Positions 1-64,000 of a DNA stretch of 64,000 nt are shown here, piece by piece; position 1 is the stretch's first letter, and every line of letters begins with the position of its first letter. This DNA comes from Seonamhaeicola sp. GTDB taxonomy: Bacteria > Bacteroidota > Bacteroidia > Flavobacteriales > Flavobacteriaceae. The stretch lies in the NCBI RefSeq assembly GCF_028281565.1, contig NZ_JANQJQ010000021.1, forward strand, positions 248,001-312,000. The letters run 5' to 3'. The position numbers and the translations under genes were made by a program. The notes under the pieces are model-generated. The model was not told the DNA's origin. It ran no database searches and saw nothing but the letters and a program-made list of their open reading frames with translations.

Positions 1-656
1 TCAATAGAGCCGATAATATCAGTTGATGACTCTCCTTTCCCGTTTACAAGTGCATCATAAACCAACTTGATACGTTCCCAGCGCTTGTCTCTGTCCATAG
101 CGTAATAACGGCCTGAAATACTGGCAATTTCTGTGTTTGTATTTTCAATGTGATGCTGTAACTGCATTACAAAACCGGCACCGGATTTAGGATCAACATC
201 TCTCCCGTCAGTAAATCCGTGAACGTATGAGTTTTCAATACCAAAATCGTTAGCAGCATCAATTAAACCTAATAGATGATTAATATGGGAGTGAACACCA
301 CCGTCACTTAATAAACCTAAAAAATGAACATCTTTATTATTTTCTCTGGCATAGTTAAAAGCATCGACCAGTACTTTTTCGCTATTAAGTGTTTTATTCT
401 CAACTGCTAAATTAACTTTAACCAGATCCTGATAAACAATTCTACCGGCACCAAGGTTCATGTGCCCAACTTCACTGTTTCCCATTTGGCCTTCCGGTAG
501 CCCCACATGAAGTCCGTCTGTTCTTAAAGTAGCATAAGGGTATTTTGTGTAAAGCGAATCGATAAAAGGCGTATTGGCATGGTCTATTGCTGAGACTTTC
601 GGATCTGGAGAGTTACCCCAGCCGTCCAGTATCATTAAGATAACTTTTTTGTTCAT
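1..656 (-). CDS. gpmI: 2,3-bisphosphoglycerate-independent phosphoglycerate mutase, N-terminal part (runs off window)
   Basis: The frame is open from the ATG at 656 to the window edge (about 218 residues) and is absent from the ORF track because its stop lies outside. The N-terminus MNKKVILMILDGWGNSPD carries the metal-binding DGWG motif of the alkaline-phosphatase-like GpmI family. Further in, GNSEVGHMNLGAGR contains the catalytic Ser of the phosphoserine intermediate, and HGFTDGRDVDP is the substrate-binding stretch. The enzyme interconverts 3- and 2-phosphoglycerate in cytoplasmic glycolysis and needs Mn2+. A TATCTTTG -7 box sits about 25 bp upstream. The family identity is clear; the C-terminal half cannot be assessed here. 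Confidence 0.95.
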   Translation of the reverse strand, partial: MNKKVILMILDGWGNSPDPKVSAIDHANTPFIDSLYTKYPYATLRTDGLHVGLPEGQMGNSEVGHMNLGAGRIVYQDLVKVNLAVENKTLNSEKVLVDAFNYARENNKDVHFLGLLSDGGVHSHINHLLGLIDAANDFGIENSYVHGFTDGRDVDPKSGAGFVMQLQHHIENTNTEIASISGRYYAMDRDKRWERIKLVYDALVNGKGESSTDIIGSI

Positions 657-680
657 TTTTTGTTAAATTTTAAAACTAGA

Positions 681-688
681 CAAAGATA
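681..688 (-). promoter_or_regulatory. Bacteroidota -7 box upstream of gpmI
   Basis: TATCTTTG on the minus strand matches the TAnnTTTG -7 consensus of Bacteroidota primary sigma factors. It lies 25 bp before the gpmI start. Confidence 0.6.
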
Positions 689-907
689 CAGAAGTTTAAG
701 AAAACTAAGGGTATAAAAAACGCTGAAAAGCCCTAATTTTTAAGGCTTTTTCAGAAAGTTATTAAAGAAAACGTTTTCGTTAACAGTTTGTGAAAAAAAC
801 GTTAAAAATCTGTTATAAAAAAAAATCATTGTAACAATCTCGAAAAAAAATCGTCTCTTTAATATATCAAAAAGCGAATCATATAATCAAACTTAAAATC
901 TTTCATC

Positions 908-1312
908 ATGAAAAAAACAATCATTACCACTGCATTTGCATTGTGTGTTGCCGTTGTTTCGGTAAATGCAACATCAACTACTTCAACTATTGATAATAAT
1001 AGTACTTCTGAGTATTTCTTTAAAGTAAATTCATTTTGTGTATCCATCGCAAAAGGTGATTTTGATACTGTAAAGAAATTAATTGAGAGAGGCGCCGATG
1101 TTAATGAACGATCTAACGGAATGACTCCTGCCATGTATGCAGCGAAATTTAACAGAACTGAAATTTTAAAGCTTTTAATTGATAAAGGCGCGAATTTAAA
1201 ATTGAGATGTACCAGTAAAAATTATACTGCTGTTAAGTATGCTGAATTACATGGAGCAGATGAAGCTGCAGCTATTATTAAAGAAAATTTAAAGAAGAAA
1301 AAGAAGAAGTAA
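908..1312 (+). CDS. Small secreted ankyrin-repeat protein
   Basis: This 134-residue protein has a signal peptide (MKKTIITTAFALCVAVVSVNA, probable cleavage after NA). It then has about two and a half ankyrin repeats at residues ~45-125, recognisable by FDTVKKLIERGADVN, MTPAMYAAKFNRTEILKLLIDKGANL and YTAVKYAELHGADEAAAII. The tail is a run of lysines (KKKKKK). Ankyrin repeats mediate protein-protein contacts; no enzymatic residues are visible and the partner is unknown. The gene is monocistronic and ends at a strong bidirectional terminator. The 91-residue minus-strand ORF over its 5' half is a shadow. The signal peptide suggests a periplasmic protein. Confidence 0.85.
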   Translation: MKKTIITTAFALCVAVVSVNATSTTSTIDNNSTSEYFFKVNSFCVSIAKGDFDTVKKLIERGADVNERSNGMTPAMYAAKFNRTEILKLLIDKGANLKLRCTSKNYTAVKYAELHGADEAAAIIKENLKKKKKK

Positions 1313-1350
1313 TTATCATAATTTTAAGTAATTATTTTGAGTTAGTCAGT

Positions 1351-1380
1351 AAAAAAGCCTCGCAACGCGAGGCTTTTTTT
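1351..1380. terminator. Bidirectional intrinsic terminator
   Basis: A perfect stem, GCCTCGC-aac-GCGAGGC, is flanked by A6 and T7. It lies between the convergent ankyrin gene and M48 peptidase gene and overlaps the last bases of the latter. Confidence 0.9.
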
Positions 1381-2146
1381 ATTGGTTTTTATATTTTCTT
1401 ATAGCTTCTTTAATTTTTTCAATTCTATTATCCGGATCCGGATGCGTGCTCTGGAATTCGGGAACTCTATTGGGGCCGGCGGCAGCTTTTAAAATTTCCA
1501 TAACGTCAATCATTTCCTCAGGATTATAACCGGCATCAATCATAAATTTCACGCCCAGTTCATCACTTTCAAGTTCATCATCCCTACCGTTTGTCAATAG
1601 GGTTTGTTGCCCGATGCCGCTCACCAGACCACCCATATCCGCCCCGACAGATCCTGCAGTTACCAGGCCTTGCCAATATTCACTTTCGGCAATACGCTCG
1701 GCACTGTGCCTGCCCAGAACATGGCCTATTTCATGCCCTAAAACACCTGCCAGCTGATCTTCATTTTCTAGTTTTGAAAACAGAGCGTGTGTTATAAAAA
1801 TCTGACCTCCGGGAAGTGCAAATGCATTTATGGTCCTGGGATCCGCTAGCAAATGAAATTCATATCGGTAAGGCGTTTCTTTGGCAATACTGCTATTAAC
1901 CAGCTTATTTCCAACATTATCAACCAGAGTCTGGTATTGATTGTTAGGATGTAAACCCCCATGTTGTTGTGCCATTTGAGGGGCACTTTGTAAACCAATA
2001 GCAATTTCTTTATCAGGAGTCATAGAGATGGTTTGGGTCCTTCCGGTATACGGATTTACTTCCTGCTGACTGCATCTTTTAAGAATGAAAAAAATAGCGA
2101 TGGCAGCTCCGATTAATAACCTGACTTTAAGATTTCTTCCTCTCAT
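1379..2146 (-). CDS. M48 family metalloprotease, membrane-anchored
   Basis: This 255-residue zinc peptidase has the HEIGH motif at residues 138-142 and the third-ligand region ELESDELG near residue 191, as expected for M48 (BepA/YfgC/LoiP-like). The N-terminus has one hydrophobic segment (LLIGAAIAIFFIL) followed by KRCSQ. The Cys is not in a canonical lipobox, so I favour a membrane anchor over a lipoprotein. The catalytic domain would face the periplasm and act in envelope protein quality control. It is a single gene facing the ankyrin gene. The 68-residue plus-strand ORF inside it is a shadow. Confidence 0.9.
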   Translation of the reverse strand: MRGRNLKVRLLIGAAIAIFFILKRCSQQEVNPYTGRTQTISMTPDKEIAIGLQSAPQMAQQHGGLHPNNQYQTLVDNVGNKLVNSSIAKETPYRYEFHLLADPRTINAFALPGGQIFITHALFSKLENEDQLAGVLGHEIGHVLGRHSAERIAESEYWQGLVTAGSVGADMGGLVSGIGQQTLLTNGRDDELESDELGVKFMIDAGYNPEEMIDVMEILKAAAGPNRVPEFQSTHPDPDNRIEKIKEAIRKYKNQ

Positions 2147-2246
2147 GACGTGAAAATTAGAGTACTAAATTTACAAAATATAGTTATTGTTAATGTTAAA
2201 TCTCATTGAAAGTATTATTTAGACACTGATTCTGGTAAAAGTCACT

Positions 2247-2254
2247 TATTTTTG
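2247..2254 (+). promoter_or_regulatory. -7 box upstream of the GNAT gene
   Basis: TATTTTTG matches TAnnTTTG and lies 32 bp before the start codon. No clear TTG -33 element is visible. Confidence 0.45.
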
Positions 2255-2286
2255 TTAAGTCAGGTATTCATTAAACACCCCATTCT

Positions 2287-2712
2287 ATGGCTTATGTCTT
2301 TAAGATTTTAGAGAAAGAAAAAATAAATTCAGTAGTTCCTCTGGTTTATGAACTTAATGAAGGTAAAATTTCAGAAAACATTTTGAAACAACGTTTTTCC
2401 GAGATGATTACTCAAAACTATGAATGCGCTGTCATCTATGATGGTGATAAATTAATTGGAGTTAGCGGATTATGGTTTTGCACCAGGCATTATTCAGGTA
2501 GAAGCGTTGAACCGGATCACGTATATATTGATAAGGATTACAGGGGTAAAGGCTTGGGCAAGCAATTTTTTAATTGGATTTATAACTATGTAAAAGAAAA
2601 AGGTTATGAAGCAGTAGAGCTAAATACCTATGTGTCAAATGCGCCATCACACAAGTTTTATTTTAATGAAGATTTTAAGATTTTAGGCTATCACTTTTTA
2701 AAAAAGTTGTGA
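2287..2712 (+). CDS. GNAT family N-acetyltransferase
   Basis: This 141-residue single-domain GNAT has the acetyl-CoA pyrophosphate-binding loop (motif A) YRGKGLGKQF at residues ~95-104, preceded by the beta-strand DHVYID. The C-terminal YVSNAPSHKFYFNEDFKILGYHF is a typical motif B. It would transfer an acetyl group from acetyl-CoA to an amine. The substrate cannot be read from the sequence, and small GNATs of this type are often annotated only to family. It ends about 50 bp before tRNA-Gly and is probably monocistronic. Confidence 0.85.
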   Translation: MAYVFKILEKEKINSVVPLVYELNEGKISENILKQRFSEMITQNYECAVIYDGDKLIGVSGLWFCTRHYSGRSVEPDHVYIDKDYRGKGLGKQFFNWIYNYVKEKGYEAVELNTYVSNAPSHKFYFNEDFKILGYHFLKKL

Positions 2713-2743
2713 CATTTTCTTGCAAATGATTTGATAGATTGTC

Positions 2744-2751
2744 TATATTTG
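2744..2751 (+). promoter_or_regulatory. tRNA-Gly promoter (-7 box)
   Basis: TATATTTG matches TAnnTTTG, with a TTG at 2720-2722 giving a 21-bp spacing. It ends 11 bp before the tRNA. Confidence 0.65.
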
Positions 2752-2762
2752 CAATCGCAAAG

Positions 2763-2835
2763 GCGGGAGTAGCTCAGTTGGTAGAGCGTCAGCCTTCCAA
2801 GCTGAATGTCGCCGGTTCGAACCCGGTCTCCCGCT
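2763..2835 (+). tRNA. tRNA-Gly (anticodon TCC)
   Basis: A 73-nt cloverleaf. The acceptor stem GCGGGAG pairs with CTCCCGC, the D-arm contains AGCTCAGTTGGTAGAGC, and the anticodon stem TCAGC/GCTGA encloses loop CTTCCAA with anticodon TCC. The T-arm GCCGG-TTCGAAC-CCGGT is standard. The discriminator is U and CCA is not encoded. A terminator follows directly and there is no integrase next to it. Confidence 0.97.
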
Positions 2836-2839
2836 CAAC

Positions 2840-2871
2840 AGACTTCATCAAAAGGTGAGGTCTTTTTTTAT
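2840..2871 (+). terminator. Terminator of tRNA-Gly
   Basis: The stem GACTTCA / TGAGGTC (one G-T pair) has an 8-nt loop and is followed by T7, immediately after the tRNA. Confidence 0.75.
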
Positions 2872-2918
2872 GCATTTAGGTTTGTTAAAAATCTCATACC
2901 AAGGTGAGAAGTTTACCC

Positions 2919-2955
2919 CTGAGCTCAGCCGAAGTGTAGAAATGTTCTGGAAGAC
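2919..2955. repeat. Degenerate REP-like sequence
   Basis: CTGAGCTCAGCCGAAGTGTAG followed by TTCTGGAAGACAT resembles the better-preserved element at 25727-25760 (CTGAGCGCAGTCGAAGTG followed by CCAGAAGACAT). It is a member of the GCGCAGTCGA palindrome family of this window. Confidence 0.55.
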
Positions 2956-2964
2956 ATATCACTT

Positions 2965-3672
2965 TCATTTCAAACCATTTAATTCAGATTCGGGTGCTAC
3001 TTCATATGGTGGTTTGTTTACTTCAAAAATGCGGGCAGTTAGAGATCCTTTCAGAACAATGGAATCATTTTTCACATGCAACCAGCTACCTTCCCTTAAA
3101 CCAATTACGGGCTGGGTATTAAAATGATGAAACTCTTTTATTCTTGTTTCCCGGGTTTCCCCCATATGCGTGCTATTATCATCCGGGTCTAAATAGTGTG
3201 GGTTTATGTTGAACGGAACCAATTTTAAAGCTTCAAAGCTGGGCGGATAAACAATAGGCATATCATTGGTAGTTTTGATGGTTAATCCACAAATGTTGCT
3301 GCCGGCACTGGTGCCTAAATACGGGATGCCTTTATTTACAGTAGTCTGTAAGGCTTCAACCAATTTATTTTTATAGAGTTTATTGGTTAAAACAAATGTA
3401 TTGCCACCACCAACAAAAATGCCCTTGGCATTTTTTACGGCTTCAGCGGGATTCTCAAATCTATGAATGCCCTGTACACTCTTGTTAATTTTCCGAAAAC
3501 CTTTTTGTGCTATTTTAGTATAGTCATCATGTGATATACCACTAGGTCTTGCATATGGGATAAATAAAATTTCTTCTGTATCTTTAAAGAAAATAGCTAG
3601 TTCATCTAAAATATAGTCTAAATAACCACTTCCGTGAATGGTTGAGGTACTGGCAATAAGGATGTTTTTCAT
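2965..3672 (-). CDS. pepE: Dipeptidase E (peptidase family S51)
   Basis: This 235-residue protein has PepE/cyanophycinase-family motifs: FVGGGNTFVL (residues ~87-95) and the nucleophile elbow GTSAGSN with the catalytic Ser at about residue 122. The INPHYLDPDD segment supplies the conserved NPHY region. PepE cleaves N-terminal Asp-X dipeptides in the cytoplasm, and its length matches the family. The gene stands alone on the minus strand, downstream of tRNA-Gly in inverted orientation. The plus-strand ORF 2855-3127 overlaps its 3' end and is not considered real. Confidence 0.9.
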   Translation of the reverse strand: MKNILIASTSTIHGSGYLDYILDELAIFFKDTEEILFIPYARPSGISHDDYTKIAQKGFRKINKSVQGIHRFENPAEAVKNAKGIFVGGGNTFVLTNKLYKNKLVEALQTTVNKGIPYLGTSAGSNICGLTIKTTNDMPIVYPPSFEALKLVPFNINPHYLDPDDNSTHMGETRETRIKEFHHFNTQPVIGLREGSWLHVKNDSIVLKGSLTARIFEVNKPPYEVAPESELNGLK

Positions 3673-3836
3673 CTGTTTAGTTTAAAAAGCCGGCTGTTTT
3701 AATGAGAAATTGCCTAAATACTAAATCTCACTTGTTGAGTAAAATTAGTCAATTGTATGTTTTAACAAAAGTTTAGAACGGTTTTTCATTTTAATTAAGA
3801 TTAGAAAACCGAACTTTATATTTTAAACCAATCCAT

Positions 3837-4640
3837 ATGAAACAAATAGTTCTTTTTTTCGGGCTTTTATTTATAATGTTCCATACACAGGCTCAAACCA
3901 TTAACAGGGTTGAGGTAGATGGAATAATATATGCCGATGCCAATGATGTTGAAGGTGTAACAGTTTTTAATACGTCTTCGAACGTCGGAACTATTACTAA
4001 CAAAAAAGGGGAGTTTAAAATGGAAGTTGCCGTCAATGATATCATACAAATTTCGGCGCTTCAGTTTAAGGCCATTTCAATAGCGATTAGTGAAGACGTG
4101 GTTAATTCAAAAAAACTAAGAATCCATTTGGTTGAACAAATCAATAAACTCGATGCGGTCTTACTGTCATCAGGACTCTCAGGAAATATTGCTACGGATA
4201 TAGAGAACGTTAATTATTTAAAACCTATTCTTTTAGACATGGGTAGTATGAACGTTGATTTTGAGTATCATGATGATAAAAAGTTTGATACAAAAGCAGT
4301 TGAAGCAGACTTAAAATCAAGAACTAATAAAGGCGAATTGTACAACGGGTTCGACCTGAAGAAAATTTCTAATCTAATTTTTGGTTCAAAAGATAAAAAA
4401 TACAAAAAGCCTGAATATTTTAATGTTGAAAAACCAGTAGAACTGGTTGATGTTTATTCCCATGAATATATAAGTGAACTATTTGAAATTCCTTTAGATG
4501 ATGTAGATAGCTTTGTGGCTTATGTTGAAACTCAGGACCTGGACAGAGAACTTCTTAAAAGAGGAAATGAAATTAAATGCCTGCAGTTCTTATACGAAAA
4601 AAGCCAGCAGTTTTTAAAGAATGAGGATGCTAAAAAGTAG
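3837..4640 (+). CDS. Secreted protein with carboxypeptidase-regulatory-like domain (copy 1)
   Basis: This 267-residue protein has a signal peptide (cleavage near QAQ). Residues ~22-110 form a CarboxypepD_reg-like beta-sandwich, recognisable by VDGIIYADANDVEGVTVFNTSSN, TITNKKGEF and VNDIIQISALQF. The rest is a family-specific, charge-rich region. The domain is the same as that before TonB-dependent receptor plugs in Bacteroidota, but no barrel follows here. Its last 20 bp overlap the start of a paralogue, so the two are translationally coupled. A DUF6702 protein and an M1 peptidase follow, a common flavobacterial arrangement. The function is unknown and it is probably an envelope protein. Confidence 0.8.
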   Translation: MKQIVLFFGLLFIMFHTQAQTINRVEVDGIIYADANDVEGVTVFNTSSNVGTITNKKGEFKMEVAVNDIIQISALQFKAISIAISEDVVNSKKLRIHLVEQINKLDAVLLSSGLSGNIATDIENVNYLKPILLDMGSMNVDFEYHDDKKFDTKAVEADLKSRTNKGELYNGFDLKKISNLIFGSKDKKYKKPEYFNVEKPVELVDVYSHEYISELFEIPLDDVDSFVAYVETQDLDRELLKRGNEIKCLQFLYEKSQQFLKNEDAKK

Positions 4641-5400
4641 AGGCTTTCCAGTCTTATTTTTTCTGTTTTCTGTTAGTGTATCTTATTCGCAGTCCGTTGA
4701 AATTTTAGGGAAGGTTGTGAGTAAAACGGATGTTGAAAATATCCATGTCATCAATAAAACGGCTCAAACATTTACAATTACAAATAAAAAGGGCGAGTTT
4801 AAAATAACAGCAAAAGTTAACGATACCCTCCGGTTTTCATCTATTCAGCAAGGGATTAAAGATGTGATAGTTTCAAAAGGCGTTATTACGTCAAAAACCA
4901 TGTTGGTGCCTTTAGATGAACAGGTGAATCAGTTGGATGAAGTAGTGGTTGGAAAAATACTTACCGGAGATTTGTTCTCTGATATTGAAAATGCCGAAAC
5001 AGATGATCCTATCAATTTCTATGATGTTGGCATTCCGGGTTATACGGGTAAAATAGCGACACAAAGTGAAAGGCGCCTTAACGAAGCCATCACAGGAGGA
5101 GGCATAGTGCCTTTGAATCCTATTATAAATGCCATTACAGGCAGAACAAAAATGCTTAAAGAGCGTATTAAACTGGAAGAGCGTGCCAATTTGTTGCGCA
5201 AGATCAAATCGGATTTGCCTGATGATTTTTTTAGTAATTATCCGCTGGACGAAGATTTAAGAGCGGATTTTTTCTTTTTTTGTGAAGAAGATCCTGATTT
5301 CACTAATCGATGCAAAGGAAAATCCGATTTGGAGGTATTTCAATTTTTAAAAGAGAAACTCCAACAGTACAAGCAAAACCTACAATCTGCCAAAGATTGA
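4621..5400 (+). CDS. Secreted protein with carboxypeptidase-regulatory-like domain (copy 2)
   Basis: This 259-residue paralogue of the preceding gene shares the N-terminal layout: signal peptide ending YSQS, then VEILGKVVSKTDVENIHVINKTAQ, TNKKGEFKI and VNDTLRFSSIQ. It also shares the LDEQVNQLDEVVV strand. The C-terminal half differs and contains SERRLNEAITGGG and a helix-rich tail ending in EVFQFLKEKLQQ, which resembles the tail of copy 1. The start overlaps the upstream stop by 20 bp. It is a tandem duplication with divergence. The role is unknown; it may work with the M1 peptidase downstream. Confidence 0.8.
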   Translation: MRMLKSRGFPVLFFLFSVSVSYSQSVEILGKVVSKTDVENIHVINKTAQTFTITNKKGEFKITAKVNDTLRFSSIQQGIKDVIVSKGVITSKTMLVPLDEQVNQLDEVVVGKILTGDLFSDIENAETDDPINFYDVGIPGYTGKIATQSERRLNEAITGGGIVPLNPIINAITGRTKMLKERIKLEERANLLRKIKSDLPDDFFSNYPLDEDLRADFFFFCEEDPDFTNRCKGKSDLEVFQFLKEKLQQYKQNLQSAKD

Positions 5401-5703
5401 TCTTTTTGGAACACTTTTTGAAATTGTAGTTAAAAAAACTTCGAAGCTTAGCTTCTGGGTTACCATTAAAATTGTCATTTCCGTGAAATCAAAGATTCAT
5501 GAATACAATTATTTGAAAATAAGATCCATGAATAAAATGGGAATCTAGAATAAAGAATTTTTGATTTTAATAACGAATATTGAAAATAAAGACGTCGATT
5601 GGTTTACTTTTTAGGTAATTGGTTTCAAAAAATTCTTTATTTACATTAGCAAAAAAAAAAATTAAGGTGGCGTCCGATCATTGAAAAACCTTAAGAATAA
5701 CAG
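5401..5703. other. Intergenic stretch with a dispersed-repeat copy, no gene seen
   Basis: These 303 bp hold no convincing ORF. They contain a short imperfect hairpin (CTTCGAAGCTTAGCTTC) and, at 5484-5508, a dispersed repeat whose inverted copy lies at 42049-42075. No TAnnTTTG box is evident next to the downstream gene. Confidence 0.5.
5484..5508 (+). repeat. Dispersed intergenic repeat, copy a
   Basis: TGAAATCAAAGATTCATGAA plus five more bases matches the reverse complement of 42049-42073 with two mismatches over 25 bp. Confidence 0.6.
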
Positions 5704-6207
5704 ATGAAATTTTTAAAACCGCTTTTTTTCCTTGTAATAATACCGTTGTTTGCTTTTACGGGCATTCATAAATATTACATTAGCGTTACCCAAATTGAGT
5801 ATGTGCAAGACAAACAATCGGTTCAAATCATTACCAGGGTTTTTATTGACGATTTTGAAAATGTATTGAGAGCACGTTATGATGAATCTATAACTTTAGA
5901 TGAAAAGGAAGAAACTACATCCACCAATTTATATATTGAAAAGTATTTAGATACTAAGATTAAGGTAAAGATCAATGAACAGGAGGTGAGCTTGGTTTTT
6001 ATTGGTAAGGAGTATGATCTCGATGTTATGAAATGCTACCTTGAAATTGAAAATATTGAGAACATAAAATCGTTTGAAATAAGCAATAAGGTTTTATTTG
6101 ATATGTTTGAAGACCAGCAAAACATTATTAAAACTAAAATAAATTCCAGGCAAAAGAGCTTTATCCTGATCTCTCAAAACGATAAGGCGGTGTTAAATTT
6201 TAATTAA
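5704..6207 (+). CDS. DUF6702 family protein
   Basis: This 167-residue exported protein has a short signal segment (FLVIIPLFAFTGIHKYYIS). It keeps the family's conserved start HKYYISVTQIEY and the strand pattern VQIITRVFIDDFENVLRARY, followed by LYIEKYLDTKIKVKINEQ. In flavobacteria this family lies next to an M1-type peptidase and carboxypeptidase-regulatory proteins, exactly as here. Its biochemical role is unknown; a periplasmic or outer-membrane accessory of the peptidase is an inference from neighbourhood. It lies 113 bp before the M1 gene. Confidence 0.8.
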   Translation: MKFLKPLFFLVIIPLFAFTGIHKYYISVTQIEYVQDKQSVQIITRVFIDDFENVLRARYDESITLDEKEETTSTNLYIEKYLDTKIKVKINEQEVSLVFIGKEYDLDVMKCYLEIENIENIKSFEISNKVLFDMFEDQQNIIKTKINSRQKSFILISQNDKAVLNFN

Positions 6208-6319
6208 AAATAAGATAAACCTAACCTGAAATCCTTATTTTCGTTCAATTTTTAAAATAGGGGTAGGATTATTATTTCAATTAGTAACCTTTTTATTAGT
6301 TAAAACATAAAATTTGAAA

Positions 6320-8626
6320 ATGGAAAGACTTAAGTATTATTTATTGTCTGTGGTTTTTATTTCTGCAGCTGTTTTTGCCCAGGAACAAGAGACAGAAGAC
6401 GTTAAAACAGGGCATACAAACAATAACAAGTTTAAACAGTTGTATGATGAGTTTTCATCGCCTAATATGTACAGATCTGCTTCGGGAGCCCCCGGAAGCG
6501 CTTATTATCAACAACAGGCGGATTACAAAATGGATATTGTTTTAGATGATAAAAATGCAAGAATTTCCGGTTTCGAAACCATTACTTATACTAATAATTC
6601 ACCGGATCATTTAAAATATCTTTGGGTGCAGTTGGACCAAAATGTACGGGCCAAGGATTCCAAATCACCTCTAATTGAGGGCAGCGGTTTGGAGCCGGTA
6701 ATGAGACCGGGTGAATTTACAGCCAAGTATATGAAAGCACCGTTGGAAAGAGGTTTTAACATTCAAAAGGTAGCAGATGCTAACGGTAAGCCTTTACCGC
6801 ATATGATTAACAGAACTATGATGCGTGTGGAGTTGCCAAAGCCTTTAAAAACAGGTGAAAAGTTTTCGTTTTCAATTAAATGGTGGTATAACATCAATGA
6901 CCATGTTAATGAAGATGGCCGTTCCGGCTATGAGTATTTTCCAAAAGATGGCAATAGAGCTTATGTAATAGCCCAGTTTTATCCAAGGATGGCGGTTTAT
7001 AATGATGTTGAAGGATGGCAAAATTCCCAGTTTTGGGGACGCGATGAGTTTGCATTGCCGTTTGGGGATTATGAAGTGGATATTACCGTGCCGGCAGACC
7101 ATATTTTAGATGGTACCGGAAGGCTTATAAACAGAAAAGACGTTTTTTCAAAAACCATGATGAAACGGTATGAGGCAGCAAAAAAATCTTATAATAAACC
7201 TGTATTAATTGTTACTCAGGAGGAAGCTGAAGCAGCAGAGAAGGGGTTTTCCGAAAAAGCAAAAACATGGAAGTTACGAGCTGAAAATGTCCGTGATTTT
7301 GGTTTTGCCACCTCAAGAAAATTCATCTGGGATATGATGGCAGTTAAAATTGGCGGAAAAGATGTGATAGCCGTATCGTTATATCCGAAAGAAGGAAATC
7401 CGCTTTGGGAGGAATGGTCAACAAAAGCGGTTGCCAGTACCTTAGAATCATATTCAAGGATGACCTTTGATTATCCGTATCATAAAGCCATCTCCGTTCA
7501 TGCAAAACAACAAGGTATGGAATACCCTATGATTTGCTGGAATTATGGACGTCCGAAAGAGGATGGTACCTATAGTGACCGTGTAAAGTACGGTATGATG
7601 GGCGTTATCATTCATGAAGTAGGGCATAACTTTTTTCCAATGATCGTGAATAGTGATGAGCGCCAGTGGACCTGGATGGACGAAGGCCTTAATACATTTG
7701 TACAATATGTGGCGGAACAGGATTTTGGAGAAAAATATCCTGAGGCTTTATCTCCACAACATGATGCCTTTCCATCAGACAGGGGGCCTGCACATTTGAT
7801 TGTACCTTATATGGGAGGCAACCAGGATTTTATTGCACCTATTATGACCAAAGGCCTTAATACCTATCAGTTTGGTAATAATGCTTACGGAAAACCTGCT
7901 ACTGCACTCAATATTTTGCGTGAAACCGTTATGGGGCGGGACCTGTTCGATTATGCTTTTAAAGAATATTCAAGACGCTGGATGTTTAAACACCCAACCC
8001 CTGAAGATTTCTTCAGGACTATGGAAGATGCCTCTGCTTTTGACCTGGATTGGTTCTGGAGAGGTTGGTTCTACACTACAGATTGGGTAGATATCGGTAT
8101 AAAAGATGTAAAGAAATTCTACGTGTCTTCAACCCCTAACAGATTTGTTAAAGATATTATAGAAAAGCGAGGGATGAAGGTCGAGGATTTGCCGCCTTTA
8201 GTGTATATGGTTGAAGAGGGAAGCGAAGATTTCAAAGAGGAGATGAAAACGTCCACATTATTGGAGAATTCAACACCTCTTAAAGAATATGTTATGGATA
8301 ATTTCACTCCGGAAGAACAAAAAAATATCAAAGCTCCTAATTTTTTCTATAACATAACTTTTGAAAAACCCGGAGGTTTGGTGATGCCTATTATTGTTGA
8401 ATATACTTATGCCGACGGAACCAAGAAAACAGAAACATATCCGGCTCAGATTTGGAGAAAAAATGACAAGGAAGTCACAAAGGCCATAGCTTCGGATAAA
8501 GAAATTGTAAATATTACTTTAGATCCGAACTTGGAAACAGCCGATATTGATACCAATAATAATTCATGGCCTAAAGAAGTTCAACCAAGTGATTTTGATA
8601 AATTTAAGAATAAAGTAAAAGGTTAA
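6320..8626 (+). CDS. M1 family metallopeptidase (gluzincin), secreted
   Basis: This is a protein of about 768 residues. The ORF track starts at TTG 6314, but the ATG two codons later (MERLKYYLLSVVFISAAVFAQ) gives a standard signal peptide, so I use 6320. The zinc site is HEVGHNFFP (about residues 432-440), with the third ligand in WMDEGLNTF 18 residues further on. It lacks the canonical GAMEN exopeptidase loop; GMEYPMICW occupies that position, as in flavobacterial M1-like proteins. It probably degrades peptides in the periplasm or at the cell surface. It is the last gene of the DUF6702 cluster and is followed by a REP-like palindrome and a terminator. Confidence 0.9.
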   Translation: MERLKYYLLSVVFISAAVFAQEQETEDVKTGHTNNNKFKQLYDEFSSPNMYRSASGAPGSAYYQQQADYKMDIVLDDKNARISGFETITYTNNSPDHLKYLWVQLDQNVRAKDSKSPLIEGSGLEPVMRPGEFTAKYMKAPLERGFNIQKVADANGKPLPHMINRTMMRVELPKPLKTGEKFSFSIKWWYNINDHVNEDGRSGYEYFPKDGNRAYVIAQFYPRMAVYNDVEGWQNSQFWGRDEFALPFGDYEVDITVPADHILDGTGRLINRKDVFSKTMMKRYEAAKKSYNKPVLIVTQEEAEAAEKGFSEKAKTWKLRAENVRDFGFATSRKFIWDMMAVKIGGKDVIAVSLYPKEGNPLWEEWSTKAVASTLESYSRMTFDYPYHKAISVHAKQQGMEYPMICWNYGRPKEDGTYSDRVKYGMMGVIIHEVGHNFFPMIVNSDERQWTWMDEGLNTFVQYVAEQDFGEKYPEALSPQHDAFPSDRGPAHLIVPYMGGNQDFIAPIMTKGLNTYQFGNNAYGKPATALNILRETVMGRDLFDYAFKEYSRRWMFKHPTPEDFFRTMEDASAFDLDWFWRGWFYTTDWVDIGIKDVKKFYVSSTPNRFVKDIIEKRGMKVEDLPPLVYMVEEGSEDFKEEMKTSTLLENSTPLKEYVMDNFTPEEQKNIKAPNFFYNITFEKPGGLVMPIIVEYTYADGTKKTETYPAQIWRKNDKEVTKAIASDKEIVNITLDPNLETADIDTNNNSWPKEVQPSDFDKFKNKVKG

Positions 8627-8671
8627 TAAAGACTCCCCGATGTTTATATAGGGGTTTCAGATAGAATTGTC

Positions 8672-8691
8672 ATTCCCGCGACGGCGGGAAT
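8672..8691. repeat. REP-like palindrome (ATTCCCGC family)
   Basis: A perfect 8-bp stem ATTCCCGC-gacg-GCGGGAAT, preceded by TTGTC, lies directly after the M1 gene. The type is recurrent in flavobacterial intergenic DNA. Confidence 0.7.
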
Positions 8692-8699
8692 CTAAAATT

Positions 8700-8730
8700 A
8701 AAGCCGACTTTTTTAAGTCGGCTTTTTTTA
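8700..8730. terminator. Intrinsic terminator after the M1 peptidase
   Basis: The stem AAAGCCGACTT / AAGTCGGCTTT has a 4-nt loop and is followed by more T residues. Confidence 0.9.
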
Positions 8731-8752
8731 TTCTATAAAACACGCACTATAT

Positions 8753-8912
8753 TTCTTCAGTAAAAAACGAAATTTTGTACTTTAAAAAATGCAAAATTTA
8801 GTTTCACTTCAGGAACCATCCTTAGACTGGCACAGGGCATCGCTTTATAAGTCCGTAATTTTTTTCATTTGGCTTTCTGAATTTTTAAATGAAAAAAATT
8901 AATGTACTTTTG
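8753..8912 (+). repeat. Promoter-bearing dispersed repeat, copy A (upstream of tatA)
   Basis: About 160 bp in this order: TTCTTCAGTAAAAAACG, inverted repeat 1 (AAATTTTG 8770-8777 / CAAAATTT 8792-8799), the conserved block TTTCACTTCAGGAACC, and inverted repeat 2 (TTTTTTTCATTT / AAATGAAAAAAA). It ends in a -7 box, TACTTTTG, at 8905-8912. Copies with the same order lie at 33082-33218 (minus strand) and 63703-63830, with a shortened one at 20923-20973 (minus strand). Copy A carries about 22 bp of extra spacer between the two inverted repeats. Confidence 0.75.
8905..8912 (+). promoter_or_regulatory. -7 box of tatA, carried by dispersed repeat A
   Basis: TACTTTTG fits TAnnTTTG exactly. It overlaps the first codons of the longest tatA ORF, which argues for a downstream start. 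Confidence 0.65.
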
Positions 8913-8916
8913 TGCT

Positions 8917-9204
8917 GTGATATATCAACCTACATTTTTATTTATTAGCGGGGCAGAGATAGCGTTTATTCTGTTCATCGTTATTATGGTTTTTGGAGCC
9001 GATAAGCTTCCTGAAATTGCTCGTGGTTTAGGTAAAGGCATGCGTACACTTAAAGACGCTACTAACGATATTAAGCATGAGATAACCAAAAGCGCTGAAA
9101 ACCACGGTATTGATACCAGTATTACCAAAGACGTTAAAAAAGAACTGGATAAAGTAAAGGATGACATAGATGACTTTACGGGTTCGGTTAAACGTAAGTT
9201 TTAG
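8917..9204 (+). CDS. tatA: Sec-independent protein translocase TatA/TatE-type subunit
   Basis: TatA has one N-terminal membrane helix (FLFISGAEIAFILFIVIMV), the FGADKLPEIARGLGKGM hinge and amphipathic helix, and a charged C-terminal tail. It forms the pore of the twin-arginine system with TatC. The track begins at ATG 8902, but that codon lies in the TACTTTTG -7 box. I therefore place the start at the in-frame GTG 8917 (VIYQPTFLFISG), which would give an almost leaderless mRNA. An ATT start further in cannot be excluded. No tatC is nearby, and a hybrid histidine kinase follows on the same strand after 159 bp. Confidence 0.88.
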   Translation: MIYQPTFLFISGAEIAFILFIVIMVFGADKLPEIARGLGKGMRTLKDATNDIKHEITKSAENHGIDTSITKDVKKELDKVKDDIDDFTGSVKRKF

Positions 9205-9363
9205 ATTAGTTCTATATAATATTCCTGTTTTTCGTCTATTAAATCATACGTTTTGTCAGAAATGACCACTTTTTGACGAAAATTATTACGCGTAAACGAC
9301 TATTTTCTTTTGTAAGTTTTTATACCTATAATTTAGCCTCACCAAATCTTATATACTTAACCT

Positions 9364-11649
9364 ATGAAAACGAGAATATTAACGTATTTTCTTGCGTTTA
9401 CGGCTATGGCCTATAGTCAGCAAAGTGAAAGAGACATTGTCAATAAAATTGACAGTATAAATTCTGAAGCTTTATCGTACTATGGCAAAAATCAAATAGT
9501 ACAATCTTTCAAGGAATTTAATAAAGCAAAAAAGTTATCAGACTCTATTGATGATAGCTATGGAAAGGCTATTGCCTGTTTTAATTTAGGTAATATTTAT
9601 AACCTGATGCAGGAATATGAAAATGCAGAGCATAGTTATATAGAGATGTTAGAGGCATCAAAGAAGACAGATGATAACAGCTTAATAGCGAAAGCCTTTC
9701 TCAGTTTGGGAGAATTCGAAAAAAAGATAAACCCTCCTCACGTTGCTTTGGATCATTTGGAAAAAGCGCTTGCCCATATTTCTAAGGATGACTATTTGGG
9801 AAAGAATGATTATGACAAATCCCTATATGAATCTATCCTGTTAAAAACCAGGATCAATTTGTGTGAATTATATCTTGAAACAGGTGACCTGGATCAGGCT
9901 TACTTAAACTTGTTGAGAATAGGTGACAGGGTAAACGATAAAACGGATTTGGAATCGTATTATATAAAAGGACACTTTAACTATCTGTATGGCCTGTATT
10001 ATGTAGAGAAGGAACTTTATAACAGTGCCAGTCAAAAATTTGAATTAGCTGTTACGATCCTGAAACAGAAAAGTTTAGAAAACAAAGATGAGGTTAATTT
10101 ACTTTTAGCTAAAGCCTATAAACAATTCTCTTTATCATTAGCAGAAGGAAATAATGAAGAAGAAGCTTATCAAGCGTTACTAAAACACAACCAATACCAG
10201 AATAAATTCATTAACGAAAAAAGGATCAATTACGAAGTTATTACAAGGTCAAAGCTCCTTATAGAGGATTATAAAAATGATGCTCAAATAGCTAAAACCG
10301 AAAAAGCACTTTTATTACAAAGAGCGGATGATATTAAGACCATAAACCTTGTCATAACGATTGCTTTGGTACTGCTGGCAATTACACTAATATTATTATA
10401 TAAAGGCTATGCTTCCAAAAGAAAATTAAACACTGTTTTAGGCGAGCAAAACAGTCTTTTGGAATTTGCAAGGAACGAAGCTGTTAAATCATCTGAATTA
10501 AAATCAAAATTCATATCCAATGTAACTCATGAATTGAGAACACCATTATATGGCGTCGTAGGTATAACGTCGTTATTACTTAAGAATAATAACTTAAGTG
10601 CCTGTGACAATAAATTATTGGAGTCTTTAAAATATTCCGGAGATTATCTTTTAAACCTGATTAATGATGTCCTGCAGTTTGGGAAAATAGAGTCTGAAAA
10701 GTTGGAATTAAAGCATATTTCCGTAAACCTAAGGGAGTTGATAAAAAATAATGTTAATTCTTTCAACTACCGACTCCAGGAAACTAATAACAAGATCATT
10801 ACGTCAATTGATGAAAATGTCCCTAATTATATAAAATGCGATAGCGTTAGGTTATCTCAGGTATTGATCAATTTGATCGGTAATAGTATTAAGTTCACCG
10901 AAAGCGGTTATATTCATGTTCGTATCAAAACACTTAATTTATCTGAAGATAATGTTGCTTTACATTTTGAAGTGGAGGACGAAGGAAAGGGAATTCCCGA
11001 GGAAAAATTCAATACGATATTCGAAAATTTTCAACAATTGGATGATGAAAATAATACGAATTACCAGGGAACAGGTTTAGGACTTTCCATTACCAAAAAA
11101 ATAGTTGAGTTATTTGGTAGTGAGATTGAACTTGAAAGTGAAGTAGGCGTAGGAACAAAGATCAGTTTTGATATAACGTTCGATATTGATCATGATCAAA
11201 AATGTCAGGAAGAACTGGATGAGTCTTCAGGCAAGTTGGTTGATCTTAAAGAGAAATATGAGATCTTAATAGCCGAAGACAACAAAATAAACCAAATTGT
11301 GACAAAAAATCTGCTGAGCAAGCAAAATTATAATTGTGAAATTGTTGAAAATGGCCTGGAAGCAATAAAAGCTTTGGAAGAAAAATCGTTTGATCTTATT
11401 TTAATGGATATTAATATGCCGGTAATGGACGGTATAGAGGCCACGAAAATGATTAGAAAGAGCGATGCTAAAATACCTGTATTAGCCCTAACGGCAGCAG
11501 ATATTGAGTATGTTAAAGAGAATTATGATGATATTGGTTTCACAGGCATATTAACGAAACCATTTGATAACGATGAGTTCTTTCAAATGATCGAGACGAG
11601 TATACAACGCAGTAAAAAATATGGTAATGGCCTGGAAAGAGTGTCTTAG
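9364..11649 (+). CDS. TPR-containing hybrid sensor histidine kinase/response regulator (1)
   Basis: This 761-residue protein has a signal peptide and periplasmic TPR-like helical repeats (~20-300), with motifs such as GKAIACFNLGNIYNLMQEYENAE. One TM helix (TINLVITIALVLLAITLILLY) follows. HisKA has NVTHELRTPLYG with the phospho-accepting His at ~389. HATPase_c has LINLIGNSIKFTE, DEGKGIPEEKF and GTGLGLSI. The C-terminal receiver has LILMDINMPVMDG, with the phospho-acceptor Asp at ~682 and the conserved KPF. It has no output DNA-binding domain, so the phosphate must go to another protein or act through the receiver. A close paralogue is at 28907-31138. The periplasmic TPR ligand is unknown. Confidence 0.93.
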   Translation: MKTRILTYFLAFTAMAYSQQSERDIVNKIDSINSEALSYYGKNQIVQSFKEFNKAKKLSDSIDDSYGKAIACFNLGNIYNLMQEYENAEHSYIEMLEASKKTDDNSLIAKAFLSLGEFEKKINPPHVALDHLEKALAHISKDDYLGKNDYDKSLYESILLKTRINLCELYLETGDLDQAYLNLLRIGDRVNDKTDLESYYIKGHFNYLYGLYYVEKELYNSASQKFELAVTILKQKSLENKDEVNLLLAKAYKQFSLSLAEGNNEEEAYQALLKHNQYQNKFINEKRINYEVITRSKLLIEDYKNDAQIAKTEKALLLQRADDIKTINLVITIALVLLAITLILLYKGYASKRKLNTVLGEQNSLLEFARNEAVKSSELKSKFISNVTHELRTPLYGVVGITSLLLKNNNLSACDNKLLESLKYSGDYLLNLINDVLQFGKIESEKLELKHISVNLRELIKNNVNSFNYRLQETNNKIITSIDENVPNYIKCDSVRLSQVLINLIGNSIKFTESGYIHVRIKTLNLSEDNVALHFEVEDEGKGIPEEKFNTIFENFQQLDDENNTNYQGTGLGLSITKKIVELFGSEIELESEVGVGTKISFDITFDIDHDQKCQEELDESSGKLVDLKEKYEILIAEDNKINQIVTKNLLSKQNYNCEIVENGLEAIKALEEKSFDLILMDINMPVMDGIEATKMIRKSDAKIPVLALTAADIEYVKENYDDIGFTGILTKPFDNDEFFQMIETSIQRSKKYGNGLERVS

Positions 11650-11752
11650 ATCATAATTTTATACTAATTGTTACTGCTTCCCTTTCCTCCTAAATAGGAG
11701 CGATAACATTTAAAATGTGTGACTGTGTATATTCTTATTCTTTTACGTAATA

Positions 11753-12526
11753 TTACTTATGCTGTTTAAATAACCATGCCATCATCATTTTATCATTATA
11801 AGCAGCGATCCAGGAAAAATGACCTGCTTCTGGGTATTGAGTAAAGCCGGGATAAGCCCCTGCTTTTGTTAAAGCTTCTAACATGTTTTGAGACAAAGCA
11901 GCACCTACCGCACCGTCTTTGGCACCGTGAAATATCCACATGGGAATATGAGCTATTGCAGCAGCTTTTGTTATATCTCCGCCTCCGCAAACAGGTACGG
12001 CTGCAGCAAATAGATCCGGATATCTTGAAATGGCATCAAACGTTCCAAAACCACCCATTGAAAGACCAGTAACGTAAATTCTATTGGTATCTATGGGTAA
12101 ATCTTTAATGGTTTTGTCAATTAGTTCCTTTAATAGCTGCATCGGTTTGGTGGGTTCTGGTAAAAGTGTCATGTTTTGGTAATTAAAGTTTCCCCAAAAT
12201 GTGTCACTAGGACATTGAGGTGCTATGACAACAGACGGGTATAAGGACATATTTTCACTAGTGGCAAAATTCCTCACGCCCCACTTTAACTGGGCTTCAT
12301 TATCATTTCCACGTTCGCCCATACCATGTAGAAAAATAATTAAAGGATATTTAGTATCTATAGCGATATCTGACACTAATTGTCTATATTTTAAGGTATC
12401 GCCAGTAGTATTTGTGTATTCTTCATAACTGAAAAGAGATGATGATTGCGCATACGTACTATTAAGGATTCCAAAACAGCAAAGCAACACCGGAATAAGA
12501 ACGAAATTAAGCTTTGATAATGTCAT
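11753..12526 (-). CDS. Secreted alpha/beta-hydrolase (prolyl-oligopeptidase/esterase-like)
   Basis: This 257-residue protein has a signal peptide (ending TYAQ). The fold motifs are the oxyanion region LIIFLHGMGERG, the nucleophile elbow TGLSMGGFGTFDA with the catalytic Ser, an acid in HGAKDGAVGAA, and the His in EAGHFSW. The pattern matches single-domain carboxylesterase/phospholipase-like proteins often labelled prolyl oligopeptidase family. The substrate is unknown. It lies 15 bp after the O-methyltransferase on the same strand, so it can be co-transcribed as the last gene of the kynurenine cluster. Being exported, it probably has no direct part in that pathway. Confidence 0.85.
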   Translation of the reverse strand: MTLSKLNFVLIPVLLCCFGILNSTYAQSSSLFSYEEYTNTTGDTLKYRQLVSDIAIDTKYPLIIFLHGMGERGNDNEAQLKWGVRNFATSENMSLYPSVVIAPQCPSDTFWGNFNYQNMTLLPEPTKPMQLLKELIDKTIKDLPIDTNRIYVTGLSMGGFGTFDAISRYPDLFAAAVPVCGGGDITKAAAIAHIPMWIFHGAKDGAVGAALSQNMLEALTKAGAYPGFTQYPEAGHFSWIAAYNDKMMMAWLFKQHK

Positions 12527-12541
12527 GTTTTTTTGTTTAAG

Positions 12542-13189
12542 TTAAGTATCTTTTTTTCTACTTATAGTCAACCCATCCCTAATTGGTAAAATAATCGTTT
12601 CGATACGTGGATCTTCCTTTAGTATTTTATTGTATTCTATTAAAGCTTTGGTATCTATGTCATCAGATTTTAAATTTTCAATAACTTTTCCACTCCAAAG
12701 TACATTGTCTGATAAAATAATACCACCCGGATTCAGCTTATCCATAATGATGTTAAAGTAATTAGGGTAATTCCCTTTGTCGGCGTCTATAAAAATGAGG
12801 TCGAAATTTAAATCCAGTTTGGGAATAATGTCCAGGGCATTTCCCAAATGTTGTATAATTTGATTGCCGTAGTTGGATTTATCAAAATATTTACGCTGAA
12901 AATCAATAAGCTCTTCATTAATATCAATGGTATGTAATGTTCCGGAGGGTTGCATGCCTTCCGCTAAACATAAGGCGGAATACCCCGTATAAGTGCCAAT
13001 CTCTAAAATGTTTTTCGGATTTAGCAATTTAGAGATCATACTCAACAGGCGCCCCTGATAGTGCCCGCTAAGCATTCTGGGTTGTAATATTTTTTGATTG
13101 GTTTCCCGGTTCAGCTGCTGCAATAATTCAGGTTCGTTCTCAGAATGGTCAACTACATAATTATCTAATTCTTCAGGTAAAAAGTGCAT
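12542..13189 (-). CDS. Class I SAM-dependent O-methyltransferase
   Basis: This 215-residue enzyme of the catechol/caffeoyl-CoA O-methyltransferase family (Methyltransf_3) has the SAM motif ILEIGTYTGYSALCLAEG, the acidic LHTIDINEE, and the metal-binding FDLIFIDADKGNY and LSDNVLWSG. It would methylate an aromatic or other hydroxyl in the cytoplasm. Its start overlaps the stop of the ACMSD-like gene by one base, so it is translationally coupled to kynurenine catabolism. A role on 3-hydroxykynurenine or 3-hydroxyanthranilate-type phenols is an inference only. Confidence 0.88.
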   Translation of the reverse strand: MHFLPEELDNYVVDHSENEPELLQQLNRETNQKILQPRMLSGHYQGRLLSMISKLLNPKNILEIGTYTGYSALCLAEGMQPSGTLHTIDINEELIDFQRKYFDKSNYGNQIIQHLGNALDIIPKLDLNFDLIFIDADKGNYPNYFNIIMDKLNPGGIILSDNVLWSGKVIENLKSDDIDTKALIEYNKILKEDPRIETIILPIRDGLTISRKKDT

Positions 13190-14274
13190 TACGATAAAAT
13201 TCTGTTTATTAATGTTTCCTTAGCAGTATTGTCATCACCACAAAGCCATTGGATCACATTATTTTCCCAAATGGCATTATATTCTTCCTGGTTTATGATG
13301 TCCCGCTTCATAGCCAAATCTAAAATTTTTCCCGGATAGGACGATTGTTTGTCGCTTTCCATTTCACCAAGCGGATAGGGGTCATCCAATCCCATGATGA
13401 CCTGTTTAGAGCCGTGATTTCTAATAAGCAGTTCCAATCCACCGGTATCATGAACCAGAGTGTCGAAGAAAATATTTTTATGCCCAACTGCCTTTCTGGG
13501 GTGGTGTTTTCCCTCAAACAGATCGGGTCTGCCATCAAATCCTTGAATACGCCGTCCTAGGTTTATTTGGGCCAATTGTCCGCCATGGGCAAAGCAAGTG
13601 CGCATATTGGGGTATTTTTCCTGGTAGCCATTTAGAGTTAAAAAATGATAAGCGTCGGCGCATTGGGCTAACATCCAGATAAGGTGGAAACGCCAGGACG
13701 TATTTTCCAGTTTAATGAATTTTTCACCATCATAGGGATGAATTTCTACTGCCAGATTGTATTTATTGGCCAGTTCAAAAAGGGGTTCGTTCTCTTCGTC
13801 ATAAATACAGCGCCAGGTGCCGATGGTATCCATATAATGGGTAGGTAAACAAAGGAGTTGTAAGCCATGTTCCTCAACACAACGCTCAATTTCCCAACAG
13901 GCACTTCTTAAAAACCCTGGATGTACCACAAAACCACAGGTAAATTTACTGGGATGTTCATGTTGAATTCTGGCATTAAAATCGTTTTGAAATCGCAATG
14001 CTTTTTTCATTTCTTCAACACGCAGGCCATTGCCGTAAAGTTGTGACAGATTGAGTACAACCGCATGGTCTATATGATTGCGTTCCATCCATTCTAGCTT
14101 TTCATTTAAGAAAAAACTGGAATCGGTAACCGGTCTGCTCCAATCTTTTTGAAGCATGTATTTTCGATCCTTATCTACCCAAAAAATGCCTTTTTCTCGC
14201 ATGTAATCTGGAATTTCTTCCGGGTAGGGAAGTAAATGCGAATGACCGTTTATCCTTAACTTGGGCTTTTTCAT
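13189..14274 (-). CDS. Amidohydrolase, 2-amino-3-carboxymuconate-6-semialdehyde decarboxylase (ACMSD)
   Basis: This 361-residue protein of the ACMSD/amidohydrolase-2 family has the metal motif HSH at residues 11-13, VVHPG and VEIHPYDG for the next His, CFAHGGQLAQ, and the Asp ligand in GLDDPYPLG. ACMSD decarboxylates ACMS to 2-aminomuconate 6-semialdehyde, diverting carbon away from quinolinate. The assignment rests on its place directly after 3-hydroxyanthranilate dioxygenase and in the same operon as KMO, kynureninase and ALDH. It is a little longer than the ~335-residue Pseudomonas enzyme. Confidence 0.88.
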   Translation of the reverse strand: MKKPKLRINGHSHLLPYPEEIPDYMREKGIFWVDKDRKYMLQKDWSRPVTDSSFFLNEKLEWMERNHIDHAVVLNLSQLYGNGLRVEEMKKALRFQNDFNARIQHEHPSKFTCGFVVHPGFLRSACWEIERCVEEHGLQLLCLPTHYMDTIGTWRCIYDEENEPLFELANKYNLAVEIHPYDGEKFIKLENTSWRFHLIWMLAQCADAYHFLTLNGYQEKYPNMRTCFAHGGQLAQINLGRRIQGFDGRPDLFEGKHHPRKAVGHKNIFFDTLVHDTGGLELLIRNHGSKQVIMGLDDPYPLGEMESDKQSSYPGKILDLAMKRDIINQEEYNAIWENNVIQWLCGDDNTAKETLINRILS

Positions 14275-14313
14275 TTATTGAATTGATCTATCTGTATTTT
14301 TTAATAAATTTCG

Positions 14314-14850
14314 TCAATCGTCAATCTTTTTCGGAGGTTCCATTTTAGTACCGCATTTTTTGCATGTGCGCTTTTTTTCACTGCTATAGAACTTGTCAAA
14401 GATCACGGGCATATCCGTTTCAATGTCATCCAGCTTGAATTTTTTACGGTATAACAGGTTGTCACAATTTTCACAATACCATTCTAAGGCATCTTTCATT
14501 TTTTTAGATCTCGGGTATTCAATAACCAGACCTACCGTATCAGCACTTCGCTGAGGTGAATGCGGTACTTTTGCCGGTAATAAATAAATATCCCCTTCTT
14601 TGATGTGCACATCTTCAGGCTTTCCTTTATTAATTATTTTCAATACCATATCGCCTTCTACCTGATAGAAAAACTCCGGTGTTTCATTATAATGGTAGTC
14701 CTTTCTGCTGTTAGGTCCGCCAACAACCATCACAATATATTCTCCGTCTTTCCAAACACATTTATTACCAACCGGCGGCTTTAAAAGGTGTCGGTTTTCT
14801 TCAATCCAGGCTTTAAAATTTAAAGGCGAAACTAATTTACTTTTACCCAT
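14314..14850 (-). CDS. 3-hydroxyanthranilate 3,4-dioxygenase
   Basis: This 178-residue cupin has Fe(II) ligands fitting the family: His53 and Glu59 in DYHYNETPEFFYQ and His97 in KVPHSPQRSAD, with the following Arg for substrate binding. The C-terminus keeps the second, rubredoxin-like metal site of bacterial HAAO (CENC and CKKC). It opens the ring of 3-hydroxyanthranilate to give 2-amino-3-carboxymuconate semialdehyde, the substrate of the next gene product. The length matches bacterial HAAO. The upstream gap holds two hairpin repeats. Confidence 0.95.
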   Translation of the reverse strand: MGKSKLVSPLNFKAWIEENRHLLKPPVGNKCVWKDGEYIVMVVGGPNSRKDYHYNETPEFFYQVEGDMVLKIINKGKPEDVHIKEGDIYLLPAKVPHSPQRSADTVGLVIEYPRSKKMKDALEWYCENCDNLLYRKKFKLDDIETDMPVIFDKFYSSEKKRTCKKCGTKMEPPKKIDD

Positions 14851-14867
14851 AATATGCCCCTCTTAAT

Positions 14868-14908
14868 CTCCCCAAAAGGGGAGAAACTCAAACCGGGTAT
14901 TTGAGTTT
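14868..14908. repeat. Two adjacent small hairpins upstream of HAAO
   Basis: CTCCCC-aaaa-GGGGAG (14868-14883) is followed by AAACTCA / TGAGTTT (14884-14908). Both look like intergenic palindromic repeats, and neither has a T-tract typical of a terminator. Confidence 0.6.
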
Positions 14909-14959
14909 TGTTGTTTAGACAAATATTCTACATAAAGATAATATATCTTATACAATTTT

Positions 14960-15010
14960 CCCTCCCTTTTGTGTTGAGCTTAGTCGAAGCATTGGGAGTG
15001 ATAGGGAGGG
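14960..15010. repeat. REP-like element within a CCCTCCC/GGGAGGG hairpin
   Basis: The outer arms are CCCTCCC (14960-14966) and GGGAGGG (15004-15010). Inside is TTGAGCTTAGTCGAAGC, a variant of the GCGCAGTCGA element. It lies just after the SDR stop in the direction of transcription. Confidence 0.6.
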
Positions 15011-15014
15011 CTTT

Positions 15015-15797
15015 TTACAAACTTTTTGTGCGTCCACCATCAACCGGAATGTTAATTCCGGTAATATAACCGGCCGCTTCACTTGCTAAAAAAACGATGG
15101 CACTGGCGACTTCTTCCGGACTGGCAAAACGTTTTGCGGGCGCATAGTTCTTCATTATTTCAGCCATGTCTTCGGGTGTTCTACCTTCAATATGGGCTTT
15201 AATGTTAATAATTTCATTCAGGCGTTCGGTCTCAGTAAAACCGGGTAATACATTATTAACGGTTATACCAAAAGAGGCTACCTCTCCCGATAATGTTTTG
15301 CTCCAGTTGCCAACGGCTCCTCTGGTAGTATTGCTTACGCCTAATCCGGGGATGGGTTCTTTAACCGAAGTGGAAATAATATTGACGATTCTTCCAAAAC
15401 CTGCTTCTTTCATAAACGGAATGGTTGCCTGGGCCAATACATGATTACATTTTATATGCATGGTAAAGGCGTTCTCAAACTCATCTAAACTGGCGGTTAA
15501 AATGTCACCACTCCTGGGGCCACCGGTATTGTTAATTAGAATATGAAATCCGTGATTGTTTTCAATGAAGTTTAATACCTTTTCCTGTAAATCACGTGGA
15601 TTGGAAAAATCGGCAACGATGTAGTTATGATTCCTGTGTTGGGGTAACTCGGCCAACACTTGTTTTAGTTTTTCTTCGTTTCTGGCAACCAGTGTTACGT
15701 TAACGCCTTCCTGTGCCAGGATCATTGCGGTTGCTTTCCCAATGCCCTGTGTGCTTCCGCAAACAAGCGCATGTTTATTGTTTAAGTTTAGGTTCAT
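15015..15797 (-). CDS. SDR family oxidoreductase-like protein (atypical active site)
   Basis: This 260-residue Rossmann protein has the cofactor motif CGSTQGIGKA (~13-20), NNTGG at the position of the NNAG motif, and the C-terminal VDGG. The usual YxxxK is absent: where Tyr and Lys are expected the sequence reads SNTTRGAVG, so the canonical proton-relay residues are replaced by Asn and Arg. This SN...R variant is known in a subgroup of SDR proteins whose chemistry is poorly defined. It sits between ALDH and HAAO in the kynurenine operon, so a role on an aminomuconate-type intermediate is likely but unproven. Confidence 0.85.
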   Translation of the reverse strand: MNLNLNNKHALVCGSTQGIGKATAMILAQEGVNVTLVARNEEKLKQVLAELPQHRNHNYIVADFSNPRDLQEKVLNFIENNHGFHILINNTGGPRSGDILTASLDEFENAFTMHIKCNHVLAQATIPFMKEAGFGRIVNIISTSVKEPIPGLGVSNTTRGAVGNWSKTLSGEVASFGITVNNVLPGFTETERLNEIINIKAHIEGRTPEDMAEIMKNYAPAKRFASPEEVASAIVFLASEAAGYITGINIPVDGGRTKSL

Positions 15798-15808
15798 ATT
15801 TCTGCAGT

Positions 15809-15825
15809 CCTGAACTTGTTTCAGG
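15809..15825. repeat. REP-like palindrome (CCTGAA family)
   Basis: CCTGAA-cttgt-TTCAGG, preceded by GCAGT and followed by ATC, is the first of two palindromes in the ALDH-SDR gap. Confidence 0.65.
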
Positions 15826-15861
15826 ATCTTTTTAATTAGTAATCGATTTTTATTTTATGAG

Positions 15862-15896
15862 ATGCTGAAACGAGTTCAGCATGACAACAAGTTGTC
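15862..15896. repeat. REP-like palindromes at the ALDH 3' end
   Basis: ATGCTGAA-acgag-TTCAGCAT is followed by GACAA-caag-TTGTC, the latter reaching the ALDH stop codon. It is the inverted-type partner of the element at 15809. Confidence 0.65.
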
Positions 15897-17337
15897 AATA
15901 CTTTATACACACATTTTTCGCCTGTGTAAAAAACCGTAAGGCTTCAAAACCACCTTCACGACCAACACCACTGGCTTTTACACCTCCAAACGGCGTTCGT
16001 AAATCACGTAGCATCCAGGTGTTGATCCAAATAATACCTGCCTGCAATTGGTTACTCATGCTCATGGCGCGCTTCAAATTATTGGTCCAAATAGTGGCTG
16101 ATAACCCGTATTTAACAGCATTAGCCATTTTTAATGCTTCTTTTTCACCTTCAAAGGGCATGATAGTCACAATCGGACCAAAGATTTCTTCCTGGTTGAC
16201 CCTGCAATCATTGCTGTCAATTTCAATGATGGTGGGCTCAAAATAATAGCCGTTTTCATAACCATCAACCGTTACTTTATGGCCGCCACAAAGTAGGGTT
16301 CCGCCTTCATTTCCGGCAATATCTATATAACCGGCTACTTTTTCAAGATGCGATTTCGACACTAAGGCTCCGATATCGGTGTCTGGGGCAGACGGATGTC
16401 CGACCTTTAGTTGTTTCACTTTTTCAACAAAATCCGTTTTAAATCTGTCATAAATGGAGGCTTCCACAAAAATCCTGCTTCCACAAAGGCAAATTTGCCC
16501 TTGGTTTGCAAATGATGAACGCACCGTGGTTTCCAACATAGCGTCATAATCACAGTCCGAAAAAATGATATTGGGGTTTTTACCTCCTAACTCTAAAGAA
16601 AGTTTTTTAAACATAGGAGCTGCTGTTTTAGCTATATGTGCCCCGGTTGTTGTACCGCCGGTGAATGAAATGGCTTTAATGCCTGGATGTTCAATAATGG
16701 CTTGTCCGGTGGTATGGCCTGATCCGTGTACAATATTTAAAACCCCTTTTGGCAGGCCTGCTTCCGTGCAAATGTCTCCCAACAGAAAAGCAGTCATGGG
16801 TGTCACTTCACTGGGTTTGGCGACTATACAATTTCCTGCTGCAATAGCAGGTGCAATTTTCCAGGTAAATAAATAGAGTGGGAGGTTCCAGGGTGAAATG
16901 CAACCAACCACACCAATAGGTTGCCGCAAGGTAAAATTCATGGCATGCTGGCCAACACTTTCGTGACTTTCACTGGCAAATTGGGTGATGGCATTTCCAA
17001 AAAAACGAAAATTACTAGCGGCTCTTGGAATATCTACAGATCTGGCTAAGCTTATGGGTTTACCATTGTCTTTACTTTCGGCTTCTGCAAAACGCTCTAA
17101 GTTGGCTTCAAGTAATTCCGAGATCTTAATCAGGAGTCTGCTACGGGCTTCCAAAGTAGTTTGCGACCAAGCTGGGAAGGCTTCTTTAGCAGCCAGATAG
17201 GCCTGTGCTACGTCTTCCTTTGAAGAATCAGGGATGTGCCCGTAAATGTCGCCATCAGCTGGACTGTAGTTGTCCAGCCAATTATCATTAACCGGATCTA
17301 CAAATTGACCGTTTATGTAGTTTAATACTTTATTCAT
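15895..17337 (-). CDS. Aldehyde dehydrogenase, 2-aminomuconate 6-semialdehyde dehydrogenase type
   Basis: This 480-residue NAD(P)-dependent ALDH has ISPWNLPL, KPSEVTPMTA for cofactor binding, the general-base Glu in LELGGKNPNI and the catalytic Cys in GQICLCGSR. The nearest family is ALDH8/2-hydroxymuconate semialdehyde dehydrogenases. In this operon the expected reaction is oxidation of 2-aminomuconate 6-semialdehyde (product of ACMSD) to 2-aminomuconate, which the RidA-type deaminase then handles. The start ATG is 30 bp from the end of the GIY-YIG gene, with a REP-like element in between. Confidence 0.92.
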   Translation of the reverse strand: MNKVLNYINGQFVDPVNDNWLDNYSPADGDIYGHIPDSSKEDVAQAYLAAKEAFPAWSQTTLEARSRLLIKISELLEANLERFAEAESKDNGKPISLARSVDIPRAASNFRFFGNAITQFASESHESVGQHAMNFTLRQPIGVVGCISPWNLPLYLFTWKIAPAIAAGNCIVAKPSEVTPMTAFLLGDICTEAGLPKGVLNIVHGSGHTTGQAIIEHPGIKAISFTGGTTTGAHIAKTAAPMFKKLSLELGGKNPNIIFSDCDYDAMLETTVRSSFANQGQICLCGSRIFVEASIYDRFKTDFVEKVKQLKVGHPSAPDTDIGALVSKSHLEKVAGYIDIAGNEGGTLLCGGHKVTVDGYENGYYFEPTIIEIDSNDCRVNQEEIFGPIVTIMPFEGEKEALKMANAVKYGLSATIWTNNLKRAMSMSNQLQAGIIWINTWMLRDLRTPFGGVKASGVGREGGFEALRFFTQAKNVCIKY

Positions 17338-17342
17338 TTTGT

Positions 17343-17365
17343 CAGGTCGAGCGCAGTCGAGACCT
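17343..17365. repeat. REP-like palindrome, 3' flank of the GIY-YIG gene
   Basis: AGGTCGAGCGCAGTCGAGACCT, with AGG/CCT ends and TCGA arms, overlaps the GIY-YIG stop codon. It is the reverse orientation of the copy at 17691-17714. Confidence 0.75.
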
Positions 17366-17684
17366 ATTCCTTTTCTGGGTTATATTTTGAATGAGATGCA
17401 TTTCTACATTCCGCTAATATTTGCAATAAATTATATTCTCCTTTAGCGAGAGCAAATTTCTTTTGAGCACTCCAGTTTTTAATCTTTTTCTCGAAAAGAA
17501 TAGCTTGTTTTATGTCATTGAACTCCTGATAAAAAATCAATTCTAATGGTCTTCTTTTGTATGTGAAACAATTTTTATTCAACCCTCTTTGATGTTCTTC
17601 AAAACGCCTTGAAATATTATTAGTGATACCTGTATATGTCAATCCATCTGAGCACTTCAATATGTAAACAAAATAGCTTTTCAT
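17364..17684 (-). CDS. GIY-YIG nuclease domain protein
   Basis: This 106-residue protein starts YFVYILKCSDGLTYTGITNNISRRFEEH, the GIY-YIG core with YVYIL, YTG and the catalytic Arg, and has a downstream E in YQEFNDIKQAI. It belongs to the small stand-alone UPF0213/YhbQ-like group. The C-terminus (CRNASHSKYNPEKE) reads into flanking repeat-like DNA. It interrupts an otherwise coherent kynurenine operon, on the same strand between ridA and ALDH. It is flanked on both sides by oppositely oriented GCGCAGTCGA palindromes (17343-17365 and 17691-17714). That suggests an inserted unit; the nuclease target is unknown. Confidence 0.88.
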   Translation of the reverse strand: MKSYFVYILKCSDGLTYTGITNNISRRFEEHQRGLNKNCFTYKRRPLELIFYQEFNDIKQAILFEKKIKNWSAQKKFALAKGEYNLLQILAECRNASHSKYNPEKE

Positions 17685-17690
17685 TGTAAA

Positions 17691-17714
17691 CCTCTCGACT
17701 GCGCTCGAGGAGAC
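17691..17714. repeat. REP-like palindrome, 5' flank of the GIY-YIG gene
   Basis: CCTCTCGACTGCGCTCGAGGAG with CTCGA/TCGAG arms around CTGCGC, 7 bp before the GIY-YIG start codon. Confidence 0.75.
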
Positions 17715-17726
17715 ATCGTCTTAATA

Positions 17727-18128
17727 TTAAACCTTTTTATACGCTACCACTTTAATCTCTACCAACAGATCCGGGTGGGGTAACTGATGTACTGCCACAG
17801 TGGTTCTTGTCGGGCCGGTCTCAGCATCAAAGAACTCAGCATAGGCTTTGTTGTAGCCGCTAAAATCATTCATATTAACTAAAAAAGTAGTAATATCAAC
17901 CACATCTTTTAGAGAGGCTCCTTCGCTTGCCAGGTTCTTTTCTATATTTTTTAAAACTTCCCGGGTCTGAACTTCTATATTAAGCTGTTTTGTTCCCATG
18001 TCATCTATAGTATCAGCACCGGCAATGGTGTTATCAGGCCTTCGGGAACTGGTTCCCGAAACATATATAAAATCACCAACCCGTTTGGTGTGCGGGTAAG
18101 CGCCTCTTGGTGTTACTTTATCGCTCAT
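17727..18128 (-). CDS. RidA family protein, probable 2-aminomuconate deaminase
   Basis: This 133-residue YjgF/YER057c/UK114 protein keeps the family pattern: [19 protein letters not shown] near the start, [14 protein letters not shown] in the middle, and the C-terminal signature [27 protein letters not shown] with the carboxylate-binding Arg. RidA proteins hydrolyse enamines/imines. In 2-nitrobenzoate and kynurenine meta-type pathways a member of this family deaminates 2-aminomuconate, and the operon position supports that role here. It starts 5 bp after the KMO stop. Confidence 0.88.
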
Positions 18129-18133
18129 AAATT

Positions 18134-19549
18134 CTATTTTAACCCGGCAATTTTATCCTCTTCTAAAATGTCCCGGGTTTCGGTTTTTACTTTTTTCAAG
18201 AGTGTTTTCAGTTCTTTTGCTGTTACATCGAGTGGCGTCGGGATGGTTCCGTCAGTAAGCATATTTAAAATAGCCTTGTCCTGGGCTCTGCCTTGTAACA
18301 TGGCATCACGATACCCCAAATCTTCATTAAAGGTTACCAACGAATACTTTGAGGCATAATCGCCGGGGAATGCCTGTTCCAAAGCCATTTCTAATTTACG
18401 CTTTTCCTGGAATATGGAGTTCGCCACATGGTCTCTCATTTCGTAAAAATTGTCGATGGCCAAATCTGCTATGGCATCGGTGTCTTTTTTACGGGAACTT
18501 TCATAAACTTTAAAGATAGTTTCCCAATCATTCAAATGCTTATCCAACACCTTATCAAACTCAACCACATCTTCAAAACTGGCATTCATTCCCTGACCGT
18601 AAAACGGCACTATAGCATGTGCTGCATCACCCATTAGCAAGGTATTACCTTTATAATGCCATGGTGAACATTTAACAGTTCCCAGAGGTGAGGTTGGATT
18701 ATTATTGAAATCATCCAACAAATTAGGCATTTGCGCCAAAGCATCCGGAAATTCTTTTTTAAAGAATTCTAAAACCTTTTCATCGGTATTTAAGTTATTG
18801 AAATTGTAGTCGCCTTCATCGTAACTTAAAAACAGGGTAACCGTAAAACTACCGTCCAGGTTTGGCAATGCTATAAGCATAAAACTGCCCCGGGGCCAAA
18901 TGTGAAGGGCGTTTTTAAAGATCCTGAAATCGTCTTTACCCTTTGGAAGTATGCTCAGCTCTTTATAGCCATGGGTTAAATAGTCTTGTGAAAAGCTGAA
19001 CAAAAATTTCTTCCCTAAATAATAACTTTTACGCAAAGCCGAACCGGCACCATCGGTTCCTATAATAACATCGGCATCTTCTACAAAGTCTGTTTTGGTA
19101 TCATAATCTTTAAAAAGAGCCGTAGTCTTTTCAAAATCTACCGATTTGCATTTTTTGTTAAAATGAATGGTGACGTTCTTATGTTTTTCTGCTTCATCCA
19201 GAAGGAGTGCGTTTAGGCCACCACGTGAAATGGAGTTGATGTATTCGTGTGCTCGTCCGCTATAAGGCGATAAAAAAGTATGGCCTTTGGTATCGTGGAT
19301 CATACGCCCGTTCATAGGGATACAGAGTGCTTTTACCTGGTCTTCCAGACCTACCAGTTTCATGGCTTTGATCCCTCTGTTTGAAAAAGCCAGGTTTATG
19401 GAACGGCCGGCACTGATAGTTACTTTTCGTAGATCGGGACGCTTTTCATAAACCGTAACATTATAGCCTCTTTGGCCCAGGCGTAAAGCCAAAAGCGAAC
19501 CGCAAAGTCCGGCGCCGATAATGAGTATGTTTTGTTGTTTATCTTTCAT
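18134..19549 (-). CDS. kmo: Kynurenine 3-monooxygenase (FAD-dependent)
   Basis: This flavoprotein hydroxylase of about 471 residues has the dinucleotide motif [34 protein letters not shown], and [22 protein letters not shown] for FAD. KMO converts kynurenine to 3-hydroxykynurenine with NADPH and O2. The C-terminal region has helices consistent with bacterial KMO, but there is no long TM anchor. The track starts at a TTG (19573); I prefer ATG 19549 ([12 protein letters not shown]), which places the Rossmann motif right at the N-terminus. The upstream extension would run into a REP-like repeat. KynU lies just upstream. Confidence 0.95.
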
Positions 19550-19597
19550 CTTAAAGCGTATCATGCCGCACAAAATGAAACATCTTTTATTAAGGAG

Positions 19598-19619
19598 ATG
19601 CTTCGACTGCGCTCAGCAT
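19598..19619. repeat. REP-like palindrome between kynU and kmo
   Basis: ATGCTTCGACTGCGCTCAGCAT, with ATGCT/AGCAT arms and GACTGCGCTC centre, followed by GACAT. Confidence 0.75.
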
Positions 19620-19627
19620 GACATAAT

Positions 19628-20896
19628 TTATTTTAAAATTCCTTTCAGACGTTCCACTAAATTATATACATCTTCAAACGAGTTATACAAAGGCACCGGC
19701 GCACAACGGATCACATCAGGCGCTCTCCAGTCACTGATCACGCCGGCTTCGGTCAACCTGTTATGTAATGTTTTATCGGCGTTGACTACCTGGATGGATA
19801 GCTGACACCCACGTTCCTCCGGATTTTCAGGCGTGATGATCCTGATCACATCTTCCCCCAGTTCTTTTAATAAAAACTGGAAATAGCCCGTGAGCCTTTT
19901 CGATTTTTCTACCAGTTTTTCAATACCAACCTCATGAAAAATATCTAAGGAAGCTCTGATAGCTGCCATGGATAAAATAGGCGGATTGCTTAATTGCCAG
20001 CCTTCCGCCCCCGGAAGTTGATCAAATGGATCCCGCATATTAAAACGCGTTTGTTTATTGTGGCTCCACCAACCGGTAAACCGGTTCAGATCTTTACGGT
20101 GAGCATGACGCTCATGTACAAAGCACCCTGCCAGGCTTCCCGGGCCTGAGTTCAAATATTTATAAGTACACCAAACCGCAAAATCAGCTCCGGAATCGTG
20201 TAAATTGAGTTTAACATTTCCGGCGCCGTGGGCACAGTCAAAACCGACGGTACAACCATATTTATGTCCCAGTTCAGTAATACGTTTTAGGTCAAAATAC
20301 TGGCCCGTATAATAGTTAACGCCACCGATCATGATAAGCGCAATAGCATCGCCTTCGCGTTTTAAAATGACTTCCAGGTCTTCGTAACGCAGTAATTCTT
20401 CTCCTTTTCTGGGCTTCCATAAAATTAATCCGTCCGTATCATCAAACCCGTGATGCCTTAGTTGCGATTCTACGGCATATTTATCCGAAGGAAAGGCATC
20501 GCTTTCAATGAGTATTTTATAACGTGTTTTGGTGGGTTTGTAGAACGACACCATCATCAAATGCAGGTTGACAGTTAGAGTATTCATGACTATCACTTCA
20601 ATAGGTTTGGCCCCTACAACACCTGCCATACTTTCCGTTAGAAATTCGTGGTAAGGCAACCAGGGATTTTTAGCATCCGTATGCCCTTCAACACCCAAAT
20701 TAGCCCAGTCTTCCAACTCCTGTTCAATATAGGCTTTGGTTAATTTTGGCTGAAGCCCCAACGAGTTACCTGTCATGTAAATCAGCTGGTTTCCGTTGCT
20801 GTCTTTGGGCATATGAAATTGATTTCGGTACGATGCTAAAACATCATTTTTATCTGATTCCAAAGCAAAATCTAAACCTGATCGATACGTTGGCAA
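19628..20896 (-). CDS. kynU: Kynureninase
   Basis: This 422-residue PLP enzyme of the aminotransferase class V fold has NSLGLQPK near the start, GFDCAHGAGNVKLNLHDSGADFAVWCTYKYLNSGPG with the PLP-binding Asp and Lys, and RFTGWWSHN for substrate binding. It cleaves 3-hydroxykynurenine to 3-hydroxyanthranilate and alanine. The only plausible start is TTG at 20896, since an in-frame TAA lies three codons upstream. It is the first gene of the minus-strand kynurenine operon and is preceded by a shortened copy of the promoter-bearing dispersed repeat, with TACTTTTG at 20923-20930. Confidence 0.96.
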   Translation of the reverse strand: MPTYRSGLDFALESDKNDVLASYRNQFHMPKDSNGNQLIYMTGNSLGLQPKLTKAYIEQELEDWANLGVEGHTDAKNPWLPYHEFLTESMAGVVGAKPIEVIVMNTLTVNLHLMMVSFYKPTKTRYKILIESDAFPSDKYAVESQLRHHGFDDTDGLILWKPRKGEELLRYEDLEVILKREGDAIALIMIGGVNYYTGQYFDLKRITELGHKYGCTVGFDCAHGAGNVKLNLHDSGADFAVWCTYKYLNSGPGSLAGCFVHERHAHRKDLNRFTGWWSHNKQTRFNMRDPFDQLPGAEGWQLSNPPILSMAAIRASLDIFHEVGIEKLVEKSKRLTGYFQFLLKELGEDVIRIITPENPEERGCQLSIQVVNADKTLHNRLTEAGVISDWRAPDVIRCAPVPLYNSFEDVYNLVERLKGILK

Positions 20897-20922
20897 TTTG
20901 AATTATTTTATCGGTTTCTAAC

Positions 20923-20973
20923 AAAAGTACGTGAATTTTTTGAATACAAAATGTAGTTTTTTACAGAAGAAAA
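20923..20973 (-). repeat. Promoter-bearing dispersed repeat, shortened copy D (upstream of kynU)
   Basis: Read on the minus strand it starts TTCTTCTGTAAAAAACTACA, continues with ATTTTGTA and ends in CACGTACTTTTG. The two ends match copies A-C; the middle, comprising most of both inverted repeats, is missing. The TACTTTTG box (20923-20930) is 27 bp from the kynU start and would drive the kynurenine operon. Confidence 0.6.
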
Positions 20974-21060
20974 GGAAGCATTATAGAATGGGCCTCATCA
21001 TCAAAATGAGAACTGATTTTTAGAAAGATTTTTTCGTATATTTAAAGAAAACAATCAGGT

Positions 21061-21480
21061 ATGGCAAAGACAAAAGAATATTCAAACGGTGAAGTGACCG
21101 TGGTTTGGGAATCGGAAAAATGCATCCATTCCGCAATATGTGCTAAAGGGTTACCAAAAGTATTTCAACCCAGGGAACGCCCCTGGATAAAGATCGATGC
21201 GGGAACTACAGAGGCCATCGTCAATCAGGTCAAGGAATGTCCGTCAGGAGCCTTAAGCTATTATATGAATGCTGAAGGCGATAAAACATCGGAAACTTTG
21301 GAGACTAAGGTTGAGGTGTTGGAAAACGGACCGTTATTGGTTTACGGCACCCTAACGGTCACTCATAAAGACGGTTCGTCTGAAGTTAAAAATAAGACCA
21401 CGGCGTTTTGCAGGTGTGGTTTGTCAAACAACAAACCGTATTGCGATGGTGCCCATGTAAGAGAAGGGTTTAAAGGCTAA
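21061..21480 (+). CDS. Fer4_19 plus CDGSH iron-sulfur protein
   Basis: This 139-residue two-domain protein has, at residues ~1-65, a divergent mono-cluster ferredoxin-like domain (Fer4_19) with CIHSAICAKGLPKVF and VKECPSGALSY. Residues ~105-135 form a CDGSH zinc-finger-like [2Fe-2S] domain reading CRCGLSNNKPYCDGAH, with the expected three Cys and one His. Such fusions are widespread in bacteria and are probably redox or cluster-transfer proteins, but no reaction is established. The protein is cytoplasmic with no signal peptide. The gene diverges from kynU and is followed by a palindrome and a strong terminator. Confidence 0.88.
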   Translation: MAKTKEYSNGEVTVVWESEKCIHSAICAKGLPKVFQPRERPWIKIDAGTTEAIVNQVKECPSGALSYYMNAEGDKTSETLETKVEVLENGPLLVYGTLTVTHKDGSSEVKNKTTAFCRCGLSNNKPYCDGAHVREGFKG

Positions 21481-21496
21481 ATTTGTTAAAGTTTAG

Positions 21497-21516
21497 ATCC
21501 CGATTTTCATCGGGAT
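21497..21516. repeat. Palindrome of the ATCCCGAT family
   Basis: ATCCCGAT-tttc-ATCGGGAT, a perfect 8-bp stem. It is related in sequence to 49036-49053. Confidence 0.65.
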
Positions 21517-21578
21517 AAGTTCAACTAATAGATTTTAGTTCGTTTAAAAAACTCCTAAAATCTAAGTTTCACTAAAAG

Positions 21579-21613
21579 GAAAAGCGCTTCAACCATTGAT
21601 TGAAGCGCTTTTC
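21579..21613. terminator. Terminator between the CDGSH gene and the lipoprotein gene
   Basis: GAAAAGCGCTTCAA / TTGAAGCGCTTTTC is a 14-bp inverted repeat with a short loop, between convergent genes. Confidence 0.85.
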
Positions 21614-21747
21614 ATATATATAGACGCTAGTGCGGAAAATTATCTTATACTTTATATACGGCTATAGTCGGTATTTGGATGACTACTTTACAACTAAAAC
21701 CAAAAATATTTTTTTCAAAAGTTATAGTGCAAAGGTTATGCCAAAAA

Positions 21748-22398
21748 TTATTCATGAGTCACTTTGATTTCAGATAATTTTACACTGGGTTTCCCGTTAT
21801 CCCTCGTATGGTCCAAAGCGATTTTAATACCGTTAAAATCCTGGTAGTTCTCAAAGGTGTTGGTTAGAGACGGTTCCGCGCTGTTACCTCTTCTAAACAC
21901 CCATTCTTTTATTATAAGGTCTTTATCAAAATAAATATCGTAAGCATCACCGGGCGTATAACCGCCTTCATTGGGGTAGGTAATGGTAATTTTGTTCATT
22001 AAAGTTTTGCTTATGGGTGCGGTTTCTTCAACGGGTTTGGAAATGGTAGCCGTGTTGTCCCATACTAACTGAAAAGGAATTAACAGCCAAAACTTGTCAT
22101 TTATAAAGGCACGGTCTGCTTTTAAGGCCGTGCTATCCATAGCTTTGCGGTTGTAGCTTATGGTATCGGTATCCGTGGTGAGTTTTACAGCATCAGTTTT
22201 TGGGTTCCAGTACCACAGGCGCCCTTTGCCAAATTTGAATTGAATTTCGGTGACTTTGTCCCAATGCTCAAAACCATGGGCATTCGCAATTTGTTCTGCA
22301 ATGGTTAGGGTAGGGGCTTCCTCCTCTGCTTTGTTGGCTTTTTGTTTACAGGAAACACAAAGGGCTATAAGGCTTAAAATTAATAGTGCTTTTTTCAT
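21748..22398 (-). CDS. Exported lipoprotein-like protein (DUF6503-like)
   Basis: I use ATG 22398 rather than the track start at 22431, because MKKALLILSLIALCVSCKQ then forms a complete signal peptide with a Cys at a lipoprotein-type position. About 216 residues follow with beta-rich character: EQIANAHGFEHWDKVTEIQF, ITITYPNEGGYTPGDAYDIYFD and WVFRRGN. The pattern resembles flavobacterial DUF6503 proteins and LolA-like carriers, but I am not certain. It is probably periplasmic or anchored in the outer membrane. The gene is divergent from the methyltransferase, and the shared upstream region holds a 25-bp sequence repeated at 42074. Confidence 0.7.
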   Translation of the reverse strand: MKKALLILSLIALCVSCKQKANKAEEEAPTLTIAEQIANAHGFEHWDKVTEIQFKFGKGRLWYWNPKTDAVKLTTDTDTISYNRKAMDSTALKADRAFINDKFWLLIPFQLVWDNTATISKPVEETAPISKTLMNKITITYPNEGGYTPGDAYDIYFDKDLIIKEWVFRRGNSAEPSLTNTFENYQDFNGIKIALDHTRDNGKPSVKLSEIKVTHE

Positions 22399-22448
22399 GA
22401 ATTTTAATTTTTTTTGTCTGTGAATTTTCAAAAAAATGAAAATATCCG

Positions 22449-22473
22449 GGAACTCACATAAATTTTAATCATT
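22449..22473. repeat. Dispersed 25-bp intergenic repeat, copy 1
   Basis: GGAACTCACATAAATTTTAA followed by TCATT is identical over 25 bp to 42074-42098. Both lie between divergently transcribed genes. Confidence 0.7.
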
Positions 22474-22547
22474 ATTTATGAATTTATACTGATGAAAATT
22501 CAAGAGCGTTTCATATTTTAGAATTTCTGTAAAGATATGATTTAGTT

Positions 22548-23348
22548 ATGAGTAAAAACGACAACTATTTTAAAACTAATAAAACTACCTGGAACGAAAA
22601 AGTAAAAGTACATGCTAAGAGCGACATGTATGACCTGGAAGCTTTTAAACAAGGGAAGTCCTCTTTAATGCCTTATGAATTAAATGCTTTAGGGGATGTG
22701 AATGGCAAATCGTTGTTGCATTTACAATGCCATTTTGGACAGGACACTTTGAGTTGGAGTAGGATGGGCGCCCAATGTATAGGTGTGGACCTGAGTGATG
22801 AAGGGATTGCACTGGCAAAGGATTTAAATGAAGTGCTACAGCTTGATGCCCGGTTTGTTTGCTGTAATGTGTTGGATACTTCAAAATTTGTAAAAGATAC
22901 TTTTGATATTGTCTTTACAAGTTATGGCGTTATTGGTTGGTTGCCCGATCTAAAGCCCTGGGGCCAAATGATCGCGGAACGGCTCAACCAAGGTGGTACG
23001 TTCTATATGGTGGAGTTTCACCCCATGGTCTGGATGTTTGATTATCTGGATGATAAACCCGTTATGAAATACGGCTATATGCAAGATGAGGTTATTTATG
23101 AAGAGTATGAAGGCACTTATGCCGATGAAAGCTCTAGCATGGTTAGCAAAGAATATGGATGGAACCATGGAATGGGTGAGATCGTATCGGTGCTGACCGA
23201 AGCCGGATTGCATATTGAGTATTTAAAAGAAAACAATGAAAGCCCTTATAATGTGTTACCAAATTTAATTGAAAACGAAAACAGTATGTTTGAGACCAGG
23301 GATAAACTATATCCGTTGATTTTTGAGATTAAGGCTACTAAGGTTTAA
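22548..23348 (+). CDS. Class I SAM-dependent methyltransferase
   Basis: This 266-residue protein has the SAM-binding motif I SLLHLQCHFGQDTLSW, the acidic CIGVDLSDEGI of motif II, FDIVFTSYGVIGWL of motif IV and FYMVEFHPMVWMFDYL after it. The family is the Methyltransf_11/25 group of small-molecule methyltransferases. The substrate is not readable. It is a single plus-strand gene in an accessory stretch. Confidence 0.85.
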   Translation: MSKNDNYFKTNKTTWNEKVKVHAKSDMYDLEAFKQGKSSLMPYELNALGDVNGKSLLHLQCHFGQDTLSWSRMGAQCIGVDLSDEGIALAKDLNEVLQLDARFVCCNVLDTSKFVKDTFDIVFTSYGVIGWLPDLKPWGQMIAERLNQGGTFYMVEFHPMVWMFDYLDDKPVMKYGYMQDEVIYEEYEGTYADESSSMVSKEYGWNHGMGEIVSVLTEAGLHIEYLKENNESPYNVLPNLIENENSMFETRDKLYPLIFEIKATKV

Positions 23349-23364
23349 TAGTAAAAGAAACTCT

Positions 23365-23386
23365 TTGACAGTGCATAACATTCCGG
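23365..23386 (-). repeat. Boundary-type motif 4 (GTTATGCA)
   Basis: Minus strand ACCGGAATGTTATGCACTGT resembles the motifs at 24041, 24157 and 24731 that flank the two unknown genes. Confidence 0.3.
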
Positions 23387-23431
23387 TTAAAAGTGTTGAC
23401 TCCATGAAGGGACTCCCCATTATTATGTGCT

Positions 23432-24028
23432 TTATTTAATTTTCTTTTTTATCCAAAATTTCCACCATTTCGGACTAGCCCGTCTTTCATTTTCCGCACA
23501 ATTCTTTGATTCGTAAGTTGAATTCTGATCCGTACTTTCAATCTGTGCTAAATGTTCTCGTGCCGCTCCACCTTTAACTCTTGATGCTTTATCGCATATT
23601 CTTGCGATTTCAGGGTTTTGTTTTGCCATTGAGACTAATGACCATAAAGCTGCACTTTTCATTGCTAAGGAAACCAACTCATTTCCCTCTAATGGTACCG
23701 GTAACTCATTAAATTTTAGTTTCCCTGCTTTTGCAAGTAAGGCAACCTGAATGTCAAGATCGACAGGGCCATCAATGGTTAGATTTTTATAATTCATTGG
23801 AAAGAGCCACTCTGAAAATAACGGTAGATAACTATTCCGTTCTTCTAAGCTTGTTTTTGGAAACCAAACCTCAAGGCGCTTACGAACTTTATCTTCCCAA
23901 TCGAGGACGGATATAATTTTTAGAATAAATTTTGCGTCTTTGGTTTCTTCATAGGCAGACCAATTACGATCCAATTGTTCCGGTGAATCAATCGGGGAGA
24001 GGAATATATCTTCATATTTTTCAGTCAC
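23432..24028 (-). CDS. Hypothetical protein, mostly helical
   Basis: I do not recognise this 198-residue protein. It has no signal peptide or TM segment. The N-terminal part has the pattern DRNWSAYEETKDAKFILKIISVLDWED, the middle is helical (ELVSLAMKSAALWSLVSMAKQNPEIARICDKAS), and the tail is basic with KWWKFWIKKKIK. The layout is like proteins of polymorphic or accessory islands, but no domain can be assigned. It is isolated from its neighbours and flanked on both sides by GTTATGCA-like motifs. Confidence 0.6.
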   Translation of the reverse strand: MTEKYEDIFLSPIDSPEQLDRNWSAYEETKDAKFILKIISVLDWEDKVRKRLEVWFPKTSLEERNSYLPLFSEWLFPMNYKNLTIDGPVDLDIQVALLAKAGKLKFNELPVPLEGNELVSLAMKSAALWSLVSMAKQNPEIARICDKASRVKGGAAREHLAQIESTDQNSTYESKNCAENERRASPKWWKFWIKKKIK

Positions 24029-24040
24029 GATGGTAATGGT

Positions 24041-24063
24041 TTATGTTGCATAACTGTACGGTC
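24041..24063 (-). repeat. Boundary-type motif 3
   Basis: Minus strand GTACAGTTATGCAACATAAA lies 13 bp before the start of the 198-residue gene; 12 of 19 positions match the motif at 24731. Confidence 0.3.
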
Positions 24064-24156
24064 ATGATTTTGTTATGAAATCATCCGCGGGATTATTCCA
24101 CTTACAAATGAACCGTTGACTAATATTTTTATTTTGGAGTAGCACAAAACCACGAT

Positions 24157-24185
24157 GAATTATAGCCACTGTTCTACAACGTTTT
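24157..24185 (-). repeat. Boundary-type motif 2
   Basis: Minus strand AACGTTGTAGAACAGTGGC matches 15 of 19 bases of motif 1 (AACGTTGTACGACATTAGC), in direct orientation at the other end of the 24185-24730 gene. Confidence 0.4.
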
Positions 24186-24730
24186 TAATATTCAACTATT
24201 TTTTTGATTTTCCCTTCGTCAAAGTACTTCTTCCATGCTCCAGTTTTCTTATAATTCAACATCTTTCCTTCAGAGGCTAAAAACCATTTACAAGCTTTAT
24301 AGGTATATTTATACTTCTTTTCATAAGTCAAGATATTCACGGAATTTTTATTCTTCAGGAATTCGTTAAAGTCTTTTGCGTCAGTATCGATACTAATCGC
24401 TTTGGATTCACGAAGTAAATTGCCTTTTCCATCATACATTTTCCATGTGATTGGATTTCCGAAGTTGTCATAATGAGCTTCGGTTAGAATTTGCCCGCTT
24501 TTATAATAATTAATCCATTTTCCTGTGAGGAAAGTATACACATAGTTATTTAGCTCATAGATAGCAAGAGTCCCTACTTGCTTTTGTTTGCCACTCTTGT
24601 ATTTTATATCGACTTCTTCAGTACTGGCTGGGGATTGTGCAAAGACAATTTTTTTAAATCCTTTTGTATGTTGACCTATTGATAAGTTCGATATTGCTAG
24701 AATAAATATAAGGACTAAAATACTTTTCAT
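24185..24730 (-). CDS. Secreted MORN/YwqK-like repeat protein
   Basis: Starting at ATG 24730 the protein has a signal peptide (MKSILVLIFILAISNLSIGQ) and about 181 residues. It contains WINYYKSGQILTEAHYDNFGNPITWKMYDGKGNLLRES and a C-terminal GKMLNYKKTGAWKKYFDEGKIKKI. These are MORN-type motifs of the kind seen in YwqK-family proteins of Bacteroidota. The function is unknown. The track start (24760) only adds an unlikely N-terminal extension across a repeat motif. Near-identical short direct repeats lie at both ends. Confidence 0.7.
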   Translation of the reverse strand: MKSILVLIFILAISNLSIGQHTKGFKKIVFAQSPASTEEVDIKYKSGKQKQVGTLAIYELNNYVYTFLTGKWINYYKSGQILTEAHYDNFGNPITWKMYDGKGNLLRESKAISIDTDAKDFNEFLKNKNSVNILTYEKKYKYTYKACKWFLASEGKMLNYKKTGAWKKYFDEGKIKKIVEY

Positions 24731-24757
24731 GCTAATGTCGTACAACGTTAGTATATC
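24731..24757 (-). repeat. Boundary-type motif 1
   Basis: Minus strand TACTAACGTTGTACGACATT directly precedes the MORN-like gene's start. Confidence 0.4.
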
Positions 24758-24871
24758 CAAACTTATTAAAAAAAGTCCTACAAACCAACTCGTAAAGGCA
24801 GTTATGTCTTACCTTTTTAAGCTGGAATTACAGTTTTTTATAATAATCTGTTTTGAAGTGACTACGGCAGA

Positions 24872-25531
24872 TCAATGCGCTTCTTTAAGCAATTCCTTAG
24901 GAAATTTAGACTTAAACCTGTTTAACCTTGGAATGGAAATCCGTTGTATATAAGGGTGGTTGGGGTGTAGGCGTTCGTAGTTTTGGTGGTAATCTTCGGC
25001 TACCCAAAATTTCTGGAACGGATAGACTTCAGCAGCAATTGTGGCATTTAACTTTTTAGCTAAAGCAGCTTTTTTCTTTAATATAATTTGTTTTTGCTCG
25101 TCATTTTGGTAAAAAATAATAGAGCGGTATTGCGAGCCGCGGTCAGGGCCCTGGCCATTCATCTGGGTGGGGTTTTGGGAGGCAAAATACACATCCACTA
25201 ACGTTTCAAAACTTACTACTTTAGGGTCGTAAATAATCTCTACGGCTTCGGCATGCCCTGTGCGCCCGGTATTGCTGGCTTCATAGGTTGGATAATCGGT
25301 ATGCCCTCCGGAATACCCGGAAATAGATTCTTCAACGCCTTTGACACTTTCATAAACAGCTTCTACACACCAAAAACAACCACTGGCAAAATAAGCTCTG
25401 GCTTTACCGTTTTCCAAAGGGACTTCAACAGGTTTCGCATTTATAACATTTGCTTGATCTTGTTTTGACTGTGCCGAGTTTTGACAACTGAATACTAAAG
25501 CTATGGCTAAAAGGACTATTAAATTTTTCAT
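24872..25531 (-). CDS. msrA: Peptide methionine sulfoxide reductase A, exported
   Basis: This 219-residue MsrA has the active-site GCFWCVE with the nucleophilic Cys52, then YSGGHTDYPTYEASNTGRTGHAEAVEI, QNPTQMNGQGPDRGSQYRS and YHQNYERLHP. It reduces methionine-S-sulfoxide in proteins. The N-terminus (MKNLIVLLAIALVFSCQ) is a signal peptide with a lipoprotein-like Cys16, so this copy probably works in the periplasm. Monocistronic. Confidence 0.95.
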   Translation of the reverse strand: MKNLIVLLAIALVFSCQNSAQSKQDQANVINAKPVEVPLENGKARAYFASGCFWCVEAVYESVKGVEESISGYSGGHTDYPTYEASNTGRTGHAEAVEIIYDPKVVSFETLVDVYFASQNPTQMNGQGPDRGSQYRSIIFYQNDEQKQIILKKKAALAKKLNATIAAEVYPFQKFWVAEDYHQNYERLHPNHPYIQRISIPRLNRFKSKFPKELLKEAH

Positions 25532-25726
25532 ATCGGATTTTATTTTCCTAAATAAGACGTATAAAAATACAAAACCTTAAAATTTGGAGGGATACTTATG
25601 TTATTTCTAGTGAAATTCTGGAAGAATTTGGTACTTTGACCAAGTTCAGCAGAACCATCGAGAAGTAGACGTTGTCGAATGTGTGTCTTCGAGAGCCTCA
25701 GACAACGTAATCGTACTTTCGTGTCA

Positions 25727-25760
25727 CACTGAGCGCAGTCGAAGTGCTCCAGAAGACATG
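25727..25760. repeat. REP-like palindrome (GAGCGCAGTCGA family)
   Basis: CACTGAGCGCAGTCGAAGTG has CACT/AGTG arms and is followed by CCAGAAGACAT. It is the best-preserved relative of 2919-2955 and shares the core of 17343, 17691 and 19598. Confidence 0.75.
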
Positions 25761-25793
25761 CTTTAATAATACCGCATCAGAATAAACATATAT

Positions 25794-25834
25794 GAGATCG
25801 CCACATCACGCCACAAGCGTGATTCGCAATGACA
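25794..25834. repeat. REP-like palindrome (GAGATCGCCACATCACGC type)
   Basis: ATCACGC (25805-25811) and GCGTGAT (25817-25823) form a 7-bp stem. The flanks GAGATCGCCAC and TCGCAATGACA are typical of bacterial intergenic repeats of this kind. Confidence 0.65.
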
Positions 25835-25836
25835 AT

Positions 25837-25866
25837 AAAAAAAGCCCTCACAAAGTGAAGGCTTTT
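25837..25866. terminator. Terminator after the zinc-ribbon-like/Nif3 operon
   Basis: Minus strand AAAAGCCTTCAC-ttt-GTGAGGGCTTTTTT; the stem has one internal mismatch and a T-tract follows, just past the 25888 stop. Confidence 0.8.
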
Positions 25867-25887
25867 AAATGCTATATTGAAAATGGT

Positions 25888-26667
25888 TTAGAGTTTAGCA
25901 AATAACTTTTCCATTTTTGCTTTTTGCTCTTCGGCTAAGGCAGCATCTACTAAAATTCTGCCACTGTGCTCATCCGTAATGACCTTTTTGCGGGAAGCGA
26001 TCTCTACCTGCACCTGAGGCGGAATGGTAAAGAACGACCCACCGGAAGCCCCTCTTTCAATCGGTACTACCGCCAATCCGTTTTTCACACTGCTTCTGAT
26101 TCTGTCATAAGCCGCTACCAAACGGTCTTCGATTTGTGTTTTATAGGTTTCAGACTTTTCAATTAAAGCCTGCTCTTCTTTTTCGGTTTCTGCTAAAATA
26201 GCATCTAATTCCCCTTTTTTGTGCTTTAAATGCGTTTCACGCTCTTTTAAACGCTCTTTAGTTTCAGCAATTACTTCTTTTTTCTGCTCGATCTGAGCTT
26301 TGAATTCCTTAATGTGCTTTTCGGCTAATTGAATTTCTAATTCCTGGAATTCAATCTCTTTGGTAAGTGAGTTGTACTCCCTGTTATTTCTAACATTTTT
26401 TTGCTGCTCACCGTACTTTTTCATTAAAGCTTTTGACTCTTCAATCAGGTTTTTCTTGGAGCTAATATCGTTGTCAATAACTTCTAAACTGGCAACAAGT
26501 TTTTCTAATCTAATGTTCAGTCCGGCAACTTCATCTTCAAGGTCACGAACCTCTAAAGGAAGCTCCCCGCGAACATTTCTAATTTCATCTATACGAGAAT
26601 CTATGAGTTGTAAATCGTATAAGGCTCTTAAACGCTCTTCTACAGTTACTTCTTTCTTTTTAGCCAT
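25888..26667 (-). CDS. CT398-like coiled-coil protein with a cysteine-less zinc-ribbon position
   Basis: This 259-residue protein has a long coiled-coil hairpin at residues ~25-180 (ELEIQLAEKHIKEFKAQIEQKKE) and a C-terminal domain at the place of the CT398/zf-RING_7 C4 zinc ribbon. In classical members that domain has two CxxC pairs; here it reads GASGGSFFTIPPQVQ and TDEHSGRILVD with no cysteine, so it cannot bind zinc in the usual way. Its partner in the operon, Nif3, overlaps nearly end to end (3-bp gap), a conserved bacterial pairing. The function is unknown; cytoplasmic. Confidence 0.88.
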   Translation of the reverse strand: MAKKKEVTVEERLRALYDLQLIDSRIDEIRNVRGELPLEVRDLEDEVAGLNIRLEKLVASLEVIDNDISSKKNLIEESKALMKKYGEQQKNVRNNREYNSLTKEIEFQELEIQLAEKHIKEFKAQIEQKKEVIAETKERLKERETHLKHKKGELDAILAETEKEEQALIEKSETYKTQIEDRLVAAYDRIRSSVKNGLAVVPIERGASGGSFFTIPPQVQVEIASRKKVITDEHSGRILVDAALAEEQKAKMEKLFAKL

Positions 26668-26670
26668 ACT

Positions 26671-27765
26671 TTAAAAATACTTAACGGGATTGGTATTGGT
26701 GTTTGATAAAACGACTGCAAAATTAGTAATTTTTTTTGTAAGATACGCCACTAAAAGATTTTTTGTGAACTGTTCGCTTTCATAATGTCCAATATCAGCC
26801 AGAAGCATAGCATTTTCGGCCGTAAAAAAGTCGTGATACTTTAAATCAGCCGTGATAAACACATCGGCACCGGCCGCTTTAGCAGCGTTGATAGCAAAAC
26901 TTCCTGAGCCACCTAAAACAGCTACCTTTTTAACAGGTCTTTTTAAGAATGCAGAATGCCTGATACAACCGGTTTTCATACGTGACTTCACAAATGCCAG
27001 AAAGTCTGCTTCCTGCATGGGATCTTTAAGGACTCCAACCATACCCATGCCGATATGCTGGTTTCTATTTTCTATGGTAACTACCTCATAAGCCACTTCT
27101 TCATAACTATGGGCGTCCATAAGCGCTTTTATAACTTTTGATTCCACATGTTTTGGAAATATGACCGATACCTGGGTTTCTGCTTCCTGATGAGTTTTGC
27201 CTTTCTTACCCAGGGTTGGATTGGAATCTTCATTGCCTTGATAGGTCCCGACACCATCCGTATTAAAACTACAATTACTGTAATTTCCAATATGGCCGGC
27301 ACCGGCTTCAAATAAAGCGTTTCTCAAGGACTCCGCTTCGTTTTTAGGAACGTAAGTCGTTAGTTTTTTAATGGTTGCCGACTGTGGAATGAGTATCTTT
27401 TTATCCTCCAAACCAAGTTTATCACAGATCATGGCATTAACACCTTGTAAGGCATTATCTAAAGCCGTATGTATGGCATAAATGGCAATATTGTGCTTTA
27501 TGGCTTTTAGAACAACACGCTCTACGTAGGTTTTACCCGTTATTTTTTTAAGTCCTTTAAATATAATAGGGTGGAAGCTCACTATTAGATTGCAGTTTTC
27601 AGCAATAGCTTCGTCTACAACGGCTTCCAAAGTATCTAAAGTGACCAATACGCCGGTTAATTTTTCGTTTTTATCACCTACTAAAAGGCCTACATTGTCA
27701 AAATCTTCAGCGTAAGCCAAAGGGGCCAGGGCCTCTAAATGATCAATGACGTCTTGAACAATCAT
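26671..27765 (-). CDS. Nif3-like dinuclear metal centre hexameric protein
   Basis: This 364-residue NIF3/YqfO-family protein has metal-ligand motifs SFHPIIFKGLKKI and YAIHTALDNALQGVN in the N-terminal half, and ADLKYHDFFTAE with DIGHYESEQF in the C-terminal half. Between them (~130-240) is the PII-like insert seen in YqfO. The family is a toroidal hexamer with two metals per subunit; a link to GTP cyclohydrolase I has been proposed in other species, but the role here is unsettled. Upstream is a TATCTTTG -7 box (27784-27791). Confidence 0.92.
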   Translation of the reverse strand: MIVQDVIDHLEALAPLAYAEDFDNVGLLVGDKNEKLTGVLVTLDTLEAVVDEAIAENCNLIVSFHPIIFKGLKKITGKTYVERVVLKAIKHNIAIYAIHTALDNALQGVNAMICDKLGLEDKKILIPQSATIKKLTTYVPKNEAESLRNALFEAGAGHIGNYSNCSFNTDGVGTYQGNEDSNPTLGKKGKTHQEAETQVSVIFPKHVESKVIKALMDAHSYEEVAYEVVTIENRNQHIGMGMVGVLKDPMQEADFLAFVKSRMKTGCIRHSAFLKRPVKKVAVLGGSGSFAINAAKAAGADVFITADLKYHDFFTAENAMLLADIGHYESEQFTKNLLVAYLTKKITNFAVVLSNTNTNPVKYF

Positions 27766-27783
27766 AAGTTATTTTATTTGCTT

Positions 27784-27791
27784 CAAAGATA
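27784..27791 (-). promoter_or_regulatory. -7 box of the Nif3 operon
   Basis: Minus strand TATCTTTG, 18 bp before the Nif3 start codon. Confidence 0.55.
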
Positions 27792-27905
27792 AAATATTAT
27801 ACATTCACAAGTTCATTATTATTGTTTTTTAAAGGCTTGGTGTCCTCTTAAATGATTTAATATTGATTATATTCGAACCGACGTATTTATTAAGTTTTCG
27901 CTGTG

Positions 27906-28910
27906 ATGAAGTTCATTAGAAAAATACTTTTACCTATAGTGCCCGTCTATTATGCTGTGACAAGCTTAAGGAATAAATTGTACGATTCCGGTATCAAAAA
28001 ATCTACTTCATATACGTTGCCAATCATTTGTGTTGGAAATTTAAGTGTTGGCGGCACCGGGAAAACCCCTATGATCGAATATCTGATTAATCTTTTGAAA
28101 GACGACTATGACCTGGCTACCTTAAGTAGAGGTTACAAAAGAAAGACCGAGGGGTTTCAATTGGCAAATGAGGATGCCAATGCGGAGACGATCGGAGATG
28201 AACCCTTCCAGTTTTATAGCAAATTTAAAAACGATATTCTGGTTGCTGTGGACGCCAACAGAAATAATGGCATCAAGAACTTGCAGTCAAATGACAATGC
28301 ACCGGAAATTATTTTATTGGATGATGCGTTCCAGCATAGGAAGGTAACAGCAGGTTTTAATATTTTATTGACTACTTACAGTCAGCCTTATTTTAACGAT
28401 CTTGTATTGCCAACAGGTAATTTACGCGAGCCGAAAAGCGGTGCAAAACGAGCGGATGCCATTATCATTACTAAATGCCCTGATACTATAAGTGATGACG
28501 AAAAACAGGAATTTATAAAGAAAATAAATCCCGAAAAGCATCAGCAGGTGTTTTTTAGTACTATTAAGTATTCGGAAGAAGTATTTTCTGAAACGGGTTC
28601 GAAAAACATTGAAGAGCTATCCGCATTTACTTTGGTTACAGGCATTGCCAATGCATCACCTTTGGTTAGTTTTCTAAAACAGCAAGGCCTTGATTTTAAG
28701 CATCTGAATTTTAAAGATCACTACCATTTCACGCAAAATGATATTGATGAACTGCGTGAAGAACCATTGATTGTCACCACAGAAAAGGATTTTATGCGTT
28801 TAAGTCCCTACGACTCCTTAAGAGAGCGGTTGTATTATTTACCGATTAAAGTGGTTATTGATAATGCAAATGCTTTTAATAGTATGATAGCGGACTATTT
28901 AAAGAGTTAA
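27906..28910 (+). CDS. lpxK: Tetraacyldisaccharide 4'-kinase
   Basis: This 334-residue lipid A biosynthesis kinase has the P-loop variant VGNLSVGGTGKTPM after an N-terminal membrane-associating segment (KILLPIVPVYYAVTSLRN). It also has LATLSRGYKRKTEG, LLDDAFQHRKV and TGNLREP. It phosphorylates the 4' position of the lipid A disaccharide at the inner membrane. I use ATG 27906; the track begins one codon earlier at GTG. Its stop codon overlaps that of the convergent kinase gene by two bases (28908-28909). Confidence 0.95.
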   Translation: MKFIRKILLPIVPVYYAVTSLRNKLYDSGIKKSTSYTLPIICVGNLSVGGTGKTPMIEYLINLLKDDYDLATLSRGYKRKTEGFQLANEDANAETIGDEPFQFYSKFKNDILVAVDANRNNGIKNLQSNDNAPEIILLDDAFQHRKVTAGFNILLTTYSQPYFNDLVLPTGNLREPKSGAKRADAIIITKCPDTISDDEKQEFIKKINPEKHQQVFFSTIKYSEEVFSETGSKNIEELSAFTLVTGIANASPLVSFLKQQGLDFKHLNFKDHYHFTQNDIDELREEPLIVTTEKDFMRLSPYDSLRERLYYLPIKVVIDNANAFNSMIADYLKS

Positions 28911-31138
28911 GCCGATTTATCTTCTTTTGAAGCCAGTGCATTATAAAGTTTTTTCTCAAACTCTTCCTGTTTGAATGGCTTAGGGATGATATCCGTAAAT
29001 CCGGCTTCGTCAAACTCATGCATTTTATCTTCAATAGTAACGGCTGTTAAGGCAAAAATGGTCAGTTCCTTATCAAAAGTCCTTACAATTTTAGTCGCTT
29101 CAATACCACTAATTCCCGGCATGTGAATATCCATTAAAATAAGATTGTAGTCGTTGGTTTTGATCATTTCTACAGCATCGGTACCATTATCGACAATATC
29201 ACATTTAAGGTCCATTTTGGTCAGGATCTTTTTGGTGATCATTTGGTTGATCTTGTTGTCTTCAACCACTAAGATCTTAACGTTGGATAAGTCCAGTGTG
29301 TTGGTCTCCTTATCAAAGTAAGATGTTTTTGTTTCAGAAACTTCTTTAATAGATGTATATTCCAAAGGAATGTCAAAAAAGAAAGTTGTTCCTTTTTCCA
29401 GTTCACTTTTAACATGAATTTCACCCTTTAAAATATCTATCAAACCTTTAACAATGGAAAGTCCTAAACCGGTACCACCGTATTTTCTGTTAATTTGAAT
29501 AGAGCCCTGAGAGAAACTTTCAAACATATTGTCCTGTTTCTCCTGGCTAATGCCTATGCCGTTATCTTCAACTTCAAATCTAAGGGTATAGATATTGTCT
29601 TTAATTTCCATTTGATACACCCGGATCCAAATATCACCGTCTTTAGTAAACTTAATGGAATTACCAATTAAGTTTATCAGGATTTGAGAGATCTTGATCT
29701 GATCTGCCACAAAGTTTTCCGGAAGCTTTTTATCATATTCAAAATGGATCTTAATATTATTGTCTTCTGCCGAATTATTCAGTGCAAGAATGATGTTGTT
29801 TATCTTTTTCTTTAAATTGAATGGTTCCGGTTCCAGGTTAACTTTATTCGCTTCAATCTTATTAATCTGAAGAATATCGTTAATGAACGTCAACAGATAA
29901 TCGCCCGAGAATTTCAACGACTTTAAATGCTGAATTTGTTCGGGTTTCGGGTTTTCTTCAAGCAGCATATTACTTAACCCGGTCACGGCATAAAGCGGTG
30001 TACGTAACTCATGGGTTACCGTTGACAGGAAATTAGCTTTGGTTTTTGAAGCTAATTCGGCTTTTTCCTTGGCAATAATAAGCTCCCCGTTCTTTTTATG
30101 AAGCATATTATTGGTCTTTAACCTGATATTATTGTTTTTATATAATGATAAGGTTAAAAGCGATAAAATTGTGATTAAAGCCACACTTAAAATGGAAATT
30201 AGGGTTCTTACACCGTCATCTTCCTGTTCTTCTTTGGCTTGTGCTTCCAGTTCCTTAATCCTGTCGTTCTGTTCGTTCAATAAGAATTGGGTTTCCTGCT
30301 CTTTGGTAGAACTTACCCTTGTTAAATTTCTAATGGAATCTGAAAGTTCCAGGTGATTCCTTAAGTGATTTCTTGAAAGCTGATAGTTGCCAATGCTATT
30401 ATGCAAATCACTGGCTATGAAATAGGCTTCATTTAAAACAGAAGTAAAGTTGTGCTGTTTTGCAATTTGTAAGCCTTCGTTAACCAGTTCAATGGCTTTT
30501 TCATTATCTCCCAGTTTATGATAAACCAAACCATGGTTTAAAAGCCCTTCACTTTGTGTTTTTAATAAACCGGTCTTTTTAGCCTGAGCCGTGGCTTGCT
30601 CCAATACGGACCTGGCTTTTCTGTAGTTTTTTAACAGAATGAAATTTTTACCTTCTAAAAGCAGGGTTTCCGCTATGCCTTCTTCCAGTTCTTCCTGTTC
30701 AAAGAGGTTTTTTGCCGATTTAAAGTAATCCGAAGCCTGATAGTAATCACCTTTACTGACATAAACTTCACCTAAAGTTTTATAGGAGTTAGCTAAATTG
30801 GCATTATCATTGGTCTCTGTGTGCATTTTTATCGCCTCATTCAAAGACTGAATGGCGTTATCCTCTTCCTCAATAATAAGCTGAAGCTTTCCTTTTATGG
30901 TATAAATAATACCAATACTTTTCTTGTTATCAGCTTTTTGAGCGAGTTTTAAAGCTTCATCAAGGTTTCTCTGAGCTTCAAAATAGTTGAATTTTTCTAA
31001 TGCGGATTGAGATTGCTCAATACGATGATTAATGTTATTCTGCTGAATTTCAGGGTCGTCTTCGATGCTTTTTTGAGACCATACAACAAGGCTCAATAAC
31101 ATTGTCAGAACGAAAATATATTGCTTAGGTTGGGACAT
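28907..31138 (-). CDS. TPR-containing hybrid sensor histidine kinase/response regulator (2)
   Basis: This 743-residue protein has the same architecture as the kinase at 9364-11649: signal peptide, TPR helices (~30-270, e.g. ANLAKSYKTLGEVYVSKGDYYQASDYF-type repeats), a TM helix, then HisKA with STVTHELRTPLYAVTG (His ~376). HATPase has LINLIGNSIKFTK and GTGLGLSI, and the receiver has LILMDIHMPGISG (Asp ~670). The shared motifs and domain order make it a paralogue. It has no DNA-binding output. It diverges from no obvious partner, and its 3' end overlaps lpxK tail-to-tail. Confidence 0.93.
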   Translation of the reverse strand: MSQPKQYIFVLTMLLSLVVWSQKSIEDDPEIQQNNINHRIEQSQSALEKFNYFEAQRNLDEALKLAQKADNKKSIGIIYTIKGKLQLIIEEEDNAIQSLNEAIKMHTETNDNANLANSYKTLGEVYVSKGDYYQASDYFKSAKNLFEQEELEEGIAETLLLEGKNFILLKNYRKARSVLEQATAQAKKTGLLKTQSEGLLNHGLVYHKLGDNEKAIELVNEGLQIAKQHNFTSVLNEAYFIASDLHNSIGNYQLSRNHLRNHLELSDSIRNLTRVSSTKEQETQFLLNEQNDRIKELEAQAKEEQEDDGVRTLISILSVALITILSLLTLSLYKNNNIRLKTNNMLHKKNGELIIAKEKAELASKTKANFLSTVTHELRTPLYAVTGLSNMLLEENPKPEQIQHLKSLKFSGDYLLTFINDILQINKIEANKVNLEPEPFNLKKKINNIILALNNSAEDNNIKIHFEYDKKLPENFVADQIKISQILINLIGNSIKFTKDGDIWIRVYQMEIKDNIYTLRFEVEDNGIGISQEKQDNMFESFSQGSIQINRKYGGTGLGLSIVKGLIDILKGEIHVKSELEKGTTFFFDIPLEYTSIKEVSETKTSYFDKETNTLDLSNVKILVVEDNKINQMITKKILTKMDLKCDIVDNGTDAVEMIKTNDYNLILMDIHMPGISGIEATKIVRTFDKELTIFALTAVTIEDKMHEFDEAGFTDIIPKPFKQEEFEKKLYNALASKEDKSA

Positions 31139-31166
31139 ATTACTTCAATATTACCGACAAATATAA

Positions 31167-32183
31167 TTATTTTATCGATAAAATACACTTTTTTTCCGAT
31201 AAATTGCATATTAAGTCAATAATTCTTTTCGAATATCCGGTTTCATTATCGTACCAACCAATGATTTTTACCATGTTTCCAATAACCGATGTCATTTGGG
31301 AATCAAATATGCAGGAATGGGTATTTCCTATAATATCAATAGAAACGATCGGGTCTTCTGTATATTCTAAAATACCTTTATAACTATGTTGTGACGCTTC
31401 TTTAAACGTATTATTGATCTTTTCAATAGTAACAGCATCTTTTACATTAAACGTAATATCTGTTAAAGAGCCGTTTATAACCGGTACTCTGATGCCACAA
31501 CCGCCTATAACACTGGATAATTCGGGAAAAATTTTTGTTAAAGCTTTGGCTGCTCCCGTAGTTGTTGGTACTATGGACTGCCCTGCAGCACGTGACCGAC
31601 GCAGGTCCCTGTGCGGTTGATCGTGTAAACTCTGGTCGGTGGTATACGAATGTACCGTTGTAATATACGCTTCATTGATCCCACACAGTTTATTGACAAT
31701 ATCAAACATGGGTGCTGCATTATTGGTAGTACACGATGCGTTGGAAATAATACGTTCCGTACCATCTAAAATATGGTCATTAACCCCTAAAACAATGGTT
31801 TTTATGTCGTCTTCAAGCGGTGGAACACTTAAAATAACCTGTTTCGCTTCATTTTTCAGGTGATATTCCAAATCTGAAGCGGTTTTAAACTTTCCGGTGG
31901 ATTCAATAACGAAATCAACCTTATAAGGGCTCCAATCAATATATTTCGGATGTTTTTCCCTTAATAACGGAACGGTTTCGTTACCAATAATAATGTGGTT
32001 TTCATCTGAGGAAACAGGACCGTCAAAAAGGCCGTGAACACTGTCGTATTTAAGCAGGTGGGTTAATGTTTTAACATCAGCCAGGTCATTGATAGCAACA
32101 ACCTTTATGTTTTTATAATCTTGAAGTAATCTAAAAACACGCCTGCCAATTCTACCAAAACCGTTGATGGCTACAGTAATCAT
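31167..32183 (-). CDS. gap: Type I glyceraldehyde-3-phosphate dehydrogenase
   Basis: This 338-residue GAPDH has the NAD-binding GFGRIGRRVFRLL start, the catalytic Cys in SNASCTTNNAAP, and GAAKALTKIFPEL and WYDNETGYS near the C-terminus. It interconverts glyceraldehyde-3-phosphate and 1,3-bisphosphoglycerate. The N-terminal ATG is 2 bp from the lipA stop, so the two are co-transcribed. The pairing with lipA is unusual outside flavobacteria. The specificity (NAD or NADP) is not certain: the position after the second beta-strand reads INDLADV, favouring NAD. Confidence 0.95.
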   Translation of the reverse strand: MITVAINGFGRIGRRVFRLLQDYKNIKVVAINDLADVKTLTHLLKYDSVHGLFDGPVSSDENHIIIGNETVPLLREKHPKYIDWSPYKVDFVIESTGKFKTASDLEYHLKNEAKQVILSVPPLEDDIKTIVLGVNDHILDGTERIISNASCTTNNAAPMFDIVNKLCGINEAYITTVHSYTTDQSLHDQPHRDLRRSRAAGQSIVPTTTGAAKALTKIFPELSSVIGGCGIRVPVINGSLTDITFNVKDAVTIEKINNTFKEASQHSYKGILEYTEDPIVSIDIIGNTHSCIFDSQMTSVIGNMVKIIGWYDNETGYSKRIIDLICNLSEKKCILSIK

Positions 32184-32185
32184 TT

Positions 32186-33064
32186 TTAATGAATGTGTTT
32201 TTGTGCTCTATAGGATGAACGTACCAAAGCACTACTTTCTACATGGCGGAACCCTAAACTTAAACCGATCTCTTCGTATTCTTTAAACTGATCGGGATTG
32301 ATAAATTGTTTTACCGGCAGGTGTTTTTTACTGGGTTGAAGGTATTGTCCGACAGTAACCACATCCACATCATGGGCTTTTAGATCATGTAATGTTTCAA
32401 TAACTTCTTCCCTGGTTTCACCTAAACCAAGCATAATACCGGACTTGGTGCGTCTTTGGCCCCGTTGTTTTAAATACTTAAGAACGCCTAAGCTTCTGTC
32501 GTATTGTGCCTGGATTCTAACTTCCCGGGTTAATCGTCGTACCGTTTCTATATTATGGGATACTACTTCGGGAGATACATCAACTATCCGGTCAATGTGT
32601 TGTTCAATGCCTTGAAAGTCGGGGATCAACGTTTCCAGTGTGGTCTCCGGGTTCATTCTTCGGACTGCTTTTACTGTTTCCGCCCACATGATACTGCCCA
32701 TGTCCTTCAGGTCATCTCTGTCAACACTGGTTAATACCGCATGTTTGATATTCATGATCTTAATGGAGCGTGCTACCTTTTCGGGTTCATCCCAATCCAC
32801 AGATTCCGGACGTCCGGTTTTAACACCACAAAAGCCACAGGAACGGGTACAGATATTACCCAGGATCATAAAAGTAGCGGTGCCTTCACCCCAGCACTCA
32901 CCCATATTAGGGCAACTTCCGGAGGTGCAAATCGTGTTTAATTTATATTTATCAACTAAACCCCGTAATTCGGTATACTTTTTCCCTGTTGGAAGTTTTA
33001 CACGAAGCCATTTTGGTTTCGGTTTTCTTTCAGGTAATATATTAGATGTGATTTCCTTTTGCAT
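32186..33064 (-). CDS. lipA: Lipoyl synthase
   Basis: This radical SAM enzyme inserts two sulfurs into octanoyl-lipoyl domains. Two cluster motifs are visible: the auxiliary [12 protein letters not shown] and the radical [11 protein letters not shown]. The C-terminal [11 protein letters not shown] carries the Ser ligand of the auxiliary cluster. I use ATG 33064 (MQKEITSN); the track begins two codons earlier at TTG. The promoter region is a full copy of the dispersed repeat, with TATTTTTG at 33082-33089, only 18 bp before the ATG. Confidence 0.96.
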
Positions 33065-33081
33065 AGTCAAAAAATGAAATG

Positions 33082-33089
33082 CAAAAATA
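33082..33089 (-). promoter_or_regulatory. -7 box of lipA-gap, carried by repeat copy B
   Basis: Minus strand TATTTTTG, a TAnnTTTG match 18 bp before the lipA ATG. Confidence 0.65.
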
Positions 33090-33218
33090 CGTGATTTTTT
33101 TCATTTGGAGATTTATCTAGAACTAAATGAAAGAAAATCATGTATTAACGAAGTGGTTCCTGAAGTGAAACTAAATTTTGTATTGTTTTAAACAAAATTT
33201 AGTTTTTTACAGAAGAAA
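33082..33218 (-). repeat. Promoter-bearing dispersed repeat, copy B (upstream of lipA)
   Basis: On the minus strand: TTTCTTCTGTAAAAAACT, inverted repeat 1 AACTAAATTTTG / CAAAATTTAGTT (perfect), conserved block TTTCACTTCAGGAACC, then ATACATGATTTTCTTTCATT and AAATGAAAAAAATCACGTAT, ending in the -7 box. It fills nearly all of the gap between the NRAMP stop and the lipA start. Confidence 0.8.
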
Positions 33219-33234
33219 GATACAAAGTATTCTT

Positions 33235-34464
33235 TTATAATGTAGTCAGGTACCAAATGCTAAATCCTATTAAAAATAATATACCGCACCAACTTAATAC
33301 ATGCATCTTTTTATCAGGATGCCATTGCTTTGGGGTATGCTTTCCGGAGATCAATTTATAATTGATAATGGCATAAAACGGCGCTGTTATAAATGAAAGA
33401 ATCGTAGCAATCTTAACCAGTAGGCCCATTTCCGAAGCGAAAAAGAAAAAAATACAAATGGTACCAACGGCTAATAACAGGATCCATGCCAGGTAGCCGT
33501 GTTTATAATCCCGGTTAAAGAGTAGTTCCAGCGTTCTGTCCATGGCTCTTGGTGAAGCATCCAAACAGGTAAGTGTGGTACTGAACATGGTTGTAAACGC
33601 TGCGATACCAATTATAACATAAGCCCATTCCCCTAAGCTGGAGGTATACATATCAATGAGTTGCCCTGAAAAACTTCCGGCTGCATTACTAAAGGTCTCT
33701 CCCGTTCCAAACATCACCAGGCAACCTAACAGCACAAAGCAAATACCTAAAATCACGGTACCGATGTAACCGACATTAAAATCGAACAAAGCGGACTTAG
33801 ACTCGTATGCTTTATCGTCTTTTTGTTTTTCAACTGCCCACAACGAATGCCATACCGATATATCCAAAGGTGCCGGCATCCATCCCATAAAAGCAATTAG
33901 AAAAGCAATCTGGGTGGTTTCCTTTGGTAATACCTGAGTTAACGATATACCGGAACTATGACCGTACAATGCCATAATAACAGCCGAAACGGTACTTATG
34001 GATAAGATTACAATAATGATCTTTATTAAATGATCCAACAGTTTGTATTTACCAATAATGAGCAGCCCCAGGCAAACAATAAGTACAATGACCGTCCACG
34101 TTTTGACCGCCAGTTCAGCATCAAAACCCAAATTCCCAAATAAAGAAGAAGCCAGGCCGGCCGTTACAATAGTAACTGCGGTTTGAATGGTAAACATGGT
34201 GGCAAAAGTCAAAATATAGTAGGCAACCAGTACACCTTTACCTAATTTTTTATAGCCGTCTAATAAGCTTTCTCCTGTGGCGGCGGCATACCTTGGCCCG
34301 TACTGAAAAAACGGATATTTAAATAAATTGGCTAATAACAGGGCCCACAGCAGACCTAAGCCAAAATCGGCACCCGCCCGGGTAGATTGTACCAAATGTG
34401 ATACGCCAATGGCCGCTCCTGCAAACAGTAGTCCGGGGCCTAAGTTTTTAATTTTTGCGATCAT
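33235..34464 (-). CDS. Divergent NRAMP-family metal transporter
   Basis: This 409-residue protein has about 11 TM helices. It starts with LGPGLLFAGAAIGVSHLVQSTRAGA in TM1 and has MGWMPAPLDISVWHSL in TM6. Canonical NRAMPs have a DPGN motif in TM1 and an MPH motif in TM6, the metal-binding residues; neither is present here (AAIGVSH and MPAPLD instead). The fold is NRAMP-like but the substrate cannot be taken as Mn2+/Fe2+. It overlaps the upstream ECF sigma gene by 4 bp, forming an operon with GT2. Confidence 0.85.
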   Translation of the reverse strand: MIAKIKNLGPGLLFAGAAIGVSHLVQSTRAGADFGLGLLWALLLANLFKYPFFQYGPRYAAATGESLLDGYKKLGKGVLVAYYILTFATMFTIQTAVTIVTAGLASSLFGNLGFDAELAVKTWTVIVLIVCLGLLIIGKYKLLDHLIKIIIVILSISTVSAVIMALYGHSSGISLTQVLPKETTQIAFLIAFMGWMPAPLDISVWHSLWAVEKQKDDKAYESKSALFDFNVGYIGTVILGICFVLLGCLVMFGTGETFSNAAGSFSGQLIDMYTSSLGEWAYVIIGIAAFTTMFSTTLTCLDASPRAMDRTLELLFNRDYKHGYLAWILLLAVGTICIFFFFASEMGLLVKIATILSFITAPFYAIINYKLISGKHTPKQWHPDKKMHVLSWCGILFLIGFSIWYLTTL

Positions 34465-35009
34465 TTGGATTTCTGAATAATGTCAGCCAATAGTTTTTTA
34501 GCCCTTAATAATTTCACCTTGACATTGTTTATAGGCTCATTTAGCTCTTTTGAAATTTCTTTATAGCTCAACTCCTGGAAAAACCGCAGGTTTATAACCT
34601 TTTGGTAATGCGGTTTTAATTTTTTTATATCCCGTAATAATTTTGCTAAATGTTGCTCCGTAATTAATTTATCTTCAACGGAAGGCGATTCATCTAAAAT
34701 TTGAAGCACCGATTTTTCATCATTCGACATGATTTGAGAAATAGATTTCTTTTCTCTTCGTATGAGATCAATATGAATGTTTTTGGAAATGGTAATCAGC
34801 CAGGTTTTGAATTTATAAGATTCGTCAAAAGTCTCAATTCTGTCAAAAGCTTTGGAAAAGGTTTGAATGGCAATGTCCTCTGCATCATTTTCATTTTCAA
34901 CACGTTTTAACTGAAAACCATAAACGTCATCCCAAAAAGTATCCAGCAAGTAATTAAACGCTTTTTGGTCGTTTTCTTTGGCGCGCTTAATAGCTTCGTT
35001 TATTTCCAA
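34461..35009 (-). CDS. ECF-type RNA polymerase sigma factor
   Basis: This 182-residue sigma-70 family protein has region 2 at ~10-85 (NAEDIAIQTFSKAFDRIETF, FKTWLITISKNIHIDLIRRE) and region 4 at ~120-175 (YQKVINLRFFQELSYKEISKELNEPINNVKVKLLRAKKLL). No anti-sigma gene is adjacent: it overlaps a glycosyltransferase upstream (10 bp) and the NRAMP gene downstream (4 bp). Either its regulator is elsewhere or it is controlled otherwise. Confidence 0.9.
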   Translation of the reverse strand: MEINEAIKRAKENDQKAFNYLLDTFWDDVYGFQLKRVENENDAEDIAIQTFSKAFDRIETFDESYKFKTWLITISKNIHIDLIRREKKSISQIMSNDEKSVLQILDESPSVEDKLITEQHLAKLLRDIKKLKPHYQKVINLRFFQELSYKEISKELNEPINNVKVKLLRAKKLLADIIQKSK

Positions 35010-36112
35010 TGGTTAGGTTTTGAAATCAGATTGTTTATAAATATAGTTAATTGCGCTATAATTAAAAAAACTTCCAGAAAGGGGAGGAGCCACAACACAT
35101 CTGTTTCGTTTAATTTTTTAGCCGAGGGCCAGTAGACGGCATATTGGGTGATGAGCCTCAACAGGAACAACGCCAGCACCATTTGCCAATTAAAAAGTGT
35201 GGCGAATAATGCAATAGCCAAAGTCCAAAAAAGAAATTGCGTGCAGTAAATTAGGGTTAATAAGATTTTGTGTTTTAGTTTGTAGTGTTTTGCGGTTGAA
35301 ACATGCCGTCTTTTCTGTTTAAACCAATCTTTGAATGCGGTTTTAGGGTTAGAAGTGGTCATACTTCTTTTAGTATAGCAAACAGCTGTATTCTTTGTTG
35401 TGGCAATTTGGTTTACAAAGAGGTCATCATCACCGGAGCGTACCCGGATATGGTTTATAAATCCGTTAGCACTAAAAAACGCTTTTTTGGTATAAGCTAA
35501 ATTTCTGCCAACACCCATATAAGCCAAACCTGATTTTGCAAATGAAAAATATTGAATAGCCGTCACTAAGGTTTCAAACCTGACCAGTTTGTTTAAGAAT
35601 GAATTTTTAATTTTTGTGTAAGCACCATACCCCAAAACAATACTTTTTTGGTTACTAAAATAGGAGCTCATTTCCCGGATCCAGTATTTGGAAAGCGGCT
35701 TACAATCGGCATCCGTAAATAAAAAATAATCGTTTTCAGAGGCTTTAATGCCAAGTGTTAAAGCGTATTTTTTATTGCCCCAAAAGGCCTCCACATTCTT
35801 TACATCAACGATCTTAATGTTGTTGTGTTTCCTTTTGAAAGCTTCCATGACCTCCAGGGTGTTGTCATGTGAAGCATCGTTGATTAAAACGATCTCAAAG
35901 TCAGGGTATTCCTGTGAGACAATTGAGGGTAAAAAGTTTTTTAAATTTTCGGCTTCGTTTTTAGCACAAATAATAACCGAAACCGCAAGTTTTTTAACAG
36001 ATCGCTTTTTGGGTTTCGAAAAAGAAAACCGTCCGAAGAGCGCAAGATAAATGATTACTTGAATACTAACTATAACAATAAATGTATAGTAAATAAAATC
36101 AAGTAGGCTCAT
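35000..36112 (-). CDS. Glycosyltransferase family 2, membrane-bound
   Basis: This 370-residue protein has an N-terminal TM helix and a GT-A domain: VSVIICAKNEAENLKNFLPS, IVLINDASHDNTLEVM, and the DxD-type FLFTDADCKPLS. VRSGDDDLFVNQ and KQKRRHVSTAKHY of the QxxRW-like region follow, and C-terminal TM helices from ~290 on end the protein. This layout is that of processive or polyprenyl-linked sugar transferases. The acceptor is unknown; an envelope polysaccharide or glycolipid is plausible. It starts the operon with ECF sigma and NRAMP. Confidence 0.88.
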   Translation of the reverse strand: MSLLDFIYYTFIVIVSIQVIIYLALFGRFSFSKPKKRSVKKLAVSVIICAKNEAENLKNFLPSIVSQEYPDFEIVLINDASHDNTLEVMEAFKRKHNNIKIVDVKNVEAFWGNKKYALTLGIKASENDYFLFTDADCKPLSKYWIREMSSYFSNQKSIVLGYGAYTKIKNSFLNKLVRFETLVTAIQYFSFAKSGLAYMGVGRNLAYTKKAFFSANGFINHIRVRSGDDDLFVNQIATTKNTAVCYTKRSMTTSNPKTAFKDWFKQKRRHVSTAKHYKLKHKILLTLIYCTQFLFWTLAIALFATLFNWQMVLALFLLRLITQYAVYWPSAKKLNETDVLWLLPFLEVFLIIAQLTIFINNLISKPNHWK

Positions 36113-36118
36113 GCAGGG

Positions 36119-36322
36119 TTAGGAGTGTTGAGGTTCGTTACAATCGGCATATTGGTCCGGGGTTCTTCCGCAAAAACCACAGGTTTCCCCTTCTTTATTA
36201 AGCATTGGGTTCTGACTGGCACAGGTACCTGCAAATTTGCCATCTTTTTTTGCCCAAATTTTAATGGCTATGCCCGCAATGGCAACACCTAAAATAGCGA
36301 CTGTAATTAAAAAAAGTTTCAT
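36119..36322 (-). CDS. Small membrane or secreted protein (67 aa)
   Basis: This 67-residue protein has one hydrophobic N-terminal segment (LFLITVAILGVAIAGIAIKIWA) and a Cys-containing tail (CASQNPML, CGFCGRTPDQYADC). The CxxC could bind metal or form a disulfide. I recognise the type as a conserved flavobacterial membrane or secreted protein without assigned function. A good -7 box (TACCTTTG, 36337-36344) shows it has its own promoter. It lies directly before the GT2 gene on the same strand. Confidence 0.75.
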   Translation of the reverse strand: MKLFLITVAILGVAIAGIAIKIWAKKDGKFAGTCASQNPMLNKEGETCGFCGRTPDQYADCNEPQHS

Positions 36323-36336
36323 ATTTGAATTTTGTA

Positions 36337-36344
36337 CAAAGGTA
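36337..36344 (-). promoter_or_regulatory. -7 box for the small membrane protein/GT2 operon
   Basis: Minus strand TACCTTTG, 14 bp before the start codon at 36322. Confidence 0.6.
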
Positions 36345-36380
36345 ATACTTTTATCAATTATTCGGTTTAAATATAAGCAA

Positions 36381-36418
36381 CAAAAAGCCTCGTTTTAATT
36401 ATTAAAACGAGGCTTTTC
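36381..36418. terminator. Terminator of the sigma/anti-sigma operon
   Basis: AAAAGCCTCGTTTTAAT / ATTAAAACGAGGCTTTT is a near-perfect long stem beyond the anti-sigma stop. Confidence 0.9.
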
Positions 36419-36439
36419 AATATGAAGACGTTTTATAGC

Positions 36440-37228
36440 CTATTGCAAGCTTACTTCAGCTACTTTATTTTCCAAAGAGGCTATATCGTTACCACCTTTA
36501 GGTTCAATAGTTATGTTTAATGCCAGGGCGTTTTCCGCATAAGGGATATTGATCAACTGCCTGTCGGATTCACTTAAAATGCCTAAACTCACCATTTTAC
36601 CTTGTAATTCCGCCCAAATCTGATAGCATTGTTCTTCCGGTAATTCAGGTAAAGAAACCACATCGATCATAGAGGTTTTTTCTTTAGGATTAATATAGGC
36701 CACCGTTTTAAGGTCTTTCGCTCTTTCATTACCATTAATAATGTATTTTGCAGTTTCCGGATTGTTAAGCTTTAACAACTGGCGCATCACATTATCTAAC
36801 ATCTTGTTGTTTTGCTCAATATCATTTCGTAAATCAAAAATCTCATCAACAACAATTTGATTCTCTGCGGCAAGTTTTTGATTCTGGCTGTAGAAAAGAT
36901 ACGATGTACAGGCAAAAATAAGAGCAGCAACACTGGCTGCCACAGTATATTTATACCAGGGTTTTTTAGTGATACCGGTAGTCATTTTTACAACCGGAGC
37001 ATCATCCAGCGCTTCTAAAACATTATTTAGAATATGCTTAGGAGCTTCCACGGCGTTACTTTTGGCAACAATTTCCAGGTTGTGCTGTAACGTATTGTAC
37101 GCATTCTGCACTTCCGGATATTTTGAAATATAAGTTTCAACCATTTCCGTTTCGGCAGAAGTAGTTTCCCCAATTAGATAGTTTTCTAAAAGGCCAGAAT
37201 TTAAAAAAGTAGTTATTTTTTCATTCAT
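36440..37228 (-). CDS. Anti-sigma factor (RskA-like)
   Basis: This 262-residue membrane protein has an N-terminal cytoplasmic sigma-binding region (SGLLENYLIGETTSAETEMVETYISKYPEV; no HxxxCxxC zinc motif). One TM helix follows (YTVAASVAALIFACTSYLFY), then a coiled-coil stretch and a C-terminal RskA-type domain with LPEEQCYQIWAELQGKMVSLGIL. It would hold the adjacent ECF sigma factor until an envelope signal releases it. The sigma gene precedes it with an 11-bp gap. Confidence 0.9.
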   Translation of the reverse strand: MNEKITTFLNSGLLENYLIGETTSAETEMVETYISKYPEVQNAYNTLQHNLEIVAKSNAVEAPKHILNNVLEALDDAPVVKMTTGITKKPWYKYTVAASVAALIFACTSYLFYSQNQKLAAENQIVVDEIFDLRNDIEQNNKMLDNVMRQLLKLNNPETAKYIINGNERAKDLKTVAYINPKEKTSMIDVVSLPELPEEQCYQIWAELQGKMVSLGILSESDRQLINIPYAENALALNITIEPKGGNDIASLENKVAEVSLQ

Positions 37229-37239
37229 GACTTTATGTA

Positions 37240-37770
37240 TTAAGGATTGTAAATCTTTTTCAATTCGCGCAATCCAATTTTTAACCTCGATTTTATAGTG
37301 CCCAGCGGAATATCTAATTCATCACTAGCTTCTTGTTGGGTCATGCCCTCAAAAAAGAGCGCATTTATGACAATCTGATACTTTTCATCAATGGTTTTCA
37401 GATGCTTTTTCAGATCTAAAACATCCTGATTAATACTATCAGCTGTAAATTTATATACGACAGAAGTCTCAATTTGGACTTCTTTACCGGTTTTGTTTTT
37501 TAAAGACCTAACTTTATCAATGGCCGTATTATAAGCAATTCTGTATAACCAGGTAAATAATTTGGCTTTGCTGGAATCGTATTTTTTAGAATATCTCCAA
37601 ATTTTCACAAAACTTTCCTGAAGCACATCCTGAGCGGTCTCGTCGTCTGTTATTATCTTTTTGATAACACCATACAATGCATCCGAGTAGTTCTCATATA
37701 ATAAAGAGATAGCTTTTTTATCACCTGTCTCAAACAAATGCACTATTTCTTTTTCAATAGATGATATCAA
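37240..37770 (-). CDS. ECF RNA polymerase sigma factor (partner of the adjacent anti-sigma)
   Basis: This 176-residue protein has region 2 with NYSDALYGVIKKII, AQDVLQESFVKIW and KLFTWLYRIAYNTAIDKVR, and region 4 with VINALFFEGMTQQEASDELDIPLGTIKSRLKIGLRELKKIY. The closest type is the SigK/RpoE-like group, paired with RskA anti-sigma factors. A TACCTTTG -7 box lies upstream (37805-37812). The regulon is unknown. Confidence 0.92.
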   Translation of the reverse strand: MISSIEKEIVHLFETGDKKAISLLYENYSDALYGVIKKIITDDETAQDVLQESFVKIWRYSKKYDSSKAKLFTWLYRIAYNTAIDKVRSLKNKTGKEVQIETSVVYKFTADSINQDVLDLKKHLKTIDEKYQIVINALFFEGMTQQEASDELDIPLGTIKSRLKIGLRELKKIYNP

Positions 37771-37804
37771 GATAAATTAGGTTTAAGCGATGGGTTAATG
37801 ATAC

Positions 37805-37812
37805 CAAAGGTA
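37805..37812 (-). promoter_or_regulatory. -7 box of the sigma/anti-sigma operon
   Basis: Minus strand TACCTTTG, 34 bp before the sigma factor ATG. Confidence 0.6.
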
Positions 37813-37827
37813 GAAATTTCTTTGAGA

Positions 37828-38841
37828 TTACAAGATATTTACTTCGGCTTCCATTGAAATGTTGAACAATCTTTTAACGGTTTTCTGGATTAATTTCGAA
37901 AGTTTTAAAATATCGGAACCTTTGGCATTTCCATAGTTAACCAATACCAAAGCCTGATTTTTATGTACCCCATAATCTCCAAAACGTTTGCCTTTAAATC
38001 CGGCCTTTTCAATGAGCCAGCCTGCAGGAACCTTTACTTGGGTGTCTGAAGCCGGGTAACTTGGTATATCCTCAAAATTTTGAAGCAACTCATTAAACAA
38101 CGCTTTTGAAATTACCGGGTTTTTAAAGAAACTACCGCTGTTACCAATCTCATTTGGGTTAGGTAATTTACTTTCCCTAATAGCTATGACTGCTTTCGAA
38201 ATATCCTGAATAGTGGGGCTACCAACCCCCATTTTTTCCAATTCGGAAGTAATGGCTCCGTAATTGGTACTAAGTTGGTGCTTTTGTGAACTCAGTTTAA
38301 ATATAACACTGGTTATAATGTATTTGCCTTTTTCCTCCTGTTTGAAAATAGAGTTTCTGTATCCGAAATTGCAAGCTTCTTTTGTAAAAGTCTTTAGGGT
38401 TTGGGTTTCTACAGACATGGCTTCACAAGACACAAACGTGTCTTTTAACTCCACACCATAGGCACCGATGTTTTGAATAGGGGCCGTACCAACATTTCCC
38501 GGGATAAGCGATAGGTTTTCAACACCGCCAAAACCGTTTTCCAAACACCAAAGTACAAATTCATGCCAGTTTTCACCGGCTTTAGCTTTAACTATGGCCG
38601 ATTGATGGTCTTTAGAAATAATATCTATGCCTCTTAGGTTTATATGAATGACAAGGCCGTCAAAATCTTTGGTGAGCAACATATTGCTGCCACCGCCAAG
38701 AATTAACTTATTCGGGTAGGCTTCAAGCTTTAAAACGGCTTTTAATGCTTCAATATCTGAAACAGAAACAAAGTGTTTGGCATGGACATCAATACCAAAA
38801 GTATTGTAAGGCTTTAAAGATATGTCTTGCTCAATATGCAC
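37828..38841 (-). CDS. murB: UDP-N-acetylenolpyruvoylglucosamine reductase
   Basis: This 337-residue FAD enzyme makes UDP-N-acetylmuramate for peptidoglycan. Motifs: LKPYNTFGIDVHAKH, LILGGGSNMLLTKDF for FAD, LSLIPGNVGTAPIQNIGAYGVE, the GNSGSFFKNP active-site loop and PAGWLIEKAGFKG. The start is GTG at 38841, whose first base is the last base of the upstream aminotransferase stop (TAGTG), so the two are translationally coupled. Confidence 0.96.
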   Translation of the reverse strand: MHIEQDISLKPYNTFGIDVHAKHFVSVSDIEALKAVLKLEAYPNKLILGGGSNMLLTKDFDGLVIHINLRGIDIISKDHQSAIVKAKAGENWHEFVLWCLENGFGGVENLSLIPGNVGTAPIQNIGAYGVELKDTFVSCEAMSVETQTLKTFTKEACNFGYRNSIFKQEEKGKYIITSVIFKLSSQKHQLSTNYGAITSELEKMGVGSPTIQDISKAVIAIRESKLPNPNEIGNSGSFFKNPVISKALFNELLQNFEDIPSYPASDTQVKVPAGWLIEKAGFKGKRFGDYGVHKNQALVLVNYGNAKGSDILKLSKLIQKTVKRLFNISMEAEVNIL

Positions 38842-40031
38842 TAGTCTTTGTAAACTTTTAAGGCTTCTTTTATAATATTAACGGCTTTAACCAAACTTCT
38901 TCTGTTAAGTACGTAAGCAATTCTTATTTGGTTTTTACCGATGCCTTTGGAAGAATAAAATCCGCTGGCCGGTGCCACCATAACCGTTTCATTAGCAACG
39001 TCAAAAGACTCTAAAAGCCATTGGGCAAAGTGATCGGCATCTTTTACAGGTAGCTCGGCTATGCAATAAAAAGCCCCATTAGGCGTAGCAACTTTAACAC
39101 CGTCAATTTTATTTAACTCGGTAATGAGTGTATTTCTCCGGTTGATATATTTATTCTTTACCGCATCAAAATAACTTTGAGGCGTATCCAAAGCAGCTTC
39201 ACTGGCAATTTGTGCATAGGTTGGCGGACTTAGTCGTGCCTGGGCGAATTTTAAAACGGTTTGAACAATGGTTTCGTTTCTGGATACCAAACAACCCACT
39301 CTGGCACCACACATACTATAACGCTTGGAAACAGAGTCTATCATAATGGTATATTCGTCAAGGCCTTCCAATTCCAATATGGAATAATGCGAATGCCCAT
39401 CATAGGTGAATTCACGATATACTTCATCGGAAATTAAGAACAGGTCGTGACGCTTTACAATATCGGCCAATTGTTTTACTTCTTCTTCGGAATATAAACA
39501 TCCGGTTGGGTTTCCCGGATTACAGATCATAATGGCCTTTGTTTTGGGCGTGATCAGTTTTTCAAACTCCTCAATGGCCGGTAAAGCAAAATTGTCATCG
39601 ATCTTTGAAATAATCGGCACCACTTTCACACTTGCTGCCGTGGCAAAAGCAATGTAATTGGCGTAGAACGGTTCACAGATAATGACTTCATCATCTACAT
39701 CCATAATGCTTCCAAAAATAAAAGCAATAGCTTCGCTGGCACCGGTGGTTACAACAATGTCTTTATGAGATATATTTATGTTATGATACTCATAATAGGC
39801 GGCAAGCTTTTGTCTATAAGTTTCCGAACCTTCAGAACGTGAATATGACAAAACCTCTATAGTATTTTCTTTTACTGCCCGTAAAGCTACCTCCGGCGTT
39901 TTAATATCGGGTTGACCAATATTAAGATGAAAAATATGCTTACCGTTTTTTATAGCCTGTTCTGCAAACGGTACTAATTTTCGTATAGGAGACTCCGGCA
40001 TTAATTGCCCCTTTTTAGATATTGTTGGCAT
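38841..40031 (-). CDS. Pyridoxal-phosphate aminotransferase, class I/II
   Basis: This 396-residue fold-type I enzyme has GQPDIKTPE, YSRSEGSETYRQKLAAYY, VTTGASEAIAFIFG and NPGNPTGCLYSEEEV. The PLP Lys is in DSVSKRYSMCGARVG and the C-terminal Arg region reads NQIRIAYVLNRRSLVKAV. The family is the aspartate/aromatic aminotransferase group, and the exact substrate is not certain. It is in an operon with murB (1-bp overlap). An imperfect -7 box, CAACTTTG, lies upstream. Confidence 0.9.
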   Translation of the reverse strand: MPTISKKGQLMPESPIRKLVPFAEQAIKNGKHIFHLNIGQPDIKTPEVALRAVKENTIEVLSYSRSEGSETYRQKLAAYYEYHNINISHKDIVVTTGASEAIAFIFGSIMDVDDEVIICEPFYANYIAFATAASVKVVPIISKIDDNFALPAIEEFEKLITPKTKAIMICNPGNPTGCLYSEEEVKQLADIVKRHDLFLISDEVYREFTYDGHSHYSILELEGLDEYTIMIDSVSKRYSMCGARVGCLVSRNETIVQTVLKFAQARLSPPTYAQIASEAALDTPQSYFDAVKNKYINRRNTLITELNKIDGVKVATPNGAFYCIAELPVKDADHFAQWLLESFDVANETVMVAPASGFYSSKGIGKNQIRIAYVLNRRSLVKAVNIIKEALKVYKD

Positions 40032-40155
40032 CTAATTTTAATTTAATGTGCAAAGTTGAGAAAATTATCTTAAAGTTTTTTTAAAAAAGATGCTTAAATA
40101 GTTGGACTAATCAAAAGATTTGTAAATTGATTATATAAATGATACGTACCTTTTA

Positions 40156-41496
40156 ATGCAAAAGTTTTTTATTCTTTTTTTATTCTTTTTTTGTTCGCTT
40201 AATTTTTCATCAGCTCAGAACAGATTTATCATTCAAAACAAAAAACAATCAGACAAAATTGGCTTCAAACTCATCAACAATTTAATGGTGGTCCCTGTGG
40301 AAGTCAACGGGGTAGAGTTATCGTTTATTTTAGATACCGGTGTTAGTAAACCTATTATTTTCAATTTCTTAAATGTGTCTGATACGTTAAAGATAAAAAA
40401 TACGGAAACTTTCTTTATACGTGGGTTGGGAGCCGGAGAGCCCGTAGAAGCTTTAAAGTCATCCGGCAATATTTTTAGAATTGGTGATGCTATAAAACTG
40501 GATCAGGATTTATATGCCGTTTATGGTTTAGGGATGAATTTTGGACCCAGACTGGGCGTCCCTATCCATGGTATTATAGGTTTGGACCTGTTTAGAGATT
40601 TTGTGGTGGAGATCAATTATATATCAAAATACATTAAGTTGACAGAACCCCATAAGTATAAGTATAAAAGCTGTAAAAAATGTGAACGCTTTAACCTGGA
40701 GTTTTACAACGATAAACCCTATATAAATGGTAAAGTTTCTTTAAATAATAAAGTAATCCCTGTGAAGCTGTTGATTGATTCCGGAGGGAGTGACAGTTTA
40801 TGGTTATTTGAAGATGATTCATTGGGCATAGATTCAGGTGATAAATTTTTCAGGGATTTTTTAGGCCATGGTTTAAGCGGAAGTGTTTATGGAAAGCGTG
40901 GAAAAGCAGCCTCATTTTTGTTGAAAAGTTTCGAACTTAAAGAACCGAATGTGGCGTATCCCGATGCTACGTCCATTGTTTTTGCCAAAAAAGTTAAAGG
41001 TAGAAATGGAAGCATGTCAGGAAATATTCTAAAGCGGTTTAATATTATAATGGACTATAGAAATTCATTGATTACGCTAAAAAAGAATAAAAATTTTAAT
41101 GAAAAGTTCAGATACAACAAGAGTGGTATTGAGCTGGCTCATAATGGCGTTAGATTTGTTAAAGAGTACGAGGCGATCAAGTATAGATTTAATGAAAATC
41201 AGGGAAACAGCGCTAACAATGATGGGGTGCGAATAGTTTTTGACAGGCAATATAAAATGGCATTAAAACCTGCTTACGCTATTGTGGAGCTCAGAGAAGG
41301 GTCACCGGCGGAAAAAGCCGGGTTGCAAAAAGGGGATGTTGTTTTGTCAATCAATGGTAAATCCACGCACCAACTGTCTTTACAGCAAATTATGATCATG
41401 TTCTATGGCCATTCGGGAAAGTTTATGAAATTGAAGGTGGAAAGAGATACCCGTGTTTTAAGCTATAGTTTTAAATTAGAGAGTTTATTGGAATAA
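40156..41496 (+). CDS. Retropepsin-like aspartyl protease with C-terminal PDZ domain
   Basis: This 446-residue secreted protein has a signal peptide ending SSAQ. It has two retropepsin-like half-sites, FILDTGVSKPIIF (~55) and LLIDSGGSDSLWLF (~208), each with the catalytic DTG/DSG triad. A C-terminal PDZ domain (~370-430) reads LREGSPAEKAGLQKGDVVLSINGK. This arrangement is common in Bacteroidota but no substrate is established. Two half-sites in one chain would allow a monomeric protease. It is monocistronic and ends at a bidirectional terminator. Confidence 0.88.
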   Translation: MQKFFILFLFFFCSLNFSSAQNRFIIQNKKQSDKIGFKLINNLMVVPVEVNGVELSFILDTGVSKPIIFNFLNVSDTLKIKNTETFFIRGLGAGEPVEALKSSGNIFRIGDAIKLDQDLYAVYGLGMNFGPRLGVPIHGIIGLDLFRDFVVEINYISKYIKLTEPHKYKYKSCKKCERFNLEFYNDKPYINGKVSLNNKVIPVKLLIDSGGSDSLWLFEDDSLGIDSGDKFFRDFLGHGLSGSVYGKRGKAASFLLKSFELKEPNVAYPDATSIVFAKKVKGRNGSMSGNILKRFNIIMDYRNSLITLKKNKNFNEKFRYNKSGIELAHNGVRFVKEYEAIKYRFNENQGNSANNDGVRIVFDRQYKMALKPAYAIVELREGSPAEKAGLQKGDVVLSINGKSTHQLSLQQIMIMFYGHSGKFMKLKVERDTRVLSYSFKLESLLE

Positions 41497-41498
41497 AA

Positions 41499-41529
41499 AA
41501 AAGGCTTGAATCTTGGATTCAAGCCTTTA
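41499..41529. terminator. Bidirectional terminator
   Basis: AAAAGGCTTGAATC-ttg-GATTCAAGCCTTT lies between the convergent protease gene and the DUF1573 gene. Confidence 0.9.
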
Positions 41530-41548
41530 ATTTTTTAAGTATAAACGT

Positions 41549-41974
41549 TTACTGTTGTACTACACTTTTATTTCTCTTTTCAAGGATACTTGCCTTACTG
41601 GAATCAACCACCAAACCTTTGATTTTAAGGGCAACGGTTGGTGTGTTAGCATTAGAAATCACAGTAATGGTCTTTCTTATAGGATTTACTCTATTAGTGT
41701 CATACTTTACCTTGATCTCTCCGGTTTTACCAGGCATAATAGGCTCTTTTGGCTTTGAAGGGATCGTACACCCGCAAGATGATTTAACATCAGATATTAT
41801 AAGTGGGGCGTTTCCGGTATTAGTAAATTCAAAAACTCGAACACCATCAGATCCTTTCTCAATAGTGCCATAATCAATGGTTTCAGTTTTAAACTTTATT
41901 TCAGCTACTTTTTCCTGAGCCGTAACAGAAAAACTGATTAACCCGATAAATAAAATTGTAATTAAATGTTTCAT
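41549..41974 (-). CDS. DUF1573 domain-containing protein
   Basis: This 141-residue exported protein (signal peptide ending VTAQ) has the DUF1573 immunoglobulin-like pattern FETIDYGTIEKG-type start, FEFTNTGNAPLIISDVKSSCGCT, then PGKTGEIKVKYDTNR and a closing strand. DUF1573 is a common periplasmic domain of Bacteroidota with no biochemical role assigned; the SSCGCT Cys pair is conserved. Monocistronic. Confidence 0.9.
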   Translation of the reverse strand: MKHLITILFIGLISFSVTAQEKVAEIKFKTETIDYGTIEKGSDGVRVFEFTNTGNAPLIISDVKSSCGCTIPSKPKEPIMPGKTGEIKVKYDTNRVNPIRKTITVISNANTPTVALKIKGLVVDSSKASILEKRNKSVVQQ

Positions 41975-42048
41975 TTGTTTAAATTTTTTTTCCTAAAAAT
42001 GTCCAAAAAAATTGAATACATTACTCATTAGCTTTTGCTTTTATGTTT

Positions 42049-42075
42049 TTGTATTCGTGAATCTTCGATTTCAGG
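42049..42075 (-). repeat. Dispersed intergenic repeat, copy b
   Basis: Reverse complement TGAAATCGAAGATTCACGAA plus TACAA matches 5484-5508 in 23 of 25 bases. Confidence 0.6.
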
Positions 42076-42098
42076 AACTCACATAAATTTTAATCATT
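42074..42098. repeat. Dispersed 25-bp intergenic repeat, copy 2
   Basis: GGAACTCACATAAATTTTAA then TCATT, identical to 22449-22473. Confidence 0.7.
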
Positions 42099-42349
42099 CT
42101 TTATTTAAAAGTAGAACGAAGAAAATTTAGGTTCGTTTCATTACTTTTATCTTTTAAATTCTTCGTAAACATAGGTACTTTTTCCACAATCAGCAAAAAT
42201 ATTAGACAAAATACACGTATGTTAACATATTTAACTTGGTTAAAGGTACGTATTACTTTCTCGGTTCTGCATTAAAAAATAGTTAAATTGTAAGTTTTTT
42301 ATTAACAATTAAAGCCTGATAATAGTTTTCACAGAAAAAGAAATATAAG

Positions 42350-42357
42350 TACTTTTG
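42350..42357 (+). promoter_or_regulatory. -7 box of valS
   Basis: TACTTTTG, an exact TAnnTTTG match 28 bp before the valS ATG. Confidence 0.65.
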
Positions 42358-42385
42358 CGCACAAAGTCAAAAACTGTTCCAAAGT

Positions 42386-45019
42386 ATGCAAATTCCGTCT
42401 AAATATGATGCCAGTCAGGTAGAAAGTAAGTGGTATGATTACTGGATGAAACACAATTATTTTCATTCGGAGCCCGATGAAAGAGAACCCTATACCATAG
42501 TCATTCCGCCTCCAAATGTTACTGGCATTCTGCATATGGGGCATATGCTTAATAATACCATTCAGGATGTATTGATTCGCCGTGCACGCCTCCAGGGTAA
42601 AAATGCCTGTTGGGTTCCGGGTACGGACCATGCTTCTATAGCTACCGAGGCTAAAGTGGTTGCTAAATTAAAGGAACAGGGCATTGATAAGAACGATTTA
42701 ACAAGAGACGAGTTTTTAAAGCATGCATGGGACTGGACCCATGAATATGGTGGTGTTATTCTGGAGCAGCTAAAAAAACTGGGATGTTCCTGTGACTGGG
42801 AACGTACCAGATTCACCATGGATGGGGATATGAGCGAAGCGGTGATCAAAGTGTTTGTCGACCTGTATAACAAAGGCCTTATTTACAGAGGCTACCGTAT
42901 GGTCAATTGGGATCCGGAAGCAAAAACAACCTTATCTGATGAAGAGGTTGAGTATATTGACAAGCAAGGGAAGTTATATCATATAAATTATCAGGTTGAA
43001 GGTTCTGAAGAGGTGTTGACCATAGCCACAACCAGACCGGAAACTATTTTGGGAGATACGGCTATTTGTATCAATCCGAATGACGAACGTCATACCAGTT
43101 TAAAAGGTAAAAAGGCTGTTGTGCCTATCTGTAATCGTGTGATCCCTATTATAGAAGACGATTATGTGGATGTGGAATTTGGTACCGGATGTTTAAAAGT
43201 AACACCGGCGCATGATGAAAACGATAAGGTTTTGGGCGATAAGCATAAGCTAGAAGTTGTTGATATCTTTAATGAAGATGCTACACTGAACAGCTATGGT
43301 TTGCATTACGAAGGCCTGGACCGTTTTGAAGTTAGAAAGGCCATTGTAAAAGAGCTGGAAGGTTTGGGACTGATCTCTAAAATTGAAGATTATAATAATC
43401 GTGTTGGAATTTCAGAGAGAACCAAAGCCATTATTGAACCAAGATTAAGTGACCAGTGGTTCCTTAAAATGGAAGACCTGGTAAAACCGGCTATTAAAGC
43501 GGTTTTAGGGGAAAATAACGATATTCAGTTATTCCCAAAGAAATTTGAAAATACCTACCGTCATTGGATGGAAAACATCCGCGATTGGAACATTTCACGT
43601 CAGTTGCTTTGGGGACAACAAATCCCGGCATACTATTATGGCGATGGCAAAGAAGATTTTGTGGTTGCGGAAACCATTGAAGAGGCCGTAAAACTAGCTC
43701 AGGAAAAAACTTCCAACTCCGGGCTTCAAGCTTCGGACCTAAGACAGGATTCTGACGCCCTGGATACCTGGTTCTCCTCCTGGTTATGGCCTATGAGTGT
43801 GTTTGACGGCATCAGAAACCCTGAAAATGAGGATATAAAGTATTATTACCCTACCAACGATTTGGTTACGGGGCCGGATATTCTGTTTTTCTGGGTGGCG
43901 CGTATGATCATTGCCGGTTATGAATATAAAGGGAAAGAGCCCTTTAAAAATGTCTATTTAACCGGATTGGTACGTGATAAACAACGTCGAAAAATGAGCA
44001 AGTCGTTAGGGAATTCACCGGATGCGCTAAAATTGATTGAAGATTATGGCGCCGGAGGCGTACGTGTTGGTTTATTGTTGAGTTCTGCGGCTGGTAACGA
44101 TTTATTGTTTGATGAAGCCCTGTGTCAACAAGGAAAAGCTTTTGGTAATAAAGTTTGGAATGCCTTTAGATTGATCAATGGTTGGGAGGTAGCTGATCTA
44201 GAACAACCAGATTATGCTAAAGTGAGTATAGATTGGTACACTAATAAATTCCGGAAAAGTTTAGCATTAATTGAAGACCACTACAGCAAATACCGCATTA
44301 GTGATGCGTTAATGGAAACGTATAAATTGATCTGGAACGACTTCTGTTCCTGGTTGTTGGAAATGGTAAAACCGGCTTATCAGCAACCGATCGATAGTAC
44401 TACTTACAATGCTGTTATTGGTTTGTTAGAAGATAATTTAAAGATATTACATCCGTTTATGCCTTTCTTAACAGAGGAAATCTGGCAATATATTACGGAA
44501 AGAACCCCGGAAGATGCTTTAATTGTGGCTAAATGGCCGGAATTAAAACCGGTTAATGAAAGGTTGATTGCTGAATTTGATTTTGCAACAGAAGTGGTAT
44601 CAGGTATCAGAACCATTAGAAAGGAAAAGAATATAGCTTTTAAAGATGCTATCACGTTTTCAGTCATTAATAACGAAAATGTAGCTAATACTTTTGATGA
44701 GGTAATCAAGAAGTTGGGAAATCTTGAAAGTATTGAATATGTAAATGAAACTATTGATGGCGCCTTGACATACCGTGTGAAATCAAATGAATATTTTATA
44801 CCAATGGCTGGTGCTATTGATTTAGAGGCTGAAATTAAAAAGCTTACAGACGAGTTAAATTATACCGAAGGGTTCTTAAAGTCCGTACAAAAGAAACTGT
44901 CTAATGAGCGTTTTGTAAACAACGCACCGGAACAGGTAGTGGCCAGTGAAAAGAAAAAAGAAGCCGATGCCTTAGCCAAAATAGAAACTTTAAAAGCCAG
45001 TTTGGCGAGTTTGGAATAG
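42386..45019 (+). CDS. valS: Valyl-tRNA synthetase
   Basis: This 877-residue class I aminoacyl-tRNA synthetase has the HIGH signature in PNVTGILHMGHML (~45), a CP1 editing domain at ~180-330 (ATTRPETILGDTAI) and the KMSKS loop at residues 536-540. An anticodon-binding helical domain follows, then the C-terminal coiled-coil tRNA-binding arm (~805-877, LEAEIKKLTDELNY). It attaches valine to tRNA-Val. The length is normal and the gene monocistronic. Confidence 0.98.
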   Translation: MQIPSKYDASQVESKWYDYWMKHNYFHSEPDEREPYTIVIPPPNVTGILHMGHMLNNTIQDVLIRRARLQGKNACWVPGTDHASIATEAKVVAKLKEQGIDKNDLTRDEFLKHAWDWTHEYGGVILEQLKKLGCSCDWERTRFTMDGDMSEAVIKVFVDLYNKGLIYRGYRMVNWDPEAKTTLSDEEVEYIDKQGKLYHINYQVEGSEEVLTIATTRPETILGDTAICINPNDERHTSLKGKKAVVPICNRVIPIIEDDYVDVEFGTGCLKVTPAHDENDKVLGDKHKLEVVDIFNEDATLNSYGLHYEGLDRFEVRKAIVKELEGLGLISKIEDYNNRVGISERTKAIIEPRLSDQWFLKMEDLVKPAIKAVLGENNDIQLFPKKFENTYRHWMENIRDWNISRQLLWGQQIPAYYYGDGKEDFVVAETIEEAVKLAQEKTSNSGLQASDLRQDSDALDTWFSSWLWPMSVFDGIRNPENEDIKYYYPTNDLVTGPDILFFWVARMIIAGYEYKGKEPFKNVYLTGLVRDKQRRKMSKSLGNSPDALKLIEDYGAGGVRVGLLLSSAAGNDLLFDEALCQQGKAFGNKVWNAFRLINGWEVADLEQPDYAKVSIDWYTNKFRKSLALIEDHYSKYRISDALMETYKLIWNDFCSWLLEMVKPAYQQPIDSTTYNAVIGLLEDNLKILHPFMPFLTEEIWQYITERTPEDALIVAKWPELKPVNERLIAEFDFATEVVSGIRTIRKEKNIAFKDAITFSVINNENVANTFDEVIKKLGNLESIEYVNETIDGALTYRVKSNEYFIPMAGAIDLEAEIKKLTDELNYTEGFLKSVQKKLSNERFVNNAPEQVVASEKKKEADALAKIETLKASLASLE

Positions 45020-45079
45020 GGTTTTTAAAAATACAGGAAGAAACCAAACCCCTAATAAACCCGAAAGGTATTAATGTTT

Positions 45080-45610
45080 TTAGTTTTTTAACCCGGCGTT
45101 TAGTTGCATGCTAAGTTCATTCAATGAACGGGTAATGTCTTTAAGATAATATTTATATTTTTTTATCACTTTTTCTTTATCGAAGAAGATAGCACCATTA
45201 GTAAGGTCAAAATCTTTCCAGCCCATATCATATTTACTGTTAAGCTTTAGTTGGATTCGGGTGGGTTCAAACTTGTATTGTTCCTTTTCAAAACTAATAT
45301 TAATCTTATATTTTACATTGTAATACTGCTTGTTTAAATTCACAGCATTTTCTTTAATAAGGATTACAAGGATGGCCTCATTTTCAATTTTGCTATCTAC
45401 AAGTAGTCGATATTTAGTTTCATTTTCTTCAATCCATTCTAAGGTTTTTAGGTACAATGCACTTTTAGACAAAGAATCAATTTTTGATATCGAAAGTTTT
45501 GGAGTTAATCCCTTGTAGTTGATGGCAAATTCATCCTGGCCGTAAACTAAAACAGTTAATAACAAGTTTAAACAGAGGATTAAATTTTTAATTGTTTTAT
45601 CTACAGTCAT
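45080..45610 (-). CDS. Exported hypothetical protein
   Basis: With the start at ATG 45610 the protein has about 176 residues and a signal peptide (MTVDKTIKNLILCLNLLLTVLVYGQ). The track start at 45685 adds an N-terminal piece without signal character. The rest reads as a small beta-rich domain (YYNVKYKINISFEKEQYKFEPTRIQLKLNSKYDMGW) typical of DUF4468-like proteins of Bacteroidota, though I cannot confirm that family. It lies convergent to valS, 60 bp apart. Confidence 0.65.
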   Translation of the reverse strand: MTVDKTIKNLILCLNLLLTVLVYGQDEFAINYKGLTPKLSISKIDSLSKSALYLKTLEWIEENETKYRLLVDSKIENEAILVILIKENAVNLNKQYYNVKYKINISFEKEQYKFEPTRIQLKLNSKYDMGWKDFDLTNGAIFFDKEKVIKKYKYYLKDITRSLNELSMQLNAGLKN

Positions 45611-45727
45611 TATTTTGTGATTCGGAAATAGATTATAAAGAAAATGATTAGCAAACTTGTCACATTTAAACGAAGGTAATCGCATATTATTGAAAGCTAA
45701 GATTGAAACTATGAAAATCCGTACTGC

Positions 45728-46108
45728 TTACACAGTTAATTCAATTAAATTGCCTTCAATATCTTCAATGACGCTTTCATAATAACCATCCCCGGTAGTT
45801 CTGGGTTCACCAACAACTTTATGTCCGTTTTCTCTAATTAATTCGGTTAAGGTATTTACTTTTTCTTTGCTTCCAACAGAAATGGCAAAATGGGTTAAAC
45901 CAAAGTTCGTATTTTTCATAAATTCGGACATGTCAGGTTTGTGCATTAATTCTATTCTGGCACCGGTTTTAAATGATAAAAAATAAGAACTGAACTGCTT
46001 TATGGGATTGTAGTATTTCTCATTTGAACTTAATTCAAAGTACTTAAGGTAAAACGCCTTCATGGCCTCTATGTCCTTGGTCCAGATAGCTATGTGTTCA
46101 ATTTTCAT
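45728..46108 (-). CDS. VOC family (glyoxalase/bleomycin resistance-like) protein
   Basis: This 126-residue single-domain VOC protein has two beta-alpha-beta-beta-beta modules: HIAIWTKDIEAMKAFYLKYF with metal-ligand His, and FGLTHFAISVGSKEKV with His, ending in YYESVIEDIEGNLIELTV with the Glu ligand. Metal-dependent isomerase, dioxygenase or binding roles are all possible. It overlaps the upstream DUF6786 gene by 4 bp. Confidence 0.88.
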   Translation of the reverse strand: MKIEHIAIWTKDIEAMKAFYLKYFELSSNEKYYNPIKQFSSYFLSFKTGARIELMHKPDMSEFMKNTNFGLTHFAISVGSKEKVNTLTELIRENGHKVVGEPRTTGDGYYESVIEDIEGNLIELTV

Positions 46109-47244
46109 AGCTCCACTGTTTTTAATGAAATACCTAGTAATTCAAGTGCTATCCTATTTAGTTCAGAAGGCGTAGCGGAAAGGTGATACACTCGTTGCCA
46201 ATGTGTTGTGGAGTCCCCCGGATCCATTTCTTTTAATGGCGCATTAGACTCCAGTTCGAAAAAATCGGTGCTATTGTTATAAATAGGAATGGCTTCACCC
46301 TTAAAAGGTTCTTCCTGAATACTCACATAAGAGTTTGAATATAAGGTGTCATGTTCCTTTTTGTATGCAACAATAGTGAGTTTGTTTTTTGCTTTGGAGT
46401 AGCAACCGTAAATATTGGGGGCAAACTCCGGTGGAACTCCAATTTTGCTTCGGTATTGTCCGTCCGCTTTAAATAGAACCGTATTGTTTTTTACGGTCAA
46501 TCGCTTACTGTCCATGGTTGCCAGATAAGTTAGAACATCTGATTTTTTTCCGTTGTTCTTAAGCGGTATAATTACGATTGAATCGTCACCGGGATACATA
46601 CCCGCACTCCATAAACCAGGTAAACCGGTGGCTTTGGTCCAGGCCACTGTATCTAAATTGGTGAGTTTGTGTTTTGTTTCAAACGCCACATGATTAGTAA
46701 CATGCTTCAGTTCAATGTTTAGATGGTCTTCGATTGTTTCTTTTGAAAGTATGGCGATCTTTCTATTTACCTCCAGGTTAAATGTAGTACCAACAAAGTT
46801 GGTAAGCTGCATCTTTTTTGATAATGTTACATGCTTTGCATCTTGATGGATCAGATCATAAGGTGCTGCATCCATGGTGGCCGGAACGTTCCAGTTATCA
46901 TCGTGAATGGGCTTTATTTGTTGAAAGTAAAATGAGAACTGACTTCCCAGCGGGCCAATCCACAACCGTTCTTCACCACCAATGCTTTTGGCAGGATCTT
47001 CAAGTGCCTTTTCGTTTATCCAGCCATTGCTGACGCCTTCAACATTGTCATAAGTACTGGTGAGTATTCTGCCTTGATGAAATGGCGAGATAAGAATTCT
47101 GGCATCTCCTTCATTAGAAGTTAATTCTATAACCTCATGTTCGGACTCAAGAAGATTCAGGTAATAGTTATAATTTTTTTTGGTAGGAGCGGAGCAGCTT
47201 ATTGTTAAAAACAGAAAAGAGAAAATATAAAATAAGTGCTTCAT
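46105..47244 (-). CDS. DUF6786 family lipoprotein
   Basis: This 379-residue protein has a lipoprotein signal peptide (LFLTISCSAP). The body has the pattern of the galactose-mutarotase-like beta-sandwich proteins of Bacteroidota: WINEKALEDPAKSIGGEERLWIGPLG, GTTFNLEVNRKIAIL and FETKHKLTNLDTVAWTKATGLPGLWS. No sugar-active residue can be pointed to, so the function is open. It precedes the VOC gene with a 4-bp overlap. Confidence 0.8.
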   Translation of the reverse strand: MKHLFYIFSFLFLTISCSAPTKKNYNYYLNLLESEHEVIELTSNEGDARILISPFHQGRILTSTYDNVEGVSNGWINEKALEDPAKSIGGEERLWIGPLGSQFSFYFQQIKPIHDDNWNVPATMDAAPYDLIHQDAKHVTLSKKMQLTNFVGTTFNLEVNRKIAILSKETIEDHLNIELKHVTNHVAFETKHKLTNLDTVAWTKATGLPGLWSAGMYPGDDSIVIIPLKNNGKKSDVLTYLATMDSKRLTVKNNTVLFKADGQYRSKIGVPPEFAPNIYGCYSKAKNKLTIVAYKKEHDTLYSNSYVSIQEEPFKGEAIPIYNNSTDFFELESNAPLKEMDPGDSTTHWQRVYHLSATPSELNRIALELLGISLKTVEL

Positions 47245-47259
47245 GGAACCAGCCTTGGT

Positions 47260-47526
47260 TTATTCTCTGTACAAAAAGTACTTATTAACCAGTTCTATAT
47301 ATTTTCTTTTGGCTTCATCTTCCGTGATGTCCTTAGCCTGGAATAAAGCGTTCGTTTTAAAAGCATTGATCAAAGCTTCCCTGCTTCTGGGCCTGCCGTA
47401 ATCATTAGTAGCTTTTTTGTAATAGGCATACAACTTTAAAAGCGTGTCTGCCGGAAAAGGCTCGGTATGAGCGTTTACTCTGGCAACTGCTTCCTGAAAT
47501 TCTATGTCTAACTGGTCCTTACTCAT
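47260..47526 (-). CDS. Acyl-CoA-binding protein
   Basis: This 88-residue ACBP-fold protein has FQEAVARVNAHTEPFPADTLLKLYAYYKKATND and the later AKRKYIELVNKYF. The YxxYKxA(T) helix 2 pattern and the terminal Tyr/Lys are the acyl-CoA ligands of ACBP; the usual GxxxxxxPGxxD loop is partly replaced by YGRPRSREA. It would carry long-chain acyl-CoAs in the cytoplasm. Its start is 1 bp from the psd stop, so it belongs to the cdsA-psd lipid operon. Confidence 0.88.
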   Translation of the reverse strand: MSKDQLDIEFQEAVARVNAHTEPFPADTLLKLYAYYKKATNDYGRPRSREALINAFKTNALFQAKDITEDEAKRKYIELVNKYFLYRE

Positions 47527-48176
47527 TACATTTCCGCAATAACTGTTTCACCTCCACGAACTTTTTGATTCAATGCCACCTTAATATTGGTATCCAACGG
47601 TAAAAACAAATCTACCCTGGAACCAAATTTGATAAAACCGGCATCCGCACCTTGCTCAGCCCTATGGTTTTGTTTGGCATAATTTACAATACGTTTTGCC
47701 AGGGCACCTGCAATTTGCCTGTAAAGCACTTTACCGTAGGTTTCGTTTTCAACTACTACGGTGGTACGCTCATTTTCTTCACTGGCCTTAGGATGCCATG
47801 CCACTAAATATTTCCCCGGATGGTATTTACTAAAAATAACATTGCCACTAATAGGATAACGCGTTACGTGTACGTTTATTGGCGACATAAATACGCTCAC
47901 CTGAAGCCGCTTTTCCTTAAAATATTCTTTTTCTAAAACTTCTTCAATAACAACTACTTTGCCATCAACAGGTGCTATGACCTGTTTATCGTTTAAAACC
48001 GTTTGCCTTTTGGGATTTCTAAAAAACTGAAGGATCAGGATCAATAAAACCAATAGGGCGATTAGCACCAACGTTCTTAACCAGGCAATGGTAATAACAC
48101 TATCAACCAGTAAAAATGCAGCAACAATGATAACGAATGTTATAAATATGATCTTATGGCCTTCTTTATGAAACAT
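47526..48176 (-). CDS. psd: Phosphatidylserine decarboxylase (short, archaeal-type)
   Basis: This 216-residue proenzyme has two N-terminal TM helices. The conserved blocks are APVDGKVVVIEE, VFMSPINVHVTRYPISG and the self-cleavage site FGSR in GADAGFIKFGSRVDLF, where the Ser becomes the pyruvoyl group. It makes phosphatidylethanolamine at the inner membrane. Directly downstream of cdsA (11-bp overlap), it completes CDP-DAG to PE together with a PssA not in this window. Confidence 0.95.
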   Translation of the reverse strand: MFHKEGHKIIFITFVIIVAAFLLVDSVITIAWLRTLVLIALLVLLILILQFFRNPKRQTVLNDKQVIAPVDGKVVVIEEVLEKEYFKEKRLQVSVFMSPINVHVTRYPISGNVIFSKYHPGKYLVAWHPKASEENERTTVVVENETYGKVLYRQIAGALAKRIVNYAKQNHRAEQGADAGFIKFGSRVDLFLPLDTNIKVALNQKVRGGETVIAEM

Positions 48177-48987
48177 ATTGTAAAAGTCTTAAAAATAAAT
48201 ATATAAACGGGGCAGCAAAAATAATACTGTCTAATCGGTCCAACAGACCACCATGGCCAGGCATAATGACACCACTGTCCTTAACGCCGGCTTGTCTTTT
48301 GAATTTAGATTCTATTAAGTCTCCCAGCGTACCAAATACACTAATGATAATGCTTAAAATTAGCCAATTAGTAAAGCTTAAGGTCTCTGTAAAGTTAGTA
48401 ATAAAATAACTTGCTACGCATGAAAAAAATAAACCGCCTAAAAAGCCTTCAACGGTTTTCTTGGGCGAAATTTTAGCGAATAGCTTTTGTTTACCAAAGT
48501 TCTTTCCAACCAGAAAAGCAAACGAATCGTTTACCCAAATAAGAATAAACGACCCCAGCAGAATATTTGAGTTGTAAGTGTTTTGATAGTTAGCTATCAA
48601 TATTAAAAACACAAACGCGCTTGATAAATAAAAGGTTGTTAAGATGAATCTTTTTGAAGCAAAGAGGGGTATGGTTTTTTCTGAAAAGAGATCTTTAATT
48701 AAAAAGAGCTCAACAAAAATGGTGATTACCATTAGTATTTGGGTGGCTTCATCTAATCCAAATTGGGTGTTAAGTACCAGTTTCCAATACACAAAAACGA
48801 AATAGATGATAACAAAAACAGCATAAGGGATTAGGCTTTTTAATTGAATGAGTTTCTTAAACTCGGCTAAACAAATCAAGCCAAAAACAAAAAAGAGAAT
48901 GATTAAGGCCTGTTCGTTTTGCAAACAAATAATTAATAATGAAATATAAAGCAAGCCGGAGAAGCCTCTGATAAGAATTTCCTTCAC
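48166..48987 (-). CDS. cdsA: Phosphatidate cytidylyltransferase
   Basis: This 273-residue integral membrane protein has about 8 TM helices and the CdsA signature SPKKTVEGFLGG, with GVIMPGHGGLLDRLDSIIFAAP near the C-terminus. It makes CDP-diacylglycerol from phosphatidate and CTP. It is the first gene of the cdsA-psd-ACBP operon. A TATATTTG -7 box is at 49099-49106, but a perfect 18-bp palindrome stands between it and the start. Confidence 0.96.
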   Translation of the reverse strand: MKEILIRGFSGLLYISLLIICLQNEQALIILFFVFGLICLAEFKKLIQLKSLIPYAVFVIIYFVFVYWKLVLNTQFGLDEATQILMVITIFVELFLIKDLFSEKTIPLFASKRFILTTFYLSSAFVFLILIANYQNTYNSNILLGSFILIWVNDSFAFLVGKNFGKQKLFAKISPKKTVEGFLGGLFFSCVASYFITNFTETLSFTNWLILSIIISVFGTLGDLIESKFKRQAGVKDSGVIMPGHGGLLDRLDSIIFAAPFIYLFLRLLQYVS

Positions 48988-49035
48988 ACGTTTAAATTTT
49001 AATAATTACAATATTATAAATTATAAAATTAAGAA

Positions 49036-49053
49036 TCCCGATAGCTATCGGGA
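49036..49053. repeat. Perfect 18-bp palindrome TCCCGATAGCTATCGGGA
   Basis: TCCCGATAG paired with CTATCGGGA, between the cdsA -7 box and the cdsA start. It is related to 21497-21516 by the CCCGAT core. Confidence 0.7.
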
Positions 49054-49098
49054 CAACCACTGCGTTCTAACATTAAAAATTTTAAGCATTCCTTTTTG

Positions 49099-49106
49099 CA
49101 AATATA
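49099..49106 (-). promoter_or_regulatory. -7 box of the cdsA operon
   Basis: Minus strand TATATTTG, about 110 bp upstream of cdsA. The leader would contain the palindrome at 49036-49053. Confidence 0.5.
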
Positions 49107-49136
49107 TTTTTAAAATTTTTAAATGTTCGTTTTTTT

Positions 49137-49745
49137 TTACAGATCTTCTAAAAGCAGTAAGTAAAGATTTTTTGCACTGCTACCATAACTTAAAAAATCT
49201 TTTTCATCACCAGATTTAAAATGTTTTATGGTGGTGATGTTAGTAGGGATTTTTTGCCTGTTCTTTGATTTAATACCGCGAAGGCCTTCTCCTATGTTTT
49301 CAACTATTTGGCTGGTGGTAGCAAATACAATAAAATTAAAAGGCAGTTCTATTAATTTTTTCTCGAAAATCTGTTTTGAGGATATTAATAAGGACCCGTC
49401 ATTGGCTATTAAATTCTCGCAAGTGGTAAGGAAAAAAGTAGATTCTGTAATTCTTAAAGTTGGGTCCAGGTTTGAGTCTTTGAATTTATCTTTTAAGTTT
49501 TCATCAAGAAGTAACACTTTTTTATCATGCCATTTGTTTTCTTCAATGATATTATCCAGATTTTGAAAAACTTCGTTTAAGTCTTCACAATACAGGAACT
49601 TTCCACCATTAGCTTTAAAGTTTATGGTAAACCTTTCGTCTATTGGCAGCTTAATTTCCGGCATGTATTTGCCTCTTTCTTCAGATTTTAATTCCGCCTT
49701 TGAATGTTCAGATTTGGAACCAAAAATTTTTCTAAAAAGACTCAT
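49137..49745 (-). CDS. LUD-domain protein (LutC/YkgG-like)
   Basis: This 202-residue protein is of the LUD (lactate utilisation) family, LutC-like subunit. Recognisable are the strand-loop ITESTFFLTTCENLIANDGSLLISS and FIVFATTSQIVENIGEGLRGIKSK. In lactate utilisation LutC works with the Fe-S proteins LutA and LutB, neither of which is in this window. The tail contains a Ser-rich segment (SYGSSAKNLYLLLLEDL). A -7 box (TATCTTTG, 49785-49792) lies upstream; monocistronic. Confidence 0.85.
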   Translation of the reverse strand: MSLFRKIFGSKSEHSKAELKSEERGKYMPEIKLPIDERFTINFKANGGKFLYCEDLNEVFQNLDNIIEENKWHDKKVLLLDENLKDKFKDSNLDPTLRITESTFFLTTCENLIANDGSLLISSKQIFEKKLIELPFNFIVFATTSQIVENIGEGLRGIKSKNRQKIPTNITTIKHFKSGDEKDFLSYGSSAKNLYLLLLEDL

Positions 49746-49784
49746 TTAGTGACTGCTATTAACCCAATTCTTTTTGTTGATTAT

Positions 49785-49792
49785 CAAAGATA
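49785..49792 (-). promoter_or_regulatory. -7 box of the LUD gene
   Basis: Minus strand TATCTTTG, 39 bp before the start, right next to the terminator of ftsH. Confidence 0.5.
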
Positions 49793-49833
49793 AAAAATCT
49801 TAAACTAACCTTAAGGTTAATTTAAGATTTTTA
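49793..49833 (-). terminator. Terminator of the ftsH operon
   Basis: Long inverted repeat AATCTTAAA-CTAACC-TTAA-GGTTAA-TTTAAGATT, T-rich on the distal side on the minus strand. Confidence 0.75.
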
Positions 49834-49865
49834 CTAAAAGCTTAACAAAATATATGTATTTCAGC

Positions 49866-51851
49866 TTATTTGCCCGAAACTTCTGTCGTTTCAGAGCCTT
49901 CGGTTTTTTCTTCGCTTTTTACTTCTGCTTCTTCTTTTTCAAAAGCACGTTTACCAAAAATGCGTTCCAGGTTATCTTTAAAAATCACTTCTTTATCAAG
50001 AAGTTCTTCGGCAAGTTCCGTAAGTTTATCTTTGTTAGCTTCTAAAAGTGCCACAGCCCTGTCATACTGCTCTTCAATGATATCCGAGATTTCTTTGTCA
50101 ATTAATTCGGCGGTCTGTTCGCTATACGGCTTTGTAAAACCATATTCGCTTTGGCCGGAAGAATCGTAATAGGTAAGGTTACCAATTTTATCACTAAGCC
50201 CGTAAATGGTCACCATAGCTCTGGCCTGTTTGGTAACCTTTTCCAGGTCAGATAAAGCGCCTGTAGATATTTTACCAAAAATAACCTGTTCCGCAGCTCT
50301 GCCTCCCAGGGCGGCACACATTTCATCTAACATTTGTTCCGGGCGGACAATCAGTCTTTCTTCCGGTAAATACCAGGCAGCTCCCAAGGAACGACCTCTT
50401 GGTACAATAGTAACTTTTACCAAAGGTGCTGCATGTTCCAACATCCAGCTTACAGTGGCGTGGCCTGCTTCATGGAAAGCAACCGCTTTTTTCTCGCTAG
50501 GCGTAATGATCTTATTTTTCTTTTCCAAACCACCAATAATTCTATCGACAGCATCAAGGAAGTCTTGTTTGTCAACCTCTTTTTTACCATTTCTGGCCGC
50601 TATTAGAGCGGCTTCATTACAAACGTTAGCAATATCGGCTCCTGAAAAACCGGGGGTTTGTTTTGAAAGAAAATCGGTATCTAAGTCCTTAGCCTTTTTT
50701 AAGGGTCTTAAGTGTACTTCAAAAATTTCTTTGCGTTCGCGAACATCGGGAAGGTCCACATAGATCTGCCTGTCAAAACGGCCGGCACGCATCAACGCTT
50801 TATCTAAAATATCGGCTCTGTTGGTAGCAGCCAATACAATCACATTGGTATTGGTACCAAAACCATCCATTTCTGTTAAAAGCTGATTTAATGTGTTTTC
50901 ACGTTCATCGTTGCTTCCGGACATGGCATTCTTTCCCCGGGCCCTACCAATGGCGTCAATTTCATCAATAAAAATAATGGAGGGTGATTTTTCTTTGGCT
51001 TGTTTGAACAAATCACGGACACGCGATGCTCCCACACCCACAAACATCTCCACAAAATCTGAACCTGATAATGAGAAGAAAGGTACTTTGGCCTCACCTG
51101 CAACAGCTTTTGCCAGGAGGGTCTTTCCGGTTCCCGGAGGCCCTACAAGTAAAGCTCCTTTAGGGATTTTTCCACCTAAAGTGGTATATTTTTCAGGGAA
51201 TTTCAAGAAGTCCACAATTTCCTGAACTTCCTCCTTAGCACCTTCCAAACCGGCTACATCTTTGAATGATGTCTTTACTTCCGTGTTCTGGTCAAAAAGT
51301 TTTGCCTTGGATTTTCCAATGTTAAAAATTTGTCCGCCTGCGCCACCACCGGCACCACCGGACATTCTCCTCATAATGAAAATCCAAACGCCGATCAACA
51401 GGATAAAAGGGAGTATTCCGATAAGCAGATTTCCAAAAGTATCGGTTTCGGTATCAAATTCAACAACCGGTTTAGTATCTAAATCTTCAATGATTTCGTT
51501 TAAACGGTTTTCAAAGTTTTGAAGGTCCCCAAATTCAAACTTATAGTTGGGTAACGCACTTACCGACGGGATAAACGGTTGCTGCTTTGAGCTTTTGTGT
51601 TCCTCTTTAGATTCGGCCTCATCTGTTAAATACACTCTTGCAACACGGGTATTCTTTACAATATCTATTTTTTCAACATCGCCATTGGCTAAAAATTTGA
51701 AAAAATCTGAGGTTGTAGTTTTAGAACCACCGCTACTGCTGCTGTCACCAAACAGTTGAAATCCTAAAAAAAGAGCAATTAAAATACCGTAAATCCAGTA
51801 AGGACTAAATTTTGGTTTCTTCTCTTTTATATTTTTTTTATCGTTTGCCAT
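49866..51851 (-). CDS. ftsH: ATP-dependent zinc metalloprotease FtsH
   Basis: This 661-residue membrane protease has two TM helices (~15-35 and ~135-160) around a periplasmic domain, the AAA+ module with [17 protein letters not shown] and [10 protein letters not shown], and the M41 [10 protein letters not shown] zinc motif. It degrades misfolded and regulatory membrane and cytosolic proteins. The large plus-strand ORFs (50206-50763 and others) are shadows of its codon usage. It follows rsfS on the same strand after 9 bp. Confidence 0.98.
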
Positions 51852-51860
51852 GTAATCTTT

Positions 51861-52232
51861 TTAATAACTTGTTTCTATTACTGTTGTTTTAGCATCCCCC
51901 CAAAGACTTTCAATATCATAATATTCTCTAACATGCTTTTGAAATACATGTACAACAACATTAACGTAATCTATTAAAACCCATTCTGCATTGTCTACAC
52001 CTTCCGTATGCCAAGGTTTGTCTTTAAGCTCTTTACTTACTCTTTTATGTATGGAGTTAACTATGGCGTTTACTTGAGTGTTTGAAGTCCCTTCACATAT
52101 TATAAAGTAGTCGCAAACAGTATTCTCAATATCTCTTAAATCTAAAATATTTATTTCTTGCCCTTTAACATCTTCAATGCCACTTATAATTACTGATATT
52201 AATTGATCTGCGCTTATTTTTTCTTTCGCCAT
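51861..52232 (-). CDS. rsfS: Ribosomal silencing factor RsfS
   Basis: This 123-residue protein of the Oligomerisation/DUF143 family has LDLRDIENTVCDYFIICEGTSN, KPWHTEGVDNAEWVLIDYVNVVVHVF and YYDIESLWGDA. It binds uL14 and blocks subunit joining when nutrients are scarce. A TAACTTTG -7 box is at 52252-52259. It forms a short operon with ftsH, a common Bacteroidota order. Confidence 0.96.
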   Translation of the reverse strand: MAKEKISADQLISVIISGIEDVKGQEINILDLRDIENTVCDYFIICEGTSNTQVNAIVNSIHKRVSKELKDKPWHTEGVDNAEWVLIDYVNVVVHVFQKHVREYYDIESLWGDAKTTVIETSY

Positions 52233-52251
52233 TAAATTTATTTAATTTGTA

Positions 52252-52259
52252 CAAAGTTA
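52252..52259 (-). promoter_or_regulatory. -7 box of rsfS-ftsH
   Basis: Minus strand TAACTTTG, 20 bp before the rsfS ATG. Confidence 0.6.
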
Positions 52260-52325
52260 TTATTTTTTTAATTCTTTATACTTTAAAAAAATCATAAGAT
52301 TTTAAAGCTTAACAATAACCTTTTC

Positions 52326-53054
52326 ATGCATATAATCAAACTTAATGCCATCGATTCTACAAATAGTTATTTGCGCAGGTATCTGGCTAAGAATAAGGTT
52401 GAAGATTATACAGTTGTCATAGCAGATGAACAGACCAACGGAAGAGGGCAAATGGGCACTTCCTGGAATTCAGAAGCGTCTAAGAACCTCACTTTTAGCA
52501 TGTTTAAGGATTTAAGCATCCATGTTGTAGAGTTCCCTTTTTATATTAGTATGGCTATTTCTCTGGCCATTTTAAAGGCATTAAAATCGTTTAATATTCC
52601 GGATTTACGTATTAAATGGCCAAACGACATTTTGTCAGCAGACAAAAAGATTTGCGGCATTTTAATCGAAAATGTCATAAAAAATAAATTAGACTCCACC
52701 ATTATAGGTATTGGAGTTAATGTAAACCAGACCAGGTTTGATGGACTTCCGAAAGCGGCATCTTTAAAAAATATAACGGGTGTTCATTACGATTTGGATG
52801 AGGTCTTACATCGTATAATGACCCATACAAAGGCATATTCTTTGCTTTTACAGGAGGGAGCATATGATACGGTTAAAAACGAATATGAAGCTAATTTGTT
52901 TAGAAAAGGCAAACCTTCAACATTTAAAGATGCTGAAGGGAACCTGTTTTCCGGATTTGTAAAAGGTGTTACCAAATACGGTAAGCTTATGGTAATTTTA
53001 GAAGACGAAGTTGTGAAAAAGTTTGATCTAAAAGAAGTACAGTTGCTGTACTAG
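52326..53054 (+). CDS. birA: Biotin--[acetyl-CoA-carboxylase] ligase
   Basis: This 242-residue enzyme has DSTNSYLRRYL, the biotin-binding DEQTNGRGQMGTSWNS (GRGRxG-like), KWPNDI and GILIENVIKN. It attaches biotin to the BCCP domain. It has no N-terminal HTH, so it is the monofunctional, non-repressor type. It is divergent from rsfS. Confidence 0.95.
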   Translation: MHIIKLNAIDSTNSYLRRYLAKNKVEDYTVVIADEQTNGRGQMGTSWNSEASKNLTFSMFKDLSIHVVEFPFYISMAISLAILKALKSFNIPDLRIKWPNDILSADKKICGILIENVIKNKLDSTIIGIGVNVNQTRFDGLPKAASLKNITGVHYDLDEVLHRIMTHTKAYSLLLQEGAYDTVKNEYEANLFRKGKPSTFKDAEGNLFSGFVKGVTKYGKLMVILEDEVVKKFDLKEVQLLY

Positions 53055-53120
53055 TATTTGGTCATTGGGGGTTTGTGTTTTTAATATAAACGGATGGTTG
53101 TGAGCCTAAGGGTCTCAAAG

Positions 53121-53516
53121 TCAAATGGCTTTTGGGATACTTGTTACCAGTGTTTCAATAAACTTGGTGATCGGGCCTTTGATCATCATGGCCATCATGG
53201 GGTTAAAATCACCCGAGAATTGTAATTGTACTTCGCTGGAAGCATCCCCGGTTGCAACAATATGTCCGGTTAAAGAAAAATCTATTTTTCCACCGGCAGC
53301 ACCTAAAACAATTTTGTTAGGAGGCGTCACTTCTTTCTTCTTAAGTATGATTTCCGGCATACCTTTTAAAGCAAATACAAAGGTGTCGTCTTCTAAAACT
53401 TCAAATTTACTGATGTTTTCAGGCATTAAAGCTTCAAAGTTTTTAACATCGGCTAAAAACTCAAAAACAGCTTCAGGAGATTTTTCAACGTTTATTTTTG
53501 GTGATTCTAAATGCAT
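53121..53516 (-). CDS. SRPBCC family protein (START-like fold)
   Basis: This 131-residue single-domain protein has the helix-grip pattern: KSPEAVFEFLADVKNFEALMPENI at the N-terminus, a beta-sheet with IVLGAAGGKIDFSLTGHIVATG, and a C-terminal helix MIKGPITKFIETLVTSIPKAI. Such proteins bind lipids or other hydrophobic ligands; function not assignable. It lies 53 bp after the pyrE stop on the same strand, a pairing common in flavobacteria. Confidence 0.8.
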   Translation of the reverse strand: MHLESPKINVEKSPEAVFEFLADVKNFEALMPENISKFEVLEDDTFVFALKGMPEIILKKKEVTPPNKIVLGAAGGKIDFSLTGHIVATGDASSEVQLQFSGDFNPMMAMMIKGPITKFIETLVTSIPKAI

Positions 53517-53569
53517 AATACTGTTTGGTTGTTATTTGTTAAGCGGTTTAGTAGGAGCTTACATTAAAA

Positions 53570-54214
53570 TTAGATGCCATTCCATTCGCCCGGATTGGTA
53601 TTCCATTCCGATAAGGTTTTTAACTGGGATTCGGTAATATATTTGGTCTGTAATGCCTGGTCTAACAAACTATCATAATTACCTAAAGTTTGTAACCTGA
53701 CATTAGCATCTTCAAAATTTTGTGCAGCTACATCAAATCCGTAAGTGAAAATGGCAATCATGCCTTTTACATTAATACCGGCATCCCTTAATGCTTTCAC
53801 AGCATTTAAGCTACTTTTTCCGGTGCTGATCAAATCTTCAACTACAACAACATTCTGCCCGCTTTCAATAAAACCTTCAATTTGGTTTTTACGGCCGTGA
53901 CCTTTAGCATCCGGTCTGACATAAATAAATGGCAGGCCCATATATTCAGCTACCAGCATGCCAATACCAATAGCCCCAGTTGCAACTCCGGCAATAGCAT
54001 CGGGTTTTCCGTATTGCTTTTCAATTTGTTTAGCCATCGTTTCCCTTACGTAGTTACGAATAGGAGGAAAGGACAAGATAATTCTATTGTCACAATAAAT
54101 AGGTGATTTCCATCCGGAAGCCCAGGTAAATGGTTCTTTTGGGCTAAGCTTTATAGCTTTTACCTGCAATAAAACTTCGGCTGTTTTTCTGGCAGTGTGT
54201 TTGTTAAAAATCAT
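53570..54214 (-). CDS. pyrE: Orotate phosphoribosyltransferase
   Basis: This 214-residue type I PRTase has the PRPP-binding motif VVVEDLISTGKSSLNAVKAL, KGHGRKNQIEGF for the mobile loop, and WASGWKSPIYCDNR near the start. It makes orotidine-5'-phosphate from orotate and PRPP in pyrimidine biosynthesis. A -7 box (TATTTTTG) lies only 5 bp before the ATG, so the transcript is probably leaderless. Confidence 0.96.
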   Translation of the reverse strand: MIFNKHTARKTAEVLLQVKAIKLSPKEPFTWASGWKSPIYCDNRIILSFPPIRNYVRETMAKQIEKQYGKPDAIAGVATGAIGIGMLVAEYMGLPFIYVRPDAKGHGRKNQIEGFIESGQNVVVVEDLISTGKSSLNAVKALRDAGINVKGMIAIFTYGFDVAAQNFEDANVRLQTLGNYDSLLDQALQTKYITESQLKTLSEWNTNPGEWNGI

Positions 54215-54219
54215 GTTGC

Positions 54220-54227
54220 CAAAAATA
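54220..54227 (-). promoter_or_regulatory. -7 box of pyrE (leaderless transcript likely)
   Basis: Minus strand TATTTTTG, 5 bp upstream of the ATG. With the usual distance from -7 box to +1, transcription would start at about the first base of the start codon. Confidence 0.6.
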
Positions 54228-54344
54228 CGGATTAATTTAATTTTTTATAAGATGTGTATTATGAATAAAAATATTTTTTTCAACAATGGTTGGTTTGCGA
54301 CTAAAAATGATATTTTTACCAAGGCGTAATGTTAAAAACTACAT

Positions 54345-54926
54345 ATGCATAAAGTTTTTGTTGGTGATAAACCTATAATTTTAACTACCAAAGTTGAACA
54401 GGAAACCCACTTTAAAAATTATTTACTGGATACGGTAAATATTGGAAAAGTAATTAAAGAGCTCAATAAATCTTCGTTGCGTGAAGTTAGGCTTATCCAT
54501 AAAAATGAAGACAAACTCTTAAGCAAATTCTTAAAAAAACTACCTAATGTTATTGCCGGTGGCGGAAAGGTTTTTAATGATAAAGGAGAAGTGCTATTCA
54601 TTTATAGAAATGATAAGTGGGATTTACCTAAAGGAAAAGCCGAAAGAAAAGAAACCATTGAAGAAACCTCCATCAGAGAAGTTGAAGAAGAAACCGGTGT
54701 TGAAGGTTTGGAAATTACCAAGCCTTTGGAGACTACCTATCATATATTTAAACGTAACGGACGCCACCGAATTAAAATCACCTATTGGTTTGAAATGAAA
54801 ACCACTTTTAACGGCAAGCTTTATCCTCAGGAAAAGGAAGGTATTACAAAAGTGGAGTGGTTAGATAAAAAGCAGTCTGTAAAGGCCCTTAAAAACTCTT
54901 ATGCTAATATCAGGGCTTTGGTGTAG
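54345..54926 (+). CDS. NUDIX hydrolase
   Basis: This 193-residue protein has the Nudix box GKAERKETIEETSIREVEEETGV (~100-122), followed by WFEMKTTFNGKLYPQEKEGI. The N-terminal ~70 residues form an extra region (FVGDKPIILTTKVEQETHF) known from flavobacterial Nudix proteins. It hydrolyses a nucleoside diphosphate linked to some group; the substrate is unknown. It diverges from pyrE. Confidence 0.9.
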   Translation: MHKVFVGDKPIILTTKVEQETHFKNYLLDTVNIGKVIKELNKSSLREVRLIHKNEDKLLSKFLKKLPNVIAGGGKVFNDKGEVLFIYRNDKWDLPKGKAERKETIEETSIREVEEETGVEGLEITKPLETTYHIFKRNGRHRIKITYWFEMKTTFNGKLYPQEKEGITKVEWLDKKQSVKALKNSYANIRALV

Positions 54927-55055
54927 CACACAATCTTAATTTTCTTCACAGTAATCGTTTCATTTTTTTGTAAGTATTTATTGGTTTTAAATGCACTTTA
55001 TCGATGAATTATATCATTTTGTTTAATTTTTAAATAATAATATTAAACATTAAAT

Positions 55056-55063
55056 TATTTTTG
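55056..55063 (+). promoter_or_regulatory. -7 box of the T9SS repeat protein
   Basis: TATTTTTG, 35 bp before the start codon. Confidence 0.5.
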
Positions 55064-55098
55064 TTTAAATTTAATGAAAATTAATTAAACAAAAAATC

Positions 55099-58000
55099 AT
55101 GAAAGTAGTTCTACATCAACAGACTCCCAAACTTCAATACCTACTTACTTCATTGTTTTTGTGCCTCTCTCTGTATGCTTTTGCAGGTGATAATTGTGGT
55201 CAAATAGAAAGTTTTGAATTTACCAATGGCGATGAAACCGTTAGTTTAATGGACGGAGAAAATTACATTATTTCAGATTTACCCTCCGGATTTTATATTA
55301 ATACAAAGGTTAGTGGAAAATCTAAAAGTGTACGTTACATTGTTGAAAATCTGGATACGGGCGACACCTTTAAGATAACAGAGAACCTGCCACCCTTTAC
55401 TTTTCCGGCCGGTAACAAACCATGGTATTTGGGACATGGGAACTTTAAGCTAACTGCTAAGGTGTATAAATTCTATTTTGGAATTGGGGAATGCGATTCA
55501 AAATCCATAACATTTACAATAAGACCTCCATGTACTGCCGATGCAGGAACATTGACAGCTGATGCTGAGATGGTTACCCTAACAGGCGGCGAAGCTGTGA
55601 TAAGCGCCACCCCTAATGGAGATATTTACATACCGGACGGCTACAGTAGTTTATTTGTGTTGACCTCCGGTGAAGGTTTGGTTATTGAGCAGGTGGGAGG
55701 CAGTCCAGAGTTTACGGTTGACATGTCAGGCTTATATACCATCCATACCTTGGTCTATGACGGCAATGTCGGTAGTCCAAATTATTTAGACCTGGGGGTT
55801 GTAGAGTTCGGAGTCACTACCGGAGTAGATGTATTGAATTTAGTAGGAGCCACAGGTATCTGTGCCTCGCTGGATGCAGCAGGAGCACCGATCATGGTCA
55901 AGGAGTGTATGGCCGATGCGGGCACCTTGACAGCCGATGCTGACATGGTAACCTTAACAGGCGGTGAAGCTATGATAAGCGCTACGCCTAATGGAGATAT
56001 TTACATACCGGACGGCTACAGTAGTTTATATGTACTGACCTCTGGTGAAGGTTTGGTTATCGAGCAGGTAGGGGGTAGTCCTGAGTTCACGGTAACAAGT
56101 TCAGGCTTATATACCATTCATACCCTTGTATATGACGGTAATGCCAATAGTCCTAATTATTTAGACCTGGGTGTTGTAGAGTTCGGAGTTACTACCGGAG
56201 TGGATGTATTGAATTTAGTAGGAGCCACAGGCATCTGTGCCTCACTGGATGCAGCAGGAGCACCGATCATGGTCAAGGAGTGTACAGCCGATGCAGGAAC
56301 ATTGACAGCTGATGCTGAGATGGTTACCCTAACAGGCGGCGAAGCCATGATAAGCGCCACCCCTAATGGAGATATTTACATACCGGACGGCTTCAGTAGT
56401 TTATTTGTGTTGACCTCCGGAGAAGGTTTGGTTATTGAGCAGGTAGGCGGGAGTCCTGAGTTCACGGTTGACATGTCCGGTTTATATACCATCCATACTT
56501 TGGTATATGATGGTAATGCCGATAGTCCGGATTATTTGGACCTGGGTGTTGTAGAGATTGGAATCACTACTGGGGTAGATGTATTGAATTTAGTAGGAGC
56601 CACAGGCATCTGTGCCTCACTGGATGCGGCAGGAGCACCGATCATGGTCAAGGAGTGTATGGCAGATGCCGGAACTTTAACAGCCGATGCTGACATGGTG
56701 ACCCTAACAGGTGGAGAAGCCATGATAAGTGCCACCCCTAATGGAGATATTTATATACCTGACGGCTACAGCAGTTTATTTGTACTGACCTCCGGTGAAG
56801 GTTTGGTCATTGAGCAGGTAGGCAGCAGTCCAGAGTTTACGGTTGACATGTCAGGCTTATATACCATCCATACGTTGGTATATGATGGTAATGCCGATAG
56901 TCCAAATTATTTAGACCTGGGTGTTGTAGAGTTTGGAGTGACTACAGGAGTCGATGTATTGAATTTAGTAGGAGCCACAGGCATTTGTGCCTCACTGGAT
57001 GCTGCAGGGGCACCCATTATGGTCAAGGAGTGTGCAGCTGATGCCGGAACCTTAACAGCTGATGCTGATATGGTTACATTGACGGGAGGTGAAGCCATGA
57101 TAAGCGCTACCCCTAATGGAGATATTTACATACCGGACGGTTACAGCAGTTTATTTGTGTTAACCTCCGGAGAAGGTTTGGTTATTGAGCAGGTAGGTGG
57201 CAGTCCGGAGTTTACGGTTGACATGTCCGGTTTATATACCATTCATACCCTTGTATATGATGGCAATGCTGATAGTCCTAATTATTTAGACCTGGGCGTT
57301 GTAGAGTTCGGAGTCACTACCGGTGTAGATGTATTGAATTTAGTAGGAGCCACAGGCATCTGTGCTTCACTGGATGCTGCAGGGGCACCTATTATGGCTA
57401 AAGAATGTATGGCCGATGCAGGAACATTGACAGCCGATGCTGACATGGTGACCCTAACAGGCGGCGAAGCTGTGATAAGCGCCACACCTAATGGAGATAT
57501 CTACATACCAGACGGCTACAGTAGTTTATTTGTGTTAACCTCCGGTGAAGGTTTGGTTATTGAGCAGGTAGGTGGCAGTCCGGAGTTTACGGTTGACATG
57601 TCCGGTTTATATACCATCCATACTTTGGTATATGATGGCAATGCTGATAGTCCTAATTATTTAGACCTGGGCGTTGTAGAGTTCGGAGTCACTACTGGGG
57701 TAGATGTATTAAATTTAGTTGGAGCCACAGGCATCTGTGCCTCACTGGATGCTGCGGGAGCACCCATTATGGTAGAGGAAAGTGAAGCCTGTTTGGCAAA
57801 TTCCGGAACCATGTTTTCAAGCCACCCCATAAGTTGTTTTGATGGGGGTACAGTAATGATTACTGCCCAGGCTTATGAGCCTGCAGATATACCGGCAGGG
57901 TATCAACAATTATTTGTACTCACAGAAGGATTTACATTAACAATTCTCGCCGTTTCAAATGAACCTGATTTTGATGTGGAAAAGCCTGGTTTTTATAGGA

Positions 58001-58524
58001 TTCATAGCTTGGTTTATAATCCGGATACTTTGGATTTAAGTGTTGTGGAGTTTGGTGTAACAACCGGCTATGATGTTGTTAATCTTGTAACAGAGAATAA
58101 TATATGTGCCTCTTTAGATGTCCACGGGTCCCTTAATTTGGTGATTCGTTCAAGATGGTTTTGCGACTATTTTAGTAAGATCTTCAACAACAGATCGGAT
58201 AGCTTAACGCTTGATGAACTTCCTTCCGATCTAAATGCTATTTTAAGTAATGACGAAGCAGGTAAATTTAACAATGGCGAAGTAAAATTATTCCCTAATC
58301 CGGTTGTTAATAGAGTAAACGTTAGTATGACTTTATATGGCGATGAAGAAGTCAACTATACTATTACAGATGTTAGTGGCAGGCAAGTTAAATCCGGTAA
58401 GTTAGAATATCTGGGCAGCGGTGCCGAAACCATTACGACAAATACCCTGGGTGACGGTATATATATGATTAAGTTAATTTCACAATACAGGCAGTTAACC
58501 AAAAAGATAATAGTTAATAAATAG
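55099..58524 (+). CDS. Large secreted repeat protein with T9SS type A sorting domain
   Basis: This 1141-residue protein has a signal peptide (YAFAGD), an N-terminal beta-domain of ~110 residues, six nearly identical 125-residue repeats (from ~147) and a seventh divergent one (~897-1015). The C-terminal sorting domain reads VKLFPNPVVNRVNV, GDGIYMIKL and a Lys-rich end, typical for type IX secretion and attachment to the outer membrane. Each repeat carries ADAGTLTAD, GDIYIPDGYSSLFVLTSGEG and a Cys near ATGICASLD. The protein is probably surface-exposed. Its task (adhesion or matrix) is inference; there are no catalytic motifs. Confidence 0.93.
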   Translation: MKVVLHQQTPKLQYLLTSLFLCLSLYAFAGDNCGQIESFEFTNGDETVSLMDGENYIISDLPSGFYINTKVSGKSKSVRYIVENLDTGDTFKITENLPPFTFPAGNKPWYLGHGNFKLTAKVYKFYFGIGECDSKSITFTIRPPCTADAGTLTADAEMVTLTGGEAVISATPNGDIYIPDGYSSLFVLTSGEGLVIEQVGGSPEFTVDMSGLYTIHTLVYDGNVGSPNYLDLGVVEFGVTTGVDVLNLVGATGICASLDAAGAPIMVKECMADAGTLTADADMVTLTGGEAMISATPNGDIYIPDGYSSLYVLTSGEGLVIEQVGGSPEFTVTSSGLYTIHTLVYDGNANSPNYLDLGVVEFGVTTGVDVLNLVGATGICASLDAAGAPIMVKECTADAGTLTADAEMVTLTGGEAMISATPNGDIYIPDGFSSLFVLTSGEGLVIEQVGGSPEFTVDMSGLYTIHTLVYDGNADSPDYLDLGVVEIGITTGVDVLNLVGATGICASLDAAGAPIMVKECMADAGTLTADADMVTLTGGEAMISATPNGDIYIPDGYSSLFVLTSGEGLVIEQVGSSPEFTVDMSGLYTIHTLVYDGNADSPNYLDLGVVEFGVTTGVDVLNLVGATGICASLDAAGAPIMVKECAADAGTLTADADMVTLTGGEAMISATPNGDIYIPDGYSSLFVLTSGEGLVIEQVGGSPEFTVDMSGLYTIHTLVYDGNADSPNYLDLGVVEFGVTTGVDVLNLVGATGICASLDAAGAPIMAKECMADAGTLTADADMVTLTGGEAVISATPNGDIYIPDGYSSLFVLTSGEGLVIEQVGGSPEFTVDMSGLYTIHTLVYDGNADSPNYLDLGVVEFGVTTGVDVLNLVGATGICASLDAAGAPIMVEESEACLANSGTMFSSHPISCFDGGTVMITAQAYEPADIPAGYQQLFVLTEGFTLTILAVSNEPDFDVEKPGFYRIHSLVYNPDTLDLSVVEFGVTTGYDVVNLVTENNICASLDVHGSLNLVIRSRWFCDYFSKIFNNRSDSLTLDELPSDLNAILSNDEAGKFNNGEVKLFPNPVVNRVNVSMTLYGDEEVNYTITDVSGRQVKSGKLEYLGSGAETITTNTLGDGIYMIKLISQYRQLTKKIIVNK
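55537..57786 (+). repeat. Six tandem 375-bp repeats in the T9SS protein gene
   Basis: Unit starts are at 55537, 55912, 56287, 56662, 57037 and 57412, exactly 375 bp apart, and the units are nearly identical at both DNA and protein level. The same register produces the minus-strand shadow ORFs at 56157, 56532, 56907 and 57282, each 375 bp apart. A seventh, diverged unit follows to about 58150. Confidence 0.95.
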
Positions 58525-58549
58525 AAAAAGGAAAATTGCATTTATGAAT

Positions 58550-58590
58550 AAAGGGTTGATGTTAAATATCAACCCTTTATTATTTTTTAA
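58550..58590 (+). terminator. Terminator of the T9SS protein gene
   Basis: AAAGGGTTGAT / ATCAACCCTTT stem with a short loop, followed by a T-rich run. Confidence 0.85.
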
Positions 58591-58816
58591 TGATTCATTT
58601 ACTTTTCACAAAATTCCTAAATAAAAAATCAATTATTGTAGTGCTGACCCAATTTTTGATAAATCTATGATTAATTTGTCATTAATTTCTTTAAGATATT
58701 TAAAAAATTAGAGAAAAATAAGTAATTTAGACCTGTAAGCAAACGCTTATAATTGCTATGGGATTATTTTTTTGAAGTTAGTTGTAATTTTTTAAATATC
58801 TAAAATTACATTTAAC

Positions 58817-59182
58817 TTGAAAAGTTATAAACTAACATTTGGTACTATTATCATCATTAGTGATAACTTAGCTGAGGTTATCACAGATGAAGGTATTGAA
58901 ATGAATGAGACTTTGGTCAATGAGTTTCATGAATTTTTGTTGCAAAACCTTGCCGCCCCGTTTTCAATTCTTATAAACAGAAAATATTCTTATAGTTATA
59001 CGTTTAAAGCACAACGTCTTATCGGAAAATTAAAGGAAATTAAAGCCATAGCCGTTGTTATTGCTACAAGCGGAGCTTTAATGTCAACAGAGACGATGAT
59101 AAACCTTAATAATGACAGTGATTGGAATATTTATATATTTCAAGAAAGGGATAAAGCTCTTGGGTGGATAGCTAACCAATGA
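58817..59182 (+). CDS. Hypothetical protein (STAS/SpoIIAA-like size)
   Basis: This 121-residue protein, starting with TTG, has the strand-helix pattern YKLTFGTIIIISDNLAEVITDEGIEMNE, ILINRKYSYSYTF and a C-terminal WNIYIFQERDKALGWI. The layout fits the SpoIIAA/STAS-like small proteins common in flavobacteria, with no signal peptide. I cannot assign a role. The SulP gene, which has a C-terminal STAS-like region, follows 110 bp later with its own promoter. Confidence 0.6.
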   Translation: MKSYKLTFGTIIIISDNLAEVITDEGIEMNETLVNEFHEFLLQNLAAPFSILINRKYSYSYTFKAQRLIGKLKEIKAIAVVIATSGALMSTETMINLNNDSDWNIYIFQERDKALGWIANQ

Positions 59183-59263
59183 TTATCTGTTTGAAACTCA
59201 AACGTTTTAGTGTTGTTACCTATTGAATTCTAGTAAATTACTTGCCGCTTCCTTTATTAACAT

Positions 59264-59271
59264 TAAATTTG
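59264..59271 (+). promoter_or_regulatory. Promoter of the SulP gene
   Basis: TAAATTTG -7 box with TTG at 59242-59244 (19-bp spacing), 20 bp before the ATG. Confidence 0.6.
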
Positions 59272-59291
59272 CACCTTACAAAAAATAAGCC

Positions 59292-60911
59292 ATGACAGAA
59301 TTTATCCGAAAGCGCGCTAAAAATGCCAAAAATGATATTTTAAGTGGAATGACCGTGGCACTGGCTTTGGTGCCGGAAGCCGTAGCATTTGCTTTTGTTG
59401 CTGGTGTAGATCCGTTAGTAGGGTTGTATGCAGCTTTTATGATTGGGTTGATCACCGCTGTTTTTGGAGGTCGCCCGGGAATGATCAGTGGTGCTACCGG
59501 AGCATTGGCAGTGGTCATGGTCAAATTGGTGGCGGAAGGAAATGCCATGGGAGCACCTGAAGACAACCTGGGGCTTTATTATTTGTTCGCAACAGTTATT
59601 TTAATGGGTGTCATACAGATGTTAGCCGGTGTTTTTAAACTGGGTAAATTTGTAAGGCTTATTCCGCACCCGGTAATGATGGGCTTTGTGAACGGATTGG
59701 CCATTGTTATTTTTATGGCCCAATTGAAGATGTTCAGAGGTGCTGACGGGAGCTATTTTTCGGGTTCTGAGTTATATACAATGATTGGTCTCGTGGCTTT
59801 AACCATGGGTATCATGTTCGTCTTACCTAAATTCAAATGGACTAAAAAACTACCTGAAGCTTTAATAGGTATCCTGGTGGTTTCTGCCATCGTGATTTTT
59901 GGGAAACTGGACGTAGCCACTGTTGGTAGTTTTATTAGAGAGGGTGGGGGCGAAGGCTTAAAAGGCGGTCTACCACAATTTCAATTAGAGCTGTTTGCCA
60001 ATGTTCCGTTCAATTGGCAAACCATTAGATTTATTGGCCCATATGCTGTGATATTAGCGGCCATTGGATTAATAGAATCCTTAATGACACTTAACCTGGT
60101 TGACGAACTTACCGAGACCAGGGGGAATGCCAACAAAGAATGTATGGCACAAGGAGGAGCTAATATAATCACAGGTTTATTTGGGGGTATGGGAGGCTGT
60201 GCCATGATCGGGCAATCCATAATCAATATAAAAGGTGGCGGACGTGGCAGGTTATCAGGTATTGTTGCAGCTGTTTTACTATTGGTGTTTATCCTGTTTG
60301 CTTCGGCTTATATAGAGCAAATTCCAATTGCAGCTTTGGTTGGTGTGATGTTTATGGTAGTTATTGGTACGTTTGCCTGGAGTAGTTTCAGGATATTAAG
60401 AAAAATCCCGGTAACCGATGCTGTTGTATTAATAGCGGTTTCTTTAATTACCGTTTGGAAAGATTTGGCTGTTGCCGTAATTGCTGGTGTCATCATCAGT
60501 GCTTTGGTGTTCTCCTGGGAAAATGCCAAGCGTATTAGAGCACGTAAGCGCATGAAGGATGATGGTACCAAAGTCTATGAAATCTGGGGCCCGCTTTTCT
60601 TTGGTTCTATTAAAGCGTTTAACGAAAAATTCGATGCTAAAAGCGATCCGCAAAATATTGAAGTGGATTTTGTAGAATCCAGGGTGAGCGATCATTCAGC
60701 CATTGAAGCTATTTTCAATTTAGTCCATAAATATGAAGCCGAAGGGAAATCCATCAAACTGAAGCATTTAAGTGAAGACTGTAAGGTCCTGTTATACAAA
60801 TCCAGTCCAAAATTCAGGGAGGTTATTGTAGAAGATATTGATGATCCGCGCTATCATTTAGCCGAAAACCCTGAGGCGTTTACCAAAGGGCTTTCAGAGT
60901 ATAAGTTGTAG
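59292..60911 (+). CDS. SulP family inorganic anion transporter
   Basis: This 539-residue SLC26/SulP-type protein has TM segments from ~10 to ~420: GMTVALALVPEAVAFAFVAGVDPLVGLYAAF (the TM1-TM2 region with the substrate-binding turn), GGRPGMISGATGALAVVMV and the EC-type loop GQSIINIKGGGRGRLSG. A C-terminal STAS-like domain (~435-520) reads YEIWGPLFFGSIKAFNEKF. It could move sulfate, bicarbonate or another anion; the substrate is not certain. Monocistronic. Confidence 0.92.
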   Translation: MTEFIRKRAKNAKNDILSGMTVALALVPEAVAFAFVAGVDPLVGLYAAFMIGLITAVFGGRPGMISGATGALAVVMVKLVAEGNAMGAPEDNLGLYYLFATVILMGVIQMLAGVFKLGKFVRLIPHPVMMGFVNGLAIVIFMAQLKMFRGADGSYFSGSELYTMIGLVALTMGIMFVLPKFKWTKKLPEALIGILVVSAIVIFGKLDVATVGSFIREGGGEGLKGGLPQFQLELFANVPFNWQTIRFIGPYAVILAAIGLIESLMTLNLVDELTETRGNANKECMAQGGANIITGLFGGMGGCAMIGQSIINIKGGGRGRLSGIVAAVLLLVFILFASAYIEQIPIAALVGVMFMVVIGTFAWSSFRILRKIPVTDAVVLIAVSLITVWKDLAVAVIAGVIISALVFSWENAKRIRARKRMKDDGTKVYEIWGPLFFGSIKAFNEKFDAKSDPQNIEVDFVESRVSDHSAIEAIFNLVHKYEAEGKSIKLKHLSEDCKVLLYKSSPKFREVIVEDIDDPRYHLAENPEAFTKGLSEYKL

Positions 60912-60966
60912 TTTTAAGTTCAAAGTTCAAAGTTCAAAGTTTAAAGTTTTGAGTTCAGAGTTATAA
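60911..60966 (+). repeat. Heptamer microrepeats (TTCAAAG)
   Basis: TTCAAAG repeats three times in a row and decays into TTTAAAG and TTTTGAG, right after the SulP stop. Confidence 0.75.
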
Positions 60967-60974
60967 GCTTATTA

Positions 60975-61008
60975 CATCTGGTGACTTAGCGTCTTTGCGA
61001 GAGCAATT
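60975..61008. repeat. Remnant of an intergenic repeat (TTAGCGTCTTTGCGAGAGC)
   Basis: TGACTTAGCGTCTTTGCGAG is a recurring intergenic sequence type in Bacteroidota; one copy only in this window. Confidence 0.35.
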
Positions 61009-61459
61009 ATGACCAACGTATAGGGCGTTTTAAACGTTCTTTTACCAATTCAAAATTCTTTTTACTGGTACGTTCCCAACGGTAAATGTGATACTTTTTA
61101 TTTTTAGTGGCTTCCCATTTAGCTTGTTTTTCCTGCACTTCTTTAACCCAATTAAAGCGCTTTTTGATAATGATGGCACCTAATTCATCCCGGCAACCAA
61201 TTTTTTCAAGGGCATTCAGAGCCGCAATAGAAACGTTTTGAACCTTGTCGTCAATAGTTTTAAATAAAACGGGAATTGAGGAGCTGAAGCCTAGTTTTCC
61301 TAAAGCTTCGGCAGCTAATTTTCGGGTTTCGTAATTACCATGTTCCAAAGCATATTCAATTCTTTCGGCATAACTATGCTGCATCCATTTGTCAATATCG
61401 TTTCCAGATGGCTGAGCCATTTTAAGTTTAAAGAGAAAGTATTTAATATGATGTAACAT
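61007..61459 (-). CDS. HEAT-repeat protein
   Basis: This 150-residue protein has two HEAT repeats, RKLAAEALGKLGFSSSIPVLFKTIDD and VSIAALNALEKIGCRDEL. The C-terminus is basic (YHIYRWERTSKKNFELVKERLKRPIRWS). It has no signal peptide; the first 13 residues (MLHHIKYFLFKLK) may be an extension before MAQPSGND. Probably a scaffold or binding protein; partner unknown. Confidence 0.8.
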   Translation of the reverse strand: MLHHIKYFLFKLKMAQPSGNDIDKWMQHSYAERIEYALEHGNYETRKLAAEALGKLGFSSSIPVLFKTIDDKVQNVSIAALNALEKIGCRDELGAIIIKKRFNWVKEVQEKQAKWEATKNKKYHIYRWERTSKKNFELVKERLKRPIRWS

Positions 61460-61518
61460 GAAATCTTATTCTTACTTTATAAGTATGGAACAGATAAGAA
61501 ATGTTACAGGAAAGCAGC

Positions 61519-61998
61519 CTAATGCTTAGGGAGGTTTCTGGTTTGACCACTTAAGAATTTCCAACCGTCATCTCGTTTTATGAGGGTGCCGGATTCAATA
61601 ATTCTAAAGGTCATTGGCTGATTATTTTTGTCAACTTCAACACACTTTACAATGCCGGTATAGTTGGTAACAGAATGCGTTATGGGAACTATTTGAACTT
61701 TTTCCCAGGAAAAGTCTATGAATTTAACATCCCCTGAGTTTTCCAATAAGATATCTTTAACGGTATCGTAATCTAATGCCTCGGTATAACGTGGGGGCAC
61801 CCAGAAAAAGTCTGAAGAATGGTCTAAGTATTTCAGCCCTTCATTGATACCGCCTTTAACTATAGCATCGTGGTAATTATTGAGCATGCCCTGAACCTCT
61901 GAAATGATGGCTTCTTTTTCTTGTTTATTTAGGGAGTTCTGAGCAAAGCCATTGAGCATTGTTAAAAGCAGAAAACCATATAAAAGAATTTGTTTCAT
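61519..61998 (-). CDS. Exported SnoaL/NTF2-like protein
   Basis: This 159-residue protein has a signal peptide (ending GFAQN) and the DUF4440/SnoaL-like cone fold: EVQGMLNNYHDAIVKGGINEGLKYLDHSSDFFW, VNYTGIVKCVEVDKNN and IIESGTLIKRDDGWKFLSGQTRNL. These small folds bind ligands or catalyse simple reactions; no assignment is possible. It overlaps coaD by 4 bp, so it is co-transcribed with it. Confidence 0.82.
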   Translation of the reverse strand: MKQILLYGFLLLTMLNGFAQNSLNKQEKEAIISEVQGMLNNYHDAIVKGGINEGLKYLDHSSDFFWVPPRYTEALDYDTVKDILLENSGDVKFIDFSWEKVQIVPITHSVTNYTGIVKCVEVDKNNQPMTFRIIESGTLIKRDDGWKFLSGQTRNLPKH

Positions 61999-62450
61999 GT
62001 CACTCTTACACTGTCCGGAACTAATTTAGTATAATCTCCGTTATTTCTAATAACATCTCGTACAATAGAGGATGCAATGTATGATGTGTCCGCTGAAGTT
62101 AGTAAAAACACCGTTTCAATAGGAGCTAAATCTCTATTGGTGTGGGCAATGGCCTTTTCAAATTCAAAATCTGCGGGATTTCGTAAGCCGCGTAGAATGA
62201 ATTCAACACCGATTTCCTTACAAAAATCTACTGTTAAGCCTTCGTAGGTCATGACTTTAACTTTAGGTTCATCAGCAAAAGCTTCTTCTATAAATGCTTT
62301 ACGTTCTTCAAGTGAGAACATATATTTTTTATCGGCATTAACACCTATGGCCACAATAAGTTCATCAAAAAGTGTAACACCCCGTTTAATAATGTCGTAA
62401 TGCCCCAAAGTCAATGGGTCAAATGATCCGGGAAATATGGCTCGCTTCAT
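61995..62450 (-). CDS. coaD: Phosphopantetheine adenylyltransferase
   Basis: This 151-residue enzyme has GSFDPLTLGHYDII with the HxGH-type nucleotidyl-transferase motif, FILRGLRNPADFEFE and the later ISSxxVR motif in SYIASSIVRDV. It makes dephospho-CoA from 4'-phosphopantetheine and ATP. Normal length. It overlaps the SnoaL-like gene. Confidence 0.97.
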   Translation of the reverse strand: MKRAIFPGSFDPLTLGHYDIIKRGVTLFDELIVAIGVNADKKYMFSLEERKAFIEEAFADEPKVKVMTYEGLTVDFCKEIGVEFILRGLRNPADFEFEKAIAHTNRDLAPIETVFLLTSADTSYIASSIVRDVIRNNGDYTKLVPDSVRVT

Positions 62451-62487
62451 TCCAAATTTGATTCAGGATTCTTTAGATACAAGATAA

Positions 62488-62586
62488 TCAATTCTCTAAT
62501 TTGTCTATTAAGTTAGAAATTTTTTGTTGTAATTTTTGAATTTTGCTGTCAAATTCATCAATTTTTTTTGAGAGATAAAGTTCAGG
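62488..62586 (-). pseudogene. Possible coding remnant, coiled-coil-like
   Basis: Between ddl and coaD the minus strand has an in-frame stretch ending in TGA at 62488 (KIDEFDSKIQKLQQKISNL...), which looks like a short coiled-coil. There is no start codon, and the upstream stop is only some 33 codons away. It is either an old remnant of a larger gene or chance. Confidence 0.25.
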
Positions 62587-62613
62587 TCATTTTTGTTTTA
62601 AAGAAGTCACGTT

Positions 62614-63588
62614 TCAATTTAAGGCTTCCTCAATAGCATTATCGAACAAATCAGCCAAAGGAATACCTGCTTCGGCAGCCTGTTGCGGCAAAATACTTTC
62701 TTTGGTCAAACCGGGAACAGTGTTTACTTCCAATAAATGCGGATCTCCATCTTTAAAAATATATTCACTTCTTGAAAAACCGGTCATTTTTAAAGTTTCA
62801 TAAACTTTTTTGGCCACGGTATTTACTTTTTCCTCCTGCACTTTGCTAAGTCTTGCAGGGGTTATTTCCTGGGATTTTCCCAGGTACTTCGCTTCATAAT
62901 CAAAGAAATCATTTTCACTTACAATTTCAGTGATCGGAAGCACTTTAGTTTCCCCTTTATAGGATATCACGCCCACAGATACCTCGGTGCCATCCAAAAA
63001 CGATTCAATAATGATTTCATCATCTTCGTTAAAAGCAATATCAATAGCGCTTTGTAAGTCTTCGGCTTTGTGAACCTTTGTCACACCAAAACTACTTCCG
63101 GCCTTATTCGCTTTAACAAAACAGGGTAAGCCTACTTTGTTAATAATAGCTCTTTCGTCAATAGAGTCTCCAAGATTCAAATAATAAGATTCAGCTGTTT
63201 TAATACCGTAAGGTTTTAAAATGCTTAAGCAATCACGTTTATTAAAAGTTACTGAGGCCTGATACATAGGGCAACTGGTATGAGGAATGCCCAATAATTC
63301 TAAATAAGCCTGCATAAAACCATCTTCGCCCGGTGAACCGTGAATAGCATTGAAAACACAATCAAATGTGATGATCTCGCCATTAACATTCACTGAGAAA
63401 TCGTTTTTATCTACTGGGAACTCAGTATTGTTGTCATCAACATAAACCCATTTATCTTTAAAAATATGAACTCGGTAAGCATTGTATTTTGAAGTGTCTA
63501 AAGTTTCAAAAACCACATTGCCGCTTTTTAATGAGATCTGGTATTCACTGGAATAGCCTCCCATGATAATGGCGATGTTTTTTTTCAC
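62614..63588 (-). CDS. ddl: D-alanine--D-alanine ligase
   Basis: This 324-residue ATP-grasp enzyme has IIMGGYSSEYQISLKSG, AIHGSPGEDGFMQAYLELLGIPH, LPCFVKANKAGSSFGVTKV and EVNTVPGLTKESILPQQA with metal-binding residues. It makes D-Ala-D-Ala for peptidoglycan. Normal length. Its upstream region is the divergent intergenic region holding dispersed repeat copy C. Confidence 0.97.
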   Translation of the reverse strand: MKKNIAIIMGGYSSEYQISLKSGNVVFETLDTSKYNAYRVHIFKDKWVYVDDNNTEFPVDKNDFSVNVNGEIITFDCVFNAIHGSPGEDGFMQAYLELLGIPHTSCPMYQASVTFNKRDCLSILKPYGIKTAESYYLNLGDSIDERAIINKVGLPCFVKANKAGSSFGVTKVHKAEDLQSAIDIAFNEDDEIIIESFLDGTEVSVGVISYKGETKVLPITEIVSENDFFDYEAKYLGKSQEITPARLSKVQEEKVNTVAKKVYETLKMTGFSRSEYIFKDGDPHLLEVNTVPGLTKESILPQQAAEAGIPLADLFDNAIEEALN

Positions 63589-63702
63589 AGAATTAAATTT
63601 TAAGTATTAATCTAAAACCTACAATAAATCGTATCTATTATTAGTTAAGCTAAAATATCATATATATTGCAAAAGAAAAAGCAGTTCTGTTTTTATATAT
63701 TT

Positions 63703-63830
63703 TTTCGGTGAAAACTGAATTTTGTTTAAAAATCAACAAAATTTAGTTTTACCTCAAGAAACGCTTTGCTAATACATGATTTTTTTCATTTGTCAGCGAA
63801 TTTTCAAATGAAAAAAATCATGTACTTTTG
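63703..63830 (+). repeat. Promoter-bearing dispersed repeat, copy C (upstream of the PASTA gene)
   Basis: About 128 bp: inverted repeat 1 (GAATTTTG ... CAAAATTT), the block TTTTACCTCAAGAAAC, and a perfect 20-bp inverted repeat, left arm TACATGATTTTTTTCATTTG (63773-63792) and right arm 63805-63824, with a 12-nt loop. The last two bases of the right arm are the TA of the -7 box TACTTTTG (63823-63830). Confidence 0.85.
63823..63830 (+). promoter_or_regulatory. -7 box of the PASTA gene, fused to the repeat's hairpin arm
   Basis: TACTTTTG, 20 bp before the ATG; its TA is part of the 20-bp palindromic arm. Confidence 0.65.
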
Positions 63831-63850
63831 CGGTATTCAAAATTCTACAC

Positions 63851-64000
63851 ATGAGCCTTGTTAAATTCTTAGTTAGTAAAACATTTTTCAAACAAATTTT
63901 GTTGGCTGTTGTTGCCGTAATCGTATTGTGTGTTTTAATGTTATGGTGGTTAAAAGGCTATACCAATCATGGTGATTTTGAAACCGTTCCGGACTTAAAA
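63851..64000 (+). CDS. PASTA-domain protein, N-terminal part (runs off window)
   Basis: The frame from ATG 63851 is open to the window edge (50 residues). It starts with a cytoplasmic segment and a TM helix (ILLAVVAVIVLCVLMLWWL), then GDFETVPDLK, the start of a PASTA domain. In flavobacteria this gene commonly lies by ddl and codes for a small PASTA protein, often followed by a pseudouridine synthase. Absent from the ORF track because no stop is in the window. Confidence 0.8.
   Translation, partial: MSLVKFLVSKTFFKQILLAVVAVIVLCVLMLWWLKGYTNHGDFETVPDLK

Follow-up and report, generated by a model that had tools for sequence, protein, structure and literature searches.

The repeat observed before four genes of the window, i.e., the whole 64,000-nucleotide stretch of Seonamhaeicola sp. 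DNA that was analysed, is very probably a non-autonomous, gene-less element that inserts directionally into the resident -7 boxes of Flavobacteriaceae promoters and rebuilds them. The target is precise, no host bases are lost, the insertions are directional and dispersed, and their presence is polymorphic between species. The element is non-coding, with a size of approximately 130-160 bp. Copies A, B, C and D were all present in the window and represent four of the approximately 29 loci in the genome; the genes downstream encode TatA, a radical-SAM protein (LipA by sequence), a PASTA protein and kynureninase. The earlier note had reported the four copies, the order of their parts and the genes that they face, and all of this was recovered, chance being excluded by the approximately 29 loci and the 28 carrier genera. 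The positions of the different parts in the window are as follows:

8755-8911, plus strand: copy A, element before tatA, the site being empty in relatives
8748-8754, plus strand: copy A, TATATTT, the left part of the divided -7 box (six relatives that are empty at tatA have TATATTTG)
8905-8912, plus strand: copy A, rebuilt -7 box TACTTTTG, located 12 nt upstream of a GTG start of tatA (8917)
8820-8837, plus strand: copy A, extra internal CCTTAGACTGGCACAGGG-type repeat
33083-33215, minus strand: copy B, element before lipA
33216-33222, minus strand: copy B, TATCTTT, the left part of the divided -7 box (TATCTTTG in the empty genomes G001, G003, G005, G006 and G012)
33082-33089, minus strand: copy B, rebuilt -7 box TATTTTTG, the opposite palindrome arm base being altered to match (G-C to A-T)
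63703-63829, plus strand: copy C, full element before the PASTA gene, private to the source genome among near relatives
63696-63702, plus strand: copy C, TATATTT, the left part of the divided resident -7 box (TATATTT then G in the empty genomes G001, G003, G004, G005, G006 and G012)
63715-63746, plus strand: copy C, palindrome 1 (CTGAATTTTGT ... ACAAAATTTAG)
63773-63824, plus strand: copy C, palindrome 2 with arms of 20 bp, of which the right one extends over the TA of the -7 box
63823-63830, plus strand: copy C, rebuilt -7 box TACTTTTG (putative promoter), located 28 nt upstream of the PASTA gene (ATG at 63851)
20923-20969, minus strand: copy D before kynU, an element with an internal deletion that retains both ends
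20922-20929, minus strand: copy D, rebuilt -7 box TACTTTTG

In copy C, the perfect 20-bp arm of palindrome 2 (TACATGATTTTTTTCATTTG / CAAATGAAAAAAATCATGTA) continues into the TA with which the -7 box at 63823-63830 begins, as had been noticed before, and copy D, previously described as shortened, corresponds to an internal deletion. A different palindrome, CATTCCCGCGACGGCGGGAATC, was visible just 5' of copy A (8672-8692) and resembles another dispersed intergenic repeat.

The consensus can be written TAnnTTT ^ CTTC(T/A)GTAAAAAA-CTAAATTTTGT-loop-ACAAAATTTAG-TTTCACTTCAGTAACCACTTTGTTA-GTCCATGAATTTTTTCATTT-loop-AAATGAAAAAATTCATGTAC-TTTT ^ G, where ^ marks the two junctions with the host. If the ends were joined, as they would meet in an excised form, they would read CATGTACTTTT^CTTCTGTAAAAAAC. 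Each palindrome is preceded by a direct repeat, CTTC(T/A)GTAA. Palindrome 1 is conserved in sequence (42 copies), and palindrome 2, part of which falls within the TAC of the -7 box at the right end, keeps its pairing by compensatory changes. Among 53 copies, 43 cells were altered on both sides, compared with 13.3 in shuffles, none of the 500 shuffles reaching the observed value. The shuffle control ignores relatedness; the slid controls, which account for it, gave a concordant result with 6-18 compensatory cells. The outermost pair of palindrome 2 covaries with the box, being G-C in 44 copies and A-T in four (for example copy B, TATTTTTG). The two palindromes are unlike, their arms CTAAATTTTGT and GTACATGAATTTTTTCATTT having just six local matches in common. 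Terminal inverted repeats were absent, with matches at 1 of 10 and 5 of 20 terminal bases and a local score equalled by 64 of 500 shuffles.

Some copies showed additional features. A CCTTCGAC..GCTCAGGG-type repeat occupied one fixed point between the palindromes in copy A (8820-8837), in L013, L014 and L017, and in L249, L256 and L260 of genome G399; its presence in part of the copies and in two genera corresponds either to a subfamily or to a preferred nested insertion. L253 contained three tandem copies of a related unit. In L009 (G000:C4:148390-148540) the left part was replaced by an inverted right end, with -7 boxes directed outward on both sides, so that this copy is possibly a bidirectional promoter. 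The copies could not be attributed to a coding sequence or an Rfam family, nor to a phage or plasmid record or a viral contig, the viral-contig scan being made with one exact pattern; the absence of an explanatory coding sequence had already been remarked. The element had no match above the gathering score of any Rfam family, and a tRNA gene (2763-2835, plus strand) was the sole Rfam match within the window. The Flavo-1 RNA of Rfam (RF01705) is likewise flavobacterial, hairpin-rich and dispersed, but it does not match the element. One occurrence of Flavo-1 (56.2 bits) was located at L211 1314-1455, directly 5' of an element copy in genome G232.

The approximately 29 distinct loci of the 5.27 Mb genome were counted from BLAST searches with copy B (E down to 7e-35) and with the consensus. 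All 25 copies possessing a right end faced an ORF on the same strand, the start of which was 12-99 nt downstream, whereas just 15 of the 23 intergenic TAnnTTTG sites of the window were promoter-forward. This difference indicates more than random insertion into intergenic boxes, and the uniform orientation reflects either the choice of active promoters or later selection. The 20 downstream proteins tested in Pfam were mutually unrelated; they included radical SAM/LipA, histidine kinase, SAM hydroxide adenosyltransferase, PASTA, lipid A acyltransferase, TatA, kynureninase, RmuC, PolA and Rpe.

The key to the mechanism is a second TAnnTTT, overlooked in the earlier note, which is found directly before the CTTC of the left end when the left flanks of copies A, B and C are read. 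Empty sites were searched in six congeners and two other family members using a chimeric query assembled from pieces of 21 downstream-encoded proteins, and the orthologous upstream regions of the relatives were aligned to the two joined flanks of the source genome. Precise empty sites were present at 12 of the 18 loci and the junction was always TAnnTTT^G or TAnnTTT^A. They are listed below, together with a thirteenth locus, L006:

lipA: TATCTTT^G in G001, G003, G005 and G006, and by eye in G012
PASTA gene: TATATTT^G in G001, G003, G004, G005, G006 and G012
tatA: TATATTT^G in six genomes
kdsD-like gene: TAGTTTT^G in G001, G003 and G012; TAGCTTT^G in G006
ribE: TAATTTT^G in G003 and G012
polA: TAGATTT^G in G003
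trkA: TATATTT^G in G001, G006 and G012
L019: TATATTT^G in G001 and G005
L014: TACTTTT^G in G001
L007: TATATTT^G in G002
L004: TAGTTTT^G in G001, G002 and G003, versus a left box TAGATTT in the source genome
L003: TATATTT^A in G001 and G003, the host base after the rebuilt box being A and not G
L006 (thirteenth locus): TATTTTT^G, versus a left box TAGGTTT in the source genome

No host bases were lost in the comparisons of empty and filled sites. At nearly all empty loci the nn was identical to that of the filled left box, which thus retains the target's own nn (TATC at lipA, TAGT at the kdsD-like gene, TAAT at ribE). The left box, compared over 47 distinct sites of many genera, showed T in 42, A in 40, two variable positions with 11 different nn, then T in 46, 44 and 45. 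At the right box of 47 sites, TA was invariant (47/47) and was followed by C (43/47), T (46/47), TTT (47/47) and G (45/47). The simplest reading of these alignments is that the target contributes the left box and the element the right one. The target nn is not duplicated and TTT is common to both junctions, so that a duplication of 0-3 bp is possible and indistinguishable from none.

The distribution among relatives illustrates the mobility of the element. In a tree built from concatenated gene starts, the source genome adjoins G004 and G005 (83-85% identity), and three sites (L003, the PASTA gene and tatA) were filled in the source genome and empty in both of these genomes. At lipA, a deleted relic was present in G004 and another in G002, while G005, the 90%-identical sister of G004, was cleanly empty. 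A relic was also visible before the PASTA gene in G002, closer relatives being empty. These patterns can arise only if the element was inserted repeatedly at an identical position or was excised precisely. The deleted relics are of varied sizes and retain the right box. Copies within a genome are at most 90% similar, so that the movement looks old and slow rather than explosive, and the activity of the element may be old. Neither a circular form nor a recent insertion within one species was observed.

Carriers numbered at least 34 of the 400 Flavobacteriaceae genomes sampled (a lower bound, with two candidates scored per genome), belonging to 28 of 237 genera and including Hyunsoonleella flava, Confluentibacter sediminis and Wocania ichthyoenteri. 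Among 396 genomes drawn from the phylum, matches were found solely in Flavobacteriaceae. One insertion, before a gene starting with MSELQINTTQNVK, was common to five genera (L237, L240, L217, L219 and L263), with an identical left 20 bp, which suggests purifying selection on this segment and hence a later use by the host. In these five copies palindrome 2 was altered and its pairing still partial.

In the explanation that we favour, the element enters between TAnnTTT and the next base, G or rarely A. Its right end brings TACTTTT, re-forming the box as TACTTTTG at an unchanged distance from the gene, and the old upstream half of the promoter, which now ends in TAnnTTT followed by C, is displaced by approximately 130-160 bp. 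Since the box is split and replaced at the end of the element, the gene would keep its start signal and lose its original upstream control region. Judging from its sequence, the rebuilt right box is probably a working promoter at which transcription would restart. The primary -7 motif of Bacteroidota promoters is TAnnTTTG, and F. johnsoniae yielded no -33 motif (PMC7366714), so that a box stripped of its old upstream half may still work. The movement would correspond to conservative site-specific recombination, with some recombinase acting on the ends of the element, and the right-end hairpin perhaps takes part in it. Old copies would persist because the host gene is not silenced, and some may by now be the gene's standing promoter. 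The suggestion of the earlier note that the repeat is a mobile promoter thus holds for mobility, on account of the copies, the empty sites and the orientation, and not for a promoter dropped upstream of genes, as an existing -7 box is entered and regenerated in situ.

An ordinary conserved operator, inherited vertically in orthologous promoters and bound at its palindromes by one regulator, would be compatible with the protein-site-like conservation of palindrome 1 and with the promoter at which the element is found in five genera, the first 20 bp being constant. It appears very improbable, as most sites are polymorphic among congeners and cleanly empty in relatives with the -7 box whole, the downstream genes have no common function, and many Flavobacteriaceae genomes do not have the element. 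A regulon as the origin of the element was rejected on the same grounds, the genes being unrelated and the sites often empty. What had been envisaged as evidence against mobility, a similarity limited to four loci, vertically inherited and without empty sites, does not describe these data. The alternative of a shared control module, also raised in the earlier note, fails as an origin for the repeat in view of the empty sites and the unrelated genes; it may be a secondary role where an insertion was kept across genera. A classical MITE of a DDE insertion sequence, inserting upstream of genes and possessing an outward promoter by chance, seems highly improbable. The element is short, non-coding, dispersed and intergenic with a promoter-like end, and would supply a predicted promoter to neighbouring genes, as do Correia in Neisseria, BrickBuilt in Porphyromonas and MITEAba12 (reviewed in PMC10969869). 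Unlike them, it has no terminal inverted repeats and no target duplication beyond the ambiguous TTT, it occurs in a single orientation and within the box, which it splits and rebuilds, instead of upstream, and no parent insertion sequence with its ends was found near the left-only matches in the source genome and three others. The term MITE-like, proposed previously, holds for a short, dispersed, non-coding element with empty sites, and only loosely because terminal inverted repeats and a clear target duplication are lacking.

Hairpins near both ends, the absence of terminal inverted repeats, a target duplication that is nil or at most the ambiguous 3 bp, precise empty sites and directional insertion 3' of a short motif are shared with single-strand elements of the IS200/IS605 or REP/REPIN-RAYT types, which are moved by a Y1 HUH transposase. 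This origin is nevertheless improbable. Our systematic enzyme search, which covered Y1 transposases, did not reveal the mobilising enzyme, and Y1_Tnp was lacking in 18 of 24 carrier genomes, all six congeners among them. The two hairpins are unlike, while a single Y1 enzyme would be expected to bind similar ones, and the insertions are made in a -7 box. The source genome has a single Y1 gene, which is RAYT-like (L198; G000:C32, about 9.9-10.2 kb) and flanked by the inverted pair GCGCGGATTTGTAATCCG / CGGATTACAAATCCGCGC, ends unrelated to those of the element; it is a separate mobile family. Thirteen Y1_Tnp matches (L197, L199-L210) were present in G012 (genus g7), and none in the congeners of the source genome. 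Because the element does not show all the defining characters of MITEs, nor all those of REP/RAYT or IS200/IS605 elements, we class the element as a variant of the small non-autonomous mobile elements. With the same box-splitting anatomy, the enzyme could be a tyrosine recombinase comparable to IntDOT, the integrase of CTnDOT-type integrative elements of Bacteroidota; this is our best guess from the comparison of targets, and still rather unlikely as a full account. The attB core of IntDOT, GTANNTTTGC, resembles a -7 box and is nearly the same as the target of the element, integration is in both cases conservative, precise and directional, and box-like sequence is present at both junctions. 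Against this, the observed targets are TAnnTTTG (TAnnTTTA in one case), the flanking G and C of GTANNTTTGC not being required; the crossover is before the G, and GC is not retained on the left. CTnDOT-type elements also differ from a gene-less 130-160 bp sequence present tens of times in a genome. A search that was systematic for Y1 transposases revealed neither an integrase nor an integrative element in association with the copies, and plasmids and phages gave no matches.

Other candidates for the mode of movement were discarded. The left-only matches were considered as possible long autonomous copies; those examined were internal deletions or elements broken by other repeats, and a non-exhaustive search around them in the source genome and three others found no long autonomous copy. 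The motif beside palindrome 2, GTTAGTC or GTTAGTA, does not by eye fit the R box GTTRRRY of integron attC sites. The asymmetry of G-T versus A-C mismatches in palindrome 2 was considered as an indicator of a folded strand; A-C seemed commoner, but the comparison is confounded by the common descent of the copies and by a constraint that differs between the arms, and it was set aside.

As with the well-known integrative elements by which tRNA genes are rebuilt, a vital sequence is entered and then restored from the element's own end, whereas here it is a promoter box that is rebuilt, in many different genes. Our search of the literature found no description of a bacterial element rebuilding the -7 box of ordinary promoters. 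It is tentatively proposed, with a chance somewhat short of even, that the element represents a new class of promoter-specialised, gene-less mobile DNA, which would recognise the -7 box, perhaps as transcription opens it, insert via the right-end hairpin, rebuild the box, and over time replace the upstream control of housekeeping genes across the family. The rebuilding of -7 boxes poses a defined problem, that of an enzyme reading TAnnTTTG, a motif otherwise read by the primary sigma factor, and clean pairs of empty and filled species are available for measuring the effect of an insertion. For Flavobacteriaceae, the element would constitute a natural route to exchange the upstream regulation of core genes such as lipA, polA, tatA, ribE and kynU, the start site remaining unmoved.
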